The notes under the pieces were generated by a model. That model saw only the letters and a list, made by a program, of their open reading frames with translations. It searched no databases and was not told where the DNA came from. A program made the translations under genes and the position numbers. Below are positions 1-64,000 of a stretch of DNA of 64,000 nt, in pieces. This DNA is from Anaerolineales bacterium (lineage in GTDB: Bacteria > Chloroflexota > Anaerolineae > Anaerolineales > UBA11579): positions 744,001-808,000 of the forward strand of contig JAHBVE010000001.1 of assembly GCA_019637675.1 (NCBI GenBank), read 5' to 3'. The number at the start of each line of letters is the position of its first letter. Position 1 is the first letter of the stretch.

Positions 1-94
1 AGAGCTTGGTGAACCCCTCGGTGTATTTCAGGGCTACGGCCCAGCAAACTTCAAACAACCCAGCAAGCAATAAGATGATCCAAACACCGGTCAT
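1..94 (-). CDS. sugE: Guanidinium exporter Gdx/SugE, small multidrug resistance family (partial, 5' end only)
   Basis: Only the first 31 codons are inside the window; the gene runs off the left edge. The translation begins [20 protein letters not shown] and continues with [11 protein letters not shown]. This matches the first transmembrane helix of SugE-type SMR proteins, including the essential membrane glutamate (E16 here, E13 in E. coli SugE) and the following GLKYT-like segment. SugE-type SMR proteins are now known as guanidinium/H+ antiporters (Gdx). A GGAGG ribosome site lies at 101-105, six bases before the ATG. The guanidine-III riboswitch directly upstream fits this substrate. The family call is firm although only the N-terminus is visible. 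Confidence 0.9.
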
Positions 95-96
95 AA

Positions 97-124
97 GACG
101 CCTCCAAACAAAAAAATTTGTTTG
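97..124 (-). promoter_or_regulatory. Hairpin and ribosome-binding site between riboswitch and sugE
   Basis: On the minus strand, CAAACAAA (124-117) can pair with TTTGTTTG (112-105) around a TTTT loop, immediately before the GAGG of the ribosome site. In addition GACG at 128-125, part of the riboswitch 3' strand, is complementary to CGTC at 100-97 just before the start codon. The two structures could compete, so that ligand binding frees the ribosome site. The pairings are seen; the switching mechanism is inferred. Confidence 0.5.
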
Positions 125-164
125 CGTCGTCTTGTCCTGACCGGGTACGGCGCGTCTCGTCCGG
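124..164 (-). ncRNA. Guanidine-III (ykkC-III) riboswitch aptamer
   Basis: Read on the minus strand, 164-124 contains the blocks CCGGACGAG, GCGCCGTACCCGG, TCAGGACAAGACG and a 3' terminal ACGC. These match in order and spacing the conserved core of the ykkC-III class, as recalled from the Thermobifida fusca aptamer. The 3' strand ACGACGC should pair with GCGCCGT; here one C-A mismatch interrupts that helix. The aptamer ends 29 bases before the sugE start codon. The class binds free guanidinium and typically turns on exporters of this family. No search was run; the identification rests on motif recall. Confidence 0.9.
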
Positions 165-209
165 GTGTTGCTTTGAGAATACAGCGGCTAGCTTAACCCC
201 AGGTGAACA

Positions 210-3200
210 CTAGCGCACCAGCATGCGGCTTACCACCACCGCTTCGGTGGGGGTGGCGCCGGCAATCTCTTTGCCGGCCATGCCTTGATACACCAGGATC
301 TTGCTGCCTTCTTTGGTGAACTTCTTGTTCACCAAAGCTTGCCCGGTCAGCGTGCCTTCGCTATCCAGCGAGCAGCTGGTGACCTCGCCGATGCGCTTGC
401 CGTCGGCGTCCGTGACCGGGTCGCCCTGGTGAGCGATGCGCACGCCCTGCGGCAAGCGGAAGCGGGCCACTTCGCGTTTGCGCTCTGCTTCCTGCTCCAG
501 GAAGACGTCACGACCCACGAACCACGGCTTGTAGGTCTTGACGAAGGCGCGGAAGCCGGAGTGGCCCACGCCCAGGTTGAGCGGGCCGGCCAGCTCATGC
601 CCATACAGGGGCAGGCCGGCTTCGATGCGCAGCGAGTCGCGGGCCGCCAAGCCGCACGGCTTGAGGCCGTGCTTGGCGCCGGCGGCCAGCAGTGCATCCC
701 ACAAGGCCAAAGCCTTGTCGGGATGCACGAACAGCTCGAACGAGACTGGCTCACCGGTGTAACCGGTGCGCGAGAGGATGAGGTCAAAGCCGCCCAGTTT
801 CACTTTGGCGACGCCGAAGCGTTTGAGCTTGCGGATGGTTTGCTTGTCGGCCGCATTGGCGCCCAATGCCAGCAAGACCTTGCGAGACTTGGGGCCTTGC
901 AGCGCCAGGTCCACGCGCTGGTCCTTGCCGCTGCTGGCGTCGCGCAGGTTGCGCAGCCGGGCGCCGCGGCCCAGCACCAGGGCGCCGGGCTGCTGCGCGT
1001 CCACCAGCACCGCGCCGGCTTGCACCGCGGTGAGCCAGGCCCAGTTCTTGTCGTCGTTGGCGGCGTTCACTACCACCAGGTAATGCTGCTCAGCCATGCG
1101 ATAAACGATCAGGTCATCCAGCACATTGGCGTCGGCATCCATGAAATGGGTGTAGATCGACATACCCACGGGCAGGCTGGCAATGTCGTTGCCGCACACC
1201 GAGTCGAGGAAGCTGGCCGCCTGCAGGCCGCTCACATCGTATACGCCCATGTGGGTGACATCGAACAGGCCGGCGGCCGTGCGCACGGCGGCATGCTCCT
1301 CACGCACGGAGCTGTAGCGCAGCGGCATGTCCCAGCCGGCGAACGGAACGATCTTGGCGCCCAGCGCCACATGCGCATCGTACAAGCCCGTGCGTTTGAT
1401 GGCTGCCTCGGCAGGCTCATGCCAATCGAACTTGGGCAACGCCTTGGCTTTGGACTTGCCAATGCCGAAGTAGAACGGCTTGTCGGCTGGGGCGGCTTTG
1501 CCCGCTGGCGCAGCCAGCTTGAGCTTGGACTCGCGCACGGTCACCGGGCCGGGCGCCTTGCGCTGGAGATCGGCCGGGTCGATGGTCACATACCCATCCG
1601 AGAGGGCGCGCAGCCAGGCGGTCGCCAGCCCAAACTGAGCCCGTTTCACGCCTAGCAGGTAGCCGCCGCCTGGCAGGGCTTTGATGCTGCCATGTACATC
1701 GCCCTTGGGTGTGTGCATCAAGCAGGCGGCGCCTTTGCCGGCGGATTCGATATCGCTGGCGATGGCCATGTTGAGTAGGACCGTGGCTTGCGGGCCGTGT
1801 ACCTCAATGCCGATCCATGCGCCTTTGGCTTTGGGCTTGTCGTCTATATAGTAGAAGTGCGGATAGCCACTCGAGGTGGCTTTGAAATCGATGCCGGCTT
1901 TCTCCGCCAAGGCGCGGGTGCGCAGCTTGGCATCCTCCAGCACGGCGAAGTCCACCTTGGCGCGCTGGCTCAGGCTGGTCTCGCTGCGGTCACGGTAGGG
2001 CACGCAGGCCAGCAGCACATCGGCGATGATGTCGGCCAGTTGGCGGCTTTCCTTCTCTTTGAAGCCGCGCTGCGTGATCCACGGCGTGCCCAGGCGCAGA
2101 CCGGAAGGGTTCATGGCGCCGCGGTCACCCGGGATGGTGTTGCGGTTGACCACGATGCCGGCAATATCGAGAATGCGGGCGGCCATGTCGCCCGAGAGGG
2201 TGGTGCCGTCCGGCCCGGTCACGGCTTTGCAATCAACATTGGTGAGGTGGCTCTGCGTGCCGCCGAAGGGGATGCGGAAGCCGCGCTTCTGCAACTGCTC
2301 GCTGAGCGCCACGGCGTTCTTGATCACCTGGGCCTGCAGCTGCTTGAATTCCTTGCTCTGGGCGATCTTGAAAGTGAGCGCCAGCCCGCCGAATACGTTG
2401 ACATGCGGGCCGCCTTGCTCCCCAGGGAACACAGCCCGGTCGATCAGCTCGGCCAGCTTTTTGTCGGTGGTCATGATGATGGCCCCGCGTGGGCCGTTGA
2501 GGGTCTTATGGGTGGTGGAGGTCACCACATGGGCGTGCCCGATCGGCGAGGGGTACACGCCGGCGGCTACCAGGCCGGCCACATGGGCAATATCGGTCAG
2601 CAGGTAGGCGCCGACCGCGTCGGCGATCTGGCGCAGGCGTGCCCAATCTGCTGGCCACGGATACGACGAGAAGCCGCCGATGATCATCTTGGGCTTGTGC
2701 TCGCGGGCCAGCGCTTCGACTTGGTCATAGTCGATGCGCTCGCTGACCGGGTCCACGGAGTAGTGCACGATGTTGTAATACTTGCCTGAGCGGTTGACCG
2801 GCGCACCGTGTGAGAGGTGGCCGCCGTGCAGCAGGTTCATGCCCATCACGGTGTCGCCAGGTTTCACCAGGGCGTGGTACACGGCGTTGTTGGCCGGGCC
2901 GCCCGAGAGTGCTTGTACGTTGACATAGATCTGGTCAGCCGTGACGCCGTTGGCGGCAAACGCCTCGGCGCAGCGGCGGCGGGCCAGCGCTTCGATGGCG
3001 TCGGCGTACTCCACGCCCTTGTAGTAGCGCGGGTCAGAGTTGCGGCGGTAGTGCGCCAGCCGCGCCTCGTGGTCGAGGATCTCGTCCTCGCTCATCCAGC
3101 GGCTGGCTTCGTCGGGGTAGCCCTCGGCATACAAGTTGCCAAAGGCGGAAGACAGCGCCTCGCGCACCGCCAGCGGGGCGGTGCTCTCGCTGGCGATCAG

Positions 3201-3326
3201 GGTCAGCTTGCGGTACTGGCGCTCGGCCTCGAGTTGGTTCAGCTCATATACGGCCGGATCCAGCTGGGCCAAAGTGCCGCGGAAAAGGAAGTCTTTGGGG
3301 GACGGTTTGGACTTTTTGGTCGCCAT
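210..3326 (-). CDS. glyA-gcvT: Fused serine hydroxymethyltransferase / glycine-cleavage T protein (aminomethyltransferase)
   Basis: A 1038-residue fusion of two one-carbon enzymes. Residues about 20-470 are SHMT (serine + THF to glycine + 5,10-methylene-THF): LIASES near 43-48, DIAHVAGL at 245-252, and the PLP lysine K274 in STTHKTLNGPRG. Residues about 645-1038 are GcvT, the T protein that takes the methylamine group from lipoyl-H protein and makes methylene-THF (FAGWDMPLRY, FDVTHMG, SRTGYTGEP, GLAARDSLRIEAG). The roughly 175-residue connector is not just a linker: around 510-560 it contains GPQATVLLNMAIASDIE and MHTPKGDV, resembling the GcvT folate-domain start, so it may be a second, degenerate GcvT-like piece. 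Normal SHMT is about 420 and GcvT about 365 residues. No other gcv genes are in the window. Confidence 0.93.
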   Translation of the reverse strand: MATKKSKPSPKDFLFRGTLAQLDPAVYELNQLEAERQYRKLTLIASESTAPLAVREALSSAFGNLYAEGYPDEASRWMSEDEILDHEARLAHYRRNSDPRYYKGVEYADAIEALARRRCAEAFAANGVTADQIYVNVQALSGGPANNAVYHALVKPGDTVMGMNLLHGGHLSHGAPVNRSGKYYNIVHYSVDPVSERIDYDQVEALAREHKPKMIIGGFSSYPWPADWARLRQIADAVGAYLLTDIAHVAGLVAAGVYPSPIGHAHVVTSTTHKTLNGPRGAIIMTTDKKLAELIDRAVFPGEQGGPHVNVFGGLALTFKIAQSKEFKQLQAQVIKNAVALSEQLQKRGFRIPFGGTQSHLTNVDCKAVTGPDGTTLSGDMAARILDIAGIVVNRNTIPGDRGAMNPSGLRLGTPWITQRGFKEKESRQLADIIADVLLACVPYRDRSETSLSQRAKVDFAVLEDAKLRTRALAEKAGIDFKATSSGYPHFYYIDDKPKAKGAWIGIEVHGPQATVLLNMAIASDIESAGKGAACLMHTPKGDVHGSIKALPGGGYLLGVKRAQFGLATAWLRALSDGYVTIDPADLQRKAPGPVTVRESKLKLAAPAGKAAPADKPFYFGIGKSKAKALPKFDWHEPAEAAIKRTGLYDAHVALGAKIVPFAGWDMPLRYSSVREEHAAVRTAAGLFDVTHMGVYDVSGLQAASFLDSVCGNDIASLPVGMSIYTHFMDADANVLDDLIVYRMAEQHYLVVVNAANDDKNWAWLTAVQAGAVLVDAQQPGALVLGRGARLRNLRDASSGKDQRVDLALQGPKSRKVLLALGANAADKQTIRKLKRFGVAKVKLGGFDLILSRTGYTGEPVSFELFVHPDKALALWDALLAAGAKHGLKPCGLAARDSLRIEAGLPLYGHELAGPLNLGVGHSGFRAFVKTYKPWFVGRDVFLEQEAERKREVARFRLPQGVRIAHQGDPVTDADGKRIGEVTSCSLDSEGTLTGQALVNKKFTKEGSKILVYQGMAGKEIAGATPTEAVVVSRMLVR

Positions 3327-3430
3327 ATCTTCTTTTTGTGGTGGTCAGGGGTCAGCAGTGGAATTGTATCAGCGCTTGACGAAGGGCTTCTAAGTGCGAT
3401 AGGCTGAGTATGTATCAGAGCGGAGGGTTC

Positions 3431-3895
3431 ATGGTCAGCAGCAAGGCAAAAACCGTCACGGAGTATCTAAAAGAACTGCCAGAAGAGCGGCGCAAGGCGA
3501 TCAGCACAGTGCGCAAGGTCATACTGGAGAATCTGCCCAAAGGCTTTGAAGAGGGAATGACGTTCGGGATGATCACGTACTACATTCCGCTCAAGGATTT
3601 CCCGGAAACCTACAACGGCCAGCCATTAGGCATAGCAGCCTTGGCCTCCCAGAAGAATTACATGGCTGTTTATCTGAACAATATCTACAGCGAGCCTGCG
3701 ACTACAAAGTGGTTCATGAAACGCTATGAGGCCACTGGCAAGCGGATGGACATAGGCAAATCCTGCGTGCGCTTCAGGAAGCTGGAAGACTTGCCGCTGG
3801 ATCTGATCGGGGAGGCCGTGGCGATGAATTCCAAGGAAAAGCTGCTTGAAATGTACGTGGATGCTCGCACATCTTCGGAGCGAGCCAAGAAGTAG
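3431..3895 (+). CDS. DUF1801 (YdhG-like) domain protein
   Basis: The 154-residue product starts at the ATG at 3431, chosen because GGAGGG at 3421-3426 gives good spacing; an in-frame ATG at 3410 has no such site. The pattern YLKELPEERRKAISTVRKVI, then EEGMTFGMITYYIP, a central YMAVYLNN and the C-terminal GKSCVRFRKLEDLPLDLI is that of DUF1801 proteins, a small alpha/beta fold of unclear biochemical function. A promoter-like TTGACG lies at 3375-3380. It is divergent from the GlyA-GcvT gene, about 100 bases away, and seems to be monocistronic. Confidence 0.8.
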   Translation: MVSSKAKTVTEYLKELPEERRKAISTVRKVILENLPKGFEEGMTFGMITYYIPLKDFPETYNGQPLGIAALASQKNYMAVYLNNIYSEPATTKWFMKRYEATGKRMDIGKSCVRFRKLEDLPLDLIGEAVAMNSKEKLLEMYVDARTSSERAKK

Positions 3896-4256
3896 CGAGG
3901 TAACCTCCGCTACAAGGCGAGAGTATAGATAGCGCTCATTCGTTTTTTGTGATCTTTGTCTTTTGTGGCTAAAGGTTAAAAGAAAACGCCGGAGCAATCA
4001 GGGCTAGTCTTTTTGCCTAACCAGTTCGCCTCTGGCCGGGCTACTTCTTGACTTGCCTACCAGCTTCGCCTGTTCTGGTGACCGCACCGGCCACACTGTC
4101 AAACGGCTGCGGCCCTTTTTCTGGCCGTCCCACCACCGTTAGTGTCGGCGATTTCGCTGGGAACTGCTCCGACGTTTCTTTGACCCTAGAATACGGCAGG
4201 CGGCCAGGCGGGGCAGGTGTCGAATGTCCCGTGTCGGCAGGCTAAATGTCCCGGGG
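3896..4256. other. Non-coding stretch with paired AATGTCCCG motifs
   Basis: I see no credible gene in these 361 bases; a 65-codon TTG-started frame at 4048-4245 has no ribosome site and no recognisable protein. The right end holds two copies of AATGTCCCG (about 4222-4230 and 4244-4252) separated by 13 bases. This resembles the ends of IS481-type insertion sequences, so the stretch may be the relic of an element, but no transposase is left. Confidence 0.35.
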
Positions 4257-4466
4257 CTATTCGTTGAGGGGGCGCTTGAGCACTACTGAGAACTCGCCGC
4301 TGAGCGAGCCGGAGCGGGTGACGAGTTGCCAGCCATCGGCAATCATCCCCTTGACGTACTGATAAGGGTCAGGATTATGAGGGTCAGCGGGGGGCAGCAG
4401 TTCGCCATCCACCAGCTCAACCTCGCCGTGCGTGATCTTCAGCTCTAGATATTCCCACTTTTGCAT
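4257..4466 (-). CDS. Small hypothetical protein
   Basis: A 69-residue protein beginning MQKWEYLELKI, with DGWQLVTRSGSLSGEFSVVLKR at its end. The opening KWEYLEL plus a later GWQLV resembles the DUF4177 family of small single-domain proteins of unknown role, but the match is weak. An in-frame ATG at 4490 was not used because it lies inside a TATAAT sequence (4494-4489, minus strand), which would instead put the transcript start upstream of the ATG at 4466. It ends against the non-coding stretch to the left. Confidence 0.5.
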   Translation of the reverse strand: MQKWEYLELKITHGEVELVDGELLPPADPHNPDPYQYVKGMIADGWQLVTRSGSLSGEFSVVLKRPLNE

Positions 4467-4552
4467 GGCGGTTTGCCCGTGTTTAGGCATTATACAACGA
4501 AGGCCACTTTGCGCTGCCCAGAGCGGCAGCGCACTTGTTCGGCTTCTGACGC

Positions 4553-4584
4553 AAAAACCCGGCGCATGTGCGCCGGGTTTTTTA
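4553..4584 (-). terminator. Terminator of tRNA-Val(UAC)
   Basis: ACCCGGCGCA (4557-4566) and TGCGCCGGGT (4569-4578) form a 10-bp GC-rich stem with a 2-base loop. A-runs and T-runs flank it on both sides, so it could end transcripts from either direction. On the minus strand it directly follows the tRNA. Confidence 0.85.
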
Positions 4585-4585
4585 G

Positions 4586-4659
4586 TGGGCGAGATAGGAC
4601 TCGAACCTACGACATCTTCCTTGTAAGGGAAGCGCTCTAACCAACTGAGCTACTCGCCC
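4586..4659 (-). tRNA. tRNA-Val (anticodon UAC)
   Basis: The minus strand folds as a 74-base tRNA: acceptor GGGCGAG/CTCGCCC, D arm with AGCTCAGTTGGTTAGAGC, anticodon stem CTTCC/GGAAG around loop CTTACAA (anticodon TAC), and T loop GGTTCGAATCC. The discriminator base is A. The CCA end is not encoded. It reads GUA and related Val codons. Confidence 0.95.
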
Positions 4660-4720
4660 ATGCCTGACAGCCTTGCAATGAAGGTTGCAGAATTGATTAT
4701 ATCTGCAAAAAACTTTGTGC

Positions 4721-4733
4721 TATAGTCTGCCCT
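4721..4733 (+). promoter_or_regulatory. -10 box placing an rpiR start at +1 (leaderless)
   Basis: TATAGT at 4721-4726 is followed by seven bases and then the ATG at 4734, so the predicted transcript starts within a base of the start codon. There is no purine-rich ribosome site. A -35 box is not clear. Confidence 0.5.
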
Positions 4734-5579
4734 ATGCCTTCCGGCACTTACGCTGACCGCATTCGGGAGGCGCGCCCGCGCCTCTCCAAGAGCTTCCAGC
4801 GGCTTGCAGATTATATATTAGATTCATACGTGCAGGCCGCCTTGCTCACCGCCTCAGAGCTTGCTCATGAAGTGGACGTGGATGCTGCCACCGTGGTGCG
4901 CTTTGCCCAATCGCTGAATTATTCCGGCTTCCCCGCGCTGCAAGATGAGATCAAAGCCCGCGTACTGCAGGAGCTGTTGCTGCAGCAGAAGGTTGAGCCG
5001 AAGGCCGACAGCCTGCGCGGCTTGACCGACCGGGCCTACAAGGATCTGGCGGATGCGATCGAGCGTGCCCGCCGCCTGCTGGATGCCGCCCCGTTGGAGA
5101 GCTTGCTGGCCGCGCTCAGCAAAGCCAAGCGCGTGTTCGTGCTCAGCGACGCGGCCGCCGCACCCAGCGCCGGCGATCTGCTCAGCCATCTGCAATCGAT
5201 CGGTCTGCTGGCCTATCGTCTGCCCATCGAGGAGCAGGGGCTGGCGGCTGGGTTGGCCCTGGCCAGCGAAGGTGACTTGCTGATGGCGCTGGATGCGTAC
5301 AACAGCACCCCGCTGCTGCCGCTGGCCGTGGCGCAAGCCAAGGCCAGCGGGTTGCACACCACCGTGGTGGTAGGCGGCGCATCCTATGATGCCGCCCGCA
5401 AAGCGGATGTGGTGCTGGAAGTGCCGCGCCAGGAAGACAGCCAGCAGGCCGTGAACTTTGTCATGGCCGCCCTGGTCAATGCGCTGGGCCAGGCGTTGCG
5501 CTGGCGCTTTGCCGAGCGCCACAAAGAGATGCAAGCCAAGACCGATAAGCTTTTGCGCCGTTTGGCGCGTGCAAACTAG
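4734..5579 (+). CDS. MurR/RpiR-family transcriptional regulator
   Basis: 281 residues with the two-domain layout of the family. An N-terminal HTH_6 winged helix occupies about residues 5-80 (SKSFQRLADYILDSY, then ASELAHEVDVDAATVVRFAQ as the recognition region). A C-terminal SIS sugar-phosphate-binding domain occupies about 105-260 (LSKAKRVFVLSDAAAA, VVGGASYDAARKADVVLEVP). Such proteins usually sense a phosphosugar and control sugar catabolism. Here the next gene, nine bases downstream, is a fumarylacetoacetase-family enzyme and no sugar genes are near, so the effector is not predictable from context. The start appears leaderless, with a -10 box seven bases upstream. Confidence 0.85.
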   Translation: MPSGTYADRIREARPRLSKSFQRLADYILDSYVQAALLTASELAHEVDVDAATVVRFAQSLNYSGFPALQDEIKARVLQELLLQQKVEPKADSLRGLTDRAYKDLADAIERARRLLDAAPLESLLAALSKAKRVFVLSDAAAAPSAGDLLSHLQSIGLLAYRLPIEEQGLAAGLALASEGDLLMALDAYNSTPLLPLAVAQAKASGLHTTVVVGGASYDAARKADVVLEVPRQEDSQQAVNFVMAALVNALGQALRWRFAERHKEMQAKTDKLLRRLARAN

Positions 5580-5588
5580 AGGAGAGCA

Positions 5589-6356
5589 ATGCGCATTATT
5601 CGATATCTGCAAGATGGGGAAGCTCGCTATGGGTGGGTGCTGGGCGACAAGGCCGGCACGATCGAGGGTGACCCGTATGGCGCGTTCCAGCGCGGCGAAG
5701 CCACCATCCCATTGGCGGAGCTCAAGTTGCTGCCCCCGGCACAGCCCAGCAAGATCATCTGCGTGGGCCGCAATTATGCCGACCATGCCAAAGAACTCGG
5801 CAACGAAGTGCCCGAGGTGCCGATGCTGTTCCTGAAGCCGCCCTCATCGCTGATTGCCCACGGCGAGACCATCATTCTGCCGCCGCAGACCCAGCAGCCG
5901 GAGCACGAAGCCGAGCTGGCCCTGGTGATCGGCAAGCGCGGCCGCTGGATCGAGCCGGATGCGGTGGGTGAGTATATTCTCGGCTACACCATTGCCAATG
6001 ACATTACGGCGCGGGATCTGCAGAAGCGTGATGGCCAGTGGACGCGTGGCAAGGGTTTCGACACCTTTTGTCCCTTTGGCCCCTGGATCGAAACCGATTT
6101 TGACCCGGCGGATGCGGTGGTTACCTGCACCGTGAATGGGGAGTTGCGCCAAATGGGCTCCACGCGCGACATGATCTTCTCGGTGCGCCAGTTGCTGGCC
6201 TATATTTCATCGGTGATGACGCTTGAGCCCGGTGACCTGGTGCTCACCGGGACCCCAGCTGGCGTAGGCCCGCTGAAGGATGGCGACGAGATCGTCACCA
6301 GTATCGAAGGGCTGGGCGAGCTGCGCAACACGGTGGCGGCCGAGCCGGTACGCTAG
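5589..6356 (+). CDS. Fumarylacetoacetate hydrolase family protein
   Basis: 255 residues of the FAH fold used by C-C bond hydrolases, decarboxylases and isomerases of 2-oxo acids. Seen: IICVGRNYADHAKELG (the YxxH loop), the metal ligands in EHEAELALVIGKRG, and the NDITARDLQKRDGQWTRGKG motif with the catalytic Asp. The C-terminus has the characteristic PGDLVLTGTPAGVGPL. A strong ribosome site (GAGGAG) precedes the ATG. It lies nine bases after the RpiR-type regulator and is probably cotranscribed and controlled by it. Likely substrates are acylpyruvates or aromatic ring-cleavage products; oxaloacetate decarboxylase activity is equally possible. Confidence 0.88.
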   Translation: MRIIRYLQDGEARYGWVLGDKAGTIEGDPYGAFQRGEATIPLAELKLLPPAQPSKIICVGRNYADHAKELGNEVPEVPMLFLKPPSSLIAHGETIILPPQTQQPEHEAELALVIGKRGRWIEPDAVGEYILGYTIANDITARDLQKRDGQWTRGKGFDTFCPFGPWIETDFDPADAVVTCTVNGELRQMGSTRDMIFSVRQLLAYISSVMTLEPGDLVLTGTPAGVGPLKDGDEIVTSIEGLGELRNTVAAEPVR

Positions 6357-6370
6357 GCGAGACCAACAAA

Positions 6371-6412
6371 AAAAAAGACGACCCGCAAGGGTCGTCTTTT
6401 TTTTTTTTTTGT
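6371..6412. terminator. Bidirectional terminator
   Basis: GACGACCC (6377-6384), a GCAA loop and GGGTCGTC (6389-6396) form a stem flanked by a long A-run to the left and a run of about 14 T to the right. It sits between the converging FAH gene and the small membrane protein gene and should stop both. Confidence 0.9.
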
Positions 6413-6425
6413 GGTTCTTCTGTGC

Positions 6426-6596
6426 TTAGAAGCCCTTGACAGCGTTGCCAGCGGCCAGAAGCGCCCAGCCAGCGACAGCCAGCCAGGTGGCGTAAGGAGC
6501 GGCGAAGGCCAGAATGCCCAGCGCGCCCAGCAAAGCAACAACAGCGAGGACGAGTGCAGCCCAGAATACCCATTGCTTGGGAGGAGTGAGTCTCAT
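6426..6596 (-). CDS. 56-residue membrane protein with two hydrophobic segments
   Basis: The protein starts MRLTPPKQWVFWAALVLAVV and is almost entirely hydrophobic. A first helix covers about residues 9-31 and a second about 34-51, followed by the short tail GNAVKGF. The ribosome site AAAGGAGG lies 12 bases before the ATG. It sits between two terminators, which supports a real independent transcript. I recall similar small proteins beginning with a KLTPPKQ-like motif in Anaerolineae, function unknown; this recall was not checked. Confidence 0.7.
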   Translation of the reverse strand: MRLTPPKQWVFWAALVLAVVALLGALGILAFAAPYATWLAVAGWALLAAGNAVKGF

Positions 6597-6666
6597 AATT
6601 AAAATTTGCCTCCTTTCCGTAGTCTCTGCACAAAAATGAGCAGGTGATTAATCCTACTATAAACAA

Positions 6667-6698
6667 AAAGACCGGACAAGTGATTGTCCGGTCTTTTT
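6667..6698 (-). terminator. Terminator of the YegP-like gene
   Basis: AGACCGGACA (6669-6678) and TGTCCGGTCT (6685-6694) form a 10-bp stem with T-runs on both strands. It lies just past the stop codon of the minus-strand DUF1508 gene. Confidence 0.85.
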
Positions 6699-6715
6699 TC
6701 TTGTGCAGATGCGAA

Positions 6716-7051
6716 CTAGCTCTTGTCTTCGACGGTTGCACCGCCAGCTACGCGCTTGACGGCATCCATGCCGCCTTTGCACTTGGCCGGCGAAGAGTAC
6801 ATCTCGCTGGTGCCGATGACGCGGTTGTTGGCGGCGCGCAGGTTGAAGTAGCTCTGGCCGTTCTTGGCCTTCTTCTCAACATAGTTGGCCATCTTGCCGG
6901 CGTGCTTCTTCACAGACTTGATGCCGCGCTTGGCGCTGTCTTTGGTGTTGTAGCGCTCGCTGTGCAGAATGGGCTCGCCATTGGTGCTGATGAGGTTGAA
7001 GCGGTATCCGCCTTTGCCCTTCTCGATCACAAACTTTGCTTTTGCTGCCAT
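6716..7051 (-). CDS. YegP-family protein, two DUF1508 repeats
   Basis: 111 residues made of two copies of the roughly 50-residue DUF1508 unit. The first is KFVIEKGKGGYRFNLIS with NGEPILHSERYNTKDSAKRGIKSV; the second is YVEKKAKNGQSYFNLRAANN with GTSEMYSSPAKCKGGMDAVKRV. The tandem layout is as in E. coli YegP. The biochemical role is unknown in the family. GGAGG precedes the ATG with normal spacing. It has its own terminator and seems monocistronic. Confidence 0.85.
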   Translation of the reverse strand: MAAKAKFVIEKGKGGYRFNLISTNGEPILHSERYNTKDSAKRGIKSVKKHAGKMANYVEKKAKNGQSYFNLRAANNRVIGTSEMYSSPAKCKGGMDAVKRVAGGATVEDKS

Positions 7052-7140
7052 AACTCAACTCCTCCAACGTGCTTGGATTTCTGTATGAGCAATCATGCGC
7101 CCACTTGGCGTCATTGTACAATGCCGCCGCTTTAAAATAA

Positions 7141-7170
7141 AGAGGCATCTGCGTATACGCAGATGCCTCT
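7141..7170 (-). terminator. Perfect 15-bp palindrome, terminator of the lipoprotein gene
   Basis: AGAGGCATCTGCGTA pairs perfectly with TACGCAGATGCCTCT. On the minus strand it is followed by TTTATTTTA. It lies 20 bases beyond the stop codon of the lipoprotein gene. Confidence 0.8.
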
Positions 7171-7189
7171 TGTTGTTCAAGGTTGATTG

Positions 7190-8362
7190 CTAATTGATGA
7201 TGCGAGGCACGAACCAGAAACCGTTCGCCTGCGCATAGTCTGTGTTGTTTGGCTTCACGATCAGCACAAAACGCACGGTCTTGCCAGCCAGACTGGAGAG
7301 ATCAATGTTGACATCCTTGGCCAGACCTTCCAGCTTCTCGTTCCAGGTGCCGAGCACGGTTTCTGTGCCGTTCAGGATGTAGCTGAAAGTGAACTGCAGA
7401 TGGCAGTTGGGGTTGTTCTTCAAGCAGCCTACCTGTGTGCGGAAGCGGTCGCCGTTTTGTACGGTGAACTCAGGATAGACACCGCGGATGAAGCCATTGC
7501 TGGCATGGTTGGGGCGGGGCCAGATGGCCGGCTCGTCCTCATCCCGCGTCTCCAGCTGTGGGTTTTGCAGCACCAGCACAAAGCCTTGCGTGCCGGAGTT
7601 GGCGCCCGGGCAGGGCAGGCTGCCGGCCTCATTGCTGGACCAGCTGGCCGAGCAGTAGTTGGCGGCAAAGTCGTAACGCACGCCGCTGCTGGCCGTACCC
7701 ACGCGGATCAGCGCAAAGAAGGGCACACCAACGCTGTTGGCATGGCCGTTGACGCCGAAGGTGTAGCCATTGGTGGCCTTGATCATCCAGCTGCTCTTGA
7801 AGGTGCCGTCATTATTGGGGGCGGTCATGGGGATGGAGATATCCACCGTCTCGCCCGGGTTGACGTGCTTGGGGATGTCAAAGACGCTGCTGCTGGCCAG
7901 GTTGGTGCCAGACTGGTACACGATGTCAAAGTCAGCCGACCAGGCGCAGGTGCCGTTGTTGCGGATGCGCCAGGTTTTGGTGAAGGTATTGCCCTTGCCC
8001 ATCTGGGTGTTGTCCGGCACGGTCACATCAGCCACAAAGTAGGCCTGGTAACAACCCACGGCTGGCACCGCGGTTGGCGGCTTGGTTGTTGGCGCCGAGG
8101 TGTTCGTGGGAACGGGCACATTGGGTGTGCTGGTGGGGGTGGCCGTAACCACAAACGGCGTCTGGGTAGGCGCCGGCGTGTTGGTGGCCGCGGCGGGTTG
8201 CTGGCCCTGGGCCACCAGGGTGCCGGCTACCTGGGTGTAGAGGGCATTGAGATCCAGCGTGGGGGCGTGGCTCTCAGGCGAGGGGGCGCGGCAGGCGGCC
8301 AGCAGCAAGCCGGCCGCGAACAGAGCACCCAGGATATGGAAACGGGTAACAGTTTTGGTCAT
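7190..8362 (-). CDS. Secreted lipoprotein with NBR1-Ig-like domain
   Basis: 390 residues. The N-terminus is a lipoprotein signal (LFAAGLLLAAC) with the lipidated cysteine at C24. A Thr/Pro-rich spacer follows (about 60-110). Then comes an NBR1-like immunoglobulin domain at about 115-235, recognisable by KTWRIRNNGTCAWSADFDIVY, VNPGETVDISIPMTAP and GTFKSSWMIKATNG. The remaining 150 residues look like a second beta-rich module (VLVLQNPQLETRDEDEP, VNIDLSSLAGKTVRFVLIVK) that may bind carbohydrate. NBR1-Ig-like domains on lipoproteins are common in Anaerolineae; a surface adhesion or binding role is inferred. It is monocistronic between a terminator and the tRNA-Pro region. Confidence 0.85.
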   Translation of the reverse strand: MTKTVTRFHILGALFAAGLLLAACRAPSPESHAPTLDLNALYTQVAGTLVAQGQQPAAATNTPAPTQTPFVVTATPTSTPNVPVPTNTSAPTTKPPTAVPAVGCYQAYFVADVTVPDNTQMGKGNTFTKTWRIRNNGTCAWSADFDIVYQSGTNLASSSVFDIPKHVNPGETVDISIPMTAPNNDGTFKSSWMIKATNGYTFGVNGHANSVGVPFFALIRVGTASSGVRYDFAANYCSASWSSNEAGSLPCPGANSGTQGFVLVLQNPQLETRDEDEPAIWPRPNHASNGFIRGVYPEFTVQNGDRFRTQVGCLKNNPNCHLQFTFSYILNGTETVLGTWNEKLEGLAKDVNIDLSSLAGKTVRFVLIVKPNNTDYAQANGFWFVPRIIN

Positions 8363-8519
8363 AGCGGTTCTCCCTAGATAGATGACGCGCTAGGGTGATT
8401 TTAGCACTCCTGGCGCCTGGGGATACAACGATGGCTGGGGGTAAAAAGTTCCTATGTTGAGGCAGGAACTGCATGGCATGCATCCTGCGCCGTGCTTTCA
8501 GGTATAATGTCGCCTTGTT

Positions 8520-8594
<75 letters not shown>

Positions 8595-8596
8595 TA

Positions 8597-8628
8597 AAAA
8601 GACCGTCATCTTGACGGTCTTTTTTTAT
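8597..8628. terminator. Terminator of tRNA-Pro and of the opposing MIP18-family gene
   Basis: AGACCGTCA (8600-8608) and TGACGGTCT (8612-8620) form a 9-bp stem with a 3-base loop. An A-run precedes and a T-run follows. It separates the plus-strand tRNA from the minus-strand gene that ends at 8631. Confidence 0.85.
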
Positions 8629-8630
8629 TT

Positions 8631-8987
8631 TTAGAAGATGCCCCAGTCTGCGCCGGCGCCTTCTTCCATGTAGGTGAGATCCCACAGCTCGGTGCCCATC
8701 ATGATGGTGGTGTCGCGCTGCAGGGCATCGGCGGCTTTCTTGCGGGTCATCTCCAGCAGGGCGGGGGCGTAGGGGCAGAAGGGCGTGGTCATGATCATGG
8801 TGACCTTGCCCTGGTTATCCTCAAGGGCGACGTTGCGCACCAGGCCCAGCTCGATCACGTTGAGGCCGATCTCAGGGTCAACCACTTCGCGCAGGGCAGC
8901 TTCCACCGCCGGCACGAGGTCAGGGTTGGTGCTTTCAATTTCCCAGATGGCTTGCTTGGCGGGGTCTTGTGAGGCTACGGGACTCAT
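8631..8987 (-). CDS. MIP18/DUF59-family Fe-S cluster assembly factor (SufT-like)
   Basis: 118 residues. The DUF59 core runs from EAALREVVDPEIGLNVIELGLV (about 28-49) to the TTPFCPYAPALLEM loop (about 75-88) with its conserved cysteine. Family members (SufT, PaaD, MIP18) help load Fe-S clusters onto client proteins. It lies 14 bases downstream of the sufR-type regulator on the same strand, so both should be on one transcript. The divergent suf operon begins about 1.3 kb away, which supports the Fe-S assignment. Confidence 0.85.
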   Translation of the reverse strand: MSPVASQDPAKQAIWEIESTNPDLVPAVEAALREVVDPEIGLNVIELGLVRNVALEDNQGKVTMIMTTPFCPYAPALLEMTRKKAADALQRDTTIMMGTELWDLTYMEEGAGADWGIF

Positions 8988-9001
8988 ATCAGGTGTGGCT
9001 C

Positions 9002-9643
9002 CTAATTGGTGATGGCCTGCTTGATGGCGGCCATCGGGATGGTGTAGGTACAGTGGCTGTCTCCGCTGAGCAGGCAGCTGGTGCGCTGCGGGTCTGCGGA
9101 GAGCGCCTTGGCGATGAGGGCTTTGTCGATGCTGCAGACTTCGCCGTGGGTTTGGCCCACGTAGAAGTAGGGGCAGCTGGTTTCTTTGATGATGAGCTCG
9201 TGCTCGTTGCGCTGCACCTGGACGCTGAAGCCCTCTTTGGTGAGCCAGTTCTTGAGCAGCTTGAGGCGCTCGTCGAGGCTCATGTGCTCCAGGTCGCCGG
9301 CGGCGGCCAGGTCATCGGCGGCGGAGGCGCCCATACCGGCCAGCAGGCTGTCGAACTGCTCGGCGGGCAGGTGCTCCTTCAGCTCGTCGAGCAGGCGGTT
9401 GGTGAAACGGATGGTGCGGCCGGGGAAGTGCTCCATGCCGGCTTCGGTGAGGTAATAGACGCGGCGCGGGCGGCCGACCCCGTGGCGCTCCTCGGCCGAG
9501 GAAACCAGGCCCTCATTCTCGAGGCGCGCGATGTGATGGCGCACGGAGATGGGGCTGATCTTGACGGCTTTGGCAAGCTCATTGATCGTGCTGCGCTGGT
9601 GGTTTAGCAGGTATTTGAGGACTGCGTTACGTGTGCTGCCCAT
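9002..9643 (-). CDS. sufR: SufR-like Fe-S-sensing transcriptional repressor
   Basis: 213 residues from the ATG at 9643. The start was chosen because an upstream ATG at 9685 lies within the -35 box. An N-terminal winged helix (STRNAVLKYLLNHQRSTINE, then ISPISVRHHIARLENEGLV) carries the wing GVGRPRRVYYLT. The C-terminal half has four cysteines near 160-205 (CPYFYVGQTHGEVC and CLLSGDSHC) that could hold a [4Fe-4S] cluster, as in cyanobacterial SufR. Its own promoter and the sufC promoter share the same operator sequence, so it very likely represses both when clusters are sufficient. The leader is only about seven bases and lacks a ribosome site. Confidence 0.87.
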   Translation of the reverse strand: MGSTRNAVLKYLLNHQRSTINELAKAVKISPISVRHHIARLENEGLVSSAEERHGVGRPRRVYYLTEAGMEHFPGRTIRFTNRLLDELKEHLPAEQFDSLLAGMGASAADDLAAAGDLEHMSLDERLKLLKNWLTKEGFSVQVQRNEHELIIKETSCPYFYVGQTHGEVCSIDKALIAKALSADPQRTSCLLSGDSHCTYTIPMAAIKQAITN

Positions 9644-9656
9644 GGCTACTAGGGGC

Positions 9657-9712
9657 AGTATATCACCCGCATATCGCGCCGTCAATATTTTAGATTTTCC
9701 TCATAAAAATCA
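9657..9712 (-). promoter_or_regulatory. sufR promoter with SufR operator
   Basis: Minus strand: -35 TTGACG (9685-9680), 17-base spacer, -10 TATACT (9662-9657). The 25 bases at 9683-9707 are identical to 10783-10807 at the suf operon promoter. AAATATTG, the well-conserved half-site, overlaps the -35 box exactly as at sufC. The distal half-site is degenerate here. Confidence 0.8.
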
Positions 9713-9719
9713 GGGGCGA

Positions 9720-9788
9720 GTAAGGAGTGAACAATGAGCAGGATAGCTGTCGGGGTTTCCTGTTCACTATTCACTACTCACTGGTCAC
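9720..9788. repeat. AGTGAACA/TGTTCACT dispersed repeat
   Basis: GGAGTGAACAATGAG near 9725-9739 faces TGTTCACTATTCACTACTCA near 9761-9780 as an imperfect inverted repeat. Similar tracts occur at about 10743-10774, 11739-11768, 14872-14942, 29017-29047 and 29099-29140. Confidence 0.6.
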
Positions 9789-9791
9789 TTA

Positions 9792-10271
9792 TTACTTCTG
9801 CAAAACGCACAAGGCCTGGCGGATCTCGCCGAGGTGGTAGGCGGAGTGGATGATGACGGTGAGGGCGCCGCCGATGGTGTCTTGGTTCCACATGGGGTTG
9901 TTGGCGAAGAGGTTCTTCATGCGCTCGTAGGTGCTGCGCAGCTTGGCCTTGGAGGCTTCCCATTCCTCCGGCGTGACCTTCTCGACGGTGCGCCAGATGT
10001 TGCCCCAGTCTGGCGGGGTGTCGTCGCCCTGCAGGGCATAGCGCTCAAAGGATTCGATGTAGAAGACGACATGCTCGACCTGGGCGGCCAGCGAAGCGCA
10101 CTTGCCGCCGACGGGGATCGAGGCTTCTTCAGCTGAGACGGTGTCGAGGGTGGCGAGCAGGGAGCTGTTCTTGTCTAGGTAGATGTTTTGGGTGGTGTTG
10201 AAGGTCTCTTCCAGCAGCTGGACGAGCATGTTGCTGACTTCCTGAGCCTGGATCTCGATCGTGGCGTTCAT
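9792..10271 (-). CDS. DinB-family putative metal-dependent enzyme
   Basis: 159 residues forming the four-helix DinB fold. Candidate metal ligands are the histidine in QVEHVVFYIESFERY (about residue 66) and those in IIHSAYHLGEIRQAL near the C-terminus (about 141-152). DinB-like proteins include bacillithiol, mycothiol and glutathione S-transferases, and many of unknown function. GGAGG precedes the ATG with good spacing. It lies between sufR and the suf operon but has its own leader. A second DinB-like gene is at 32113, not closely similar by eye. Confidence 0.75.
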   Translation of the reverse strand: MNATIEIQAQEVSNMLVQLLEETFNTTQNIYLDKNSSLLATLDTVSAEEASIPVGGKCASLAAQVEHVVFYIESFERYALQGDDTPPDWGNIWRTVEKVTPEEWEASKAKLRSTYERMKNLFANNPMWNQDTIGGALTVIIHSAYHLGEIRQALCVLQK

Positions 10272-10782
10272 GGTTCCTCCGTAAAAGTATTAATCATCAT
10301 CATGGGTGGTTGGGGGTGGGGGGAGTGGGTGTTAATAGTTAAAACTTTTTCCTTTGCTATGGTGATGATTTAACCGCAGTTTTGCAGATATGGGTGGATC
10401 GGAGGCGTTTGTCAAGGCGTTGGGAGTATTACTCCTCACGGTTATGCCGCTCGCGGGATGCAAATGGTAGGGGCGGGTTACCCCGCCCCTACATGTGTGT
10501 AGGTGAAGGGGACGCGCGTTGCGTGGAGGATGTGTGAATGACGGATCCTTCCCTGGTCGGTCGGCGGTTCTGGTGTTGATGGAGAAACCCGGTCAGGATG
10601 ACACGGGATGTTGGGTCGGGCGGTGTTGGAAGATGTGGCAGCGCGGACTCCTCCCCGGTGTGGGTTCATGCGCTGCTACGCAGCGCTGCTGGTGTGGATG
10701 GAGAAACCCGTTCGGAATGACAGGGGACTTGGGCGCGCCGCCTGCTCACTGTTCACCATTCACTGTTCACTCTCTTCTCCTC
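10272..10782. repeat. Gene-free region with three kinds of dispersed repeat
   Basis: No gene is supported in these 511 bases. Present are a palindrome GTAGGGGCGGG..CCGCCCCTAC at 10467-10492, two copies of a roughly 65-base family ending CAGGATGACA or CGGAATGACA (about 10537-10604 and 10655-10722), and an AGTGAACA-type tract at 10743-10774. AATCATCATCAT (10291-10302) also faces ATGGTGATGATT (10359-10370) as an inverted repeat in the DinB leader. Confidence 0.7.
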
Positions 10783-10838
10783 CAATATTTTAGATTTTCC
10801 TCATAAATATTGACCCTAGTCTATGAACCTGCTATAAT
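10783..10838 (+). promoter_or_regulatory. suf operon promoter with SufR operator dyad
   Basis: CAATATTT (10783-10790) and AAATATTG (10805-10812) form a perfect 8-bp inverted repeat with a 14-base centre. The right arm overlaps the -35 TTGACC (10810-10815); a 17-base spacer leads to a perfect -10 TATAAT (10833-10838). A repressor on the dyad would block RNA polymerase. The 25 bases from 10783 recur at the sufR promoter. The predicted transcript starts near 10845. Confidence 0.88.
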
Positions 10839-10919
10839 CTCCCAAAATCACCCTGGTTGAACACTTGCGCCTTCATTTGAGGCGGCGTTCACAATCATTC
10901 TCTAGGAGAAATACGGTTC

Positions 10920-11699
10920 ATGTCTCAACTGGATATACGCGATTTGCGCGTCACTGTAGCTGGCAACGAGATCCTTAAAGGCCTCAACCTGACGATCGAG
11001 CAGGGCAAGGTGCACGCCCTGATGGGCCCCAACGGCAGCGGCAAGAGCACGCTGGCCTACACGCTGATGGGCCACCCGAACTACGAGGTGACCGGCGGCG
11101 AGGTGTGGTTCAAGGGTCAGAACATCCTTGAGCTGGAGCCGGACCAGCGCTCTCACCTGGGCATTTTTCTGGCATTCCAATACCCGGTGGCGATCCCCGG
11201 CGTGAGCGTGGCGAACTTCCTGCGCACGGCGCTGAACTCGCACCGCAAGGCCAAGAACCCGGAGGACAAGGGCATGCCCATCCCCGAGTTCCGCACGCTG
11301 TTGAAAGAGAAGATGGACTTGCTGAAGATGGACCACAGCTTCGCCGGTCGTTACCTCAACGATGGCTTCTCCGGCGGCGAGAAGAAGCGCGCCGAGATCC
11401 TGCAGATGGCTGCGCTCGACCCGGAGTTTGCGGTGCTGGACGAGACCGACTCCGGTCTGGATATTGACGCGTTGCGCAATGTGGCCGAGGGTGTGCAGGC
11501 GCTGCGTGGGCCGAACTTCGGCGCGCTGGTGATCACGCACTACCAGCGCCTGCTGAACTACATCAACCCGGATGTGGTGCATGTGATGTTCAACGGCCGC
11601 ATCGTGGAAACCGGCGGCCCCGAACTGGCCCTGAAGCTGGAAGCCGAAGGCTACGACTGGGTGCGCGAAGCACACGAACCCGTGATGAGTGCGCAGTAA
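10920..11699 (+). CDS. sufC: Fe-S cluster assembly ATPase SufC
   Basis: 259 residues, an ABC-type ATPase of the SufBCD scaffold. Walker A is GPNGSGKST (36-44), the signature FSGGEKKR (150-157), Walker B AVLDE (171-175) followed by TDSGLD, and the switch histidine H207. The TDSGLD and FSGGEKKR forms are typical of SufC rather than of transporters, and there are no membrane segments. It opens the suf operon behind a strong promoter and a leader of about 75 bases that ends with AGGAG before the ATG. SufC powers the conformational change of SufB-SufD during cluster building. Confidence 0.97.
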
Positions 11700-11738
11700 T
11701 CAGGGAACGCGAAAGAGCCAGGAGGACCTAGGTCTCCT

Positions 11739-11768
11739 GCTCACGGTTCACAGATCACTGTTCACTGA
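11739..11768. repeat. TTCACTG-type repeat between sufC and sufB
   Basis: The spacer contains CTCACGGTTCACAGATCACTG followed by TTCACTG, a short member of the AGTGAACA/TGTTCACT family. It separates the two genes by 81 bases, while the later suf genes are closely packed. Confidence 0.55.
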
Positions 11769-11780
11769 AAAGAGGTAAGC

Positions 11781-13214
11781 ATGGCACTAAAAGACATTAT
11801 TGAAAAGCCCAAAGACGATGCCGAGCTGTTGGCTGGCATTGATGATTACAAGTACGGCTTTGTGGACGAGGTCCAGCCGGTCTTCCGCACGCGCAAGGGG
11901 CTGGATGAAGATATCGTCCGCCAGATCAGCGCCAAGAAGGAAGAGCCGGAGTGGATGCTCGATTTCCGCCTGAAAGCGTACAAGCATTTCACGCAGCGCC
12001 CCATGCCCACCTGGGGCGGCGACCTGGACAAGTTGAATCTCGACGAGATCTACTTCTACAGCAAGCCGGCTGAGGCCGAGGGCAAGAGCTGGGACGATGT
12101 GCCCGAGAACATCAAGAAGACCTTCGAGCGTTTGGGCATCCCTGAGGCTGAGCAGAAGTTCCTGGCCGGCGTTGGCGCCCAGTACGAATCGGAGATGGTG
12201 TATCACAACATCCAGCAGCACCTGGCTGACCAGGGCGTGCTGTTCAAGAGCATTGAGCAGGGTTTGAAGGACCACCCGGACATGTTCCGCGAGTACTTCG
12301 GCAAGATCATCCCCATCGAGGACAACAAGTTCTCGGCGCTCAACTCAGCGGTATGGTCGGGCGGCTCGTTCGTCTACATCCCCAAGGGGGTCAAGGTGGA
12401 GATGCCGCTGCAGGCGTACTTCCGCGTCAATCAGGCCGACCAGGGCCAGTTCGAGCGCACGCTCATCATCGTGGACGAAGGCGCTGAGGCGCACTATGTG
12501 GAAGGCTGCACCGCCCCGGTGTACACCACCGACTCGTTCCACAGTGGCGTGATCGAGATCATCGTCAAGAAGGGCGCTCGCTTCCGTTACACCACGATCC
12601 AGAACTGGTCGAACAACATGTACAACCTGGTGACCCAGCGTGCGCATGTGCATGAGAACGCCACGATGGAGTGGGTGGATGCCAACTTGGGCAGCAAGCT
12701 GACCATGAAGTACCCCTCGTGCTATCTGCTGGGCGAAGGCGCGCATGGTGAGATTCTCTCCATGGCGTTCGCCAGCGGCCACCAGCACCAGGATACGGGC
12801 GGCAAGGTGATCCACTTTGTGCCCAACACCACCAGCAAGATCACGTCCAAATCCATCAGCAAGAGCGGCGGGCGGGCCTCGTACCGCGGCCTGTTGAAGG
12901 TGCACCCGGGCGCGGAAGGCTCCAAGTCCAACGTGGTGTGTGACGCCCTGCTGCTGGACGACCAGTCACGCTCGGATACGTACCCGTACATCGAGATCGA
13001 TGCCGAGGATGTGACGATCGGTCACGAAGCCTCAGTGTCCAAGGTGGGCGAGGAGCAACTGTTCTACCTGATGAGCCGCGGTATGACCGAAGAGGAAGCT
13101 GCCACCATGGTGGTGTCCGGCTTCATTGAGCCGCTGGTCAAAGAACTGCCGATGGAATATGCGATCGAGATGAACCGTCTGATCCAATTGCAGATGGAAG
13201 GCTCGATCGGCTAA
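11781..13214 (+). CDS. sufB: Fe-S cluster assembly scaffold protein SufB
   Basis: 477 residues, full length for SufB (about 470-495). Recognisable features are [36 protein letters not shown], the beta-helix core region [20 protein letters not shown], and [14 protein letters not shown] carrying a conserved cysteine near residue 387. The C-terminal [19 protein letters not shown] and MTEEEA are family hallmarks. SufB holds the nascent cluster and receives persulfide sulfur from SufS via SufU. A ribosome site GAGGTAAGC precedes the ATG. Cotranscribed with sufC and sufD. Confidence 0.97.
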
Positions 13215-13244
13215 GGCCGTCGGTTAGGTGAGAAGCAAAGAGAT

Positions 13245-14849
13245 ATGGCGAAAAAGAAGACAAGCGCGCCCCCCAAGAAGGCCGCGGTACGTAAGAAGAA
13301 GACTACCAAAACAACGACTAAAGCCAAGGCTACACGGGCGGGTCTGAGACCCACCCCTACGGCGAAGAAGAAAGCCGTTGGCAAGAGCAAGCCTAAAGCC
13401 GTAGCTAAAAAGAAAAGCGCGGCTAAGAGCAAGGCGGTTGCCAGCAAGCGCGTCGTAACCCGCTCACCGGAACGCGAGGTCATTAGCGCGGGCAAAACGC
13501 CGCGGGTGATCACGCGCGGCGCAGCGGCGGTGCAGACCAAGAGCGGCTTCCCGTTCAGCGCAGAGCAGATCCCGGCGCTGGCCAACGGCGCCAAGGCGAC
13601 CGCGTTCCTGCGCAGCTATCGCAAGGGCGCTTGGAACCAGTTCGAGAAGCTGCCGCTGCCGAGTACGAACGATGAGGCCTGGCGCCGCACAGATATCCGC
13701 CAGCTCAAGCGCAGCGGCCTGCAAATGGTCGAGGCGCTGCCCAAGGCGACCCGCGACAAGCTGCCCAGCATCCCGGCGCGCTTGCTGAAGCCGCTGGTGG
13801 GCAAAGGGCACGGCGGGCAGATCGTGTTTGGCCCGGGCAAGACCACCGTGCAGCTAAGCCGCGAGATCGCCAAGCAAGGCGTGGTGTTCACGGATTTCGC
13901 CACCGCGGCCACGAAGCACCCTGAGCTGCTCAAGAAAGTGCTGGGCAGCGTGGTCAAGCCGGGCGAGGGCAAGTTCGCCGCCATGGCAGGCGCGCTGGCC
14001 GGCCGCGGCGTGCTGCTGTATGTACCCAAGGGCGTGCAGGTGGATGAGCCGCTGCACTCGCTGCTGTGGGGCCCGGGGGCCGGGCTGGCGTACTTCTCGC
14101 ACATTCTGGTGTGGGTGGAGGACGGCGCTTCGGTGACCTATGTGCATGAGTCGGCTTCGCCGACGCTGAAAGAGCAGAGCATGCACGCCGGCATCGTGGA
14201 GCTGCACGTGGGGGCGCGGGCCAACCTGCGCTTCGTGGAATTGCAATCGTGGGGCGAGCACATGTGGAACTTTACGCATGAGCGCGCCCGCGTGAAGAAA
14301 GACGGCAACCTGGATTGGATCTTTGGCGCCCTGGGTAGCCACCTGACCAAGAACTTCTCCGAGATCAACCTGGAGGGTGAGGGCAGCCTGGGCCGCATGT
14401 CTGGCTTCTATTTCACGGATGGAGACCAGCATCTGGACCACGACACCCAGCAGAACCACCTGGCGGCGCACACCACCAGCGACCTGCTGTTCAAGGGTGC
14501 GCTGGAGGAGCAGAGCCGCTCAGTCTGGCAGGGCATGATCTACGTGGCGCCCGGCGCCCAGCGCACGGATGGCTACCAGGCCAACCGCAACCTGGTGCTG
14601 AGCAAGCAGGCGCGGGCGGACAGCATCCCGGGCCTCGAGATCCAGGCTGACGATGTGCGCTGCACGCACGGCGCCACGGTGGGCAAGATCGACCCGGACG
14701 AGTACTTTTACCTGCTGAGCCGTGGTATCCCGCCGGTTGAGGCGCGCCGCCTGATCGTCAAGGGCTTTTTCGACCCCATTATGGAGCGAATTCCCTTCGA
14801 GGGCGTGCGCCAGCGCTTCCAGCAGGCCATTGTTCAGAAGATGAAGTAG
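13245..14849 (+). CDS. sufD: SufD with a lysine-rich N-terminal extension
   Basis: 534 residues; ordinary SufD is about 400-440. The SufD body starts near residue 100 (SGFPFSAEQIPALANG, PLPSTNDEAWRRTDIRQL) and ends with TDGYQANRNLVLSKQARADS, GATVGKIDPDEYFYLLSRGI and EARRLIVKGFFDPI. Residues 1-80 are very rich in Lys, Ala and Thr (MAKKKTSAPPKKAAVRKKK and similar), resembling histone-H1-type tails. Within it, codons for RAGLRPTPT derive from a dispersed palindromic repeat. A later in-frame GTG near residue 96 could give a normal-length protein but has no ribosome site. SufD with SufB and SufC forms the SufBC2D scaffold and aids iron entry. Confidence 0.93.
   Translation: MAKKKTSAPPKKAAVRKKKTTKTTTKAKATRAGLRPTPTAKKKAVGKSKPKAVAKKKSAAKSKAVASKRVVTRSPEREVISAGKTPRVITRGAAAVQTKSGFPFSAEQIPALANGAKATAFLRSYRKGAWNQFEKLPLPSTNDEAWRRTDIRQLKRSGLQMVEALPKATRDKLPSIPARLLKPLVGKGHGGQIVFGPGKTTVQLSREIAKQGVVFTDFATAATKHPELLKKVLGSVVKPGEGKFAAMAGALAGRGVLLYVPKGVQVDEPLHSLLWGPGAGLAYFSHILVWVEDGASVTYVHESASPTLKEQSMHAGIVELHVGARANLRFVELQSWGEHMWNFTHERARVKKDGNLDWIFGALGSHLTKNFSEINLEGEGSLGRMSGFYFTDGDQHLDHDTQQNHLAAHTTSDLLFKGALEEQSRSVWQGMIYVAPGAQRTDGYQANRNLVLSKQARADSIPGLEIQADDVRCTHGATVGKIDPDEYFYLLSRGIPPVEARRLIVKGFFDPIMERIPFEGVRQRFQQAIVQKMK
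13336..13360 (+). repeat. Dispersed palindromic repeat inside the sufD reading frame
   Basis: These 25 bases match, in reverse complement, 24 of 25 bases of the intergenic repeat at 33569-33593 (GTAGGGGCGGGTCTCAGACC and five more). Related copies lie at 10467, 33725, 51274 and 51497. Here the repeat is translated in frame as part of the lysine-rich extension. Confidence 0.8.
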
Positions 14850-14871
14850 CTGTAATATAGAAGATTGGATG

Positions 14872-14942
14872 CGACAGTGAGCAGTGACCAGTGAGGAGTG
14901 AACAGGGCTAAACCTGATCACTCTTTACTGGTCACTGGGCAC
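14872..14942. repeat. AGTGA-type inverted repeat between sufD and the 116-residue gene
   Basis: CAGTGAGCAGTGACCAGTGA (about 14874-14893) and the following GGAGTGAACAGG face CCTGATCACTCTTTACTGGT and CACTGGGCACT. It occupies most of the 112-base gap between the two genes. Confidence 0.6.
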
Positions 14943-14961
14943 TCGCTTTTTTGGAGGTTGA

Positions 14962-15312
14962 ATGGCAGAACTTCGTTTTACAACCGCCCCTGACCGGGAA
15001 GACGTATACAAGGTAGGCGACCGCGTGGAGGTGTACTGCGACCACGAAGACCCCAAGGGCAACCGCGTGCGCGGCTGGCTGGAGGGCGTGGTGGTGCAGG
15101 TTGACCCCAAGATCGTTGCGGTGCAATTTGCCGAGCCGGTGTATCTGACGGACGGCTGGATGGTGCCGGACCACGTGCTGTGGTGCCCACCCAATTCGCA
15201 GCAGATCCGCATGGCGCGCAAGCGCACCCGCAGCAAGCCGCGGGCGGCTGCGGCGCCGCGCGCCAAGGCCAAGGCGAAGACCAAGACCAAAGCAAAGGCC
15301 AAGAGCAAGTAG
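14962..15312 (+). CDS. Unknown suf-operon protein with SH3-like core and basic tail
   Basis: 116 residues, not recognised as a named family. Residues 1-80 look like a small beta-barrel (DVYKVGDRVEVYCDHEDPKG, VRGWLEGVVVQVDPKIVAVQ, DGWMVPDHVLWCPPNS), possibly SH3- or Tudor-like. The two cysteines (about C29 and C75) might bind metal but form no clear motif. Residues 82-116 are a Lys/Ala/Arg-rich tail similar in character to the SufD extension. GGAGG precedes the ATG. It sits six bases before sufS and must be cotranscribed, so a role in Fe-S assembly is likely but undefined. Confidence 0.75.
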   Translation: MAELRFTTAPDREDVYKVGDRVEVYCDHEDPKGNRVRGWLEGVVVQVDPKIVAVQFAEPVYLTDGWMVPDHVLWCPPNSQQIRMARKRTRSKPRAAAAPRAKAKAKTKTKAKAKSK

Positions 15313-15318
15313 GGGCGC

Positions 15319-16557
15319 ATGGCGGACACACACACCATGGATATCAAGCGCATCCGGGCCGATTTCCCGGTGCTGGATGTAGAAGTCAAGCCGGGCGTCA
15401 AGCTGGTGTACCTCGACTCTGGCGCAACCAGCCAGAAGCCGGTGCAGGTGATCGAGCGCATGAACCAGTACTACCGCGCCGAGAACGCCAACATTCACCG
15501 CGGCGTGCACAAGCTGGCCGAGCAGGCCACCGAGGATTACGAAGGGGCGCGCGGCAAGATCGCCAAGTTCATTAACGCGGCCAAGAGCAAAGAGATCGTA
15601 TTCACTCGCAACGCGACTGAGTCGGTCAACCTGGTGGCGCACACCTGGGGCCGCTCCAATCTGCAAGCTGGCGATGTGGTGGTGCTGACCGAGATGGAGC
15701 ACCACGCCAACCTGGTGCCCTGGCAGATGCTGGCGAATGAGCGCGGCATCCGTTTGGAGTTCATCCCCGTGACCGAGGGTGGCGTGCTGGACATGAGCGC
15801 GCTGCCCGGCCTGTTAGAGCTCAAGCCGAAGTTGGTGAGCTTCACCGCCATGAGCAACGTGCTCGGCACCATCACCCCGGTGGCCGAGATCGTCAAGGCG
15901 GCCCACGCCGCCGGCGCGCTGGCCATGGTGGACGGCGCCCAATCGGTGCCGCACCTGCCCACGGACGTACAGGCGCTGGATATTGACTTCCTGGTGTTCT
16001 CGAGTCACAAGATGCTTGGGCCTACGGGCCTGGGCGTGCTGTACGGCAAGGAAGCCTTGCTGGAGGCGATGCCGCCCTTCATGGGCGGCGGCGACATGAT
16101 CAAGCGCGTCAAGCTGCGCGAATTCAGCACGGCCGGCGTGCCGCACAAGTTCGAGGCGGGCACCCCGGCGATCGCCGAGGTGATCGGCCTGGGCGCGGCG
16201 GTGGACTATTTGAACGAGATCGGCATGGAAGCGATCGCCGCCCATGACCGCGAGCTGACCGCGTATGCGCTGGAGCGTTTGGAGGAAGTGCCGGGCGTGT
16301 GGATCTTCGGCCCGGGCATCGAGCACAAAAGCTCGAACGCGTCGTTCACGCTGAAGGGCGCTCACCCGCACGACGTGGCAGAGATCCTGAACCGCCACGG
16401 CGTGGCGACGCGGGCCGGCCATCACTGCGCCATGCCGGTGCACGAGAAGTTCGGCGTGCCGGCGACGACGCGGGCCAGCTTTTATCTCTATAACACCAAG
16501 GAAGAGATCGACACCCTGGTGGAAGCACTCTATCAAGTAAAGGAGATCTTCAAATAA
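15319..16557 (+). CDS. sufS: Cysteine desulfurase SufS
   Basis: 412 residues, a group II PLP-dependent cysteine desulfurase that makes protein-bound persulfide from L-cysteine. Seen are YLDSGATSQKP, NIHRGVHKLAEQAT, the PLP lysine K231 in FSSHKMLGPTG, and the active cysteine C370 in RAGHHCAMPV. The start at 15319 follows GGGGCG; an in-frame ATG at 15337 (MDIKRIRADFPVL) would match the usual SufS N-terminus better and cannot be excluded. It partners with SufU, whose gene starts two bases downstream. Confidence 0.97.
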   Translation: MADTHTMDIKRIRADFPVLDVEVKPGVKLVYLDSGATSQKPVQVIERMNQYYRAENANIHRGVHKLAEQATEDYEGARGKIAKFINAAKSKEIVFTRNATESVNLVAHTWGRSNLQAGDVVVLTEMEHHANLVPWQMLANERGIRLEFIPVTEGGVLDMSALPGLLELKPKLVSFTAMSNVLGTITPVAEIVKAAHAAGALAMVDGAQSVPHLPTDVQALDIDFLVFSSHKMLGPTGLGVLYGKEALLEAMPPFMGGGDMIKRVKLREFSTAGVPHKFEAGTPAIAEVIGLGAAVDYLNEIGMEAIAAHDRELTAYALERLEEVPGVWIFGPGIEHKSSNASFTLKGAHPHDVAEILNRHGVATRAGHHCAMPVHEKFGVPATTRASFYLYNTKEEIDTLVEALYQVKEIFK

Positions 16558-16559
16558 CG

Positions 16560-16964
16560 ATGGACGATCTCTATCGCGAACTGATCATTGACCGCTACCA
16601 GAACCCGCGCTTCAGCGGCACGCTGGACCCGCACACCCATTCCTACGAGGATGACAACCCGGTGTGCGGCGACCACATTCGGATTGACCTGCGCGTGGAC
16701 GACAAGGACGTGGTGACCGAAGCCAAGTTCACCGGTGAGGGCTGCTCGATCTCGCAGGCCTCGGCGGACCTGCTCATGGAAAAGATCACCGGCATGCCGG
16801 TGGCTGAAGTGCGCACGCTGGCCAAGCAGGACATTCTGGATCTGCTCGGCATCGAGCTGGGGCCGGTGCGCCTGAAGTGCGCGCTGCTCTCGCTCAAGGT
16901 GCTGAAGGGCGGCGTGTACGGCCTCGACGAGGTCATGTCGCTCGACGAGCTGGCGGAATCCTAA
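16560..16964 (+). CDS. sufU: SufU zinc-dependent sulfur-transfer protein
   Basis: 134 residues of the IscU-like SufU group. Zinc ligands and acceptor residues are visible: C36 and D38 in DNPVCGDHI, C62 in GEGCSISQAS, C107 in VRLKCALLSL. An insertion between C62 and C107 marks SufU rather than IscU, as in B. subtilis. It takes persulfide sulfur from SufS and passes it to SufB. It lies two bases after sufS and 11 bases before the Rieske gene, with the ribosome site inside the end of sufS. Confidence 0.95.
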   Translation: MDDLYRELIIDRYQNPRFSGTLDPHTHSYEDDNPVCGDHIRIDLRVDDKDVVTEAKFTGEGCSISQASADLLMEKITGMPVAEVRTLAKQDILDLLGIELGPVRLKCALLSLKVLKGGVYGLDEVMSLDELAES

Positions 16965-16975
16965 ACTGCAGCACT

Positions 16976-17335
16976 ATGCCTGATATCGGAACCTTCGTCT
17001 TCACCTCCCTGGGTCCCAAGGAAGTGGATTTTGTGGCCGTGGCCAGCGAAGAAGAGCTGCCCAATGGCAAGCGCATCTTTGTGACCGTGGATGAGTACAA
17101 CCTGGTGGTGTTCAACATCGCCGGGGAGTACTTTGCCATCGCTGACCTGTGCTCGCACGACAACGGGCCGCTGGGCGAGGGCGAGATCGAGGAGTACGAG
17201 GTGATCTGCCCGCGCCACGGCGCACGTTTTGACGTGCGCAGCGGGCGGGCCACCGCGCTGCCGGCGGTGGTGGACATCCCGGCCTATCCGACCCGCGTGA
17301 CCGATGGCCAGGTCGAGGTGGGGCTGCCGCTGTAG
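16976..17335 (+). CDS. Rieske-type [2Fe-2S] ferredoxin, last gene of the suf operon
   Basis: 119 residues. The cluster motif is complete: C59 and H61 in LCSHDNGPLGEG, C78 and H81 in VICPRHGARFDV, followed by SGRATALPAV. The start at 16976 is the only ATG consistent with the end of sufU; the first 20 residues (MPDIGTFVFTSLGPKEVDFV) precede the Rieske fold. No membrane anchor is present, so it is a soluble ferredoxin of the dioxygenase-ferredoxin type. In a suf operon it may supply electrons for assembly or simply be a client; similar gene orders occur in Chloroflexota and Actinobacteria. Confidence 0.9.
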   Translation: MPDIGTFVFTSLGPKEVDFVAVASEEELPNGKRIFVTVDEYNLVVFNIAGEYFAIADLCSHDNGPLGEGEIEEYEVICPRHGARFDVRSGRATALPAVVDIPAYPTRVTDGQVEVGLPL

Positions 17336-17347
17336 GCCGCCGGCAAC

Positions 17348-17391
17348 CGCAAGCAAAAAAGCGCCAAGGAACTTGGCGCTTTTGCTTGCCC
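17348..17391 (+). terminator. Terminator of the suf operon
   Basis: GCGCCAAG and CTTGGCGC form the core of a hairpin extended by GCAAGCAAAA and TTTTGCTTGC on the outside. It lies 14 bases past the Rieske gene stop codon. Confidence 0.8.
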
Positions 17392-17431
17392 GCAGGCGGC
17401 TGCGGGCAGGGCGTGGCCCGCCAGGAATATA

Positions 17432-19453
17432 ATGACCAACATGAGCGCGAAAACAAACATGAAAGATGTCTGGCTGCCGCTGGCATTTATTTTGGCGTTG
17501 GCGCTGCTGGCCTATGCGGGCAAGGCGCTGCAATTCGGCTTTTTCTCAGATGACTGGTATCTTGTGTTCTCCGGGCTGACCTATGGGCCGGAGAAGTACT
17601 GGGATGTATTCATCGTAGACCGCCCGCTGCGGGCGGTGCTGCAGTTCGTGCTGTTTAGCCTGTTTGATACTAACGTGACGCTGTACTACATCACCGCGCT
17701 GGTGGTGCGGGTAGCGGGCGCGCTGGGCGTGTATTGGATGCTACGGCTTGTGCTCAAAGAGCACAAGCCGTTTGGCGTGATGGCGGCGGCGCTGTTTCTC
17801 GTGTACCCGGGCTTTCTGGAGCTGCCGGATGCGATGGACTTCATGGCGCAGCAAGTCTCCATGACGGCGATGGTATTCTCGATCTGCTTCAGTATTTTGT
17901 TCGTTATCTCAGCTCGGCGGCTGGTTGTGCGACTGGGCTATTTGGCACTTTCCGCCGGCCTGGCGTTGGTGAGCTATCTGCTGTTGGAGTACCAGGTGGG
18001 GATGGAAGCGTATCGCTTCCTGTTCCTGCTGTATGTCTTGTGGCAGCGGAAGACGCTGCTCAGCAAGAACACTGTTCTGATGCTGACCCCGCTATTGATC
18101 GCGCCGGTGGCTTTCACGGTGTGGCGTCTGTTCTTTTTCAGCGGGGCGCGGGCCAATACCTCGCTATCTTTCGTGCAGTCCGGGCTGAGCGGGGGCGTAT
18201 TCGATACCTTGATGCGCCTGGGCAATACGCTGCTCATTGACATTGCCGAGACCTTTATGGGAGCGTTCGTGCAGCCGTTCTCGGCCCTATTTGGGCGGCT
18301 GGGAGCCGCCGATGCGTTTGTGGCGGTGCTGCTGGGGCTGGCGGCGGCAGCGGTTACGCTGGCTCTGCTGCGCTGGCTGCCCGGGACGGCGGCCACGGCC
18401 AACTTCGCAGCCAGCCGGGGCGGCTGGCTGTTGGTTGGCTTGGCCTTTGCGGCCGGCGTGTTCTGCCTGCTGGTGATCAATCTGGCCAGCCGCCATGTTG
18501 AGTTCCTTTTCTACAATCGCTTTTCGTTCCCATCCGCCTTGGCGGTGGCGATCGTGCTGGCGTCCATTGGCTTCAGTTTAAAGAACCGCTCCGTGCAGAT
18601 CGCCTTCTTTTCGGTGGTGATCTTCTTTTCGGTTGCGACCCATTTTGCGAACAATGTACGCTTCGCGCAGGAGTGGACGGATACACGCCGTTTCTGGCAG
18701 CAGGTGGTGTGGCGCATCCCCAATGTGCAGGACTGGACCGTGCTCACCGGTGACCGCGTGGCGCCGATCTATGAGGACTATTACCTGTGGTCGCCGCTGA
18801 ATCTTTTGTACCGGCCATACCAGGGCCAGATCGCGCTGAGCGCCGAGGTGTTGAACGCGGAGACGGCCCAAAGCATCCGCGCCAATATCCCTGCCGAGAA
18901 GAACCGGCGTTCTTTGTACCTGATGTATGACTTCGAGCGCACGCTGCTGTTCACGCAACCGACGCGGGAAGCCTGCCTGCGCTTCATCAATGCGGAGCAG
19001 ATCGAGCTGTCTGTGCATGACGACCCGCTGGTTGTGAGCACCGCGCCGTATTCCTCACTGGCGCAGGTGGAGCTGGAAGGCAGTGCGGATGAGGTATTGT
19101 TCGCCCGGCTGTTTGGCGAGCCGAGCGCAGAGACGGACTGGTGCTACTTTTACCAGAAGGCCGATCTTGCCCGCCAGGGCGGTGACTGGGAGCAGGTAGC
19201 TGCTTACGGGGACGAGGCGGCCGCGGCGGGGCTGATCCCGGCGGATGCGATCGAGTGGATGCCGTTCGTGCAGGCGTATGCGTATCGCGGCGAGATGGAG
19301 CGGGCAGAGGAGCTGGCGGAGATGATCGGAGCGACGCCGTATTACCGCTGGCAGGCGTGTGGCATCTTTTCGGCGAAGGCGGTTACCGGGGATGCGCCGA
19401 TCGATGCGGGGAATACACGGCTGGCCGCGCTGTTTTGCACGGATGGGGAGTAG
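17432..19453 (+). CDS. Multi-pass membrane protein, GT-C glycosyltransferase-like
   Basis: 673 residues with roughly ten or more hydrophobic segments in the first 400 (for example LPLAFILALALLAYAG at about 15-30 and ALAVAIVLASIGFSL near 370-385). After the first helix comes FGFFSDDWYLV (about residues 35-45); an acidic DDW pair in the first outer loop is typical of GT-C enzymes that use lipid-linked sugars. The last 250 residues are a soluble, helix-rich domain that may have TPR character (DWEQVAAYGDEAAAAGLIP, GEMERAEELAEMI). The precise sugar and acceptor are unknown. ATGs at 17441 and 17459 are alternative starts. It stands alone between a terminator and a repeat-rich gap. Confidence 0.65.
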   Translation: MTNMSAKTNMKDVWLPLAFILALALLAYAGKALQFGFFSDDWYLVFSGLTYGPEKYWDVFIVDRPLRAVLQFVLFSLFDTNVTLYYITALVVRVAGALGVYWMLRLVLKEHKPFGVMAAALFLVYPGFLELPDAMDFMAQQVSMTAMVFSICFSILFVISARRLVVRLGYLALSAGLALVSYLLLEYQVGMEAYRFLFLLYVLWQRKTLLSKNTVLMLTPLLIAPVAFTVWRLFFFSGARANTSLSFVQSGLSGGVFDTLMRLGNTLLIDIAETFMGAFVQPFSALFGRLGAADAFVAVLLGLAAAAVTLALLRWLPGTAATANFAASRGGWLLVGLAFAAGVFCLLVINLASRHVEFLFYNRFSFPSALAVAIVLASIGFSLKNRSVQIAFFSVVIFFSVATHFANNVRFAQEWTDTRRFWQQVVWRIPNVQDWTVLTGDRVAPIYEDYYLWSPLNLLYRPYQGQIALSAEVLNAETAQSIRANIPAEKNRRSLYLMYDFERTLLFTQPTREACLRFINAEQIELSVHDDPLVVSTAPYSSLAQVELEGSADEVLFARLFGEPSAETDWCYFYQKADLARQGGDWEQVAAYGDEAAAAGLIPADAIEWMPFVQAYAYRGEMERAEELAEMIGATPYYRWQACGIFSAKAVTGDAPIDAGNTRLAALFCTDGE

Positions 19454-19731
19454 GGTAGCCTGGGTCGCGGCTGTTGACGCTCAATGTGAATTTGGAAGAC
19501 GTGTCTTAACGGATTCCTCGCTGGCCCAGGTTTGGCGGTCTGGTGTTGGTTTTAGCATCCGCTCGGAATGACAAACGAGGGCTGTTTTGTCATTCCGACG
19601 AAGGCCGTAGGCCGAGGAGCCGCTGTGCTTTCCAGCGGAAGAATCCTTTAGGCCATTGGAGTACCGGCCTGAGCTTGCTTTGCCCTAAGGATTCCTCCCT
19701 CGCTTCGCTTAGTCGGAATGACGGACGGCCT
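19454..19731. repeat. Repeat region with a GTCATTCC..GGAATGAC element
   Basis: 19589-19722 is a 134-base element whose ends are GTCATTCCGAC and GTCGGAATGAC in inverted orientation, with inner AATCCTTTAGG and CCTAAGGATT. A copy of the ATGACA-ending family lies at about 19509-19572. No gene is seen. Confidence 0.75.
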
Positions 19732-20409
19732 TTACTCCACGACCGGCCAGCCGCGCTCGAGGGCGATGGGCTTGAGGAACTCGTCGGGGAAGAAGGCGAC
19801 CGGGTGGCCGGCCATCTCCAGCAGGCCGACGTCCGTGCTGCCATCGGCGTAAGCCCAACTGGCGTCAAAATCCACATCGATCTTCTGGCTGGCCAGGGCG
19901 GCGCGGGCCAGGCTGGCTTTGTTCTCGTCGATCGAGACCATGCCGTCCACGCCGCCGGTGTAGCGGCCCTTGTGCATGGCGGGCTTGGTACCCACGGCCA
20001 TGTCGGCGCCCAGCTCGCGGGCGATGCGTTCGACCAGCGGCTGCGGACCAGCGGAGACCAGCACCAACAGGTGGCCCTTGGCCTTGTGCTCCATGATCTT
20101 GTCGAGCCCTTCGGCACGCCACAGCCCTTGCATGTATTCGGTGGTGACCCAATCCCAGACGGGCTGGGCTTGCTCAGGCGTGTCGCCGCGCAGGAACCAC
20201 ATTAGGTGCGCCGCCCACGGCGTGCGGAAGGCGCTCTGCGAGAGCAAGCCCACCGAGTGCAGCAGGTAGAGCGGCATGTGATAGGCCCAGTACTGCAGCA
20301 GGGTCCAGGTGCGCTTGCCGTTGGCTTTGTAATAGTCGAGCACGCCGCGCCACACGCGTTCGGTGGTCAGCGTGCCGTCAACATCGAAGAAGGCGGCGGT
20401 GGTCTTCAT
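19732..20409 (-). CDS. HAD-superfamily IB phosphatase
   Basis: 225 residues. Motif I is FFDVDGTLTT with catalytic D9 and D11; motif II is the VLVSAGPQPLVERIA stretch; motif III lysine lies in DENKASLARAALAS and motif IV in YADGSTDVGLLEMAG. This is the PSPase/HAD-IB pattern, also found in acyl-glycerol-phosphate-linked phosphatases. It overlaps the upstream acyl-CoA ligase by four bases (ATGA), so translation is coupled. A role in lipid or wax phosphate metabolism is plausible from this pairing but not shown. Confidence 0.82.
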   Translation of the reverse strand: MKTTAAFFDVDGTLTTERVWRGVLDYYKANGKRTWTLLQYWAYHMPLYLLHSVGLLSQSAFRTPWAAHLMWFLRGDTPEQAQPVWDWVTTEYMQGLWRAEGLDKIMEHKAKGHLLVLVSAGPQPLVERIARELGADMAVGTKPAMHKGRYTGGVDGMVSIDENKASLARAALASQKIDVDFDASWAYADGSTDVGLLEMAGHPVAFFPDEFLKPIALERGWPVVE

Positions 20410-22103
20410 GCGTTTTGCTCCATATGGATGCGCACCAGCTCGCGGCGCAGCAGCTTGCCAACGTTGGTGCGGGGCAGTTTGTCAATGAAAGTAAAACCCT
20501 TGGGAACCTTGTAGGGTGCGAGGTGCTGCTTGCACCAGGCGCGCAATTCGTCCGGGGTCACGGCTTGATCGCCGTAGAGCAGTGGGCCTTCTTGTAGAAC
20601 GACCCAGGCGTGGATGGCTTCGCCGCTCTCCGCATCCGGCAGGCCGGCGGCGCCCACCTCCCGCACGGCGGGGTGCTGCTGCAGCACCTCCTCGACCTCA
20701 CGCGGCCAGACCTGGTAGCCGCCCACCTTCACCAGCTCCTTCTTGCGGTCGATGATGTAGAAGTAGCCGTCAGCATCCATGCTGGCAATGTCGCCGGTGT
20801 AGAGCCAGCCCTCTTTGAGCACGTCCATCGTCTCGGTGGGCAGGTTGTGGTAGCCGCGCATCACCTGCGGGCCTTTGATGACCAGTTCGCCGATCTCGCC
20901 TTGCTTGAGCACGGTCACGCCATCCTGCAGGCTGACGATGCGGCAATCCACACCGGGCAGCGGCATGCCGATCGAGCCGGTCTTGTTGGGCCCGGTGAGC
21001 GGGTTGCAGTGCGTGGCCACGGGCGTCTCGGAGAGGCCGTAGCCTTCGAGCAGATGGCCGCCGGTGAGCGCTTCGAAGCGCTCCTTGGTCTCGCGCAGCA
21101 GCGGGGCCGAGCCGGAGATGCAAAAGCGGATGGAACTGAGATCGTACTTGCCAGCTTTCACATCCGGGTGATTGTTGATGGCGTTGTACATGGCCGGCAC
21201 GCCGGGGAAAGTGGTGGCCTTGTACTTCTGAATGTTGGTGAGCACATCGCCCACGTTGCGTGGGTCAGGGATCATGACCAGCGAGCCGCCTTTCCACATG
21301 CCGTAGAGCATGCCCACCACCATGCCGTAGGCGTGGTACATGGGGATGGCCAACAGCACCATCTCGCCGCCTTGCTCGCCCTCGTGGTTCCAGGCGTCGA
21401 TCTGGGCGGTGTTGGCCACCAGGCCGCGGTGCACGGCCACCACGCCCTTGGAGCGGCCGGTGGTGCCGCCGCTGTACTGGAGCAGGGCGGTATCGTCTGG
21501 CTCTACGGGCACCTGCGGCCGTTGGCCGGGCGCGTGGGCGGCGATGAGGTCGCCCATCCACACATCGTTGTCGCGCAGTTGGACGCGGAAGCCGGCCTTC
21601 TTTTCTTTGAGCAGGCCGAACAGCAGCTTCTTGACCGGCGGCAAATAGTCTTTGATATTGGTGGCCACCACCTGGCGGATGCGGGTGCGCGGCTGGACCT
21701 CTTTGACCTTCGCGTAGTTGTTGGTCATCACCACCATCAGCTCCACGCCGGCGTCGTTGACCTGGTATTCGAGTTCGCGCGGCGTATACAGCGGATCGGT
21801 GGCGACGACGACCGCGCCGAGCTTGAGGATGGCGAAGTAGGCGATGACGAACTGCGGGGTGTTGGGGATGAACAGGCCGACGCGCTGGCCCTTGCGCACA
21901 CCGAGGGCGGCCAGGCCGGCCGCCAGCCGGTCGCTCAGGTCATCCACTTCTTTGTAGGAGAGGGTTGCGCCCTGGAAGATGGTGCATGGCTTATTGGGAT
22001 AGTCACGCACGGCGCGCTGCAGCACATCCACCACAGTGAGGGCGGGAAAATCGAGCGAGTGGGGCACAGCCTTGTCGTAGTGGGACAGCCAGGGTTTTTG
22101 CAT
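20406..22103 (-). CDS. Long-chain fatty acid-CoA ligase (AMP-binding)
   Basis: 565 residues of the ANL superfamily. Seen are the phosphate-binding YSGGTTGRSKG, GYGLSETPVATHCNP, LYTGDIASMDADGYFYIIDR, and the A8/A10 parts KVGGYQVWPREVEEVL and PRTNVGKLLRREL with the adenylation lysine. The pattern fits FadD-like long-chain acyl-CoA synthetases, which activate fatty acids for degradation or lipid synthesis at the membrane. It is translationally coupled with the HAD phosphatase gene downstream. The miaA gene lies 10 bases upstream on the same strand. Confidence 0.9.
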   Translation of the reverse strand: MQKPWLSHYDKAVPHSLDFPALTVVDVLQRAVRDYPNKPCTIFQGATLSYKEVDDLSDRLAAGLAALGVRKGQRVGLFIPNTPQFVIAYFAILKLGAVVVATDPLYTPRELEYQVNDAGVELMVVMTNNYAKVKEVQPRTRIRQVVATNIKDYLPPVKKLLFGLLKEKKAGFRVQLRDNDVWMGDLIAAHAPGQRPQVPVEPDDTALLQYSGGTTGRSKGVVAVHRGLVANTAQIDAWNHEGEQGGEMVLLAIPMYHAYGMVVGMLYGMWKGGSLVMIPDPRNVGDVLTNIQKYKATTFPGVPAMYNAINNHPDVKAGKYDLSSIRFCISGSAPLLRETKERFEALTGGHLLEGYGLSETPVATHCNPLTGPNKTGSIGMPLPGVDCRIVSLQDGVTVLKQGEIGELVIKGPQVMRGYHNLPTETMDVLKEGWLYTGDIASMDADGYFYIIDRKKELVKVGGYQVWPREVEEVLQQHPAVREVGAAGLPDAESGEAIHAWVVLQEGPLLYGDQAVTPDELRAWCKQHLAPYKVPKGFTFIDKLPRTNVGKLLRRELVRIHMEQNA

Positions 22104-22113
22104 GATTGCTATT

Positions 22114-23061
22114 TTAGACTTCCTCGGAGTCTAGAAAATTACGGATGGCGTCATTTAGCGCGCTGTCCGCGCCAGCAGCGCTGAGATCTACCCAGTGTAT
22201 GCCGGAGTCGGCCGGTTTGAACCAGGCGTACTGGCGGCGCACAAAGCTGCGCGTCAGTCGCTTGATCTCGGCGGTGGCTTCGTCGAAGGTGATCTCGCCC
22301 GCCAGATGTTGAGCCAGTTGCGCATAGCCAATAGCGCTGAGGCTGGGTAGGGCGGGCGGGTAGCCGGCGGCGAGCAGGCGGCGGACTTCGTCCAGCCAGC
22401 CGGTGGCCAGCATGGCCTCGATGCGGGCATCGATGCGCGCGTACAGCTCGGGGCGCGGGCGGGTGAGCCCCAGGCGCAGCACGCGGTACGGCGAGGGCGC
22501 CTGGCCGCGCTGGGCGCTGAAGCGGCGGCCGGTGGCGAAGATCACTTCGAGCGCACGCAGGGTGCGGCGCACATTGCGGGCGTCGATGTTGGCCGCCGCG
22601 GCCGGGTCGACCAGCGCCAGGCGGGCATGCAGCGCATCCCCGCCGATCTGCTCGGCCCAGCCTTCCAGCGCGGCGCGCAGCGCCGGCTGGGGCGGCAGGG
22701 CTGGCGGCAGCCAGCCAGCCAGGATGGCTTGCATATACTGCCCAGTGCCGCCGACCAGCAGGGGCAGCGCCCCGCGGGCATGAATGCTGGCGATGGCCGC
22801 GGCGGCCTGCTGCTGGAACACGGCCAGGCTCAGCGTCTCGTCCGGGTCGGCAATGTCGATCAAATGGTGCGGCACGCGGGCCAGCTCGGCCGCGGAGGGT
22901 TTGGCCGTGCCGATGTCCATGCCGCGGTAGAGCAGGCGCGAATCGGCCGAGACGATCTCGCCATTCCAGCGCTCGGCGAGGGCAATGGCGGTCTCGGTCT
23001 TGCCGACCGCGGTGGGGCCGAGGATGGCCACCAGCAGTGGCAGCTTATCCGTGGACTGCAT
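22114..23061 (-). CDS. miaA: tRNA dimethylallyltransferase MiaA
   Basis: 315 residues from the ATG at 23061. MiaA transfers a dimethylallyl group to N6 of A37 in tRNAs reading UNN codons. P-loop GPTAVGKT (15-22), VSADSRLLYRGMDIGTAKP, HHLIDIADPDETLSLAVFQ, VGGTGQYMQAILAGW and the C-terminal SFVRRQYAWFK are all family hallmarks. A longer reading starting at 23118 would overlap most of the end of yraN and lacks family similarity, so it was rejected. The gene overlaps yraN by 17 bases. Confidence 0.95.
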   Translation of the reverse strand: MQSTDKLPLLVAILGPTAVGKTETAIALAERWNGEIVSADSRLLYRGMDIGTAKPSAAELARVPHHLIDIADPDETLSLAVFQQQAAAAIASIHARGALPLLVGGTGQYMQAILAGWLPPALPPQPALRAALEGWAEQIGGDALHARLALVDPAAAANIDARNVRRTLRALEVIFATGRRFSAQRGQAPSPYRVLRLGLTRPRPELYARIDARIEAMLATGWLDEVRRLLAAGYPPALPSLSAIGYAQLAQHLAGEITFDEATAEIKRLTRSFVRRQYAWFKPADSGIHWVDLSAAGADSALNDAIRNFLDSEEV

Positions 23062-23407
23062 TTTCGAAGTGGGTGATCTCGGTTTCACCGCCGGGCTCCC
23101 GGTAAACGGCAATGACATCGATGCGCCATTCGATATCGGCGGGCTGGGTCTGCATGTAGGTTTCGGCCGCGGCGATCAGGTGAGCTTGCTTGGTGAGCGT
23201 GACAGAACCTTCCGGGGGGCCAAACTGGGTGCTGCGCCGGGTTTTGACTTCCACAAAGATGAGGCGGTCTTCTTTGCGCATCAGCAGATCGATCTCGCCG
23301 TGCGGCGTGCGCAGGTTGTGGGCCAGCAAGGTATAGCCGCGTGCTTGCAGGTAGCTGGCGGCGGCCTGCTCACCCCAGCGGCCGAGCTGCTGCCGTGGCG
23401 TGGCCAT
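23045..23407 (-). CDS. YraN/UPF0102-family nuclease-like protein
   Basis: 120 residues. GRWGEQAAASYLQARGYTLL, then GEIDLLMRKEDRLIFVEVKTR gives the PD-(D/E)XK-type core of UPF0102 (catalytic D in EIDLL and E-K in EVK). The family is usually found near rnhB or DNA-processing genes and its role is not settled. It lies two bases beyond the dienelactone hydrolase gene and overlaps miaA, so it belongs to the same minus-strand gene chain from 24890 down to 19732. Confidence 0.9.
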   Translation of the reverse strand: MATPRQQLGRWGEQAAASYLQARGYTLLAHNLRTPHGEIDLLMRKEDRLIFVEVKTRRSTQFGPPEGSVTLTKQAHLIAAAETYMQTQPADIEWRIDVIAVYREPGGETEITHFENAVHG

Positions 23408-23409
23408 GC

Positions 23410-24090
23410 TCAGGCCAGGTATTGGCGCAGCCAGCTCAGCGTGCGCTGCCAGGCGTCGGCCGACGCCTCCGGGTGATAGACCTCGGGGCGGTCATTGTTG
23501 AAGAAGGCGTGCTCGGCGCCGGCGTAGGTGTGGATATGGTGCGGCGTGCCGGCCTTCTCCAGCTCATTGTCGAAAGCCTGTACCAGACTTTGTGGGATGC
23601 CAGTGTCGAGCTCGCCGTAGATGCCCAGGGTGGGGGTGCGCAGCTTGGCGGCGTCGCCCGCCTCGAGCGGGCGGCCGTAGAAGCACACCACCGCATCGAA
23701 GGCGGCGCTGTTGGCGGCGGCTGAGAGCGCCAGAGCGCCGCCCATGCACCAGCCCATGATGCCAACCTTCTTAGGCTCGACGCTGCTCAGCCCGCGCAGG
23801 TAATTAGCCGCGGCCGTGATCTCGGCGATGGCGCGGTGCCGGTCGAGCGCCATCGCCAGCTTGCGGGCCTCGTCCGGCTCGCTGGCGCTGGCCCCGTGGT
23901 ACAGGTCGGGCGCGAGCACCACAAAGCCTTCGGCGGCCAGGCGGTCGGCCACGTCTTTGATGTGGCCGACGAGCCCCCACCATTCCTGGATGATGACGAC
24001 GGCCAGGCCGTGCCCGGCAGGTGGCAGGGCGAGGTAGGCCGGGGCGTGCTTGTCTGTGCCGATGGGGAACATCATCATTTCAGCAGTCAT
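23410..24090 (-). CDS. Dienelactone hydrolase family protein
   Basis: 226 residues from the ATG at 24090, which overlaps the stop of the methyltransferase gene (ATGA). The alpha/beta-hydrolase triad is Cys115 in GWCMGGALAL, D162 in YGELDTGIP and H194 in YAGAEHAFFNND. The oxyanion-side E36 lies in IIQEWWGL, as in true dienelactone hydrolase. The enzyme class opens cyclic enol-lactones in haloaromatic degradation, but many bacterial homologues are general esterases; nothing nearby suggests aromatic catabolism. Start choice: upstream in-frame codons code for a sequence with no family match. Confidence 0.9.
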   Translation of the reverse strand: MTAEMMMFPIGTDKHAPAYLALPPAGHGLAVVIIQEWWGLVGHIKDVADRLAAEGFVVLAPDLYHGASASEPDEARKLAMALDRHRAIAEITAAANYLRGLSSVEPKKVGIMGWCMGGALALSAAANSAAFDAVVCFYGRPLEAGDAAKLRTPTLGIYGELDTGIPQSLVQAFDNELEKAGTPHHIHTYAGAEHAFFNNDRPEVYHPEASADAWQRTLSWLRQYLA

Positions 24091-24890
24091 GGCTTGAGTA
24101 TATCCGAGCTGGCGGGCGCGGTCTTGTGGAAGACGAACTGGTGGCAGCCGGTCGGCACCTTGGCAGGGATGAAGTCGATGCGGGTGAAGCCCAGGCTGGC
24201 CATGTGCTGGGTCAGGCCGTGATCGCTGGCGTGCTCGTAGGGGTAGCCGCCGACCCAATCCACCACATCGTGATAGAAGTCCATGCCGCGTTCTTTGTTG
24301 AGCGGGTTTTGGCGCGTAACGATCAGCTTGGCCAGGTAGATGATCCCGTAGTTGACCGCGATCAGCAGCCGGCGGATGAAGCCGGGCGAGATGTTGTAGT
24401 GCCACTTGATGGCGTGCCACAGCGGCGAACTCCAATGCGAGCGGTAGATGGCCAGCACCAGGTGTCCGTTCGGTTTGGTGAGCTGGGCGGCGTGCTGGAT
24501 GGCGAGCGCCATATCCCCGGTGTGGTGCAGCACGCCCCAGGAATGCACGATGTCAAAGCCGCCCTCGCCGCCCAGTTCGGCGACGAGCTGCGGGTCGAGG
24601 ATCGAGCCGATGGAGAGCACCGGCGGGGCAGGTAGCGCAAAGTGGGCCTGGGTCAGGCGGGCGGCCTCCAGGTTGTCAGCGTCGATATCGATGCCGCGAG
24701 CGCCGGCGCCGGCTTCGGCGGCCAGGCAGATCGAGAGGCCCTGGCCGAAGCCGATATCGAGGAAGGTCTTGCCCTTGAGATCCACGGTGGAGAACAGCCG
24801 GGCAAAGTCTGCCCGGGCGGCTTCGATATGTTGTTGTGTGAGTGCAGTGCGGCTGTAGGATTGCCAGTTCTTCCCGAAGTTAAAGCGCAT
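24087..24890 (-). CDS. Class I SAM-dependent methyltransferase
   Basis: 267 residues from the ATG at 24890. The SAM-binding motif I is GKTFLDIGFGQGLS, followed by GIDIDADNLEAA (motif II) and GFDIVHSWGVLHHTGDM (motif IV and post-motif). The remaining part is mostly alpha-helical (LIVTRQNPLNKERGMDFYHD). The substrate is unknown; small molecules or lipids are typical. An upstream ATG at 24992 would run into the divergent gene and its promoter. A -10 TATACT at 24903-24898 puts the transcription start one base before the ATG, so the mRNA seems leaderless. Confidence 0.85.
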   Translation of the reverse strand: MRFNFGKNWQSYSRTALTQQHIEAARADFARLFSTVDLKGKTFLDIGFGQGLSICLAAEAGAGARGIDIDADNLEAARLTQAHFALPAPPVLSIGSILDPQLVAELGGEGGFDIVHSWGVLHHTGDMALAIQHAAQLTKPNGHLVLAIYRSHWSSPLWHAIKWHYNISPGFIRRLLIAVNYGIIYLAKLIVTRQNPLNKERGMDFYHDVVDWVGGYPYEHASDHGLTQHMASLGFTRIDFIPAKVPTGCHQFVFHKTAPASSDILKP

Positions 24891-24933
24891 GGGCAGCAGT
24901 ATAACGCCCTCACTAGGCGAGTAGAATTCTGGC
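24891..24933. promoter_or_regulatory. Divergent leaderless promoters
   Basis: On the minus strand TATACT (24903-24898) lies seven bases before ATG 24890. On the plus strand TAGAAT (24922-24927) lies six bases before ATG 24934. Both genes therefore start at or beside +1, within only 43 bases of shared DNA, and neither has a ribosome site. The -35 boxes are weak. Confidence 0.5.
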
Positions 24934-25743
24934 ATGCTTCCGAGCACATACTTGCCCAACCGCGAGCGCTTGAGCGCTGTGATGGCGGTCATCCTGCTGG
25001 CTTACGTGGCCGTGCGCTTTGTGCAGGTGCCGCCGCTGGTGCTGAACTGGGAGTTCATCGGCGTGCTGCTGCCGATCCGCCTGGGCCTGAACACGCTGCT
25101 GGCCGTGCTGGTGGCGGGCCTGACCGCCGCCGGGGCGGACTGGCTGCTGCGTGACCACCCGGCGCTGGGTGAGCGCACCACCTACAGCCACTGGCTGCTG
25201 CCCGCTTTGACAGCCTGGGTGCTGGCCCTGGTGCTCAGCAACCTGCCGTTCTCAGGCAGCTGGTGGGTGGCCTTCCTGGTGTGTGCGCTGCTGCTGCTGG
25301 CGATCCTGCTGGCGGAGTACAACAGCGTCGCAGAGGAAGGTAGGCTGTACAACGCCGTCAGCATGGCGTTGAGCACCCTGTCGTTCATTTTGTTCCTGAT
25401 GCTGGCGATCAGCGTGCGCGGGCTGGGTTTGCGCTTGTTCCTGGCGCTGCCGGCGGTGGGGCTGGCGGCTTTCCTGGCCGGCACGCGCCTCAACTTGCTG
25501 CGCAGCGTCGAGAACTGGCACTCGCTGCAGCTGCTGGGCATGACCTTTCTGGTTGTGCAACTGGCCGCCGCGCTGCACTATTTGCCCGTGTCACCATTGG
25601 GCTATGGACTGGTGCTGCTGGGCGCGTTGTTCGCGCTTAATAATTTCATGGCCAACTTGAATGCCGAGCAGGAGTTGCGGACTGCGGCACGCGAGCCCGC
25701 CATCGCGCTGGGTGTGTTTCTAATCCTGGCCGTGCTGGTGTAA
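24934..25743 (+). CDS. Integral membrane protein of unknown function
   Basis: 269 residues with about eight hydrophobic helices: near residues 14-30, 42-65, 88-102, 107-128, 145-160, 168-182, 199-215 and 222-238, with another at the C-terminus (AIALGVFLILAVLV). The hydrophilic loops are short. I recall a similar unnamed family (DUF5656-like) in Chloroflexota, but this is not certain. It overlaps by one base with the following JAMM protease gene, so the two are cotranscribed and perhaps work together. The start appears leaderless. Confidence 0.7.
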   Translation: MLPSTYLPNRERLSAVMAVILLAYVAVRFVQVPPLVLNWEFIGVLLPIRLGLNTLLAVLVAGLTAAGADWLLRDHPALGERTTYSHWLLPALTAWVLALVLSNLPFSGSWWVAFLVCALLLLAILLAEYNSVAEEGRLYNAVSMALSTLSFILFLMLAISVRGLGLRLFLALPAVGLAAFLAGTRLNLLRSVENWHSLQLLGMTFLVVQLAAALHYLPVSPLGYGLVLLGALFALNNFMANLNAEQELRTAAREPAIALGVFLILAVLV

Positions 25744-26144
25744 TGCGCTTGCGCATTACACCAGCGCACATGCAGCAGATGGCGGCGCATGTGGCCGCCT
25801 GCAGCCCGGTGGAAGCGTGCGGCTTAGTAGCCGCAGACAACACGCTCACCAGCGTACACATCTTTCTGATCGAGAATGAGCTGAGCAGCCCCACCCACTA
25901 CAGCATGCAGCCGCGCCAGCAGCTCGAGGCCTTCATGGAGATGGAACGGCGAGGCTGGGAATTGCTGGCTATCTTTCACTCACATCCCAACGGGCCGCCG
26001 ACCCCCTCGCGTACGGACATAGCCGAAGCACGCTACCCGGGCGTGGCGCACATCATCTGGGCGCCAGACGCCGTAGGCGTCTGGCGCGCCCGAGCTTTCC
26101 TGCTGGATGATGGCGCGGTGACCGAACTGGAGCTGGCACAATAA
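25743..26144 (+). CDS. M67-family JAMM metallopeptidase
   Basis: 133 residues with a full JAMM/MPN+ zinc site: E24 in PVEACGLVA, H79 and H81 in IFHSHPNGPP, S89 and D92 in PSRTDIAEA. Bacterial single-domain JAMM proteins remove small ubiquitin-like sulfur carriers (ThiS/MoaD type) from targets or process cysteine-conjugated precursors such as in CysO-cysteine hydrolysis. No sulfur carrier gene is nearby. Its ATG overlaps the stop codon of the membrane protein gene by one base. Confidence 0.9.
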   Translation: MRLRITPAHMQQMAAHVAACSPVEACGLVAADNTLTSVHIFLIENELSSPTHYSMQPRQQLEAFMEMERRGWELLAIFHSHPNGPPTPSRTDIAEARYPGVAHIIWAPDAVGVWRARAFLLDDGAVTELELAQ

Positions 26145-26174
26145 AAAAGACCCACGCAAGGCGTGGGTCTTTTG
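26145..26174. terminator. Bidirectional terminator
   Basis: AAAGACCCACGC and GCGTGGGTCTTT form a 12-bp stem with an AAG loop, between the converging JAMM and MBL genes; A- and T-runs flank it. Confidence 0.9.
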
Positions 26175-26175
26175 G

Positions 26176-27033
26176 TTAGTCGTCGGTGGCGCTGCCCTCG
26201 GGCAGCTTGCCGTAGAGCTGGTAGAACAGCGCAACCATGTTGCGCTGGTGTAGCTGCTCAGCCATGCCGGCGATCAGCACGCGGCTCTTGCCGCAATCCT
26301 CCACATGCACGGTTTCGAGCACATCCAGCGGATAGCGGCGGCGGGCTGCGCCGCGCACGGCTTTGGTGATCTTGCTGAGGTAGTCCAGGTTGCCCTTCAC
26401 CGCCGCGTCGATCTCGCCGCGCAGCACGATCTCGCCATGGCCGGGCACCAGGTTCTCGAGCCCCAGCTTGGGCAGCTTCTTGAGCGAGGCGGTGGTGTCG
26501 TTGATGTCGCCATCCGCCAACACGGGCAGCGGCATGAAGGTGTCGCCGCAGAACAGGATGCGGTCTTCCTCCACCAGCACAGCAATGGAGTCAGCGCTGT
26601 GGCCGGGGAAGGGGAACAGGCTCAGATTCTTCTTGCCGACCTGCAGATCCATCTGGCCTTCGTCAAAGGTGACCGAGGGCAGGGCGATGTCTGACTCGCG
26701 CAGGGCAGCGTTGTCTTTCTTCTCACGTTCCAGCGAAGCGCGGCCGCGCGTATCCAGGAATTCGTGGCACTTGGTGTGGGCGATGATGGTGGCTTCGGGG
26801 AAGAAGCAATTGCCCCAGCTATGGTCAGCATGGTAGTGGGTATTGATGACGTAGCGCACGGGTACCCGCAATTCACGCTCAATGAAGCGGCGCATCTGGC
26901 GGGTTTCTTCGGGCAGGGCCAGGGTGTCAATGACCACGGCCATGTCTGGGCCGGTGATGACGCCCGCGGTGACCTGGGCGTAGAGTTCACTTTGAAAGAA
27001 GTAGACGTTTTCTGCGATGCGCTCGTGTTGCAC
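26176..27033 (-). CDS. MBL-fold metallo-hydrolase
   Basis: 285 residues from the GTG at 27033. That start was preferred over ATG 27066 because ACCGGAGG lies seven bases upstream of it. The metal motif THYHADHSWGN gives H66, H68, D70 and H71. Further ligands are the H in PFPGHSADSIAVLVEE and in VPGHGEIV. The form resembles beta-lactamase-like hydrolases of the glyoxalase II/quinone-protein-relay type; the substrate cannot be given. An unusual C-terminal part (about 225-285) is helix-rich. It is monocistronic. Confidence 0.87.
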   Translation of the reverse strand: MQHERIAENVYFFQSELYAQVTAGVITGPDMAVVIDTLALPEETRQMRRFIERELRVPVRYVINTHYHADHSWGNCFFPEATIIAHTKCHEFLDTRGRASLEREKKDNAALRESDIALPSVTFDEGQMDLQVGKKNLSLFPFPGHSADSIAVLVEEDRILFCGDTFMPLPVLADGDINDTTASLKKLPKLGLENLVPGHGEIVLRGEIDAAVKGNLDYLSKITKAVRGAARRRYPLDVLETVHVEDCGKSRVLIAGMAEQLHQRNMVALFYQLYGKLPEGSATDD

Positions 27034-27108
27034 TGCAATGCCTCCGGTTTGTGATACGGGGTGCAAGATAGCACACGGGCAGGGTCAAGTCAAGGAAAGT
27101 GCATTATT

Positions 27109-28086
27109 TCACGAATACGCTCGGTCCGTTCGCAGTGTGCGCAGTGCGGGAACATACAGCCTCAGCAGCACGCCGAGCGGCAGCAGGACGCAAAGGCTGT
27201 ACATAATGTTGGATGTATACGGCTGCAGCCACACAAGCTGGCCCATCAGCCAAAGCCACCACGGCATGGCCCAGAAGTACAGCGCCAAGTGGCTGTAGAC
27301 AGGAATATAAGGGAGGGTGACGAGCGTGGTGGCAATGACTGCGACAAAACGCTGTTCACGTGCCAGCGGGATCAGCAGAGCCGGCAGCCAGAGCAAGAAC
27401 ACGCTCCAGCCCAGCCAGCGGAACAGGCTGGCGTTGCTATACGAATCCACGAACGAGATCTGGCCGATGTTGTGGATCCATTCCAAAGGCCAGGCAAGCC
27501 CAAACACCACGAAGGAAAGCGCTACCAGCGCGGCAAGCCCCCAAATGGCCCTAAGCCGAGCCTGCCAGCCCGGCAGCCACAGCCATACCAGCAGCATGGC
27601 GGGGCCGGTGATGTGCGGCTTGAAGCTGGCGAGGATGAAGCCAATGTTCAAGAGACGATAGTCCGCGCGCTGTAGGCCAAGCCAGACCATGAGCAAGCCG
27701 ACGGCGGAAAAGGTTTCCACTTGCCCATACCAAAGATTCCAGACCAACGGGAAGGCAAGAAACAGCTGGAATGGGTTGGCTTTGGACGCGCGCACTGCCA
27801 GCGCGATGACAATGAGGGTGATCGTCATCAGCAGCCATTGGTTGTAGGGATAGGGGATCCATGCCAATGGCTGGATGAACCAACGCACCCAGAAAGGGTA
27901 AAAGAAGACGAAATCGCCTTTCAGCGCCGGCACATAGTAATACAGCAAGTCGTGCCCGCTTGGTAGATAGAAGAACACCACCCACCATGAAATGAGGATG
28001 ATAAGCAATGCATAGCGTTGAAGCCGGGTTTGCTGCGGAAATGCCCAAGCAAGGGCTTTGGCTAAGTGGCCGTTCTTTATTTCCAC
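27109..28086 (-). CDS. Multi-pass membrane protein, possibly GT87-like mannosyltransferase
   Basis: About 325-340 residues with some ten hydrophobic helices (ALLIILISWWVVFFYLP, WLLMTITLIVIALAV, AALVALSFVVFGLAWP and others). Motifs like FYPFWVRWFIQPLAW after the first loop and LASFKPHITGPAMLL resemble DUF2029/GT87 membrane glycosyltransferases. The start is problematic: GTG 28086 directly abuts the GGAGG at 28091-28087, TTG 28131 has no ribosome site and lies in a palindrome, and ATA at 28080 would have ideal spacing. I list the GTG but would not trust the first ten residues. Little else can be said of function. Confidence 0.55.
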   Translation of the reverse strand: MEIKNGHLAKALAWAFPQQTRLQRYALLIILISWWVVFFYLPSGHDLLYYYVPALKGDFVFFYPFWVRWFIQPLAWIPYPYNQWLLMTITLIVIALAVRASKANPFQLFLAFPLVWNLWYGQVETFSAVGLLMVWLGLQRADYRLLNIGFILASFKPHITGPAMLLVWLWLPGWQARLRAIWGLAALVALSFVVFGLAWPLEWIHNIGQISFVDSYSNASLFRWLGWSVFLLWLPALLIPLAREQRFVAVIATTLVTLPYIPVYSHLALYFWAMPWWLWLMGQLVWLQPYTSNIMYSLCVLLPLGVLLRLYVPALRTLRTDRAYS

Positions 28087-28120
28087 CCTCCTTGGAGTTG
28101 GTGATAGCGGAATTGTAAGC

Positions 28121-28163
28121 CAAATGCACAAAGAGCCCGGTCTGCGGGCTCTTTGTGCATTTG
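28121..28163. terminator. Perfect 19-bp palindrome
   Basis: CAAATGCACAAAGAGCCCG and CGGGCTCTTTGTGCATTTG pair without mismatch around GTCTG. It lies 10 bases past the stop of the DUF892 gene and just upstream of the membrane protein gene. It has no clear T-run, so termination is likely but not certain. Confidence 0.6.
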
Positions 28164-28173
28164 GTGGTGTGCG

Positions 28174-28647
28174 TTAGTGGCTCAGCTGTTCAAGCTTGCG
28201 AAGCGCGGCTTCTTCCTCTGCCAGGCTTTCCTGCAGCAAGCTGGCATCGCTGTGACGACCCATCTCCTGGGCCGACTTGATGGCGCCCTTGTAGGCGATG
28301 ATCTCGTAGTGCTCGATCTTCTGGCCGCCCGAGAGCAGCGCCTCGGTGCGCTTGTCCTTGGGGAACTCCTTCTCGCCGATCACTTCATCGGCTTCGGAGA
28401 CCAGGCCTTCCATGCCCTTGCACTTGACGCCAGAGGGTGCGTAGTCCAGGCCTTTGAAGATCTGCTCCAGGCGCTTGACCTGTCCCTTGGTCTCCTCAAG
28501 ATGGTGCTTGACGGCCTGCTTAGCGTCCTCGGTAGTCAGCGCTTTGACCACTTTAGGCAGCGCTTCCACCAGCTGCTGCTCTGCGCTGTACAGATCCTTC
28601 AACTCATGAATATAAACTTTTTCTTCACTGTCAATGACCATAGCCAT
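28174..28647 (-). CDS. DUF892 ferritin-like protein (YciE/YciF type)
   Basis: 157 residues from the ATG at 28647, which has AAGGAG at ideal spacing. The pattern VYIHELKDLYSAEQQLVEAL, then AVKHHLEETKGQVKRLEQIF, then GQKIEHYEIIAYKGAIKSA and ASLLQESLAEEEAALRKL is the four-helix DUF892 bundle, with E and H residues placed for a di-iron site. Family members are induced in stress and are thought to protect against oxidative or osmotic damage. Monocistronic, reading away from the valS leader. Confidence 0.9.
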   Translation of the reverse strand: MAMVIDSEEKVYIHELKDLYSAEQQLVEALPKVVKALTTEDAKQAVKHHLEETKGQVKRLEQIFKGLDYAPSGVKCKGMEGLVSEADEVIGEKEFPKDKRTEALLSGGQKIEHYEIIAYKGAIKSAQEMGRHSDASLLQESLAEEEAALRKLEQLSH

Positions 28648-28753
28648 AGGTATCTCCTTGGTAGTTGATCTATCTCCCCGAACGCAAGCGAAATGCGGCT
28701 TGTTATGTTTCTCAGCAAATACCAATTTGTAAGGTGTGCTGTATAATGTGCGC

Positions 28754-29010
28754 AATTGAATATTCCTTACCGGGAAGAGTAAGTTGGTAGCCGCTGACAG
28801 GAACGAAGGTGACGTGCTGAGAACCTTCGAAGCAAAGCACTGCTGAAAGTCGCCCGGTGAACAGGATGCTGAAGAACGAGCCGCACGGCTCTACTAGACC
28901 AGCACGGGAGCGCCCGATACAGCAACAGAGTGCTGCGCCCAAAGCGCAGAACTGAGGTGGTACCGCGGAGCGCCTTTCCGTCCTCACAGATGTGAGGGCG
29001 TTTTGTTTTT
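28754..29010 (+). ncRNA. T-box leader controlling valS, specifier GUC
   Basis: The T-box sequence AACTGAGGTGGTACCGCG lies at 28950-28967, followed by the terminator stem GTCCTCACA..TGTGAGGGC and the run TTTTGTTTTT at 29001-29010. Stem I is closed by CCGGG (28770-28774) and CCCGG (28853-28857); AGTA (28778-28781) faces the specifier GTC at 28849-28851, a valine codon. The distal loop of stem I lies between GAAGG and CCTTC near 28805-28829. TGGT at 28958-28961 is complementary to an ACCA tRNA end, as expected for tRNA-Val with discriminator A. A -10 TATAAT is at 28742-28747. Uncharged tRNA-Val should prevent termination. Confidence 0.93.
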
Positions 29011-29016
29011 AAGGCA

Positions 29017-29140
29017 AGTGAACAGTGAGGAGTGAGCAGTGAGTATTAATCAGGGAAACGGATTGCAAAGTATTGCACATCTACAAGCCTGATCACGAAG
29101 TACTGCTCACCGTTCACAGTTATTGTTCACTGCTCACGAT
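29017..29140. repeat. AGTGA-type repeat pair in the valS leader
   Basis: AGTGAACAGTGAGGAGTGAG at 29018-29037 and TGCTCACCGTTCACAGTTATTG with GTTCACTGCTCAC near 29102-29138 are inverted to each other. They lie between the T-box terminator and the valS ribosome site (GGAG at about 29143). Confidence 0.65.
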
Positions 29141-29151
29141 ATTGGAGAACT

Positions 29152-31869
29152 ATGCAGAAGAACACACTACCCAAAACCTACGACTTCAAATCCACCGAAG
29201 AGCGCATTTATGCGTGGTGGGAGCAGCAGGGCTACTTTCAGCCTAGCAATGACCCGCGCAAGCCGGGTTTTGACCCCACCAAGAAGCCTTTCGTCATCAG
29301 CATCCCGCCGCCCAACGTGACCGGCGAGCTGCACCTGGGGCATGCGCTGTTCGTGGCGATGGAAGACCTGATGATCCGCTACCACCGCATGAAAGGCGTG
29401 CCGGCCCTGTGGGTGCCTGGTACCGACCATGCTGGCATCGCTACCCAACTCAAAGTGGAAGAGTCGATCTTGCGCACCGAGGAAGTCACGCGTGAGGAAA
29501 TGGGGCGCGAGGAGTTCCTGAAGCGCACCTGGGCCTGGAAAGAAAAGTACGGCAGCCTGATCACGCAACAGATCCGCCGCCTGGGCGCCTCGTGCGATTG
29601 GAGCCGCGAGCGCTTCACGCTAGACGAGGGGCTCTCGGTGGCGGTTCGGGAAGCCTTCGTGCGCTTGTATGAGAAGGGCCTGATCTACCGCGGCCCGCGC
29701 CTCATCAATTGGTCGCCCGGGCTGCGCACGGCCGTATCCGACCTGGAAGTGGAGTACAGCGAAGAAGAGGGCACGCTGTACTACTTCAAGTACCGCATCA
29801 AGGGCACGGATGAATTCATCCCGGTGGCTACCACGCGGCCGGAAACGATATTGGCCGACACGGCCGTGGCGGTGCACCCGGAGGATGAGCGCTACAAGCA
29901 GTTCATCGGCGCCACGGCGCTGGTGCCCATGCTCGACCGCGAGATCCCGGTAATCGCCGATGATTATGTGGACCGCGAGTTCGGCACCGGGGCGCTCAAG
30001 ATCACCCCGGGCCACGACCCGAACGACTATGCCATCGGCCAGCGACACAACTTGCCGGTGCTCTCGGTGCTGGATGAGGCCGCCCACATCAATGCAAGTG
30101 GCGGCGCCTATACTGGCATGGAGCGCTTTGCAGCGCGTGAAAAGCTGTGGGGCGATATGCACAAGGCCGGCCTGACGATCAAGACCGAGAAGCGCATGCA
30201 GCGCGTGCCGCGCTCGCAGCGCGGCGGCGAGATCATCGAGCCGATGATCTCGACCCAGTGGTTCGTGACCATCAAGCCGCTGGCTGACGAGGCGCTCAAG
30301 GCGGTGGACGATGGCCGCGTGCAGATCGTGCCGGAGCATTTCACCAAGGTCTACCGCAACTGGCTGGAGAACATTCAGGATTGGTGCATCAGCCGCCAGT
30401 TGTGGTGGGGACACCGCATTCCCGTGTGGTACGCGCCGGACGGCAGCATGTTCTGCGCCCGCACCGAGGAGGATGCGTACACGGCGGCGCGCGCCAAGCT
30501 GAGCGCAGACGTCACGCTGACCCAGGATGAGGATGTGCTCGACACCTGGTTCTCGTCCGGCCTGTGGCCGTTCTCCACGCTGGGCTGGCCGGAGAAGACG
30601 CCTGACCTCGAATACTTCTACCCGACCGCGGTGCTGGAGACGGGTTACGACATCCTGTTCTTCTGGGTGGCACGCATGATCATGATGGGCATCGAGTTCA
30701 CCGGCGAAGCCCCGTTCCATACCGTATACCTGCATGGCCTGGTTCGCGATGAGCAGGGCCGCAAGATGAGCAAGACCCTGGGCAATGTGATCGACCCGCT
30801 CGAAGTGATGAATGAGTTCGGCACGGACGCACTGCGTTTCACCTTACTGGTGGGCAGCACGCCTGGGCAGGACATCAACCTGAGCCTGGAGAAGGTGGGC
30901 GCCAACCGCAACTTTGCCAACAAGCTATGGAACGCGACGCGCTTCGTCATCGGCGCGCTCTCAGAGCCTGTTTTAGGAAATGGAGATCCATCTGAATTTG
31001 ATGAATGGATTTGGGCTGAAACCAAGCAACTTGTCAGTAATGTAGAAAGGCTTTTTTTGGCACACCAATACGGGGAGGCGGGACAACAGATATATGAATT
31101 TGTGTGGAACAAATTCGCGGATAAGTATATAGAACTTGCTAAGCCTCAGTTGAAGAACGGCCAAGGGATAACCAAAAAGAGGCTAACTCATGTGTTGGAT
31201 GTTTCTCTTAGACTTCTACACCCCTTTGTTCCCTTTATAACTGAGGAGTTGTGGACACACCTTAAGACGGCTGCAATTGAGATCGGAATGGAATCTTCTG
31301 ATGGTGAATGGCCAGAGGCATTGATAGTCGCGGCTTGGCCGCAATCACCGAGTTTTACTGACCGAGACGAACATGCAATTCGAACTTTTCGGGTGTTCGA
31401 TGAAGTGAATAAAGCAATTAGGAACTTTAGAGCAACTAATGCGATCCACCCTGAAGTAAGAATTGGTGTTCTTCAAAAAATCGATAACGCTGAACTCAGA
31501 GCAAGCTTTGAAGCAATGAGAGGTGGAACAATAACCGCATCTGGAATCGCTGAAGAGGCATATCAAATCGAGGGGCCAGATTTTTCTGTAGAGGGATCAA
31601 AAGAATACTTCCCTATCATTATTAATGAAGTTGAAACATACATAAATCCCCACTTTTCAGGAACTGTAATCAGCCTTGAAGAAAAGAAAATGAAGCTTCA
31701 GCAAGAATTAACTGCAGCGCAAAATCAAGTGACGCGTTTGCAAAAGCTTTTGGCCAGTGACTTCTCAGCAAAGGCTCCACCCATTGTGGTCGAGAAGGAA
31801 CAGATGCGCCTCGCAGGCTTTGTGCAGACGGTCGAGCGACTTGAGGAGCAGATCAAGGCGCTTAGATAG
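29152..31869 (+). CDS. valS: Valyl-tRNA synthetase
   Basis: 905 residues, complete class I enzyme. HIGH motif HLGH at 61-64 in PPPNVTGELHLGHAL; KMSKT at about 538-542 in GRKMSKTLGN; the editing domain spans about 200-340 (VATTRPETILADTAVAVHPE, FGTGALKITPGHDPNDYAIG). The C-terminal coiled coil (MKLQQELTAAQNQVTRLQKL) is typical of ValRS. The first 1.8 kb has about 60% GC, but from about 30965 to 31745 (residues 604-864, the anticodon-binding domain) the GC falls to 35-40% by eye, then rises again. The reading frame is intact. Controlled by the T-box leader just upstream. Confidence 0.97.
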   Translation: MQKNTLPKTYDFKSTEERIYAWWEQQGYFQPSNDPRKPGFDPTKKPFVISIPPPNVTGELHLGHALFVAMEDLMIRYHRMKGVPALWVPGTDHAGIATQLKVEESILRTEEVTREEMGREEFLKRTWAWKEKYGSLITQQIRRLGASCDWSRERFTLDEGLSVAVREAFVRLYEKGLIYRGPRLINWSPGLRTAVSDLEVEYSEEEGTLYYFKYRIKGTDEFIPVATTRPETILADTAVAVHPEDERYKQFIGATALVPMLDREIPVIADDYVDREFGTGALKITPGHDPNDYAIGQRHNLPVLSVLDEAAHINASGGAYTGMERFAAREKLWGDMHKAGLTIKTEKRMQRVPRSQRGGEIIEPMISTQWFVTIKPLADEALKAVDDGRVQIVPEHFTKVYRNWLENIQDWCISRQLWWGHRIPVWYAPDGSMFCARTEEDAYTAARAKLSADVTLTQDEDVLDTWFSSGLWPFSTLGWPEKTPDLEYFYPTAVLETGYDILFFWVARMIMMGIEFTGEAPFHTVYLHGLVRDEQGRKMSKTLGNVIDPLEVMNEFGTDALRFTLLVGSTPGQDINLSLEKVGANRNFANKLWNATRFVIGALSEPVLGNGDPSEFDEWIWAETKQLVSNVERLFLAHQYGEAGQQIYEFVWNKFADKYIELAKPQLKNGQGITKKRLTHVLDVSLRLLHPFVPFITEELWTHLKTAAIEIGMESSDGEWPEALIVAAWPQSPSFTDRDEHAIRTFRVFDEVNKAIRNFRATNAIHPEVRIGVLQKIDNAELRASFEAMRGGTITASGIAEEAYQIEGPDFSVEGSKEYFPIIINEVETYINPHFSGTVISLEEKKMKLQQELTAAQNQVTRLQKLLASDFSAKAPPIVVEKEQMRLAGFVQTVERLEEQIKALR

Positions 31870-31875
31870 TGAGTC

Positions 31876-31916
31876 AAGAGGCGGCCTGTGCTTGCACAGG
31901 CCGCCTCTTTTTTTCG
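31876..31916 (+). terminator. valS terminator
   Basis: AGAGGCGGCCTGTG (31877-31890) and CACAGGCCGCCTCT (31895-31908) form a strong 14-bp stem with a CTTG loop followed by seven T. Confidence 0.92.
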
Positions 31917-31939
31917 CGGTGTGGGCAGGGGCGCAGCAT

Positions 31940-32108
31940 GCTGCGGCCCTACCGGTATCTTGTGCATCCCGAGCGTAGCGAGGGATCCTCGTTGTGTGTG
32001 AAGGTAACTCAGGCGCAATACAGAAGACCTGTCAGCGAGGATCCTTCGCTGGTCTGGCTACGGCGGTCTGGTGTGGACGTAGATCCCCGCTCAGGATGAC
32101 ACGGGAGG
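31940..32108. repeat. Dispersed repeat copy downstream of valS
   Basis: About 32037-32104 is a member of the roughly 65-base family beginning GGATCCTTCGCTGGTCTGG and ending CTCAGGATGACACGGG. A TGCATCCCGAGCGTAGCGAG tract at about 31964-31983 is also repeat-like. No gene is present. Confidence 0.65.
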
Positions 32109-32112
32109 TACT

Positions 32113-32613
32113 CTATCCCGGCTTCTGCTGTTGGTCGTACAAATAGAAAACCAAGTCTTGCGGGCCGGTCTTCTGGCCGGCGTCGTGCAGAGCGCGCAGG
32201 ATCTGGGCGCGGTGGTCGGTGCCGTGGTTGGCGACGTGCAGCAGCACCTGCCAGACGGCCAGCTCGGCGTCTTCGCCCTGCAGCGGCTTGCTGGCCAGCG
32301 TTTCCTCGGTCAGGCTGTTGATGTAGGTCCGCATGGCGTCCTCCACCTGGTCCCAGTAGGCGCGCAGGGCAGCGCGGTCCTTGCCGGGGTTCTGCTCGTC
32401 GATCTCTTCTGCGGGCATCGGCGCGCCGAGGTCGAGGAACCAGATGTGATCGACGCGGATCAGGTGGGCGATCTGTGTGCGCAGCGAACCCATCGAATAG
32501 TCGAGCGGCTGGGTCCAGATCTCCTCGGGCAGCTCGGCCAGGTGGCGCTGCCAGATCTTGCGGTTCTCGCTGATGTGATAGTCGTACAAGGTGCGGAAGG
32601 CTTCAACGTTCAC
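32113..32613 (-). CDS. DinB-family protein
   Basis: 166 residues starting at the GTG at 32613, which has GGAGAG four bases upstream; this overlaps the end of the SRAP gene by 11 bases. The DinB four-helix pattern is visible: AFRTLYDYHISENRKIWQRH, then LRTQIAHLIRVDHIWFLDL, and VLLHVANHGTDHRAQILRAL with the three histidines expected to bind a metal (H in AHLIRVDH, H and HxxxH in the last motif). Such proteins are often thiol-dependent transferases or stress-induced. Translational coupling with the SRAP gene hints at a shared damage response. Confidence 0.85.
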   Translation of the reverse strand: MNVEAFRTLYDYHISENRKIWQRHLAELPEEIWTQPLDYSMGSLRTQIAHLIRVDHIWFLDLGAPMPAEEIDEQNPGKDRAALRAYWDQVEDAMRTYINSLTEETLASKPLQGEDAELAVWQVLLHVANHGTDHRAQILRALHDAGQKTGPQDLVFYLYDQQQKPG

Positions 32614-33334
32614 GTTTCTCTCCAAAGTTTTGTTCAAGGATCTTTTCATGCGGCGGGTCAAAGGGCAGCGGCTCGACGCATTCAGGCACGTCGTTGACCG
32701 CGTTGCTGACGATGGGGGCGACCTGATGATAGGTCATCTCGTCTGGTGGGTAGGGCTGCAGCAGGGCTTGCAGGGTCTTTGGGTCGCTGACTTCGCCCGG
32801 CTGCAGCCAGGCGGCGATGTGCTCGGCGGGCAGGATGACGCCCATGCGGTGGTGGATCTGCTTGACCAGCGCGTTGGGCGCGCAGGTGATGGTGGCGCAG
32901 GTCTTGACCTCGGAGCCGTCCATCGAGTGCCAACTGTCCCACACGCCGGCCAGGGAGAAGGGGCGGCGGGATCTGAGGTGCACCCAGTACGGAACCTTCT
33001 CGCGCTTGCGCGGGAACTTGACCCATTCGAAGATGCCATCGGCCAGCACGATGCAGCGGCGGTAACGGAACGGGCCGCGGAAAGCGGGGGTGCGGGTGAT
33101 GCCCTCGGAGCGGGCGTTGATCAGCAGCGAGGTCATCTTGGCGCCGCTGGAGAACGAGGGGATCAGGCCCCAGTTGACGAAGTCAACTTTGTTGCTGCCA
33201 TCGTTGAGGACGACGGCGACAGGTTGGGTGGGAGCAATGTTGTAGCGCGGAGCAAGCTGGTCTGGCACGCTGAGCCAAGGGAAGGTGTCCCGGATGAGGT
33301 CTCGGCTGGCGGTGAGGGTGAAGCGGCCGGGCAT
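32603..33334 (-). CDS. SRAP (YedK/HMCES) protein lacking the catalytic Cys2
   Basis: 243 residues of the SOS-response-associated peptidase family, which traps abasic sites in single-stranded DNA. The active site in E. coli YedK is C2, N75, E105, H160. Here N73 (LINARSEG), E103 (DGIFEWVK) and the histidines of IHHRMGVIL (161-162) are kept, but the N-terminus reads MPGRFTLTA: Cys2 is replaced by proline. GGAGG is placed eight bases before this ATG and no upstream start restores MCGR. Without Cys2 the thiazolidine crosslink cannot form in the known way. Downstream is a coupled DinB-like gene; upstream, after a repeat block, a radical SAM repair-type gene. Confidence 0.9.
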   Translation of the reverse strand: MPGRFTLTASRDLIRDTFPWLSVPDQLAPRYNIAPTQPVAVVLNDGSNKVDFVNWGLIPSFSSGAKMTSLLINARSEGITRTPAFRGPFRYRRCIVLADGIFEWVKFPRKREKVPYWVHLRSRRPFSLAGVWDSWHSMDGSEVKTCATITCAPNALVKQIHHRMGVILPAEHIAAWLQPGEVSDPKTLQALLQPYPPDEMTYHQVAPIVSNAVNDVPECVEPLPFDPPHEKILEQNFGEKRER

Positions 33335-33796
33335 CTACGCCGCCTCCGCAGCTGCGCTGCTCCGTCGGCGTTTGCAGTTTGCTGCTGCTTCGCAGCAAGC
33401 GCAAACTGCGCGCTGCAATTTGCGGAGCAACTCTGGTTTGGAGATGGTGCGCCGCTTTGCGGCGCTGGAGTTGTTGCGCAACTCCGGTTGCAAGATGTTG
33501 TTCGTTTTAGGGGTGGGGGTATAGGGTGCAACTAAAAAGATATCTGGGTGAGATAGCGCTGCATCCGTGTAGGGGCGGGTCTCAGACCCGCCCTTTGGTA
33601 CTGGGTGGGAATTCGCTGTGCGCGGAAGATGAGTGAATGATGGGTCCTTCGCTGAGCTGGGTTCGGCGGTCTGGTGAGGATGTAGAAACCCGCTCAGGAT
33701 GACATTGGGAGGCGAGGATGGTTTGTAGGGGCGGGGCTTAGACCCGCCAATCAGCCTGGCATCCGTAAGGGTGGCGGCGCTCAACATATTGTTATT
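33335..33796. repeat. Gene-free block of hairpins and dispersed repeats
   Basis: From 33345 to 33495 the DNA is a chain of near-palindromes such as GTTTGCAGTTTGCTGCTGC facing GCAGCAAGCGCAAACTGC, GCGCCGCTTTGCGGCGC, and GGAGTTGTTGCGCAACTCC. Then come the palindromes GTAGGGGCGGGTCTCAGACC.. at 33569-33593 and GTAGGGGCGGGGCTTAGACC.. at 33725-33748, and between them a copy of the ATGACA-ending family at about 33632-33707. No gene is supported. Confidence 0.7.
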
Positions 33797-35011
33797 TTAA
33801 CCGGGGAAGCGCGGGCGCAGTTGCGGCGTGGGCTCGGCCATGTCCATTAGGCGGGGCTGGAAGCTGGGCTGGCGGCCGTTGAGCAGCACGAAGGGCGCAC
33901 TGCGCTTGGGTACGATGCCCAGCTGCTTGAGCTGCTCCAGGCTGGTGATGGCGCGGTGGCGGCGGGCACGCAGGATGGCATCCGCGCTCTTGGGGCCGAT
34001 GCCGGGCACCAGCAGCAGTTGCTCGCGGCTGGCGGTGTTGAGCTCGACCGGCTTGTGCAGCAAAGTTTGCTCGGCCCAGGCGGTCTTGGGATCTTTGTTG
34101 AGCGGCAGGTTGCCGCTCTGGTTGAAGGGCAACTCCTCCATGGCGAAGCCGTAATCGCGCAGCAGGAAGGAAGCCTGGTACAAGCGATGCTCGCGCCAGG
34201 GGTTCTCCGGGCGGTGATTCTCCAGCGGGGTGTCAATGATCGGCGAAAAGGCCGAGTAGTAGGTGCGCTTGAGCTTGAGCTCGTGATAGAGATATTCGGA
34301 GGTCGAGACCAGCTCCACGTCGGTCTCGTCGGCGCCGCCGACGACGAACTGAGTGACCGAACTGGCCCAGCGCCCGTTCCAGGTGCTGGCGGGCGCCTCA
34401 TTGACGCGGATCTCTTGCGCCCATTTGAGCGGGGCCAGCAGCTCGTCTGCAAATTTCTTCATCGGCGCCAGGGTCGCCAGGCGCTGGGCGTTGGCGCCCT
34501 CCAGATTCACCGAGATGCGGTCGGCCAGCTGCATGGAGCGGCGCACCTGGTCGCGGTCGGCGCCGGGCATGATCTTGAGGTGCAGGTAGCCGCGGAAGCC
34601 GAGCTTGTTGCGCAGAATTTCGGCGGTGTCGATGAGCTTGTCCTGGGTGGTGACGCCGCCCTTGATAATGCCGGAACTGAGGAAGAGGCCTTCGACCAGG
34701 CGTTGGCGGTAGGCCTGGTAGGAGACCTGGGCCATTTCGTCCGGCTTGATGGTGATGCGTTGCATTTTGCTGCGGCCGGCGCGGAAGGGGCAGTAGTTGC
34801 AGTTGCGCTCGCAGGCGGTGGTGAGCATGCTCTTGACCACCTTCATCTTGCGGCCACCGGGTAGAGAGACTTCGCTGATGGGGATGGTGGCTACGGGGCG
34901 GGCAGGCAGCTGGCGGCCGCCGACCACGGGGGCGCAGACCTGGTCGTTCTCGCTGTCGGCTTCGAGGTGCATATCCCGCCCGACGACGCGCAATTTTTGC
35001 AGCGTTTCCAT
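33797..35011 (-). CDS. Radical SAM protein of the putative DNA modification/repair type
   Basis: 404 residues. The cluster motif is CERNCNYC (C67, C71, C74; CxxxCxxC). The family pattern includes FLSSGIIKGGVTTQDKLID, YLHLKIMPGADRDQV, VNLEGANAQRLATLAP, and the C-terminal helix-hairpin-helix ELNTASREQLLLVPGIGPKS (about 315-335) expected to bind DNA. This matches the group named rSAM_link_UDG, which usually lies beside a uracil-DNA-glycosylase-like partner. I see no such partner in this window. A DNA-repair role is inferred from the family. The nearest gene downstream is the SRAP gene, 460 bases away. Confidence 0.85.
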   Translation of the reverse strand: METLQKLRVVGRDMHLEADSENDQVCAPVVGGRQLPARPVATIPISEVSLPGGRKMKVVKSMLTTACERNCNYCPFRAGRSKMQRITIKPDEMAQVSYQAYRQRLVEGLFLSSGIIKGGVTTQDKLIDTAEILRNKLGFRGYLHLKIMPGADRDQVRRSMQLADRISVNLEGANAQRLATLAPMKKFADELLAPLKWAQEIRVNEAPASTWNGRWASSVTQFVVGGADETDVELVSTSEYLYHELKLKRTYYSAFSPIIDTPLENHRPENPWREHRLYQASFLLRDYGFAMEELPFNQSGNLPLNKDPKTAWAEQTLLHKPVELNTASREQLLLVPGIGPKSADAILRARRHRAITSLEQLKQLGIVPKRSAPFVLLNGRQPSFQPRLMDMAEPTPQLRPRFPG

Positions 35012-35410
35012 GCGGACTATATTCGCACATATGTTCTAGTGTGGCAAGGGTTGTCAAGGTGGGCTCATGTTGGGGGCTGTTGCCCTCACCCGCTCGCTGC
35101 GCTCGCAATGACGATGTTGGGGTGCACTGCAGTGTGTCCTGGTCTTTTGAAAAAAAGTACGCAGCTTGGGAGATGTGCCAATAAGGATCCTTCCCTGGTC
35201 TGGCATCGGCGTTCTGGTGTGGATGTATAAACCCGGTCAGGATGACACGGGTGAGGGCAGCAGATTGCTTCGCTCGCAATGACAAGGCGCATCGTCATTC
35301 CGAACGAGCCGCGTAGCGGCGAGGAGGAATCCTTTAGGACATTACAAATAGGGATGGAAGTTTGTGACCTAAAGGATTCCTCGCGGCTTCGCCGCTTCGG
35401 AATGACGTAC
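35012..35410. repeat. Gene-free repeat cluster
   Basis: 35294-35406 is a 113-base element with ends GTCATTCCGAA and TTCGGAATGAC and inner GAGGAATCCTTTAGG / CCTAAAGGATTCCTC. About 35186-35252 is a copy of the CAGGATGACA-ending family. Two GCTCGCAATGAC tracts occur near 35100-35112 and 35270-35283. No gene is supported in the roughly 400 bases. Confidence 0.75.
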
Positions 35411-35449
35411 CACTCTAAAAAAGAGAGCGCACGGAGTGCGCTCTCTTTT
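35411..35449 (-). terminator. Terminator beyond the amino-acid ABC operon
   Basis: AAGAGAGCGCAC (35421-35432) and GTGCGCTCTCTT (35436-35447) form a 12-bp stem. On the minus strand it is followed by TTTTTTAGAG. It lies about 50 bases past the last ABC transporter gene. Confidence 0.8.
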
Positions 35450-35453
35450 GTGT

Positions 35454-35491
35454 TATCAGGCTCATAACCCGAAGGTTCCCGGTTCGAGTCC
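35454..35491 (+). pseudogene. Fragment of a tRNA, Met-like 3' half
   Basis: The 38 bases contain an anticodon-arm-like ATCAGGCTCATAACCCGAAG (anticodon CAT) followed by GTTCCCGGTTCGAGTCC, which looks like the variable and T loops of a tRNA-Met. The acceptor, the D arm and the second half of the T stem are missing. It cannot be a functional tRNA. Such 3'-half copies often mark the end of a former integrated element. Confidence 0.55.
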
Positions 35492-35496
35492 TTGAA

Positions 35497-36246
35497 TTAG
35501 TGATGCAGAATCTGAGACAAGAACAGCTTGGTGCGGTCTTCTTTGGGGGACTTGAAGATCTGCTCGGGCGTGCCGCTTTCGACGATCTCGCCTTTGTCGA
35601 AGAAGAACATGCGGTCGGCCACGGCGCGGGCGAAGCCCATCTCATGCGTGACCACCAGCATGGTCATGCCGGTCTTGGCCAGTTCGATCATGGCGTCGAG
35701 CACCTCTTTGATCATTTCGGGGTCGAGGGCGCTGGTGGGCTCGTCGAAGAGCATGATCTTGGGCTCCATGGCCAGGGCGCGGGCAATGGCGACGCGCTGC
35801 TGCTGGCCGCCGGAGAGCTGGCCGGGGTACTTGTTGGCCTGCTCGGGGATGCCGACCCGTTTGAGCAGCTCCATGGCTTTGGCTTCAGCGCGGGGCTTGT
35901 CCCACTTCTTGACCCAGATGGGGGCCAGGCTGACGTTCTGCAGCACGGTCAGGTGCGGGAACAGGTTGAACTGCTGGAAGACCATGCCGGTCTCCTCGCG
36001 GATCTTTTCGATGTTGCGCACATCATGGCTGAGCTCGATGCCATCCACCACGATGTCGCCTTGCTGGTGCTCTTCCAGATGGTTGATGGTGCGGATGAAG
36101 GTGGACTTGCCCGAGCCAGACGGCCCGAAAATCACGATCACTTCACCCTGGTTCACTTCCATGCTCACGCCGCGTAGGGCGTGAAAATCGCCAAACCATT
36201 TGTGGACGTCTTTGGCGATGATGATGGGTTTCTTGTCTGCGGTCAT
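35497..36246 (-). CDS. aapP: Polar amino-acid ABC transporter ATPase (AapP/GlnQ type)
   Basis: 249 residues. Walker [10 protein letters not shown], signature [15 protein letters not shown], Walker [15 protein letters not shown] and the switch in [14 protein letters not shown]. This is the ATPase of PAAT-family importers. It is the last of four genes in order binding protein, permease, permease, ATPase, the layout of the general amino-acid transporter AapJQMP/BztABCD. It begins 15 bases after the second permease with an AGGAG-like site. The exact amino acids carried cannot be told from sequence alone. Confidence 0.93.
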
Positions 36247-36261
36247 GGTTCTCCTCGCAAC

Positions 36262-37455
36262 TTAGCGTTTGCCTACGCCCAGTGAATCTTCCAGGCGGAT
36301 ACTGACATAGGACATGGCGTAACTAAACACCCAATACAGCAGGGATATGAAAGCGTATACCTCGCGGTGGGTGCCCAGGAAGGCGGGCTGGGCCAGCACG
36401 GTGCGGGCAATGCCCACCAGGTCGAACAGGCCCACGATGGCGACCAGGGCGGTGTCCTTGAACAGGGCGATGAACTGGCCCACCAGGATGGGGATGATCA
36501 GGCGCAGCGCCTGGGGCAGGATGATGAGGCCCATCGAGAGCGTGGTGCTGAGCCCCAGGGCGTAAGCTGCCTCGTATTGGCCTTTGGGGATGGCCTGCAG
36601 GCCGCCGCGCACATTCTCGGCCAGGTAGGCGGCGCTGAACAGCGTGATGCCGACCATGGCACGCAGCACACGGTCGATCGTGACGCCGGAGGGCAGGAAC
36701 AGCGGCAGCATGAGCTGGGCCATGAACAGGATGGTGATGAGCGGCACGCCGCGCACCACCTCGATGAAGGTGATGCAGAACCAGCGCACGATGCGCAGGT
36801 CTGACTGGCGGCCGAGGGCCAGCAGCACACCGATGGGGAAGGAGAACACAATGCCCACGATGGTGAGCATGAAGGTGAGCATCAAGCCGCCCCATAAGTT
36901 GGTGCCTACCTGAGGCAGCGGGCCGCCGTCGCCAAAGCCACGCAGCAGCAGAATGAAGATGAGCGGCCAGATCACCCAGCCAATTCCCACTACGCTGCGC
37001 ATAGCCTTGCCTGCGCCGCGGGCCAGCCACCAGCCGGCGGCCAGCAGGGCGCCCATAGCCAGCAGCCAGGTGCGCGACGGGCCGCTGACTACGAAGGCCA
37101 GCGCCACCAGCAGCGCGACCAGGCCGATGGTGAAACGAGTCGAGGTTTTGCCCTTGCCCCATATGGACAGTGAATTGCCGATGAGGAAGGACAGCAACAG
37201 CATCGAGACCCAGATGCGCCAGACCTGGGCGATGGGGTATTGGCCCAGCAGGATCAGGCGCAGATTGGTCTGGATGACGGCCCAATCCGCCTCGGTGAAG
37301 ACCCAGGTGATCAGCCCGCGCAAGGTGACGAAGGTCAGCCAGGCGGCGGCCACCGTGAGGATGGCGTTGCTCCAGGAGTTGAACAGGTTCTTGCGCAGCC
37401 AGCCCAGCAGGGTCTGGCGCTCAGCCAGGGGTGGTTTCATGATCGCTTCGCTCAT
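36262..37455 (-). CDS. aapM: Amino-acid ABC transporter permease (AapM/BztC type)
   Basis: 397 residues, longer than the usual 220-residue PAAT permease because of an N-terminal extra membrane region; this is characteristic of AapM/BztC. About four helices precede residue 180, then LMLTFMLTIVGIVFSFPIGV starts the standard permease core. The EAA-like loop is YLAENVRGGLQAIPKGQYEA (about 280-300), which contacts the ATPase. It directly abuts the preceding permease gene (its ATG follows the stop without a gap). Confidence 0.9.
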   Translation of the reverse strand: MSEAIMKPPLAERQTLLGWLRKNLFNSWSNAILTVAAAWLTFVTLRGLITWVFTEADWAVIQTNLRLILLGQYPIAQVWRIWVSMLLLSFLIGNSLSIWGKGKTSTRFTIGLVALLVALAFVVSGPSRTWLLAMGALLAAGWWLARGAGKAMRSVVGIGWVIWPLIFILLLRGFGDGGPLPQVGTNLWGGLMLTFMLTIVGIVFSFPIGVLLALGRQSDLRIVRWFCITFIEVVRGVPLITILFMAQLMLPLFLPSGVTIDRVLRAMVGITLFSAAYLAENVRGGLQAIPKGQYEAAYALGLSTTLSMGLIILPQALRLIIPILVGQFIALFKDTALVAIVGLFDLVGIARTVLAQPAFLGTHREVYAFISLLYWVFSYAMSYVSIRLEDSLGVGKR

Positions 37456-38637
37456 TTAGCGCTCCACCAAACGCACACGGGCGTTGTACCAGTTCATGAA
37501 TATCGAGGTGATGAGGCTGAACATCAAGTAGGTGAGCATGACCAGCGTGATCATTTCCACGGCGCGGCCGCTCTGGTTCAGGATCGTGTTCGAGACGTAG
37601 AACAGGTCCGGGTAGCCCACTGCGATGGCCAGTGACGAGTTCTTGGTCAGGTTGAGGTATTGACTGGTAAGCGGGGGAATGATGACTTGCAGCGCCTGCG
37701 GGAACACGACCAGGCGCAGGGTTTGGAAGCTGGTCAGGCCGATGGCGCGGGCGGCTTCGACCTGGCCTTTGGAGACGGCCTGGATGCCGGCGCGCACCAC
37801 CTCGCCGATGAAGGCCGCGGTGTACAGCACCAGGCCGGAGACCAGGGCCATGAACTCAGGCGTGAAGATGCGGCCGCCGCGGATGTTGAGGCCCTGCACC
37901 GCGGGCAGATCGAGGCTGAGCGGGGCCGCCGGCTGCAGGAACCAGCCGGCCACCGCCACGGCGATGAAGGCCAGCGGCGCCCACACGATGGCGAGCGGGG
38001 CTTTGCCGGTGCGCTTGCCCTGGAAGTGGAAGATTACGATGATGGCGAGGGCCAGCAGCAGGCCGCCGAACAGGAACAGCTTGAAGGCCGGCCAGGTTTC
38101 GGTGGGGATGCCCCAGGGGATGCCGATGCCGCGGTTGCTGAGGATGATGTTGCCCGGCCAATTGATAGCATCCCGCACCAGCGGCAGTTTGAGGAAAACG
38201 CCCAGATACCAAAAGATGAGGAAGACCAATAAGGACAAGTTGCGCATCAGTTCCAGGTAGGCTGTGGCCAGGGTGCGCACCAGCACATTGCTGGAGAGGC
38301 GCGCCACGCCCAGAATGATGCCGAGGATGGTGGACAGCACGATGCCGACCGCGCTGACCAGCAGCGTGTTGTACAGGCCGGCTAAGAAGGCCTGGATGTA
38401 GGCGGAGCTGCGTGTGTAGTCGTTGAGGGTTTCGGCCAGGTCAAAACCGGCCGTGTTCTGCAAGAAGCCAATGCCCAGCGTGGTGCCTTGCTGGCGCAAG
38501 CCATTGACCATGTTTTGGATCAATATATAGCCAAAGAACAGCACTGCCGCGCCAAAGGCCAGCTGCGCCAGTAATCTGAGCGCCCGCTCGTCTCTCCAGA
38601 AAGGCGGGTTGGCATGTGCTTTGGGGGCGTTTGCCAT
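37456..38637 (-). CDS. aapQ: Amino-acid ABC transporter permease (AapQ/BztB type)
   Basis: 393 residues with N-terminal helix LAFGAAVLFFGYILIQNMV, a core start YNTLLVSAVGIVLSTILGII, and the long insertion of AapQ (about 160-260, VRDAINWPGNIILSNRGIGIP). The EAA loop is FIGEVVRAGIQAVSKGQVEA near 300. Extended length and insertion separate it from GlnP-like permeases. It lies 77 bases after the binding protein gene and adjoins aapM. Confidence 0.92.
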   Translation of the reverse strand: MANAPKAHANPPFWRDERALRLLAQLAFGAAVLFFGYILIQNMVNGLRQQGTTLGIGFLQNTAGFDLAETLNDYTRSSAYIQAFLAGLYNTLLVSAVGIVLSTILGIILGVARLSSNVLVRTLATAYLELMRNLSLLVFLIFWYLGVFLKLPLVRDAINWPGNIILSNRGIGIPWGIPTETWPAFKLFLFGGLLLALAIIVIFHFQGKRTGKAPLAIVWAPLAFIAVAVAGWFLQPAAPLSLDLPAVQGLNIRGGRIFTPEFMALVSGLVLYTAAFIGEVVRAGIQAVSKGQVEAARAIGLTSFQTLRLVVFPQALQVIIPPLTSQYLNLTKNSSLAIAVGYPDLFYVSNTILNQSGRAVEMITLVMLTYLMFSLITSIFMNWYNARVRLVER

Positions 38638-38714
38638 GCATTCCTCCTACTTACAAATACGGGGGCGGGCATGTGCCCGCCCCCGTATCGTGTTCGTGTA
38701 ACAGGTAAGCCGGT

Positions 38715-39824
38715 CTAGCGGAAGGGCGGAGCGTAGAGCAGGCCGCCTTCGGTGTAGAGGCTGTTCAGACCGCGGGGGATGTAGGTCGGAGTGTCCGGAC
38801 CCAGGCTACGGTTGTAGACCTCTTCGTAGTTACCCACCTGGCTGATGATGTTGTAAGCCCAGTCGGCGCTCAGGCCCAGGGCTGCGCCCAACTCACCCTC
38901 GGCGCCCAGCATACGCAGGACTTCAGGGTTGGAGCTGGTCATCATGCTGTCAACATTGGCGGAGGTGACGCCGAACTCCTCAGCGGAGATCAGAGCGAAC
39001 ACGGTCCACTGCGCAATGTCGAACCACTGGTCATCACCGTGGCGAACCATGGGGCCCAGGGGCTCCTTGGACATGGTGACATCCAGGATCACGTGCGCCT
39101 CAGGGTCAGCCAACACAGTGCGGCGGGAAACCAGGCCGGACTTGTCGGTGGTGACGGCGTCACAGCGGCCCTCGGCGTAGGCGGCGAAGGTGCCATCGGC
39201 ATCTTCGAAGACAGCCGGGGTGTAGCTCACACCGGCGGCGGCGAAGACGTCAGCCAGGTTCAGCTCGGTGGTGGTGCCGGTCTGCACGCAGATCGTGCCG
39301 CCATCCAGGCCAGCGATGTCAGTGATGCCGCTGTCCTCGCGGACCATCAGACCCTGACCATCGTAGAAGGTGGTGTGCACGAAGTTGCCGCCCAGCTCGG
39401 TGTCACGCAGGGTGCTCCAAGTGGTGTTGCGGCTCAGTACGTCGATCTCACCGGACTGCAGAGCGGTGAAGCGCTCAGCGGCGGTGACGGGGCGGAACTC
39501 CACGGCGTCAGCGTCGCCAAAGATGGCGGCGGCCAGAGCGCGGCAGTAGTCCACGTCCACACCGGAGAAGTTGCCGTCGGCATCAACGTAGCCGAAGCCA
39601 GGCACCTGAGAGTTGACACCGCAGATCAGGTTGCCGCGAGACTGCACAGCTTCCAGGGTTACGCCGTAGCCGGAGGGGGTGGTGAAGATCACCTCGGCGG
39701 GGGCGGCGGTGGGCTGCTCAACCGGAGCGTCACCAGTCGCAGGGGCGGGGCTGCCACCACACGCGGCCAGGAGCACCGCAGTGGCCAACAGCAGACCCAA
39801 AATGGGGTACAGCTTCTTGGTCAT
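38715..39824 (-). CDS. aapJ: General amino-acid ABC transporter binding lipoprotein (AapJ/BztA type)
   Basis: 369 residues from the ATG at 39824, which has AAGGAG upstream; an earlier in-frame ATG lacks a site. The signal LLLATAVLLAACGG puts the lipid on C22. The mature part is a family-3 solute-binding protein: VQSRGNLICGVNSQVPGFGY, FSGVDVDYCRALAAAIFGDA, FTALQSGEIDVLSRNTTWS, and the AapJ-type C-terminal GLSADWAYNIISQVGNYEEV. It captures amino acids outside the membrane and feeds the AapQMP channel. First gene of the operon, with a long leader. Confidence 0.93.
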   Translation of the reverse strand: MTKKLYPILGLLLATAVLLAACGGSPAPATGDAPVEQPTAAPAEVIFTTPSGYGVTLEAVQSRGNLICGVNSQVPGFGYVDADGNFSGVDVDYCRALAAAIFGDADAVEFRPVTAAERFTALQSGEIDVLSRNTTWSTLRDTELGGNFVHTTFYDGQGLMVREDSGITDIAGLDGGTICVQTGTTTELNLADVFAAAGVSYTPAVFEDADGTFAAYAEGRCDAVTTDKSGLVSRRTVLADPEAHVILDVTMSKEPLGPMVRHGDDQWFDIAQWTVFALISAEEFGVTSANVDSMMTSSNPEVLRMLGAEGELGAALGLSADWAYNIISQVGNYEEVYNRSLGPDTPTYIPRGLNSLYTEGGLLYAPPFR

Positions 39825-39939
39825 ATATCTTTTCTCCTTAACAAGATTTGGTATGACTGGCCTGGATAGGCCCATTTAGTAGTACGTCAGTACCGTTGCG
39901 TAGGTAATTCGTATACTAAACGCCAGAATGGAGAACGCG

Positions 39940-39969
39940 ATTATAAGGGTAAAAGGGAAAACGAATCAA
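39940..39969 (-). promoter_or_regulatory. Probable promoter of the amino-acid ABC operon
   Basis: Minus strand TTGATT (39969-39964), an 18-base spacer and TATAAT (39945-39940). The leader to the ATG is about 110 bases; I found no known riboswitch in it. Confidence 0.55.
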
Positions 39970-40019
39970 CCCCGAACTTGCAAAGGGGTGACGCGTTGTA
40001 GGGGCTTTTTGCGAGAATT

Positions 40020-40607
40020 TTAAGATTTCAGCTCGGGCAGATCTGGCAATTGGGCTTGCGAAGCCAGATTTTCAAGGTTGAGCTTGGGCAGGTCTTCGAT
40101 CTTGCTGAGGCCGAAGTGCTGCAGGAATTCCGAGGTGGTGGAGTACAGGATCGGGCGGCCGGGGCCATCGGCGCGGCCAGCTTCTTCCACCAGGCCGTGG
40201 GTCAGCAGTGAGCGGATCGAGCTGTCGCTGTTCACGCCGCGCACGGAATCGATCTGGGGGCGGGTGATGGGCTGCTGGTAGGCCACGATGGCGAGGCACT
40301 CCAGCGCGGCGGCGCTGAGGCGGGTGCTGGCTTCGAGGTGCAGGAAGCGCTCGACCAGCGGCGCGGCTTCCGGCGCGCTGATGAGGCGCAGCTCGCCGCG
40401 GTAGCGCTGCAAGCGGATGCCGCGGGCAGCGAAGCCCTCTTCCACGGCGGGCAGGGCGGCCTCGACCTGCTTGGCCGGCACTTCCAGCGCGGCGGCGAGC
40501 TGGTTCACGGCCACCAGGCCGGGGGCCACGAAGAGCAGCGCTTCAATGCGCGCTTCGAGGGAAAGTTTTTCTTCGCGTGCTGTTTCGGATGCCTTTTTTG
40601 CCGCCAT
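40020..40607 (-). CDS. scpB: Segregation and condensation protein ScpB
   Basis: 195 residues, normal for the family. Two winged-helix domains: the first from LEARIEALLFVAPGLVAVNQ, the second with ALECLAIVAYQQPITRPQID, VRGVNSDSSIRSLLTHGLVE and LYSTTSEFLQHFGL (about 100-175). ScpB dimers, with ScpA, bridge the Smc heads in chromosome condensation. scpA is usually adjacent but is not in this stretch. It is divergent from the lipoprotein gene with only 23 bases between the two starts. Confidence 0.95.
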   Translation of the reverse strand: MAAKKASETAREEKLSLEARIEALLFVAPGLVAVNQLAAALEVPAKQVEAALPAVEEGFAARGIRLQRYRGELRLISAPEAAPLVERFLHLEASTRLSAAALECLAIVAYQQPITRPQIDSVRGVNSDSSIRSLLTHGLVEEAGRADGPGRPILYSTTSEFLQHFGLSKIEDLPKLNLENLASQAQLPDLPELKS

Positions 40608-40630
40608 GCTATATTTGCTCTACCTTTCTG

Positions 40631-42190
40631 ATGAGCAAGCGCGCATTATACCAGCCGGGCCTCTTGGCCCTGATTTTGTGCCTGTTGGCGGCCTGCAGCC
40701 CGGCCGCGGTTGCGGCCGAAACGATCCAGGTCAGCGTGATCGCCGATGGTGAAAGCCACCCGGTGAGCGTGTCGGCCGGCAGCCGGGTCAGCGCGGCGCT
40801 GCAAGCCGCCGGCGTCACGCTCGGCCCGCTGGACCGCGCCGAGCCGCAGGCTCTGGCGCAGGTGGAGGCGGGCGACGAGATCCGCGTCGTGCGGGTCGAG
40901 GAAGCCTACGAAGTCGTCGAGCAGGCGCTGCCGTTCGTCTCACGCACGCTGCAGAACGAAGCGCTGGCGGTGGGCGAGCAGCGCTTGATCCAGAATGGCG
41001 TGAATGGCCTCGAGGAGGTCACGTACCGCCTGCTGTACGAGGATGGCGAGTTGGTCTCGCGCACGGCGGTGCGTTCGCAAGTGGTTACTGCGCCGGTCGA
41101 AGAGATCGTCATGATCGGGGCGCAGTCTCCGTTCAGCTCGGTCAATATTCCCGGGCGGCTGGCGTTTCTGGCGGGCGGCAACGCCTGGCTGCTGGAAGAC
41201 AACACTGGCTCGCGCCGGGCGCTGGTCACCACCGGTGACCTGGACGGGCGTGTATTTGAAATTTCGCCGGATGGGGACTGGCTGCTGTTCTCGCGCAGCA
41301 GTGAGGCGGAAGGCCAGATCAACACCCTGTGGGTGGTGAGCCTGAACGACCTGCGCGTGATCGAGCTGGGCGTGGCCAACGTGGTGCATTATGCGGGCTG
41401 GGCGCCGGGCGGGAGCGCGACCCAGATCGCTTTCTCTACAGTGGAGCCGAGCCTCAACCCGCCCGGCTGGGCGGCCAACAATGACCTGCAGTTCATCAAC
41501 TTTACGCCCGGCGGGGATGTGACCGAGCCGCGCCTGGGCCTGCCGCCCCGGCCGACCGATGGCCTGTACAGCTGGTGGGGCTCGGCCTACGCCTGGAGCG
41601 CGGATGGCGAGACGCTGGCCTTCACCCGGCCGGACGCCGTGGGCCGGGCCGATATTGACACGGACCGCCTGCAGACCCTGCTGGCGCTGACGCCGTACCA
41701 GACCAACAGCGATTGGACCTGGATGCCAACGCTGGCCTGGGGCGATGACGGTTGGCTATATACAGTGGAACATGCCGAGCAGAGCGGCGTCGAGACGCAG
41801 CAGCGCTCGCAGCTGTTCGACCTGGTGGCGCTCTCGCCGCAGGGCGAGCTGCGCCGCCTGGCGCAGAGCGTGGGCATGTTCGCCAACCCGGCGCCGGAAC
41901 TCGGCGGCGGGCAGGTGGCCTATTTGCAAGCCTTCACGCCCACCCAGAGCGACATCAGTAGCTATGAGCTGAGGGTGCTGACGCCTGGGAGCGGCGCCAG
42001 CATGGCGCTGTTCCCGCCGCAGGGTGCGGCGGGGCTGCAGCCGCAGCGGCTGGCCTGGTCACCGAGCGCGGAGGCGGGGGCGATGATCGCGTTCGTGTAC
42101 CAGGGCAACTTATGGGTGGTGAACGTGCTCACGGGCGAGGCGCGCCAGCTGACGGGCGACGGCCTGGTGAGCGCGCTGGACTGGGAGTAA
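40631..42190 (+). CDS. Lipoprotein with DUF348/G5-like domains and a beta-propeller
   Basis: 519 residues from the ATG at 40631. The signal peptide ends in LLALILCLLAAC with the lipidated C22. Next is a ubiquitin-like DUF348 domain (IQVSVIADGESHPVSVSAGS and LGPLDRAEPQALAQVEAGDE), then a G5-like domain (VEEAYEVVEQALPFVSRTLQ, NGVNGLEEVTYRLLYEDGEL), as in resuscitation-promoting-factor-like proteins. From about 150 on, repeated segments such as VFEISPDGDWLLFSRSSEAE and YAWSADGETLAFTRP look like TolB/WD40-type propeller blades. A role in the envelope or cell-wall binding is likely. Not in an operon. Confidence 0.8.
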   Translation: MSKRALYQPGLLALILCLLAACSPAAVAAETIQVSVIADGESHPVSVSAGSRVSAALQAAGVTLGPLDRAEPQALAQVEAGDEIRVVRVEEAYEVVEQALPFVSRTLQNEALAVGEQRLIQNGVNGLEEVTYRLLYEDGELVSRTAVRSQVVTAPVEEIVMIGAQSPFSSVNIPGRLAFLAGGNAWLLEDNTGSRRALVTTGDLDGRVFEISPDGDWLLFSRSSEAEGQINTLWVVSLNDLRVIELGVANVVHYAGWAPGGSATQIAFSTVEPSLNPPGWAANNDLQFINFTPGGDVTEPRLGLPPRPTDGLYSWWGSAYAWSADGETLAFTRPDAVGRADIDTDRLQTLLALTPYQTNSDWTWMPTLAWGDDGWLYTVEHAEQSGVETQQRSQLFDLVALSPQGELRRLAQSVGMFANPAPELGGGQVAYLQAFTPTQSDISSYELRVLTPGSGASMALFPPQGAAGLQPQRLAWSPSAEAGAMIAFVYQGNLWVVNVLTGEARQLTGDGLVSALDWE

Positions 42191-42198
42191 GGGTCTAC

Positions 42199-42477
42199 CA
42201 TCCACAGATGAACACGGATGCTTTAACTGCTGATAAATGCAGATACTGAACTGCTTAACCACAAAGACACAAAGGACACAAAGAAAGCAGCTTGTAACAT
42301 CTTTAAACTTTGTGCTCTTTGTGCCTTTGTGGTGAGATTTGTTAGGCAGAGTGTCCACAGATGAACACGGATAAACACAGATGTGAGGCTTGCCTTTCCC
42401 TATCTTTGTTCATCTGCGTCTATCTGCGGCAGATTTACCCGAATCCGTATCCCCATCTGTGTTCATCTGTGGATGAT
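42199..42477. repeat. CACAAAG / ACAGATGAACAC composite repeat
   Basis: ACCACAAAGACACAAAGGAC faces CTTTGTGCTCTTTGTGCC with TTTGTGGT as a large imperfect hairpin. It is flanked by CCACAGATGAACACGGAT near 42200 and 42355 and by ATCTGTGTTCATCTGTGG near 42452-42470 in inverse orientation. A second such region is at 53262-53572. There is no gene in the 346 bases before the epimerase. Confidence 0.75.
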
Positions 42478-42536
42478 TTCGCAGCGTGTTAAAATGGGGC
42501 GTTGTTAGCAACACTCCAAGACCAAAGAGAGCATAC

Positions 42537-43496
42537 ATGCGAATACTGGTAACTGGCGCTGCGGGCTTTTTGGGCTCGCATTTGTGTGACCGCCTGCTGG
42601 CCGAGGGCCACGAGGTGGTGGGGATGGACAATTTCGTCACCGGCAAGCCGGAGAATTTGGCCCACCTCGGTACGAATGAGCGCTTTTTGTTCATCAAACA
42701 CGACGTGTCGAATTACATCTCCGTGCCGGGCAAGCTGGATGCGGTCATGCACTTCGCCTCGCCGGCCAGCCCCAACCCCAACTCGCCCATCGGCTATCCC
42801 AACTTGCCGATCCAGACCATGAAGGCCGGCGCGCTGGGCACCCACAACACCCTTGGCGTGGCGCTGGCCAACAACGCGCGCTTCATGCTGGCCTCGACCA
42901 GCGAGATCTACGGTGACCCGCTGGAGCATCCCCAGAAGGAAAGCTACTGGGGGCATGTGGACCCCATCGGTGAGCGCTCGGTGTACGACGAAGCCAAGCG
43001 CTTCGCCGAAGCGCTGACGATGGCGTACCACCGTTTCCATAAGGTCAATACCTGCATCGTGCGCATCTTCAATACCTATGGGCCGCGTATGCATGTGGAT
43101 GATGGCCGCGCCGTGGCCAACTTCATTCAGCAGGCTCTGCGTGGCGAGCAACTGACCATCTATGGCGATGGGCAGCAGACACGCAGCTTCTGCTATGTGG
43201 ATGACCTGATCGATGGCATCTACCGCCTGCTGGTGTCTGATATCCACGAGCCGGTGAATATTGGCAACCCGGACGAGATCACAATCGAGCAGTTCGCCAA
43301 AGAGATCGATGCCCTGGTGGGCAAAGAGGCCGGGCTGGTGTATGAGAAGAAGCAGTTCCTGCCGGGTGACCCGCTGCGCCGCCAGCCTGACATCACGCGG
43401 GCGCGTGAATGGCTGCAATGGGGCCCTACGATCTCGTTGCGGGATGGGTTGAGCAAGACCATCCAGTATTTTCGGCAAGAATTAGGACAGGTATGA
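42537..43496 (+). CDS. NAD-dependent epimerase/dehydratase, UDP-glucuronate decarboxylase type
   Basis: 319 residues of the extended SDR family. The NAD site is [16 protein letters not shown] (residues 5-20), the catalytic S/T and YxxxK lie in [15 protein letters not shown] and [11 protein letters not shown], and [20 protein letters not shown] and [20 protein letters not shown] are typical of UXS enzymes converting UDP-glucuronate to UDP-xylose. dTDP-glucose dehydratases are the main alternative. The ATG at 42537 begins the Rossmann fold directly. It overlaps the gtrA-like gene by four bases, which suggests a surface-sugar function for both. Confidence 0.88.
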
Positions 43497-43957
43497 AAGT
43501 GCGCAGCAAGCGGCGTGAGCTGAAGCGCTTTGCGCGCTTCTCCACTGTGGGCGCAATTGGCGCCCTGGTGGATTTTGGCGTATTCAACGTCTTGCTGAAC
43601 GTGCTGCATGTGCTGCCGCTGCTCAGCCAGGCGGCTTCGTTCCTGGCGGCGGTGACCAGCAACTTCATCCTCAACCGCAAATGGACCTATCGGGACTCGC
43701 GCTCCAAGCCGTGGTCCCAGCAGCTGGCGCAGTATGGACTGGTGAACCTGGCCGGCCTGCTGATCCGCACACCGATCTTCAATGGCCTGGCGGCTTGGTT
43801 TGACCGCCTGGCGGGCACGCGCCCGATGCCTTTTGGGCTCAGCACCTATTCTGTGACTCACAACCTGGCCCTGGCCGGCGCGATCGGTATCGTGCTGTTC
43901 TGGAACTTCTTCGTCAACCGCTTCTGGACCTATGGAGATGTAGAGCTGGGCAAGTGA
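43493..43957 (+). CDS. GtrA-family membrane protein
   Basis: 154 residues with four membrane helices ([60 protein letters not shown] and [20 protein letters not shown]). [11 protein letters not shown] and [13 protein letters not shown] are the classical GtrA signatures. GtrA proteins are thought to flip or present lipid-linked sugars for surface polysaccharide modification. The start codon overlaps the epimerase stop (ATGA). A cytoplasmic basic stretch ([12 protein letters not shown]) begins the protein. Confidence 0.9.
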
Positions 43958-43975
43958 GCTAGCTTAGTAGCATAT

Positions 43976-44010
43976 ACAAAAGAGCACGGCATCGCCGTGC
44001 TCTTTTTTTT
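43976..44010. terminator. Bidirectional terminator
   Basis: AAAAGAGCACGGC and GCCGTGCTCTTTT form a 13-bp stem with a short ATC loop between converging genes. Nearly the same hairpin occurs at 45751-45783. Confidence 0.9.
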
Positions 44011-44893
44011 ACGCCTTTGCGCCTACGGCTTGCTTGGCGCGGCGGCCAACGGCTAGCGCAGTTTGCAAATCCTCAAGCGTTAGCATAGCCGCGCGCTCAT
44101 CCCGAGCGACGATAAGGGAAGCGGCATACAGCACCGCGTTGAGGATATCCCCACCGGCAAGGCCTTCGCTCTCGTCGGCCAGTTGACGCCAATCGTCCAC
44201 CGTCAGTTGGTGGGGCAGGCGGCTCGGAATATGGCGTTGCCACAGGATGAGCCGGGCGGTCTTGTCTGGCAGCGGCATAGCTACGTGGCTGAGGATGCGG
44301 CGCGTGAAGGCCGGGTCGTAGTTGGAGGCCAGGTTGGTGGCGAAGACCACCACGCCGGCGAAACGGTCCAGCTCCAGCAGCATCACGGAACGGCTGACAT
44401 TCACGGCATGGTCTGTGCTTTGCGACACGTTGGTGAGGCGTTTGCCCAGGATGGAGTCAGCTTCGTCAAAGAACAGCAGCGCTCCGGTTTGGCTTGCTTT
44501 CGCAAAGGCGGCCTTGATGTTCTTGGGCGTCTCGCCGACATACTTGGACTCCACCTCGGCGTAGTTGACGCGGATGAGGCCGAGGCCGAGTTCACCGGCG
44601 ATGGCTTCGGCAGCCAGGCTCTTGCCGGTGCCGGGCGGGCCGTAGAAGTTGATGGCCGTGCGCCCGCCATGCGGGTCAATCTCCGCCAGGCCGAATTCCT
44701 CATAGAGGAGGCGGTGGTGGCGTATCTTGGCCACCATAGCGCTGATTTGGCTCAGCGTGTGTTCGTCTGTGATGAGATCAGCCAGCCGGCGCATAGGAGT
44801 CTCGACCTCAAACATGGCCAGGCGGCGGGCGGCGTCTCCGGCTTCGGCGGCCAGTTTGCTGTTGGCCTGTGTGGCTGGCGTAGCGCTGCTCAT
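44009..44893 (-). CDS. AAA+ ATPase
   Basis: 294 residues from the ATG at 44893, which overlaps the MerR-type gene stop (ATGA). Walker A is FYGPPGTGKSLAAEA, Walker B LLFFDEADSILGKR, sensor 1 VVFATNLASNYDPAF, and the arginine finger region FTRRILSHVAMPLP. Size and form match the single-domain FtsH/spastin-like AAA group that acts as an unfoldase or remodeller. No protease domain is attached. Coupled expression with a TipA-like regulator suggests that it is induced by whatever ligand the regulator binds. Confidence 0.87.
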   Translation of the reverse strand: MSSATPATQANSKLAAEAGDAARRLAMFEVETPMRRLADLITDEHTLSQISAMVAKIRHHRLLYEEFGLAEIDPHGGRTAINFYGPPGTGKSLAAEAIAGELGLGLIRVNYAEVESKYVGETPKNIKAAFAKASQTGALLFFDEADSILGKRLTNVSQSTDHAVNVSRSVMLLELDRFAGVVVFATNLASNYDPAFTRRILSHVAMPLPDKTARLILWQRHIPSRLPHQLTVDDWRQLADESEGLAGGDILNAVLYAASLIVARDERAAMLTLEDLQTALAVGRRAKQAVGAKA

Positions 44894-45681
44894 TCTTTCA
44901 GAATCCCTAGTTCTTGTTGCAGCCACTCGGTCTCCAACGTGTCCACGTAGTGGTTGATGGCTTGCTGCAGGAAGGCGGGCAGTCCGGGATGGATGGCGGT
45001 GAAGGTGGCGTTGAAATCCGGGTGCTCGTTGTACATATCACCCAGGCCGCGTAGCATGTCGAAGGTGGGCTCGTAGAAATTGCGCAGGTGCTGGTGCCAC
45101 TGCGCCAGGTTGGCCTGTACCTGGCTGCTGGCGGGTTCTGTATCTATGTGGTTTGCAATCTCCTGATAGATGCGGCCACCCTCGGCCATGATTTCGGCTT
45201 GCTTCTCTCTGCTGTAGCTGTTCCATAGCTTGATGGTTTCGCGGGCGCCGTCGCCCCAGTTTTCAATCGCCTGTGCCTCGTAGGCTTGTTGCTTCTCTTC
45301 GCTGAAGCCCTCAAACAGCTTTTTCTCGCTCATCACTACTTCTCCTATCAAGTGCATGATTGTGGCGTCTACGGTGCGGATTAGGCGCTGGGTGTGCAGC
45401 TGGCGCTCCTGCAGGCGCAGGCGGTGTACCTGCAGCGCGCTCAGCAGGTCAAAGCCGGGCTGCTGCAAGACAGCCTTGATTTTGTCGAGTTCAAAGCCCA
45501 GCTCGCGGAAGAACAGGATTTGCTGCAGGCGCAGCACATCATCTTCGTCGTAGTGACGGTATCCGTTGGAGCCAACTTTGGCCGGTTTCAGCAGACCAAT
45601 CTGGTCGTAGTGGCGCAGAGTGCGCGGCGTTACTCCGGCCAGGTCTGCAAGCTGTTTGACGGTGTAGGTTTTGCTGTCCAC
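44890..45681 (-). CDS. MerR-family regulator with TipAS ligand-binding domain
   Basis: 263 residues if started at the GTG at 45681; the ATG at 45693 lies inside the -10 box. N-terminal MerR helix-turn-helix and wing: YTVKQLADLAGVTPRTLRHY, DQIGLLKPAKVGSNGYRHYD, then a dimer helix to about 115. The C-terminal half (KKLFEGFSEEKQQAYEAQAI, HLRNFYEPTFDMLRGLGDMY, NEHPDFNATFTAIHPGLPAF) is the TipAS domain that traps thiopeptides and other compounds in TipA and related regulators. It probably activates its own promoter and the downstream AAA+ gene. Confidence 0.9.
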   Translation of the reverse strand: MDSKTYTVKQLADLAGVTPRTLRHYDQIGLLKPAKVGSNGYRHYDEDDVLRLQQILFFRELGFELDKIKAVLQQPGFDLLSALQVHRLRLQERQLHTQRLIRTVDATIMHLIGEVVMSEKKLFEGFSEEKQQAYEAQAIENWGDGARETIKLWNSYSREKQAEIMAEGGRIYQEIANHIDTEPASSQVQANLAQWHQHLRNFYEPTFDMLRGLGDMYNEHPDFNATFTAIHPGLPAFLQQAINHYVDTLETEWLQQELGILKE

Positions 45682-45688
45682 GTGGAGA

Positions 45689-45719
45689 AGCATACGCTAT
45701 GACGTAACGTTAATGTCAA
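45689..45719 (-). promoter_or_regulatory. MerR-type promoter with 19-bp spacer
   Basis: Minus strand: TTGACA (45719-45714), 19-base spacer, TATGCT (45694-45689). The over-long spacer is the hallmark of promoters twisted into activity by MerR proteins. TGAC-N11-GTCA (45718-45700) is a dyad placed over the spacer. The predicted +1 (45682) is one base before the GTG start. Confidence 0.8.
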
Positions 45720-45750
45720 GGGGTGGAGAGGTTCACTCGCAGCAGCAAAC

Positions 45751-45784
45751 AAAAGAGCACGGCCTCGCCGTGCTCTTTTTTTTG
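45751..45784. terminator. Bidirectional terminator
   Basis: AAAAGAGCACGGC and GCCGTGCTCTTTT pair around a short CTC loop, flanked by A- and T-runs. It lies past the stop of the winged-helix regulator gene on the minus strand. Confidence 0.85.
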
Positions 45785-45794
45785 TCTGTGCCGG

Positions 45795-46106
45795 TCAGTC
45801 TTTGGGTAGTTTGGCGGCCGCCCGGGCAACCTCATCTGGGGTCAGGCGGATGTCAAAGTCTTCAAGCTGATAGACTCGCATTGCCTTGCCATCGGCGGAA
45901 ACTTCCAAGCCGCTTGAGACCAGGCCGGCTTCCTCCAGCTTCTTGAGGTGCATGATCAGCAGGGGGCGGCTGATCTCCAGGTCACGGGCCAGTTGGCTGA
46001 CATAGTTGCTGCTGCTACGCAGCGCCGCCAGGATGCGCATGCGGTGTGGGTTATCTAAGGCGGCCATGACCAGCGGCAGGCTGTGGGTGGGCTTTGGGCT
46101 GCTCAT
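45795..46106 (-). CDS. ArsR-like winged-helix regulator
   Basis: 103 residues. ALDNPHRMRILAALRSSSNY begins the domain; YVSQLARDLEISRPLLIMHL is the recognition helix-turn-helix, then KKLEEAGLVSSGLEV and the wing GKAMRVYQLEDFDIRL. No metal-binding cysteines typical of ArsR/SmtB sensors are present, so the signal is unclear. It follows the small membrane-protein gene by 32 bases on the same strand and probably shares its promoter, which carries a dyad over the -10 box. Confidence 0.8.
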   Translation of the reverse strand: MSSPKPTHSLPLVMAALDNPHRMRILAALRSSSNYVSQLARDLEISRPLLIMHLKKLEEAGLVSSGLEVSADGKAMRVYQLEDFDIRLTPDEVARAAAKLPKD

Positions 46107-46138
46107 GATCAGATCAGCTGCTGCGGCTGTGCTGGGTG

Positions 46139-46342
46139 CTACTCAACCTCACGCAGCAGCTTCTCGATGGCGGCCACTTTGCTGCGCAGCTCCTGTACGC
46201 CTTCGTTGATCTCGGTCAGCGTTGCCTGAACTTCGGCTGAATTCTCGCGGGACTTTCCTTTGATCACCATCGAAATGAAAATGAAGGTGATCGCTACAAC
46301 GGCAACGATCATGATGAACAGGTATGGGGTCATTTCGAACAT
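46139..46342 (-). CDS. Small membrane protein with C-terminal coiled coil
   Basis: 67 residues: a single helix (PYLFIMIVAVVAITFIFISM, about 6-25), a basic KGKSRE boundary, and a cytoplasmic heptad-rich helix (EVQATLTEINEGVQELRSKV to EKLLREVE). The general plan resembles PspB-like or regulatory small membrane proteins. Its pairing with a winged-helix regulator suggests that it could sense the membrane and modulate it, which is only inference. GGAGAG precedes the ATG. Confidence 0.75.
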   Translation of the reverse strand: MFEMTPYLFIMIVAVVAITFIFISMVIKGKSRENSAEVQATLTEINEGVQELRSKVAAIEKLLREVE

Positions 46343-46365
46343 TTTGTCTCTCCAATTTGGTTATG

Positions 46366-46404
46366 TGTAATAAATATATTACATGTGTATTGTTTATTTG
46401 TCAA
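46366..46404 (-). promoter_or_regulatory. Promoter with dyad over the -10 box
   Basis: Minus strand: TTGACA (46404-46399), 17-base spacer, TAATAT (46381-46376). The dyad TGTAAT-N6-ATTACA (46366-46383) covers the -10 box. The downstream operon encodes a winged-helix regulator that could bind here. Confidence 0.7.
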
Positions 46405-46413
46405 GTATGGAAT

Positions 46414-46450
46414 AAAAAGAGCCGCCCCAACGGGCGGCTCTTTTTTTTGA
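46414..46450. terminator. Bidirectional terminator
   Basis: AAAAAGAGCCGCCC and GGGCGGCTCTTTTT form a stem around a CAAC loop. It ends the PAS-UbiA transcript on the minus strand. Confidence 0.85.
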
Positions 46451-46464
46451 GTTGGGTAGGAGGA

Positions 46465-47766
46465 CTACAGCCCCAGCAAACGAGCCAGCGAGTCGCTCCA
46501 GAAAATGCCAGCCGCCATCAGCAAGCCGGCGATGGCGTGCAGCTGGATGGTGGTGACGTTGGCGCGCACCAGGCTGCGCTCGCGGTATTCGCGCAGGATC
46601 ACGCGGCTGGCCTGGATGGCCAGCGGGGCGGCGGCCAGGATCAGCAAGGCGCCGATGGGGAACAGGCCGCTGACCAGGGTCCAGTACAGCGCCAGGCCGA
46701 AGGCGGCCAGCATGAGCAGCACGTAGCCGTAGCGAGCGCGCTCCTTGCCCAGCACCACGACCAGGTTCTCTTTGCCGGTGGCCTTGTCGGCTTCTTCATC
46801 AGGGAACTGGTTGATCCACAGGATGGCGATGGTCAGCAGGCCGATGGGCACACCGGCCAGGAAGTCGGCCAGGGTGGCGCGGCCGGTGAGGGCGTAGACC
46901 GTGCCGGCCACGGCCAGCGGGCCGAAGCTCAAGCCCACGGCCAGCTCGCCCAAGCCCTTGCGGGCGGCCAGGCGCAGCGGGGGCGCGGTGTAAAAGTAGG
47001 CGAAGAAGGCGCCCAGCAGGCCGAAGGCCAGCAGACCCCAGCCGCTTTGCAGCGCCAGCACCAGGCCCATGCCGCCGGAGAGCAGCAGAGCGATGCTGGC
47101 AACCGCCAGCAGGGTCTTCTCGTTGACCAGGCCGAGCTCGATCGAGCGGCTGCCGCCGGAGTAGGGCAGGAAGTAATCATTGTTGGCGGGGTCGGTGCCA
47201 CTGGTCCAATCAAAGTAATCGTTGAAGGTGTTGGCGGACACATGCAGCAGGATGCCGGCGAACAGCGCCAGCAGGAACTTGCCGGTGGGGAAGGGCGAGA
47301 CGATGTTGTTGGCGGCCACCCAGGCGCCGCCGATGAGGATCGGCACGATGACGGCGGTGAGGAACGGCGCGCGGGTGATGACCAGCCAAGTGAAGATCTT
47401 GGTCATCAGGCTGATCTTGGGCATGGCCTGCTTGACCGGCAGATCGATCTCCTCGGTCACGCCGCAGAAGCCGTTCTGCACGCCATCTTTGTAGGTGGGG
47501 GTGATGCGAATGTCGGCGGCGAACAGCTCACCGTTCTTGCGCACGAACACCGTGCGGCCGACGTACTCGCCTTTTACGGAGGCGGTCTTGAGCCAGGTGG
47601 GTACGTGCTCCAGCACGACCTGGCCGGGCGAGAACAGCGAGACGCGCTTCTTGCCGATGATCTCTTCCTTGGAGTAGCCGAACATCACTTCGGAGCCATC
47701 GCCGAAGGTTTCGATGCGGCCTTCCAGGTCACACGTGATTACTGATTTTGCGAGGGTTTTTGCCAT
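46465..47766 (-). CDS. PAS domain fused to a UbiA-family prenyltransferase (MenA-like)
   Basis: 433 residues. Residues 1-110 are a PAS domain (VITCDLEGRIETFGDGSEVM, FGYSKEEIIGKKRVSLFSPG, VRKNGELFAADIRITPTYKD). Residues about 125-433 are a UbiA membrane prenyltransferase with eight or nine helices. The first Asp motif is NTFNDYFDWTSGTD (N179, D183, D186), the second NQFPDEEADKATGKENL (about 320-336). The form is that of 1,4-dihydroxy-2-naphthoate polyprenyltransferases, which make menaquinone. A soluble sensor domain on such an enzyme is unusual. TAGGAGA gives a good ribosome site. It stands alone; no other men genes are here. Confidence 0.88.
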   Translation of the reverse strand: MAKTLAKSVITCDLEGRIETFGDGSEVMFGYSKEEIIGKKRVSLFSPGQVVLEHVPTWLKTASVKGEYVGRTVFVRKNGELFAADIRITPTYKDGVQNGFCGVTEEIDLPVKQAMPKISLMTKIFTWLVITRAPFLTAVIVPILIGGAWVAANNIVSPFPTGKFLLALFAGILLHVSANTFNDYFDWTSGTDPANNDYFLPYSGGSRSIELGLVNEKTLLAVASIALLLSGGMGLVLALQSGWGLLAFGLLGAFFAYFYTAPPLRLAARKGLGELAVGLSFGPLAVAGTVYALTGRATLADFLAGVPIGLLTIAILWINQFPDEEADKATGKENLVVVLGKERARYGYVLLMLAAFGLALYWTLVSGLFPIGALLILAAAPLAIQASRVILREYRERSLVRANVTTIQLHAIAGLLMAAGIFWSDSLARLLGL

Positions 47767-47924
47767 AACAGTCTCCTAGCCATTTGGGGAAAGAATCTGC
47801 TTTGTGCGTTTCATCACAATTATAGGGCGTTTCGTTATCTTGTCAACGCCGATCGGGGGCAGACATTACGCCAAAAAGAGAAACCAAATCGCGGCGCTGG
47901 CGTATAACATGGTGCAAGAGAAAC

Positions 47925-48533
47925 GTGAGGAATTCATTGCAGCCTGATGAGCAGAAATGGCTGCGCCTGGCCCAGCAGGGCGATGCGCAGGCTTTTTCAC
48001 AACTGGTGGAGCTGTACGCGACCCCAGTCCACAACTTGTGCTACCGCATGCTGGGCAACACCCAGGATGCGGAGGATGCCGCGCAGGAAGCGTTCCTGCG
48101 GGCGTTCCGAGCCATCGGCCGCTATGACCCCAAGCGCAAGTTTGCCAGTTGGCTGCTGAGCATCGCCGCCAACTACTGCATTGACCAGTACCGGCGGGCA
48201 CGCTTCAACACTGTCTCGCTGGATGAGTCGCCCGAGGCCAGCCTGGGCGACAAGAGCGCCGGGCCAGCGGCGCGGCTGGTGCAGCGCGAAACGCAGGATG
48301 AGCTGCAGGCGCTGCTGACCCGCCTGGACCCGCGCGACCGGGCGGCCATCATCCTGTACTACTGGCATGAACTCTCGTATGAGGAGATCGCTGCGCAGCT
48401 TTCCCTCAGTGAGAGTGCGCTGAAAAGCCGCTTGCACCGCGCCCGGCGCAGCCTGGCCGAGGCCTGGGAACGGAGCCAGCAGCAACCCGCAGCAAGGAGC
48501 AAGAAACATGAGCAAGCCACCGTACGAAACTGA
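47925..48533 (+). CDS. ECF-type sigma factor (module 1)
   Basis: 202 residues from a GTG. Region 2 is AFSQLVELYATPVHNLCYRM with NTQDAEDAAQEAFLRAFRAI and FASWLLSIAANYCIDQYRR (about 25-90). Region 4 is LLTRLDPRDRAAIILYYWHE and LSYEEIAAQLSLSESALKSR (about 130-175). There is no region 3 or 1, as usual for ECF sigma factors. A TATAAC lies at 47903-47908. The next gene overlaps its 3' end by 26 bases and encodes a membrane protein likely to be the anti-sigma factor. Confidence 0.92.
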   Translation: MRNSLQPDEQKWLRLAQQGDAQAFSQLVELYATPVHNLCYRMLGNTQDAEDAAQEAFLRAFRAIGRYDPKRKFASWLLSIAANYCIDQYRRARFNTVSLDESPEASLGDKSAGPAARLVQRETQDELQALLTRLDPRDRAAIILYYWHELSYEEIAAQLSLSESALKSRLHRARRSLAEAWERSQQQPAARSKKHEQATVRN

Positions 48534-48966
48534 GACTTTGCCACCCAGCTGGGCCGCGCTCGAAGAGCGCCTGCGCTCGGCCGAGATGGTGGCGCCGCGG
48601 GCGGGCTTCGCCCGCCGCTGGCAGGCGCGCTGGCGTGCCGCCGGCGCCGAAGCGCCGCAGGTTTCACGCGCGCAGGCCGCCTGGCTGCTGGCAGCCTCCG
48701 GCCTGTTGACGCTTGCTCTGTTCGTTTTGCTGCTGGCGCTGCTGCCGCCGTTGGGCGAGCTGCAGCCTGACCACTTGCTGGCGGATGTGGTGCGCAGCCT
48801 CAGCACGCTGGCGGTGGCCAGCCGCGTGCTGGTGAACACGTTGAACAGCTTGCTGGCGCAGATCCCCAGCGCCGTATGGATCGTGATGAATACCAGCGCA
48901 CTGGCAGCCCTGGTGCTGACCGTGCTGTTGCTGGACCGAAAGAATGTACGTAAGGAGACAAAATGA
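48508..48966 (+). CDS. Putative membrane anti-sigma factor (module 1)
   Basis: 152 residues. A cytoplasmic N-terminal region of about 55 residues (LPPSWAALEERLRSAEMVAP) could bind the sigma factor. Two hydrophobic helices follow, AAWLLAASGLLTLALFVLLL (about 57-80) and WIVMNTSALAALVLTVLLLD near the end. There is no zinc-type HxxxCxxC motif. Identification rests on position: it overlaps the sigma gene upstream and, by four bases, the bactofilin-like gene downstream. Confidence 0.65.
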   Translation: MSKPPYETETLPPSWAALEERLRSAEMVAPRAGFARRWQARWRAAGAEAPQVSRAQAAWLLAASGLLTLALFVLLLALLPPLGELQPDHLLADVVRSLSTLAVASRVLVNTLNSLLAQIPSAVWIVMNTSALAALVLTVLLLDRKNVRKETK

Positions 48967-50042
48967 TGCGTTCAAAATGGTTTGCAGCCCTGCTGTTGGC
49001 TGCTGTAGTGGTGTTGGCCCTGCCGGGCGTGGCGTATGCAGCCCCGGCGGCGCTGCCCGCCCTGGATGAGATCGTGCTGGGGCGTGACTTCACGCTCGAG
49101 GCCGGCCGCACCCTGAGCGGCGACCTGGTGGTGCTGGGCGGCAGCTTTGTGATGGAAGAGAACGCCGAGGTCACCGGCCAGGTGGCCGTGATCGGCGGCG
49201 ATGCGGACATTTCTGGCCGCATCGAGGGTGACCTGGTGGTTGTGGGCGGCGCGGCGACCCTGAATGCGGGCGCGGTGCTGAACGGCGATCTGGTGGTGCC
49301 GACCGGCATGGCCGAGATCTCGCCGGCGGCGATCGTGCGCGGCAGCACCGTGTACGATGTGCAGTTCCCGTGGGGCGACGATACCTGGCGCGGCCCTGAC
49401 GGCATGCGCAACTTCGGCAACATGCCCGAGCCGACCTATGTGGCGCGTGAGATCGGCCGCGGCATCTGGGCTGACTTTGTATGGCTGCTGTTCCGCTCGG
49501 TGGCGATGGCTACCGTGGCTTTGCTGCTGGTGCTGTTCATGGAGCGCCACATGCGCCAGGTGGCGAAGGTGATCACCGAGCAGCCGCCGTTGGCGGCGGG
49601 CGTTGGCCTGCTGACCGTGCTGGCGGTGGGCGCGGCCACGGTGATGCTCAGCATCACGCTGATCTTCATCCCGGTGGCGGTATTGCTGCCGTTCCTGCTG
49701 GTGACGGCCTGGGCCTTCGGCTGGATCAGCTTGGGTGTTGAAGTCGGCCGCCGCATGGCGGACGCCTTCAAGGCGGTATGGACCCCGGCGCTGCAGGCCC
49801 TGTTGGGCACCTTCACGCTGACCTTTGCCGTGGGCGCGGTCGGCTGGGTACCCTGCCTGGGTTGGCTGCTTGGCGTGGTGGTCGGTTTGGCTGGCCTGGG
49901 CGCTACGGTGCTGACCCGCTTTGGCGGGCAGGATTACCCCGGCCCGGCCGCGGTGGCTCCGCAGGCTGCGCCCCCGGCGCTGCCTGCGCCGCGCAAGCGC
50001 GCAGCCAAGACCGCGGCCAAGAAGAGCACGCGCCGCAGCTAG
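48963..50042 (+). CDS. Bactofilin-like beta-helix membrane protein (module 1)
   Basis: 359 residues. A signal peptide (WFAALLLAAVVVLALPGVAY, cleavage probably after AYA near residue 25) is followed by short parallel-beta repeats such as LSGDLVVLGGSFVMEENAEV, TGQVAVIGGDADISGRIEGD and LVVVGGAATLNAGAVLNGDL, like polymer-forming cytoskeletal proteins. Then come about five membrane helices (170-330), and a basic tail APRKRAAKTAAKKSTRRS. The beta-helix would lie outside the membrane. ECF-controlled proteins of this build occur in Chloroflexota; function unknown. Its ATG overlaps the anti-sigma gene stop. Confidence 0.75.
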   Translation: MMRSKWFAALLLAAVVVLALPGVAYAAPAALPALDEIVLGRDFTLEAGRTLSGDLVVLGGSFVMEENAEVTGQVAVIGGDADISGRIEGDLVVVGGAATLNAGAVLNGDLVVPTGMAEISPAAIVRGSTVYDVQFPWGDDTWRGPDGMRNFGNMPEPTYVAREIGRGIWADFVWLLFRSVAMATVALLLVLFMERHMRQVAKVITEQPPLAAGVGLLTVLAVGAATVMLSITLIFIPVAVLLPFLLVTAWAFGWISLGVEVGRRMADAFKAVWTPALQALLGTFTLTFAVGAVGWVPCLGWLLGVVVGLAGLGATVLTRFGGQDYPGPAAVAPQAAPPALPAPRKRAAKTAAKKSTRRS

Positions 50043-50057
50043 TGCATCGAATGCAAG

Positions 50058-50093
50058 CAAAAAAGACCCGCCGTCGGCGGGTCTTTTTTTTGT
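50058..50093 (+). terminator. Terminator of sigma module 1
   Basis: AAAGACCCGCC and GGCGGGTCTTT form an 11-bp stem with a GTC loop followed by eight T. Confidence 0.9.
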
Positions 50094-50212
50094 TGGCAAA
50101 CTGCGCATGTTATACTGGCCTTATTCAGTTCGTTTCCCACTTTTGATCGACATGCAACCTTCTGCAACCATCTGGGTTAATTTAATTGACGCTGCTCTGG
50201 ACGGGCGCACGC

Positions 50213-50809
50213 GTGGCTGAGTGGACTGACGAGAAGATCCTCGCCAAGGCCACCCAGGGCGATAGTGATGCGTTTGGCATGCTGTACGACAAGTATGCCG
50301 GGCGTATATACAACTACATCTACTATCGCACCGGCAGCACGCAAGACGCGGAGGATCTGACCTCACGGGTGTTCTTCCGGGCCATGCGGCACATTACCAG
50401 CTATACCGATCGCGGCGTGCCGTTCTCGGCCTGGCTGTACCGCATTGCGCACAACCTGGTGGCCAACTGGCACCGTGACAGCAGCCGCCGGCAGGAAGTG
50501 GAGCTGGAGGACGGCTACCGGGCCAGCAAGAGCGAGGAATACCCGGAAAGCGTGCTAATGGAGACCGAGGAGCAGAATGCGCTGATGAAGTTCATCCGCG
50601 AACTGCCCGAGGAGCGCCAGCAGCTGCTGATCCTGAAGTTCACGCAGCACATGTCGAACGCTGAGATCGGGCAGATCATGGATCGCACCGAAGGGGCGAT
50701 CAAGAGTTTGTATCACCGCACGCTGCTTGCGCTGCGTGAGGAGATCCGCAAGGATGCATCCGGCCAGTTTTCGCTTGAAGAATTTGGCAAGCTGCCGGAC
50801 GAGGAGTAG
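50213..50809 (+). CDS. ECF-type sigma factor (module 2)
   Basis: 198 residues from the GTG at 50213, which gives MAEWTDEKILAKATQGDSDA, the usual start of these proteins; a TTG at 50186 would be longer. Region 2: FGMLYDKYAGRIYNYIYYRT, DAEDLTSRVFFRAMRHITSY, FSAWLYRIAHNLVANWHRDS. Region 4: LPEERQQLLILKFTQHMSNA and EIGQIMDRTEGAIKSLYHRT. It differs clearly from the module 1 sigma. A 121-residue membrane protein follows eight bases later, probably its regulator. Confidence 0.92.
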   Translation: MAEWTDEKILAKATQGDSDAFGMLYDKYAGRIYNYIYYRTGSTQDAEDLTSRVFFRAMRHITSYTDRGVPFSAWLYRIAHNLVANWHRDSSRRQEVELEDGYRASKSEEYPESVLMETEEQNALMKFIRELPEERQQLLILKFTQHMSNAEIGQIMDRTEGAIKSLYHRTLLALREEIRKDASGQFSLEEFGKLPDEE

Positions 50810-50817
50810 GGCTGAAG

Positions 50818-51183
50818 ATGACTGGAATCATTTGGCCATGGGAACGTAAGAAGGTGCAGCGCGAGCTGGATTCGGTCGAGGATATGCTCGAATCCGTGTT
50901 CAAGCCGGTGGATGCGCGCCCCTCGTTCACGGCGGATCTGCGCAAGCGGCTGGTGCGCAAGCAGGGGCCGCTGGCCAAGGCCAGCCTGACCACGCTGGAG
51001 TTGGTGCTGCTGATCGGCGGGGCGATCGCCGGCGTGCTGGTGTTCTTCTTTACGGTGGTGCGCACGGTGGCCGGCTGGCTGACCGGGCGGCGCGGCAAGA
51101 AGGCCGCGGCGAAGAGGGCGCCGGATGAGAAAGCGGCCGAGAAGCCGCAAGGCAAGCTGAAGACGAAAAAGAGAGCTGCGTAA
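50818..51183 (+). CDS. Membrane protein with basic tail, putative anti-sigma partner (module 2)
   Basis: 121 residues. A cytoplasmic N-terminus (QRELDSVEDMLESVFKPVDA, RPSFTADLRKRLVRKQGPLA) is followed by one membrane helix (LELVLLIGGAIAGVLVFFFT, about 61-80). The tail of about 30 residues is rich in Lys, Ala and Arg. The phrase RPSFTADLRKRL before a single helix is frequent in ECF-linked membrane proteins of this group. Function is inferred from position behind the sigma gene. Confidence 0.6.
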   Translation: MTGIIWPWERKKVQRELDSVEDMLESVFKPVDARPSFTADLRKRLVRKQGPLAKASLTTLELVLLIGGAIAGVLVFFFTVVRTVAGWLTGRRGKKAAAKRAPDEKAAEKPQGKLKTKKRAA

Positions 51184-51203
51184 AGCAGCTCTCTTTTTTT
51201 GTT
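51170..51203 (+). terminator. Terminator of sigma module 2
   Basis: AGAGAGCTGC (51171-51180) and GCAGCTCTCT form a stem around the stop codon TAA, followed by seven T. The hairpin thus includes the end of the gene. Confidence 0.85.
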
Positions 51204-51533
51204 GTCGGGGTGGATGATTGGCGTGTTTACTGCAGAGTGCTTCGCTGCGCTCGCAATGACAATGGGTGGCTTGGTAGGGGCGGGGTCACCCCGCCCTACG
51301 CAAGTTGTGTGTGCATCCCGAGCGGCCGTCATTCCGAAGCGGCGAAGCCGCGAGGAATCCTTTAGGCCATGAGGAGTCTTGCTATGCCCTAAAGGATTCC
51401 TCGCCTCGCTATGCTCGGCTTCGGAATGACAGGGTGGAATGTTTGGCGTGTTTACTACAGATTGCTTCGCTGCGCTCGCAATGACGGAGTATTTGGTACG
51501 GGGCGGGGTACCCCCGCCCCTACAACGGAGCGT
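51204..51533. repeat. Gene-free repeat cluster
   Basis: 51328-51430 is a 103-base element with ends GTCATTCCGAA and TTCGGAATGAC. Palindromes GTAGGGGCGGGGTCACCCCG.. at 51274-51299 and GTACGGGGCGGGGTACCCCC.. at 51497-51523 flank it, and GCTTCGCTGCGCTCGCAATG tracts occur near 51240 and 51464. No gene is seen. Confidence 0.75.
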
Positions 51534-51887
51534 TTAGCGAAAATCCTCAGCCGGGAAGAGCAGACGGATCAGCTGGCGGGCGTCGGCGAGGAGGTCAATG
51601 TCCTCCGGGAAGAAGGAGTCCTCGGCCAGGTTGGGGCGCAGCTTGGGCATGCGCAGACGCTGGATTAGCTGGCGCAGCTCCGGTTGGGTATCGTCTTGGG
51701 CCAGCATGTGGCGGAAGTGCTCAATGACCGAGTTGGTGTCGAGGTTCATGCCGGCTTCGCCCAGGTGAGCCTTGATGGCCCAGCCGGCGGCGCGGCGGGC
51801 GCATACGCGGGCCATGCCCTCGTTGCCGCGGGCACGCGCCGCATCCGCCGTGTCGAGCTCGTGCTGTACGCTTTGCTGCCAGCTCAT
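51534..51887 (-). CDS. Hypothetical 117-residue helical protein
   Basis: The protein starts MSWQQSVQHELDTADAARAR and continues GNEGMARVCARRAAGWAIKA, mostly alpha-helical and without membrane segments; the first half resembles HEPN-type helical bundles, but no RX4-6H motif is evident. The second half (TNSVIEHFRHMLAQDDTQPE, FFPEDIDLLADARQLIRLLF) is also helical. Its ATG overlaps the stop of the M20 peptidase gene by four bases (ATGA), so it is translated together with it. Not recognised further. Confidence 0.7.
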   Translation of the reverse strand: MSWQQSVQHELDTADAARARGNEGMARVCARRAAGWAIKAHLGEAGMNLDTNSVIEHFRHMLAQDDTQPELRQLIQRLRMPKLRPNLAEDSFFPEDIDLLADARQLIRLLFPAEDFR

Positions 51888-53248
51888 GCTTCGGCGAACT
51901 GGGTGACCACGCGGGCGATATGCTGGGTGGCTTTGACGTATAAGTCCTCGCGGATGTTCTCGTTGGGTGCGTGTACCAGGCCGCCCGGGTAACCCAGGCC
52001 GGCGGTGACCACGGGGAGCTTGAGGTAGTGCAGGAAGGCGTGGTTGGGGCCGGAGCCGCCGCTCATGGGCACGCGGGTCATCGGCGCGCCGTATACCTCG
52101 GCGGCGGTTTCGACCACCATGTTGAGGAATGGATCGTTGGGATCGGTGCGGCCGGGCGGCTCGCTGCCCAGCTCCTTCACCTCGATATCGGTGAAGCCTT
52201 CGGCGTCGAGGAAGGCGCGTAAGCCTTTCATCACATCTTCGGGAGTCTGGTCTGGCACCAGGCGGAAGTCCACCTTGGCGCTGGCCTTGGCGGGCAGCAC
52301 GGTCTTGGCGCCGGGGCCTTGGTAGCCGGCGGTCAGGCCGCATATGGTCATGGTTGGCTCCAGGAATTCCTGCAGCGCCAGATCCGGGTTGCCCTGGGTG
52401 CCGCGCAAGAATTCTTTCACGCCGTAGCGCTGTTTGTAATCGTCGCCTTCGTAGGGCAGGTCGGCGGCCAGCTGGCGGTCGAGCTCGGTCGGCGGGACGA
52501 CCTTGTCGTAGTGGCCGGGGATACGGATGCGGCCGTCCGGCCCCTTGAGGCTGTTGAGCGCCCAAACCAGGCGCCAGGCCGCGTTGGGGAAGATGGAGCC
52601 GCCGAGGCCGGAATGCACATCGGTCTTGAGCAGGTCCACCGTGAACTCCACATAGCATAGGCCGCGCATGCCCATGTATTGAATGGGTTTGTCGTTCGCA
52701 TCCACATAGCCGAACTCCCAAATGCAGGCATCCGCGGCTAGTTTGGCGGCGTGCTTCTCCACGAAGGCGGGCATGTGCAGGCTGCCGATTTCTTCTTCGC
52801 CTTCGACGACGAACTTGATGTTGCAGGGCAGCTCGGGGTCTTGGGCCAGCAGGCTATCGAGCGCGAACAGACGGCTGGCGAAGTGGCCCTTGTCATCGCT
52901 GACGCCGCGGGCGTACATCTTGCCGTCGCGGCGGGTGGCCTCGAAGGGAGGACTGTCCCACAGCTCCAGCGGCTCGGCGGGCTGCACGTCATAGTGGTTG
53001 TAGAAGAGCAGGGTCTTGCCGGTGTTGCGGCCCTTACGCTCGGCGTAGACCACCGGCGCGCCGCCGGTCTGCATCACCTCGGTGCTGAAGCCGCGCTTGG
53101 CCAGCATGGCCTGTACGACTGCGACGGCCTCGTCGATGCCTATACCCTGGGCGGCGACGCTGGGCACGGCGCACAGCGCGGCCAGCTCGTCCAGGCTGGC
53201 GTCAAGGTTGTCGTTCACGTATTGGTCTGCTTGTTTGAAGTCAACCAT
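51884..53248 (-). CDS. M20-family dipeptidase (CNDP-like)
   Basis: 454 residues. The di-zinc site is indicated by FYNHYDVQPAEPLELWDSPP (H and D), YARGVSDDKGHFASRLFALD (D), FVVEGEEEIGS (catalytic EE) and the C-terminal GSGPNHAFLHYLKLPVVTAG (H). A lid/dimer domain lies at about 190-300. M20 enzymes of this group cleave dipeptides in the cytoplasm. It is cotranscribed with the small gene downstream. Immediately upstream, a tandem segment carries a second copy of its first nine codons and ribosome site. Confidence 0.92.
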   Translation of the reverse strand: MVDFKQADQYVNDNLDASLDELAALCAVPSVAAQGIGIDEAVAVVQAMLAKRGFSTEVMQTGGAPVVYAERKGRNTGKTLLFYNHYDVQPAEPLELWDSPPFEATRRDGKMYARGVSDDKGHFASRLFALDSLLAQDPELPCNIKFVVEGEEEIGSLHMPAFVEKHAAKLAADACIWEFGYVDANDKPIQYMGMRGLCYVEFTVDLLKTDVHSGLGGSIFPNAAWRLVWALNSLKGPDGRIRIPGHYDKVVPPTELDRQLAADLPYEGDDYKQRYGVKEFLRGTQGNPDLALQEFLEPTMTICGLTAGYQGPGAKTVLPAKASAKVDFRLVPDQTPEDVMKGLRAFLDAEGFTDIEVKELGSEPPGRTDPNDPFLNMVVETAAEVYGAPMTRVPMSGGSGPNHAFLHYLKLPVVTAGLGYPGGLVHAPNENIREDLYVKATQHIARVVTQFAEA

Positions 53249-53586
53249 TGCTACTCCTTATGGATTCATCCACAGATGAACACAGATGCTTTGTTTCAAA
53301 ATCTCACCACAAAGGCACAAAGAGCACAAAGTTTAATTCCTTCTCAAATTCCCTTTTGTCCTTTGTGCCTTTGTGGTTAAGCAGTTTGGTCTGCTTGTTT
53401 GAAGTCAACCATTGCTACTCCTTAGAGTTTTTGTCCACAGATGAACACAGATGCTACAGATGCTTTGTTTTTATTCTCACCACAAAGACACAAAGAGCAC
53501 AAAGTTAAAAACTATTGCAAGTTGCTTTTTCTTTGTGTACTTCGTGTCTTTGTGGTTAGGTATTTCTCCATGTTTTTATCCGTGGG
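53249..53586. repeat. Tandem duplicate of the peptidase 5' end plus CACAAAG repeats
   Basis: TTGGTCTGCTTGTTTGAAGT and the next bases (about 53224-53261, start of the M20 gene) recur at about 53386-53423. Each copy is followed by CCACAGATGAACACAGATGC, a CACAAAGAGCACAAAG tract and CTTTGTGGTTA. The second copy would code only MVDFKQADQTA before a stop. The region therefore looks like a tandem duplication of about 160 bases that has since diverged. No intact gene. Confidence 0.8.
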
Positions 53587-54138
53587 CTACTCCGAAAAAT
53601 ACGGCAGGCGGAACACGCCTGCGCCGGCGGAGGCGATGACGAACATCTTGAGCACCTGCCCCAGCCAGCAGAAGAACAGGAACTTGGGTAGCGGCATGCG
53701 TAGAGCGCCGGCGGCGATGCCGCTCAGATCCACTACCGGGTTGGGGATCGCCGCCAGCGTGAAGACGGTGAGCGGGCCGTTGCGCTGCATCCAGCCCACC
53801 ATGCGCTGGTAGGCGGCGGTGTTCTCGATGGCGGCCTGGCCGCTGAAGCCGGCCAGGTAGCCGGTCAGCTCGCCCAGGGCAGCCCCGCTGCCAGCCGCCA
53901 GGGCTACGCCCAGCGGCGGCAGGTGGGCGCCCATGGAGAAGACGATCAGCGCGGCCGGCGCGGGCAGGAACACGGTGGCGTACGAGATGAGGGCGATAAG
54001 AAACAGGCCCGGGTAGCCCAGGGCCTGTAATCTCTCGGTGTATTCGCTTGGCAAAAAGAAGATGGCCAGGCTGATGCCGACCACCAGCAACAAAGCCAGG
54101 ATGCGCCACAGTTTCAGCAAGCCGGGGCGCGCTGGCAT
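53587..54138 (-). CDS. VTT-domain (DedA/SNARE-associated) membrane protein
   Basis: 183 residues from the ATG at 54138 with CAGGAGAG upstream. First helix LWRILALLLVVGISLAIFFL, then YPGLFLIALISYATVFLPAP and the VTT core (VFSMGAHLPPLGVALAAGSG, ALGELTGYLAGFSG), with NPVVDLSGIAAGALRMPLPK and FLFFCWLGQVLKMFVIASAG at the end. VTT/DedA proteins are phospholipid scramblases or undecaprenyl-phosphate transporters. The gene starts one base after the cyclophilin stop and is in the same operon. Confidence 0.87.
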   Translation of the reverse strand: MPARPGLLKLWRILALLLVVGISLAIFFLPSEYTERLQALGYPGLFLIALISYATVFLPAPAALIVFSMGAHLPPLGVALAAGSGAALGELTGYLAGFSGQAAIENTAAYQRMVGWMQRNGPLTVFTLAAIPNPVVDLSGIAAGALRMPLPKFLFFCWLGQVLKMFVIASAGAGVFRLPYFSE

Positions 54139-54139
54139 G

Positions 54140-54646
54140 TTAGCTCTCCTGGATGGTGATGGAGACCAGCTGGCCAGCCGGGCCGCCGCGGCCCGGGTCA
54201 CGCTCGGGGATGGCCATGAGCACGTCCTCGCCCTCGACCAGTTCGCCGAAGACAGCGTGGCGGTTGTCCAGGTGCGGGGTGGGGCCGTGGGTGATGAAGA
54301 ACTGCGAGCCGTTAGTATTCGGCCCGGCGTTGGCCATGGAGAGGATGCCGCGCTTGCTGTGGCGCAGGCTGGGGTGGAACTCGTCGGCAAACTTGTAGCC
54401 CGGGCCGCCCATACCGCTGCCGGTCGGGTCGCCGCCCTGGACCATGAAGTTGTTGATCACGCGGTGGAAGGTGGTGCCGTCGTAATAGCCCTGGCGGGCC
54501 AGGAAGACGAAGTTGTTGACCGTGCTGGGCACTTCGGCGGCGAAGAGCTTGAAGGTCATATCACCCTTGTCAGTGGTGATGGTGGCGGTATAGCTCTTGG
54601 CGGGGTCGATCTCCATCGCCGGGGCTTGGTTCCATTGTTTGGACAT
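54140..54646 (-). CDS. Peptidyl-prolyl cis-trans isomerase, cyclophilin type
   Basis: 168 residues from the ATG at 54646 (AAAGGAA at correct distance; ATG 54652 is less well placed). Seen are [39 protein letters not shown] and [19 protein letters not shown], which hold the catalytic R, Q and F residues of cyclophilins. There is no signal peptide, so it is cytoplasmic. It speeds proline isomerisation in protein folding. Downstream of the uridine kinase gene (20 bases) on the same strand. Confidence 0.93.
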
Positions 54647-54666
54647 GTGCACAATTCCTTTCGAAG

Positions 54667-55302
54667 TTAGGCAGGTAGTTTGTATTCGCGCAGGCGGGCT
54701 TCGATGCGAGCCAGCACAAATTCCAGGGCGACTTTGTTGAAGCCGCCATAGGGGATGATGAGGTCGGCGTAGCGTTTGGAGGGCTCTACGAACTCCAGGT
54801 GCATGGGGCGCACCGTGGCGAAGTACTGCTGGATCACGCTCTCGGTCGAACGGCCGCGCTCGCTGATGTCGCGCTGCAGGCGGCGGATGAAGCGCAGGTC
54901 GGCGTCAGTATCCACGAAGAGCTTGACATCGCACATCTCGCGCAGCTCGGCCTCCACATAGAGCAGGATGCCCTCCACCAGCACGATGGGGCGCGGCTCC
55001 ACCGTCTGGGTCTCTGTGCGGCGGGTGTGGTTGGTGAAATCGTAGCTGGGCACTTCCACGCTGTGGCCTTCTTTGAGGGCGCGGATGTGCTCCACCATCA
55101 ACTCGCTTTCCAGCGAGTTGGGGTGATCAAAGTTGGTGGTCTTGCGCTGGGCGGGGGCCAGGCTGCTGAGGTCTTTGTAGTACGAGTCGTGCTGGATGTA
55201 GGCTACGCTGCCCGGGGTGGCGCGCTGCACGATGGCCTGGGCGACGGTGGTTTTGCCGGAGCCGGAGCCGCCAGCCACACCGATGACGAGAGGTACGGGC
55301 AT
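54667..55302 (-). CDS. udk: Uridine kinase
   Basis: 211 residues. Walker A is [18 protein letters not shown] (8-25). [40 protein letters not shown] and [20 protein letters not shown] mark the nucleoside site; [20 protein letters not shown] and [20 protein letters not shown] are the further family blocks. The enzyme phosphorylates uridine and cytidine in pyrimidine salvage. First gene of a minus-strand run with cyclophilin and the VTT protein. Confidence 0.95.
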
Positions 55303-55393
55303 GAAGGTGATTATACGGGAAAGACCCGTGGAGTGAGCAGGGATCGGCGATCAGCGATCGGCGAGCGTGCGCTTGAATTTATAATTGCGAACG

Positions 55394-55651
55394 ATGCCAG
55401 CGTACAACACAGACATCTATCGCCAGCTGTTCGTGCGTTTGCTCGACCGCGCCATGCAGCAGGGCAAGGCGCAGCCGGAGGCCGCGCTGCACTGGCTGGA
55501 GCGCCGCTACAAGCTGGGCTTGGCGATGCTGTTCAGCCGGCATAAGCTGGAGCTGGCGGACGCGTATATGGATGTGCGCCAGCACATCATCGTGCGGATG
55601 GAGAGTAAAGCGGCGGGGGATGGTGGTGAGGCGCTGGGGGAAGAGAAGTGA
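55394..55651 (+). CDS. Small hypothetical helical protein
   Basis: 85 residues: MPAYNTDIYRQLFVRLLDRA, then PEAALHWLERRYKLGLAMLF and LELADAYMDVRQHIIVRMES. It is predicted to be wholly alpha-helical and amphipathic, with a short acidic tail. No family is recognised. It is divergent from udk and ends two bases before the tRNA-Thr gene on the other strand. The first ATG at 55385 is an alternative start; neither has a strong ribosome site. Confidence 0.55.
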   Translation: MPAYNTDIYRQLFVRLLDRAMQQGKAQPEAALHWLERRYKLGLAMLFSRHKLELADAYMDVRQHIIVRMESKAAGDGGEALGEEK

Positions 55652-55652
55652 G

Positions 55653-55725
55653 AGCCACCGATGGGACTCGAACCCATGACCCGTCGCTTACGAAGCGACT
55701 GCTCTGCCAACTGAGCTACGGTGGC
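55653..55725 (-). tRNA. tRNA-Thr (anticodon CGU)
   Basis: 73 bases on the minus strand: acceptor GCCACCG/CGGTGGC, D arm TAGCTCAGTTGGCAGAGCA, anticodon stem GTCGC/GCGAC around TTCGTAA (anticodon CGT), and T loop GGTTCGAGTCC. The discriminator is T (U in the RNA), as usual for tRNA-Thr. CCA is not encoded. Confidence 0.95.
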
Positions 55726-55727
55726 GT

Positions 55728-55816
55728 GCGCAGACCAATTGTTTTGCCGAAGGCAAAACAATTGGTCTGCGCTATCGAACCTATCGGTTCGAACTTGAAT
55801 TGCGTCTAGGCAATTC
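55728..55816. repeat. Three consecutive perfect hairpins
   Basis: A 21-bp perfect stem (55728-55748 with 55752-55772, loop GAA) is followed by TCGAACC/GGTTCGA (55775-55781 with 55786-55792) and GAATTGC/GCAATTC (55797-55803 with 55810-55816). All lie between the tRNA-Thr 5' end and the glycosyltransferase promoter. No T-run follows, so this is not a classical terminator. Confidence 0.75.
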
Positions 55817-55871
55817 AAAGAGTTGAAAAGAACGAAGGCAGATTATAACTGCTCACTAATCGCTTGCAACT

Positions 55872-57122
55872 ATGACTCCGTTTGAAAGCCAGAAACCGTT
55901 ACGCATCGCCATGCTGACCTATCACGCCAGCCCGCTGGCATCTTTGGGCAACGCCAAGAGCGGCGGCATGAACGTGTATGTGGGCGAGCTCAGCCGCCAC
56001 CTGGCCGCCCGCGGGCACCGGGTAGATGTGTATACGCGCGGCCCGCAGGATGTGCGCCCGCTGGCGGCGGGCGCCCGCGTGATCTCGCTGCCCGCCGGCC
56101 CGCAGGAGGATATGCCGGTGCACGAGCTGGCCGCCTACCTGCCCGAGTTCGAGAGCGGGCTGCGCAGCTTTGTTGCGCAGGAGGGCTTGCACTACGACGT
56201 GCTGCATGCCCACTATTGGCTCTCCGGCCTGGTAGGCATGCACCTCAAGAAGCAGTGGTACACGCCGCTGGTGCTGATGTTTCATACTTTGGGCCTCGTC
56301 AAGAACCGTATTGCCGCCCTGGGGGCGCAGGAGAGCGCCGCTCGCATCCGTGGCGAGCTGCGGGCGATGGCGGCCGCCAACGCCGTGGTGGCGGCTACGC
56401 CCGCCGAGCGGGCCGAGCTGCAATGGCTGTATGAACTGCGCAGCGAGAAGGTGCGTGTGATCCCGCCGGGGGTCGATCTGGCGCGCTTCCAGCCGCAAGA
56501 CAAGGCCACCGCTCGCATGCTGCTGGGCTGGGATGCAAATGAGCATCACTTGTTGTTCGTGGGCCGCATCGAGGCGCTGAAGGGCATCGATACTCTGATC
56601 CGCAGCCTGCACTTCGTGCGGGATGAGATGCCTGGGCTGCCGCTGCAGGTGCATATTGTGGGCGGTGATCTGGAGGGCAGCCAGTACGCACTGGATACCG
56701 AGCTGGCCCGCCTGCGGGCGGTTACGCGTGCCCTGGGTTTGCAAGACCAGGTGGAGTTCCTCGGCAGCCGCAGCCAGGATACCCTGCCCCTGTACTACGC
56801 CGCTGCTGATGCGCTGGTGATGCCCTCGTATTCCGAGTCGTTTGGCATGGTAGCGCTGGAAGCCATGTCGTGCGGGCGGCCAGTGATCGCGTCCAGCGTG
56901 GGTGGGCTAAAGTACCTGGTGCAGGACGGGGTGACCGGGTACCACGTGCATGAAGGCGACGCGCCCCAACTGGCGGCGCGCATCATGGCGCTGCTGAGTG
57001 AGCCCGCCGCGCTGGAGCGCATGGGCCGCGCCGCCCGCAGCGATGCGGTGCGCTACTCGTGGAGCCGCACCGCGGCTGAGGTAGAAGGCGTGTACTGGCG
57101 CGTCCTGGCGGCACAGGACTAG
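55872..57122 (+). CDS. GT4-family glycosyltransferase (MshA/sucrose-phosphate-synthase-like)
   Basis: 416 residues in the GT-B fold. N-terminal LRIAMLTYHASPLASLGNAK and SGGMNVYVGELSRHLAARGH are typical of the MshA/SPS group, then DVLHAHYWLSGLVGMHLKKQ. The C-terminal half has VIPPGVDLARFQPQDKATA, LLFVGRIEALKGIDTLIRSL and the ESFGMVALEAMSCGRPVIAS motif holding both glutamates of the EX7E pair. These retaining enzymes use UDP- or ADP-sugars. No other mycothiol genes are seen, so the acceptor is unknown. TTGAAA and TATAAC (55823-55849) may be its promoter. Confidence 0.88.
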   Translation: MTPFESQKPLRIAMLTYHASPLASLGNAKSGGMNVYVGELSRHLAARGHRVDVYTRGPQDVRPLAAGARVISLPAGPQEDMPVHELAAYLPEFESGLRSFVAQEGLHYDVLHAHYWLSGLVGMHLKKQWYTPLVLMFHTLGLVKNRIAALGAQESAARIRGELRAMAAANAVVAATPAERAELQWLYELRSEKVRVIPPGVDLARFQPQDKATARMLLGWDANEHHLLFVGRIEALKGIDTLIRSLHFVRDEMPGLPLQVHIVGGDLEGSQYALDTELARLRAVTRALGLQDQVEFLGSRSQDTLPLYYAAADALVMPSYSESFGMVALEAMSCGRPVIASSVGGLKYLVQDGVTGYHVHEGDAPQLAARIMALLSEPAALERMGRAARSDAVRYSWSRTAAEVEGVYWRVLAAQD

Positions 57123-57145
57123 ATGCCGGCGCTGCCGCCAGCCTG

Positions 57146-58000
57146 CTACTTGGCCGAGGCTCGATACCAGGTGGTGGTTGATTCCTGCTGGAAGCCCGCG
57201 GCCTGATACAGCGTGCCGGCAATTTCCGTTTGGTACGAAACTTTGATGCGCTGGGCGCCGCGGGCGGCCAGGCGTTCAATGCCAGCGCAAAGCATCGCCC
57301 GCGCCAGGCCCTGGCGCTGGAAGGCGTCCTCTACTCTGACCGGCTCGACCAGACCGACTTTGGTGACCGGATCGAACCAGTACAGCGAATAGCCAGCCGT
57401 CTGGCCGCCGGCGGTCTCCACCGCCAGGTCGAGCGCAGCGTCATATAGCGAGCACTGCGCCAGGCGCTGGGCCACGCCCTCGCCGTTGCGCTGGCGCAGC
57501 GGGTGCGGGGCGGCGGGGCGCCGGGTGCGGTCTACGAGCGCGAAACCGTCCGGCAGCGGGGGCGCGGGGGGCCGGTTTGCGGCGTCCAGCCAGGCGGTGC
57601 TGTCAGTATCGCCGGCGGTGAGGCCGGAGCGCTGGGCTAATTCGCGGAAGGTTGTATCGCTGCCACTGACCGGCACATCGAAGCTGGCGGCATGCTGGGC
57701 GGCGTGCGCCAGGGCGCGGGTCCAGACCTGTTCAGGGTTCACGCCAGCATGGGGGACGATCATCGGGTCGCACTGCCAGTTATCCTCGCTCCAGCGGGTC
57801 AGCAGCACACCGGCCAGCGGGCCAGAGCCGTCAAGCCAGAACACCTTCTCTACTTCGTCTGAGGGTCGCGGGCTGCGCCACCACCACTGCGCATCGGCGG
57901 CTTCCCATACGCCGGCCAATGGGTCGGCCAGGCGGGCGCGCTGCAGCAGTTCGGTCGCCAGCCTGAGTGCGTCAAGCCCGCTTGCTTTGATCTCACGCAT
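57146..58000 (-). CDS. GNAT-family acetyltransferase-like protein
   Basis: 284 residues from the ATG at 58000, preceded by GGGAGA. The C-terminal third holds the acetyl-CoA-binding GNAT pattern VEPVRVEDAFQRQGLARAML (R/Q-x-x-G-x-A) with CAGIERLAARGAQRIKVSYQ and LYQAAGFQQESTTTWY. The first two thirds may be a second, degenerate GNAT unit (GPLAGVLLTRWSEDNWQCDP, TFRELAQRSGLTAGDTDSTA). The substrate is unknown. It converges on the glycosyltransferase gene; the two stops are 26 bases apart. Confidence 0.8.
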   Translation of the reverse strand: MREIKASGLDALRLATELLQRARLADPLAGVWEAADAQWWWRSPRPSDEVEKVFWLDGSGPLAGVLLTRWSEDNWQCDPMIVPHAGVNPEQVWTRALAHAAQHAASFDVPVSGSDTTFRELAQRSGLTAGDTDSTAWLDAANRPPAPPLPDGFALVDRTRRPAAPHPLRQRNGEGVAQRLAQCSLYDAALDLAVETAGGQTAGYSLYWFDPVTKVGLVEPVRVEDAFQRQGLARAMLCAGIERLAARGAQRIKVSYQTEIAGTLYQAAGFQQESTTTWYRASAK

Positions 58001-58068
58001 GTTATCTCCCAAAACGCAAACGAGGTTCGAGCTCCGCCAGGGCGAATACCGAACCTCGTACGTCGTGG

Positions 58069-58142
<74 letters not shown>

Positions 58143-58195
58143 GAAGAGCCGGCATTATAGCACCCTGCCACACTCTCGACAAGAAACAGTTGCGT

Positions 58196-59419
58196 TTATG
58201 GGATGAACAGGAAATCCCACGGGTTGACTTTGCCGTACAGCGCGCTGGTCAGCTCAAAGTGCAAGTGAGCGCCGGAGGAATTGCCGGTGTTGCCCACGCC
58301 GCCGATGACGGTGCCTTGCGAAACGCTTTGGCCACAGCTGACCGCGTAGCTGAACAAGTGAGCATAGGCCGACTGCCAGCCGGTGCCGTGGTCGATCACC
58401 ACCAGGTTGCCGTAGCCATAGTTGGACCAACCCGCATACACCACCACGCCGCCGTCAGTGGCGTAGACCGCATTGCCCTCCGCACCGGCGATGTCGATGC
58501 CGTTGTGGGTCGGCGGGGTCCAGTCATAGCCGGAGAGGTAGGTGGCCACGGTGGGCCAGCGGAAGGTGCCATTACCGATGGCGCCCTCGTAGATGGCGCC
58601 ACAGGCGCCGGGGCCGTAGTAGGCCGCCACGGCGGCGTTCTGACGTGTGATGGCCGGCGGACCCCAGTCGCGCAGTTCACGCGAGCCGTTGGGGATGATC
58701 AGCTGGAATCCATCGGGGATGTTCGGATTGTTGGGATCCGTCTCGTACGGGTCCAGATCGTTGCTGGGCCAGTTGATGATGTCGTCCACGGTGACCGTGG
58801 TCGTGTAGCTGGCGTTCTCTGCAATGGCGTGCAGACTCTCGCCGGCGTGATAGGTCACCAGGATGCCGTTCACCGGCGGAATATTGAGCACCAGCCCGGG
58901 TTGGATCTGACTGGGGTTATCTTCCAGCGTGTCAAAGTTGAACCACAGAATGCTTTCGGGCTTCAGGCCGTACAGATCAGCCAGGCCGAAGAGCGTATCG
59001 CCGCGCTCCACCGTGTGGTGCAGAATATCCACGCGGGCGCGGCTGGGGATCACGGTGTCCATCGAGGCCAGGCGGCTGATGCCCTGGCCGAAATCGATCG
59101 CCGTGTCGTATGAGGGCATCAGGGCGCTGGCCTCGCCGCCGGTCACAGCTTCGATGGTGGTTTGGGCCATCGCCATAGCGGTAGAGCGCAGGTCGGCCTG
59201 TTGGCCGGCCTGCATGCCGGAGGCGACCGTGTTCATCAGCAACACCACGCCGAGGGCTACTACCGCGATCAGGGCGATCTTCCAATAGCGCCGCAGAGGC
59301 GCGGGCAGCCGCTCCTGCAGAGAGCGCGATGCGGGCTTGGCCGCGGCGGGGCTCTCAGTTTCAGGGGACGCTGGGATCTCGGGGGTTTGTTCAGGCGTGG
59401 GTTTGGCTTTGCTGGGCAT
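58196..59419 (-). CDS. Cell-wall M23 peptidase with LysM domains
   Basis: 407 residues. A cytoplasmic Pro/Ala-rich start is followed by one membrane helix (WKIALIAVVALGVVLLMNTV, about 46-65). Two LysM repeats follow: ILHHTVERGDTLFGLADLYG with ILWFNFDTLEDNP, and LVTYHAGESLHAIAENASYT. The C-terminal M23 domain has the zinc ligands in THNGIDIAGAEGNAVYATDG (HxxxD) and HLHFELTSALYG, plus IDHGTGWQSAYAHLFSYAV. It should cut peptidoglycan cross-links or activate amidases outside the membrane. No obvious ribosome site; tRNA-Val(CAC) lies downstream. Confidence 0.92.
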   Translation of the reverse strand: MPSKAKPTPEQTPEIPASPETESPAAAKPASRSLQERLPAPLRRYWKIALIAVVALGVVLLMNTVASGMQAGQQADLRSTAMAMAQTTIEAVTGGEASALMPSYDTAIDFGQGISRLASMDTVIPSRARVDILHHTVERGDTLFGLADLYGLKPESILWFNFDTLEDNPSQIQPGLVLNIPPVNGILVTYHAGESLHAIAENASYTTTVTVDDIINWPSNDLDPYETDPNNPNIPDGFQLIIPNGSRELRDWGPPAITRQNAAVAAYYGPGACGAIYEGAIGNGTFRWPTVATYLSGYDWTPPTHNGIDIAGAEGNAVYATDGGVVVYAGWSNYGYGNLVVIDHGTGWQSAYAHLFSYAVSCGQSVSQGTVIGGVGNTGNSSGAHLHFELTSALYGKVNPWDFLFIP

Positions 59420-59493
59420 CAATACACCAAGAGGAATCTTATCATCGCTGTGCTGCGCAGAATTAAGTAGGCATGAGAGCTTGCTGAGCGAGG

Positions 59494-60756
59494 CTAAGGA
59501 GCGAAGGCATCCTTCACGCTTTCGGCGGCGTCGGTAGCGCTCATCTCTTGTTTGAGGACAGCCACCACAGCTTGCGAAAGGGCTGCACCCCAGCGCTCAG
59601 TCGTCGCGCGATCCGGCAGCGGCTGGGCATTGTTGACCAGCTGGCTGGCCAGCGCCTGGTTGGCGCCCGGCGCCCAGGCGGCCAGGGCACTGGGCCGCGG
59701 CGGCAGCAGCGAGGCGGCCGCGCTGTACTGCGCCAGAAACTCCGGCGTGGAGAGGAACGCGATCAGCTCGGTGGCGAGCGCAGCGCGTTCTGTATTCTGT
59801 GTGGCCACGGTCCAGACCCAGCCGCGCACCAGCGTGAACGGCTGGCCGTTCTGGGTCGGCAATGGCGCGCCGCTGATCTCGGTTTGGCGGTTGGCGAAGA
59901 CCTGGCTGGTCCAGGCGGTCACCATCGGCAGACGGCCTTCGCTGAAGGCTTGCCAGGTTTGCTCGTTGCTTTGGTATTGGGTCAGCCAGAAGGGGAAAAC
60001 GCCGCGGGCTTGCCCGGTGGCGAAGAAATCGAACAGCTCCAGCAGGTTGCGCTCGGCGATGGTGTCGCCATCGTTGCCGGGCAGCGAGAGCAGCTGCACC
60101 AGGGGGAAGCGCGCCTGCGAGTCGGCTGCGGCGAAACCCAATGCGATGCGCGTATCCATCAGGCGCACCCAGGTGGGCGGCACTTGCGAGATGGCGGTGC
60201 TGCGGTGAGCGGTGACCAGGCCATCGGCCATGAAGGGCAGACCGTAGCGTTCATCACCTGCGGTGGCGAGTTGCACTGCGAAGGGATACCAGTCATTGCT
60301 GCCCAGCTCATTGCTGAGGGAATTCTGCGGGTGCAGCACGCCGGCCGCGGCTGCCTCGGGCAGCAGGCCAGCGGGCATCAGCACCACGTCTGGCAGGGCC
60401 AACGGGGCGGCGACCTGCGAGCGCACCATCGATTCGAGCAGGCCACCGGGGCCGCTTTCATCTTTGATGCGCACGTTGACCAGCACCTGCGGGTGCTGGC
60501 CGGTGAACTCGTCCAGCCGGGTTTGGAGCATGCCGGCTGCCAGGCTGCCGCTGCCGGGATCGAACTGGGGCGGCAGCCACAGGTTCAGCGTGATAGCGCG
60601 CTCGCTGCCCGGTGTGGGCTGCACGGTACTGACCACGGCCACGTTGGGCGTGCCCGCCGTGGCGGTTGGGATCAGGCTGGCGGTCAGGCTGGCGCAGCCA
60701 GCCAGGCACAACGCCAGCAAGGCGGCGAGGAGCAACCTGCGGTGTGAGCGACTCAT
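59494..60756 (-). CDS. Extracellular solute-binding lipoprotein (family 1)
   Basis: 420 residues. Signal LLLAALLALCLAGC with lipidated C21. The mature protein has the family-1 pattern: ITLNLWLPPQFDPGSGSLAA, LQTRLDEFTGQHPQVLVNVR, LPDVVLMPAGLLPEAAAAGV, GLPFMADGLVTAHRSTAISQ and the late AALATELIAFLSTPEFLAQY. Such proteins bind sugars or other polar solutes for ABC importers, but no permease genes are nearby, so it may be an orphan. The next gene upstream is a small Thr/Pro-rich protein, probably in the same operon (19 bases). Confidence 0.85.
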   Translation of the reverse strand: MSRSHRRLLLAALLALCLAGCASLTASLIPTATAGTPNVAVVSTVQPTPGSERAITLNLWLPPQFDPGSGSLAAGMLQTRLDEFTGQHPQVLVNVRIKDESGPGGLLESMVRSQVAAPLALPDVVLMPAGLLPEAAAAGVLHPQNSLSNELGSNDWYPFAVQLATAGDERYGLPFMADGLVTAHRSTAISQVPPTWVRLMDTRIALGFAAADSQARFPLVQLLSLPGNDGDTIAERNLLELFDFFATGQARGVFPFWLTQYQSNEQTWQAFSEGRLPMVTAWTSQVFANRQTEISGAPLPTQNGQPFTLVRGWVWTVATQNTERAALATELIAFLSTPEFLAQYSAAASLLPPRPSALAAWAPGANQALASQLVNNAQPLPDRATTERWGAALSQAVVAVLKQEMSATDAAESVKDAFAP

Positions 60757-60775
60757 TGTTTAGATTGTATCCAGT

Positions 60776-61135
60776 TTACGGGGTTGGCGTTTCGCTGGGT
60801 GTCTCGGTGGGCGTGGGCGGGACCGGCGTGTGAGACGGGGTGGGTGTAATGGTGGCGGATGGGGTAAAGGTCTGCGTCCAGGTGGGGGTCTGGCTGGGGG
60901 TCACCGTGGTGGTGCTGGTCTCGGTGGCGGTGGTGGTATAGGTGGCCGTCTGGCTGGGGCTGGGCGTCACGCTGGGCTCGCCGGTGGCGGTCAGCGTGGG
61001 GCTGGGCGTCAGGGTCATGCGTGCGTTGGCGGCTATATAGCCGGCCAGGTAGCACGGCAGGCTCAGCAATACAATGCCTGCCAGGATGTAGCGCACACGT
61101 TGGCGTTTGGCCGGATCGGTTTGGTTGAACAGCAT
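60776..61135 (-). CDS. Membrane-anchored Thr/Pro/Ser-rich protein
   Basis: 119 residues: a basic start (MLFNQTDPAKRQRVRYILAG), one helix (IVLLSLPCYLAGYIAANARM), then 80 residues of T-P-S-rich sequence such as TPSPTLTATGEPSVTPSPSQ. The tail should extend out of the cell as an unfolded, possibly glycosylated stalk; no folded domain follows. Such tails are common in Anaerolineae lipoproteins, including the one at 7190. It is likely cotranscribed with the solute-binding lipoprotein. Confidence 0.65.
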   Translation of the reverse strand: MLFNQTDPAKRQRVRYILAGIVLLSLPCYLAGYIAANARMTLTPSPTLTATGEPSVTPSPSQTATYTTTATETSTTTVTPSQTPTWTQTFTPSATITPTPSHTPVPPTPTETPSETPTP

Positions 61136-61200
61136 AGCCGCACGATAATAACACTCCCATCCGCTTGATGACCAGTATCCAGGACAGAGAACATTCGTTC

Positions 61201-61229
61201 TTGATAATTGAATGTGGATATGCTATAGT
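61201..61229 (+). promoter_or_regulatory. greA promoter
   Basis: TTGATA (61201-61206), a 17-base spacer and TATAGT (61224-61229). The predicted leader is about 110 bases; it contains no structure I recognise. Confidence 0.7.
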
Positions 61230-61346
61230 CTTAAGGCTGTTGGCGAGCTTCTTGAATGTGAGAACTTGCTTGCAGCACATGTGTTTAAGGAAGACTTTGT
61301 GCATCGTTGCCGAGTTGGGCAAGGACACAACAAGCAAAAGGGAAAG

Positions 61347-61820
61347 ATGTCTACTGAGTATTTGACCAAAGAAGGTTTCAAGAAACTGCAGGATGAGCTG
61401 GACACACTGCGCAATGTGCGCCGCAAAGAAATTGCGGAGCGTCTGCGTGAGGCAGCCGAGAACAGCCTGGGTGAGTTTGTTGAGGACCCTGAATTTGAAG
61501 CCGCCAAGAACGAGCAGTCCTTTGTTGAGGGCCGCATCAAAGAGCTGGAGATCCTGCTGGCCAATGCCACGCTGATCGAGAGCAAGGGCCGCAAAAAGGG
61601 CGGCGCGGTCGAGATCGGCAGCAAGGTGACCATTCAGCAGGGCCGCCGCAAGCCCGAGGAGTACATGATCGTGGGTGCGGCCGAGGCCAACCCGCGCGAA
61701 GGCAAGATCAGCCATGAGAGCCCGCTGGGCAGTGCTTTGCTGGGCAAGAAGGAAGGCGATAAGGCGGATATCAACGCGCCCTCTGGCTCTTTCTCGGTGA
61801 AGATTACCAAGGTTGTGTAA
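61347..61820 (+). CDS. greA: Transcription elongation factor GreA
   Basis: 157 residues. STEYLTKEGFKKLQDELDTL opens the N-terminal coiled coil; the tip acidic residues lie in AENSLGEFVEDPEFEAAKNE (D and E that reach the polymerase active site, although SLGEFVED replaces the more usual GDLSENAEY). The C-terminal FKBP-like domain has VEIGSKVTIQQGRRKPEEYM and ISHESPLGSALLGKKEGDKA. It rescues backtracked RNA polymerase. GGGAAAG precedes the ATG. Confidence 0.93.
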   Translation: MSTEYLTKEGFKKLQDELDTLRNVRRKEIAERLREAAENSLGEFVEDPEFEAAKNEQSFVEGRIKELEILLANATLIESKGRKKGGAVEIGSKVTIQQGRRKPEEYMIVGAAEANPREGKISHESPLGSALLGKKEGDKADINAPSGSFSVKITKVV

Positions 61821-61837
61821 GCAGCAAAACACAGCAA

Positions 61838-61883
61838 GCAAAGAGGCCCGGGCGGCGCAAAGCGCAACCCGGGCCTCTTTTTA
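61838..61883 (+). terminator. greA terminator
   Basis: AAAGAGGCCCGGG and CCCGGGCCTCTTT form a 13-bp stem whose loop can make a further GGCGC/GCGC pair, followed by T-rich DNA. Confidence 0.88.
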
Positions 61884-61901
61884 TGTTTTAATCGCGGAGA
61901 C

Positions 61902-63422
61902 ATGATGAGTGAAGACCAGCAATTTACTGAGATCGAGCGGCTGCGCCTGGCCAAGTTGCAGGCGCTGCGCCAGCAAGGGCAGGAGCCCTTCCCGCCGCGG
62001 GTGGAGCGCACGCACACCACCGCCGAGGCGATCGCCGCCTACGAGGCGGCTGGCGAGCAGCCGGTGCCGGCGACCCTCGTTGGGCGTATTCGCTCTATGC
62101 GCTTGATGGGCAAGCTGGCCTTCGCCCACATCGAGGATGGCTACGGCACGCTGCAGCTTTTCCTGCGCGCCGATGACTTCGGCGCCGAGGCGCTGCAGCA
62201 TTTCAAAGACCACTATGACCTGGGCGATTTTGTAGAAGCACAGGGCGAGATGTTCCGGACCAAGGCGGGCGAGATATCGCTGAACGTCAAAGCGCTGCGC
62301 ATGATCGCCAAGGCGATCACGCCGCTGCCGGCCGCTAAGGACGAAGTGGTGGACGGCGAAGTGGTGCGCCACGCCACCCTGGCCGACCCGGAGACCCGCT
62401 ACCGCCAACGCTACGCCGACCTGGCAGTCAATCCGCAAGTGCGCGAGGTGTTCCGCACACGGGCGGCCATCCTGCGCGCGCTACGTGAGTTCCTGGACAA
62501 GCACGACTTCCTGGAAGTGGAGACTCCGGTGCTGCAGCCGGTGTACGGCGGGGCGGCGGCGCGGCCGTTCGTCACGCACCACAACCAACTCAAGCAGGAC
62601 TTGTATCTGCGTATCTCGTTCGAGCTGTATCTCAAGCGTCTGCTGGTGGGCGGGATCGAGCGCGTGTATGAGATCGGGCGTGACTTCCGTAACGAAGGCG
62701 TAGACCGCACGCACAACCCTGAGTTCACCATGCTGGAGTTCTACATGGCGTACGCCGACTACCGGCGCGTGATGGAGTTCACCGAAGAGATGATGAACTT
62801 TGTCGGCAAGCAGGTGTTGGGCGGCAGCAAGTTCAGCTACCAGGGACATGACATTGATCTGGCGAACGCCTGGCCGCGCATCTCGATCGCCGATGCAGTG
62901 CACGAGTTTGCCGGGATCGACTTGAGCAAGTACCCCGACGCGGCCAGCCTGGCGACCGTCATGGCCGAGAAGAAGTACAAGGTGCGCGCCGGCGGCAGCC
63001 GCGGCAAACTGATCGAGGATCTGGTGGGCGACCATGTGGAGCCACGCCTGATCCAGCCCAGCTTTTTGTACGATTACCCGCGCGAGGTCTCGCCGCTGGC
63101 TAAGAGCCAGCCAGGCGACGCGAACACGGTGGAGCGTTTCGAAGGCTACATGGGCGGCTTCGAGATCTGCAACGCCTTCAGCGAGCTCAACGATCCGCTG
63201 GACCAGCAGGCGCGCTTCGAGGAGATGGGGCGCAGCCTGAAGGCGGACGACGAAGACCTGCACCCCATGGACGAGGACTATTTGCGGGCCATGCGCTATG
63301 GCATGCCGCCCAACGGCGGTTTTGGCATGGGCATTGACCGCATCACCATGCTGTTCACTGACCAGCCCAATATCCGCGAAGTCATCCTGTTCCCGCATTT
63401 ACGCCGCCGCGAAGGGGAGTAG
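61902..63422 (+). CDS. lysS: Lysyl-tRNA synthetase, class II
   Basis: 506 residues. The N-terminal OB fold lies at about 55-150 (VGRIRSMRLMGKLAFAHIED). Motif 1 is near REFLDKHDFLEVETPVLQPV, motif 2 FRNEGVDRTHNPEFTMLEFY, motif 3 GGFGMGIDRITMLFTD. PRLIQPSFLYDYPREVSPLA and GFEICNAFSELNDPLDQQAR are LysRS-specific. The start codon doublet ATGATG lies after a weak site; either may be used. It overlaps the next gene by one base. Confidence 0.97.
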   Translation: MMSEDQQFTEIERLRLAKLQALRQQGQEPFPPRVERTHTTAEAIAAYEAAGEQPVPATLVGRIRSMRLMGKLAFAHIEDGYGTLQLFLRADDFGAEALQHFKDHYDLGDFVEAQGEMFRTKAGEISLNVKALRMIAKAITPLPAAKDEVVDGEVVRHATLADPETRYRQRYADLAVNPQVREVFRTRAAILRALREFLDKHDFLEVETPVLQPVYGGAAARPFVTHHNQLKQDLYLRISFELYLKRLLVGGIERVYEIGRDFRNEGVDRTHNPEFTMLEFYMAYADYRRVMEFTEEMMNFVGKQVLGGSKFSYQGHDIDLANAWPRISIADAVHEFAGIDLSKYPDAASLATVMAEKKYKVRAGGSRGKLIEDLVGDHVEPRLIQPSFLYDYPREVSPLAKSQPGDANTVERFEGYMGGFEICNAFSELNDPLDQQARFEEMGRSLKADDEDLHPMDEDYLRAMRYGMPPNGGFGMGIDRITMLFTDQPNIREVILFPHLRRREGE

Positions 63423-63634
63423 TGGCCGCGGTATCTAAGCCCGCCAAGGGGTTCCTGGCGCTGCTGTCCAACCCTGCTCGCAGTGCGCTGGAGCACGCCG
63501 GCATCACTACGCTGGCTAAGCTGGCCAAGTACAGCGAGAAAGAAATCCTGGCGCTGCATGGTGTGGGGCCAGCCTCGCTGCCGACGCTGCGCAAGGCGTT
63601 GAAGGACGCCGGGTTGGGGTTTAGGAAGGGATAG
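63422..63634 (+). CDS. Small helix-hairpin-helix protein
   Basis: 70 residues starting at a GTG that shares its G with the lysS stop codon. GFLALLSNPARSALEHAGIT, LAKLAKYSEKEILALHGVGP and ASLPTLRKALKDAGLGF form the fold seen in the C-terminal domain of the RNA polymerase alpha subunit and in DNA-binding helix-hairpin-helix proteins. The nucleic-acid contact would be HGVGP (about 48-52). It could bind DNA or tRNA; coupled translation with lysS is the only functional hint. Confidence 0.75.
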   Translation: MAAVSKPAKGFLALLSNPARSALEHAGITTLAKLAKYSEKEILALHGVGPASLPTLRKALKDAGLGFRKG

Positions 63635-64000
63635 GCACCCCTCACCCCGCGCAGCTTTCGCTGCACGCCGCCGATACGACTATTCCCAGCCCATTTGTCG
63701 TGCATCCTGAGCCAGCAGAGCCGCGTAGCGGCTCTGCGTATAAATCCAGATTGCTTCGGTCGGCCGCATTGACATGCGGCCATCCCTCGCAATGACAGGC
63801 TCGTAGTGCGCTCCCAGCGATACGCAGTCATTCCGACTGAGTGAAACGAAGGAGGAATCCTTTAGGACAAAATGAAGTCTCCAATGACCTAAAGGATTCC
63901 TCCTCGCGCTAGCGCCGCTTTGCGGCGCTAGCCAGCTCGTTCGGAATGACAGACCAGCAGAGAAGCGTCTAGCAACCTCGCTTCTCTGCTATAATCACAC
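63635..64000. repeat. Gene-free end region with repeats and a possible promoter
   Basis: 63827-63950 is a 124-base element with ends GTCATTCCGA and TCGGAATGAC (inner GGAGGAATCCTTTAGG and CCTAAAGGATTCCTCC). A related AATGACA tract lies near 63790. AGCAGAGAAGCG and CGCTTCTCTGCT (about 63957-63991) form a 12-bp hairpin, directly followed by TATAAT at about 63990-63995, a possible -10 box for a gene beyond the window. Confidence 0.65.

Follow-up and report, generated by a model that had tools for sequence, protein, structure and literature searches.

Cysteine 2 has been called 'absolutely conserved' in the SRAP family (PMC3765255), and in E. coli YedK the alpha-amine of this residue attacks C1' of the abasic site first, after which the thiol closes a thiazolidine (PMC9436759). 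The stretch of DNA analyzed here, 64,000 nucleotides from an Anaerolineales bacterium (contig JAHBVE010000001.1, positions 744,001 to 808,000; hereafter the window), encodes a YedK/HMCES-like SRAP protein with proline in place of this cysteine. The locus raises the question of whether every SRAP must stay on DNA, or whether the fold can also act as an abasic-site lyase.

A SRAP gene with proline at codon 2

The gene lies on the minus strand at 32603..33334, as do all codons located below, and its complete open reading frame specifies 243 residues beginning MPGRFTLTAS. Codon 2 is CCC (33329..33331), at a site where all Cys2 relatives have a cysteine codon. An in-frame TAG (33335..33337) stands immediately 5' of the ATG, so that no in-frame start lies further upstream and the N-terminus falls at or after Met1. 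The protein matches the Pfam SRAP model PF02586 at 207.6 bits (cut-off 27.1 bits) over model positions 1–213 of 214; SRAP is the sole family in the Pfam scan, with no match to the Fpg family (PF01149). Cys2 is missing from the window protein and from all ten members of the clade described below, and the remaining active-site residues N73 (33116..33118), E103 (33026..33028) and H161 (32852..32854), at the positions of YedK N75, E105 and H160, are retained in 10 of 10 members. By alignment, the catalytic histidine is H161, the first of the HHRM motif. The initial annotation had read proline instead of Cys2 from the MPGRF start and had listed N73, E103 and H161/H162 as retained; the reading frame, the upstream TAG and the codons bear out both points. 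By profile, by fold and by three of the four active-site residues, the window protein belongs to the SRAP family.

The reading frame of a DinB-superfamily gene (PF05163; 32113-32661, minus strand) overlaps the end of the SRAP gene. Just upstream of SRAP, on the same strand, positions 33797-35011 encode a radical SAM protein with a helix-hairpin-helix, whose best NCBIfam match is TIGR03916 rSAM_link_UDG, a putative DNA modification/repair family, at 277 bits, below the cut-off of 343.5. The rSAM_link_UDG, DinB-like and ABC genes adjoin SRAP in both close relatives examined (L029 and L030) and were not found in the 3 kb flanks of L031–L034, so gene order offers no functional link.

Distribution, origin and selection of the Pro2 clade

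The N-termini of SRAP proteins found by a search of 24 genomes of the window's family were read. The MPGR start is present at the main loci of nine genomes of the window's genus, the window included, and in one genome of a second genus (G016), giving Pro2 in 10 of 10 relatives with a readable N-terminus; proteins of other genera of the family start with MCGRF, or with MCARF in one. Within the clade Pro2 is unchanged down to 52% identity to the window protein, and the nearest named record (CP075367.1, Anaerolineales ACE_CHL1; 99% identical) also starts with MPGRF. The proline codon varies between CCC, CCG and CCA, and a change from TGY to CCN requires at least two base changes. A sequencing error hiding a TGC codon, for which the initial annotation had allowed, is ruled out by Pro2 in nine other genomes with varied proline codons.

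To collect non-Cys2 homologues, as had been proposed at the outset, SRAP sequences were drawn from the window's family, order and class, from the best 80 loci in 84,980 species genomes, and from viral contigs. Among the distinct SRAP sequences with a readable N-terminus in this set, residue 2 is cysteine in 206 and proline in 10, with no third residue. For the sequences sampled, chance is excluded as the origin of this pattern (10/10 against 0/206). No Pro2 copy was present among the readable hits of one viral contig scan, and the phage SRAP copies in the 206-sequence set carry Cys2.

When 400 genomes of the order are searched with a profile built from the Pro2 clade, eleven of them, from three genera, score 394–454 bits, and none of the others exceeds 334 bits; among 400 phylum and 396 class genomes sampled, the window's own genome alone stands out. 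In a maximum-likelihood tree built without residues 1–5, the Pro2 sequences and one sequence from a third genus, g5, group together (SH-aLRT 97), and a single change of residue 2 is needed. The tree gives one origin of Pro2, which lies inside one Anaerolineales family. Pairwise dN/dS values (NG86) among close Pro2 members are about 0.07–0.11, showing purifying selection on the Pro2 SRAP. In the g5 contig (genome G015, OMJR01000143.1), the N-terminus of the SRAP is cut off: the first 90 bases, just before the gene, are AT-rich and look unrelated, so that the contig seems chimeric there.

The window's own genome also encodes a Cys2 SRAP (C3:20120-20854; MCFRF start, 35% identical), the single Cys2 copy there, which would favor viewing the window gene as a decaying paralogue or as an error. 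However, this copy lies in a prophage, near genes for major head and tape measure proteins, and in seven of the nine other Pro2 genomes the search turned up the Pro2 gene as the only SRAP. Together with the low dN/dS, these observations rule out a decayed paralogue: the second Cys2 copy that the initial annotation had envisaged exists, but the decay does not. With ten genomes in agreement on Pro2, we regard error or decay as having a negligible probability.

The prophage-type SRAP (phrog_1599) adjoins a phage-type DNA polymerase gene (phrog_262) both in the window's own genome and in G009 (L269:5758-6264), where this second SRAP copy is truncated. In G016, a tandem pair (L268:7055-8469) comprises a Pro2 copy (MPGRI) and a strongly diverged Cys2 copy (MCTAIDL) on a long branch. 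Two genomes of the window's genus, G010 and G012 (68% and 92% complete), gave no SRAP match, and the genus may therefore be able to do without the gene.

The change at position 165 and the predicted pocket

In the MAFFT alignment, 26 positions are at least 95% conserved in the Cys2 SRAPs, and the Pro2 clade changes the main residue at only four of them: C to P at 2, W to F at 61, L to I at 95 (in half of the members) and P to G at 165. The main residue is kept, among others, at N73, R75, E77, E103, W104, T150, H161 and R163. Position 165, the proline of the HxRxP motif that follows the catalytic histidine, is Pro in 206 of 206 sampled Cys2 sequences and Gly in 10 of 10 Pro2 sequences (codon 32840..32842 in the window). 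The g5 SRAP, in which residue 2 is unreadable, also has glycine here and is predicted on this basis to carry Pro2. Given the single origin, the changes at residues 2 and 165 share one branch; a coupling between them does not follow. Our guess is that Gly165 makes the pocket roomier for the proline ring. The clade-wide fixation of Pro2 and its co-change with residue 165 are new beyond the loss of Cys2 that had been noted earlier. A replacement cysteine elsewhere in the protein was considered and rejected: no cysteine is specific to the Pro2 clade, and C94, C146, C151 and C219 are frequent among Cys2 SRAPs as well.

The AlphaFold2 model of the mature protein, beginning at Pro2, has a mean pLDDT of 92.5 (94 for the first ten residues) and adopts the SRAP fold. 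VIA-align comparison with 15 SRAP entries gives Z scores of 20.6–28.7, the next entry reaching 2.0; the scores are 27.3–27.4 for HMCES, 25.2–26.0 for YedK–DNA complexes and 25.7 for 8d2m, the Schiff-base complex of YedK C2A with DNA. Residue 1 of the model, which is Pro2, pairs with residue 2 of the YedK and HMCES chains, 8d2m included. In the AlphaFold2 prediction, Pro2 thus occupies the place taken by Cys2 or Ala2 in YedK.

A remodelled pocket, which the co-change at residue 165 fits, could belong to a noncovalent sensor of abasic sites. Abasic single-stranded DNA would be bound in the SRAP pocket and shielded there, or partners would be recruited, with no bond formed, while Pro2 merely fills the site and Gly165 makes room. 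Except at Cys2, W61 and P165, the highly conserved SRAP positions are kept, in agreement with such a role, but E103 and H161, retained in 10 of 10 members, serve chemistry beyond binding in YedK (PMC9436759), and blocking or removing the YedK thiol leads to strand cleavage rather than quiet binding. We consider a purely noncovalent sensor unlikely, if worth weighing. The same conserved positions, active-site residues among them, argue against some other activity, such as the once-proposed autopeptidase or a role away from DNA, in which Pro2 would be a structural end. The SRAP family was named after a predicted thiol autopeptidase (PMC3765255), but that prediction requires the cysteine thiol, which is absent here, and we judge such an activity very improbable.

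Proposed chemistry and relation to known systems

Studies of YedK and of the Fpg/Nei enzymes indicate what an N-terminal residue without a thiol can do. YedK without the thiol (C2A or C2S) forms a Schiff base that can be trapped by a reductant; in C2A, this borohydride-trappable intermediate forms via the N-terminal amine and AP-DNA is cleaved, the AP lyase activity requiring Glu105 and His160 helping ring opening (PMC9436759). In Fpg/Nei, the secondary amine of the N-terminal proline acts as the nucleophile that forms the Schiff base at abasic sites, and in Mycobacterium smegmatis Nei2, whose crystal structure lacks Met1, Pro2 is the nucleophile needed for AP lyase activity on single-stranded DNA (PMC11323726). 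Cys2, called essential in the initial annotation, is thus needed for the stable crosslink but, as YedK C2A demonstrates (PMC9436759), not for Schiff-base formation or lyase activity. Since the window SRAP has no thiol at residue 2, and with it no N-terminal 2-aminothiol, we infer that a thiazolidine DNA–protein crosslink is excluded on chemical grounds.

Considering YedK C2A and Fpg/Nei, an N-terminal proline next to an intact Glu and His is expected to yield an iminium, followed by elimination or hydrolysis. In the mechanism that we propose, methionine aminopeptidase would remove Met1 (type I genes are present, and proline is residue 2), leaving proline as the N-terminal residue at the place of YedK Cys2. 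In single-stranded DNA, E103 and H161 would open the ring of the abasic site, and C1' would be attacked by the proline's secondary amine to form the iminium (Schiff base). As no thiol is available for thiazolidine closure, this intermediate would undergo beta-elimination or hydrolysis, and the protein would act as an AP lyase or a short-lived trap, using the chemical strategy of Fpg/Nei on an unrelated fold. We assign a probability of about 0.55 to the window SRAP being a natural proline-imine AP lyase or transient trap without a permanent crosslink. That the lineage turned a SRAP crosslinker into an N-terminal-proline imine enzyme, convergent with Fpg/Nei, via paired Cys2 to Pro and Pro165 to Gly changes is in our view an even bet. 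Of the three possibilities named in the initial annotation (binding without covalent trapping, a different way of acting and a novel catalytic strategy), the first holds as far as the thiazolidine crosslink is lost, but transient imine or lyase chemistry appears likelier (PMC9436759, PMC11323726), because the first nucleophile of YedK is the alpha-amine, and an N-terminal proline keeps such an amine, along with the activating Glu.

Several considerations count against a proline-imine lyase. Compared with alanine or cysteine, proline takes up more room and is less flexible, and it might miss C1' in the pocket; the P2C mutant of Nei2 is inactive as a lyase (PMC11323726), so a swap at residue 2 need not keep activity. 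Cutting of AP sites in single-stranded DNA at forks could do harm, and the Pro2 genomes also carry Fpg, so that an extra AP lyase meets no obvious need. The two genomes of the genus with no SRAP match also weigh on this side, as the gene may be dispensable. An Fpg homologue (PF01149) is encoded elsewhere in the window's genome, and PF01149 is present in all genomes of the genus except one, which is 76% complete; Fpg loss is thereby ruled out as the reason for Pro2. The nth and nfo models gave nothing above curated cut-offs in the 24 family genomes, Cys2 and Pro2 alike, and so have no bearing on a link with Pro2.

The proline iminium might instead be shielded from elimination and hydrolyzed later, making a reversible protective crosslink with faster release than a thiazolidine. 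YedK already catalyzes the reversal of its own crosslink (PMC9436759), and the clade-specific changes at 61, 78, 165 and 210 could tune elimination versus hydrolysis; yet YedK C2A eliminates, and no sign of slowed elimination is seen here, which makes a protective crosslink improbable. The clade-wide replacement of Cys2 by proline suggests that the Pro2 SRAP may cut or briefly hold damaged DNA instead of staying bonded. Although this cysteine has been described as absolutely conserved, a natural clade lacks it, is under purifying selection and keeps the remainder of the active site; in this clade evolution, not mutagenesis, would have separated amine attack from thiol closure, the two steps of the SRAP reaction. 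If the proposed chemistry is true, an N-terminal proline has come to perform imine chemistry at abasic sites on a fold with no relation to that of Fpg/Nei. A text search of open-access papers found no report of a natural SRAP proline variant.

Our comparison with known systems reveals that E. coli YedK (PF02586; PDB 6nua, 8d2m), about 25% identical to the window protein, shares its fold (Z 25.2–25.7, rmsd 2.4–2.7 over 211–214 residues), the Asn/Glu/His residues and the placement of the N-terminal residue. The differences are Pro2 for Cys2, Gly165 for the HxRxP proline and Phe61 for the usual Trp. The SRAP domain of human HMCES (PDB 6oeb, 5ko9) has the same fold and is the best PDB sequence match by E-value (1.4e-26), whereas HMCES carries Cys2, an HHRMP motif and an insert in the alignment that is absent from the window protein. 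Fpg/Nei enzymes (MutM/Nei, PF01149; e.g. mycobacterial Nei2) likewise have proline as residue 2 of the reading frame, but their fold is unrelated and the likeness is one of strategy only. The YedK C2A mutant resembles the window SRAP in its thiol-free residue 2 with a free alpha-amine and is a Schiff-base AP lyase (PMC9436759). While C2A is laboratory-made and presents a primary amine, the window SRAP is natural and clade-wide, has a co-change at residue 165, and would present a secondary amine.
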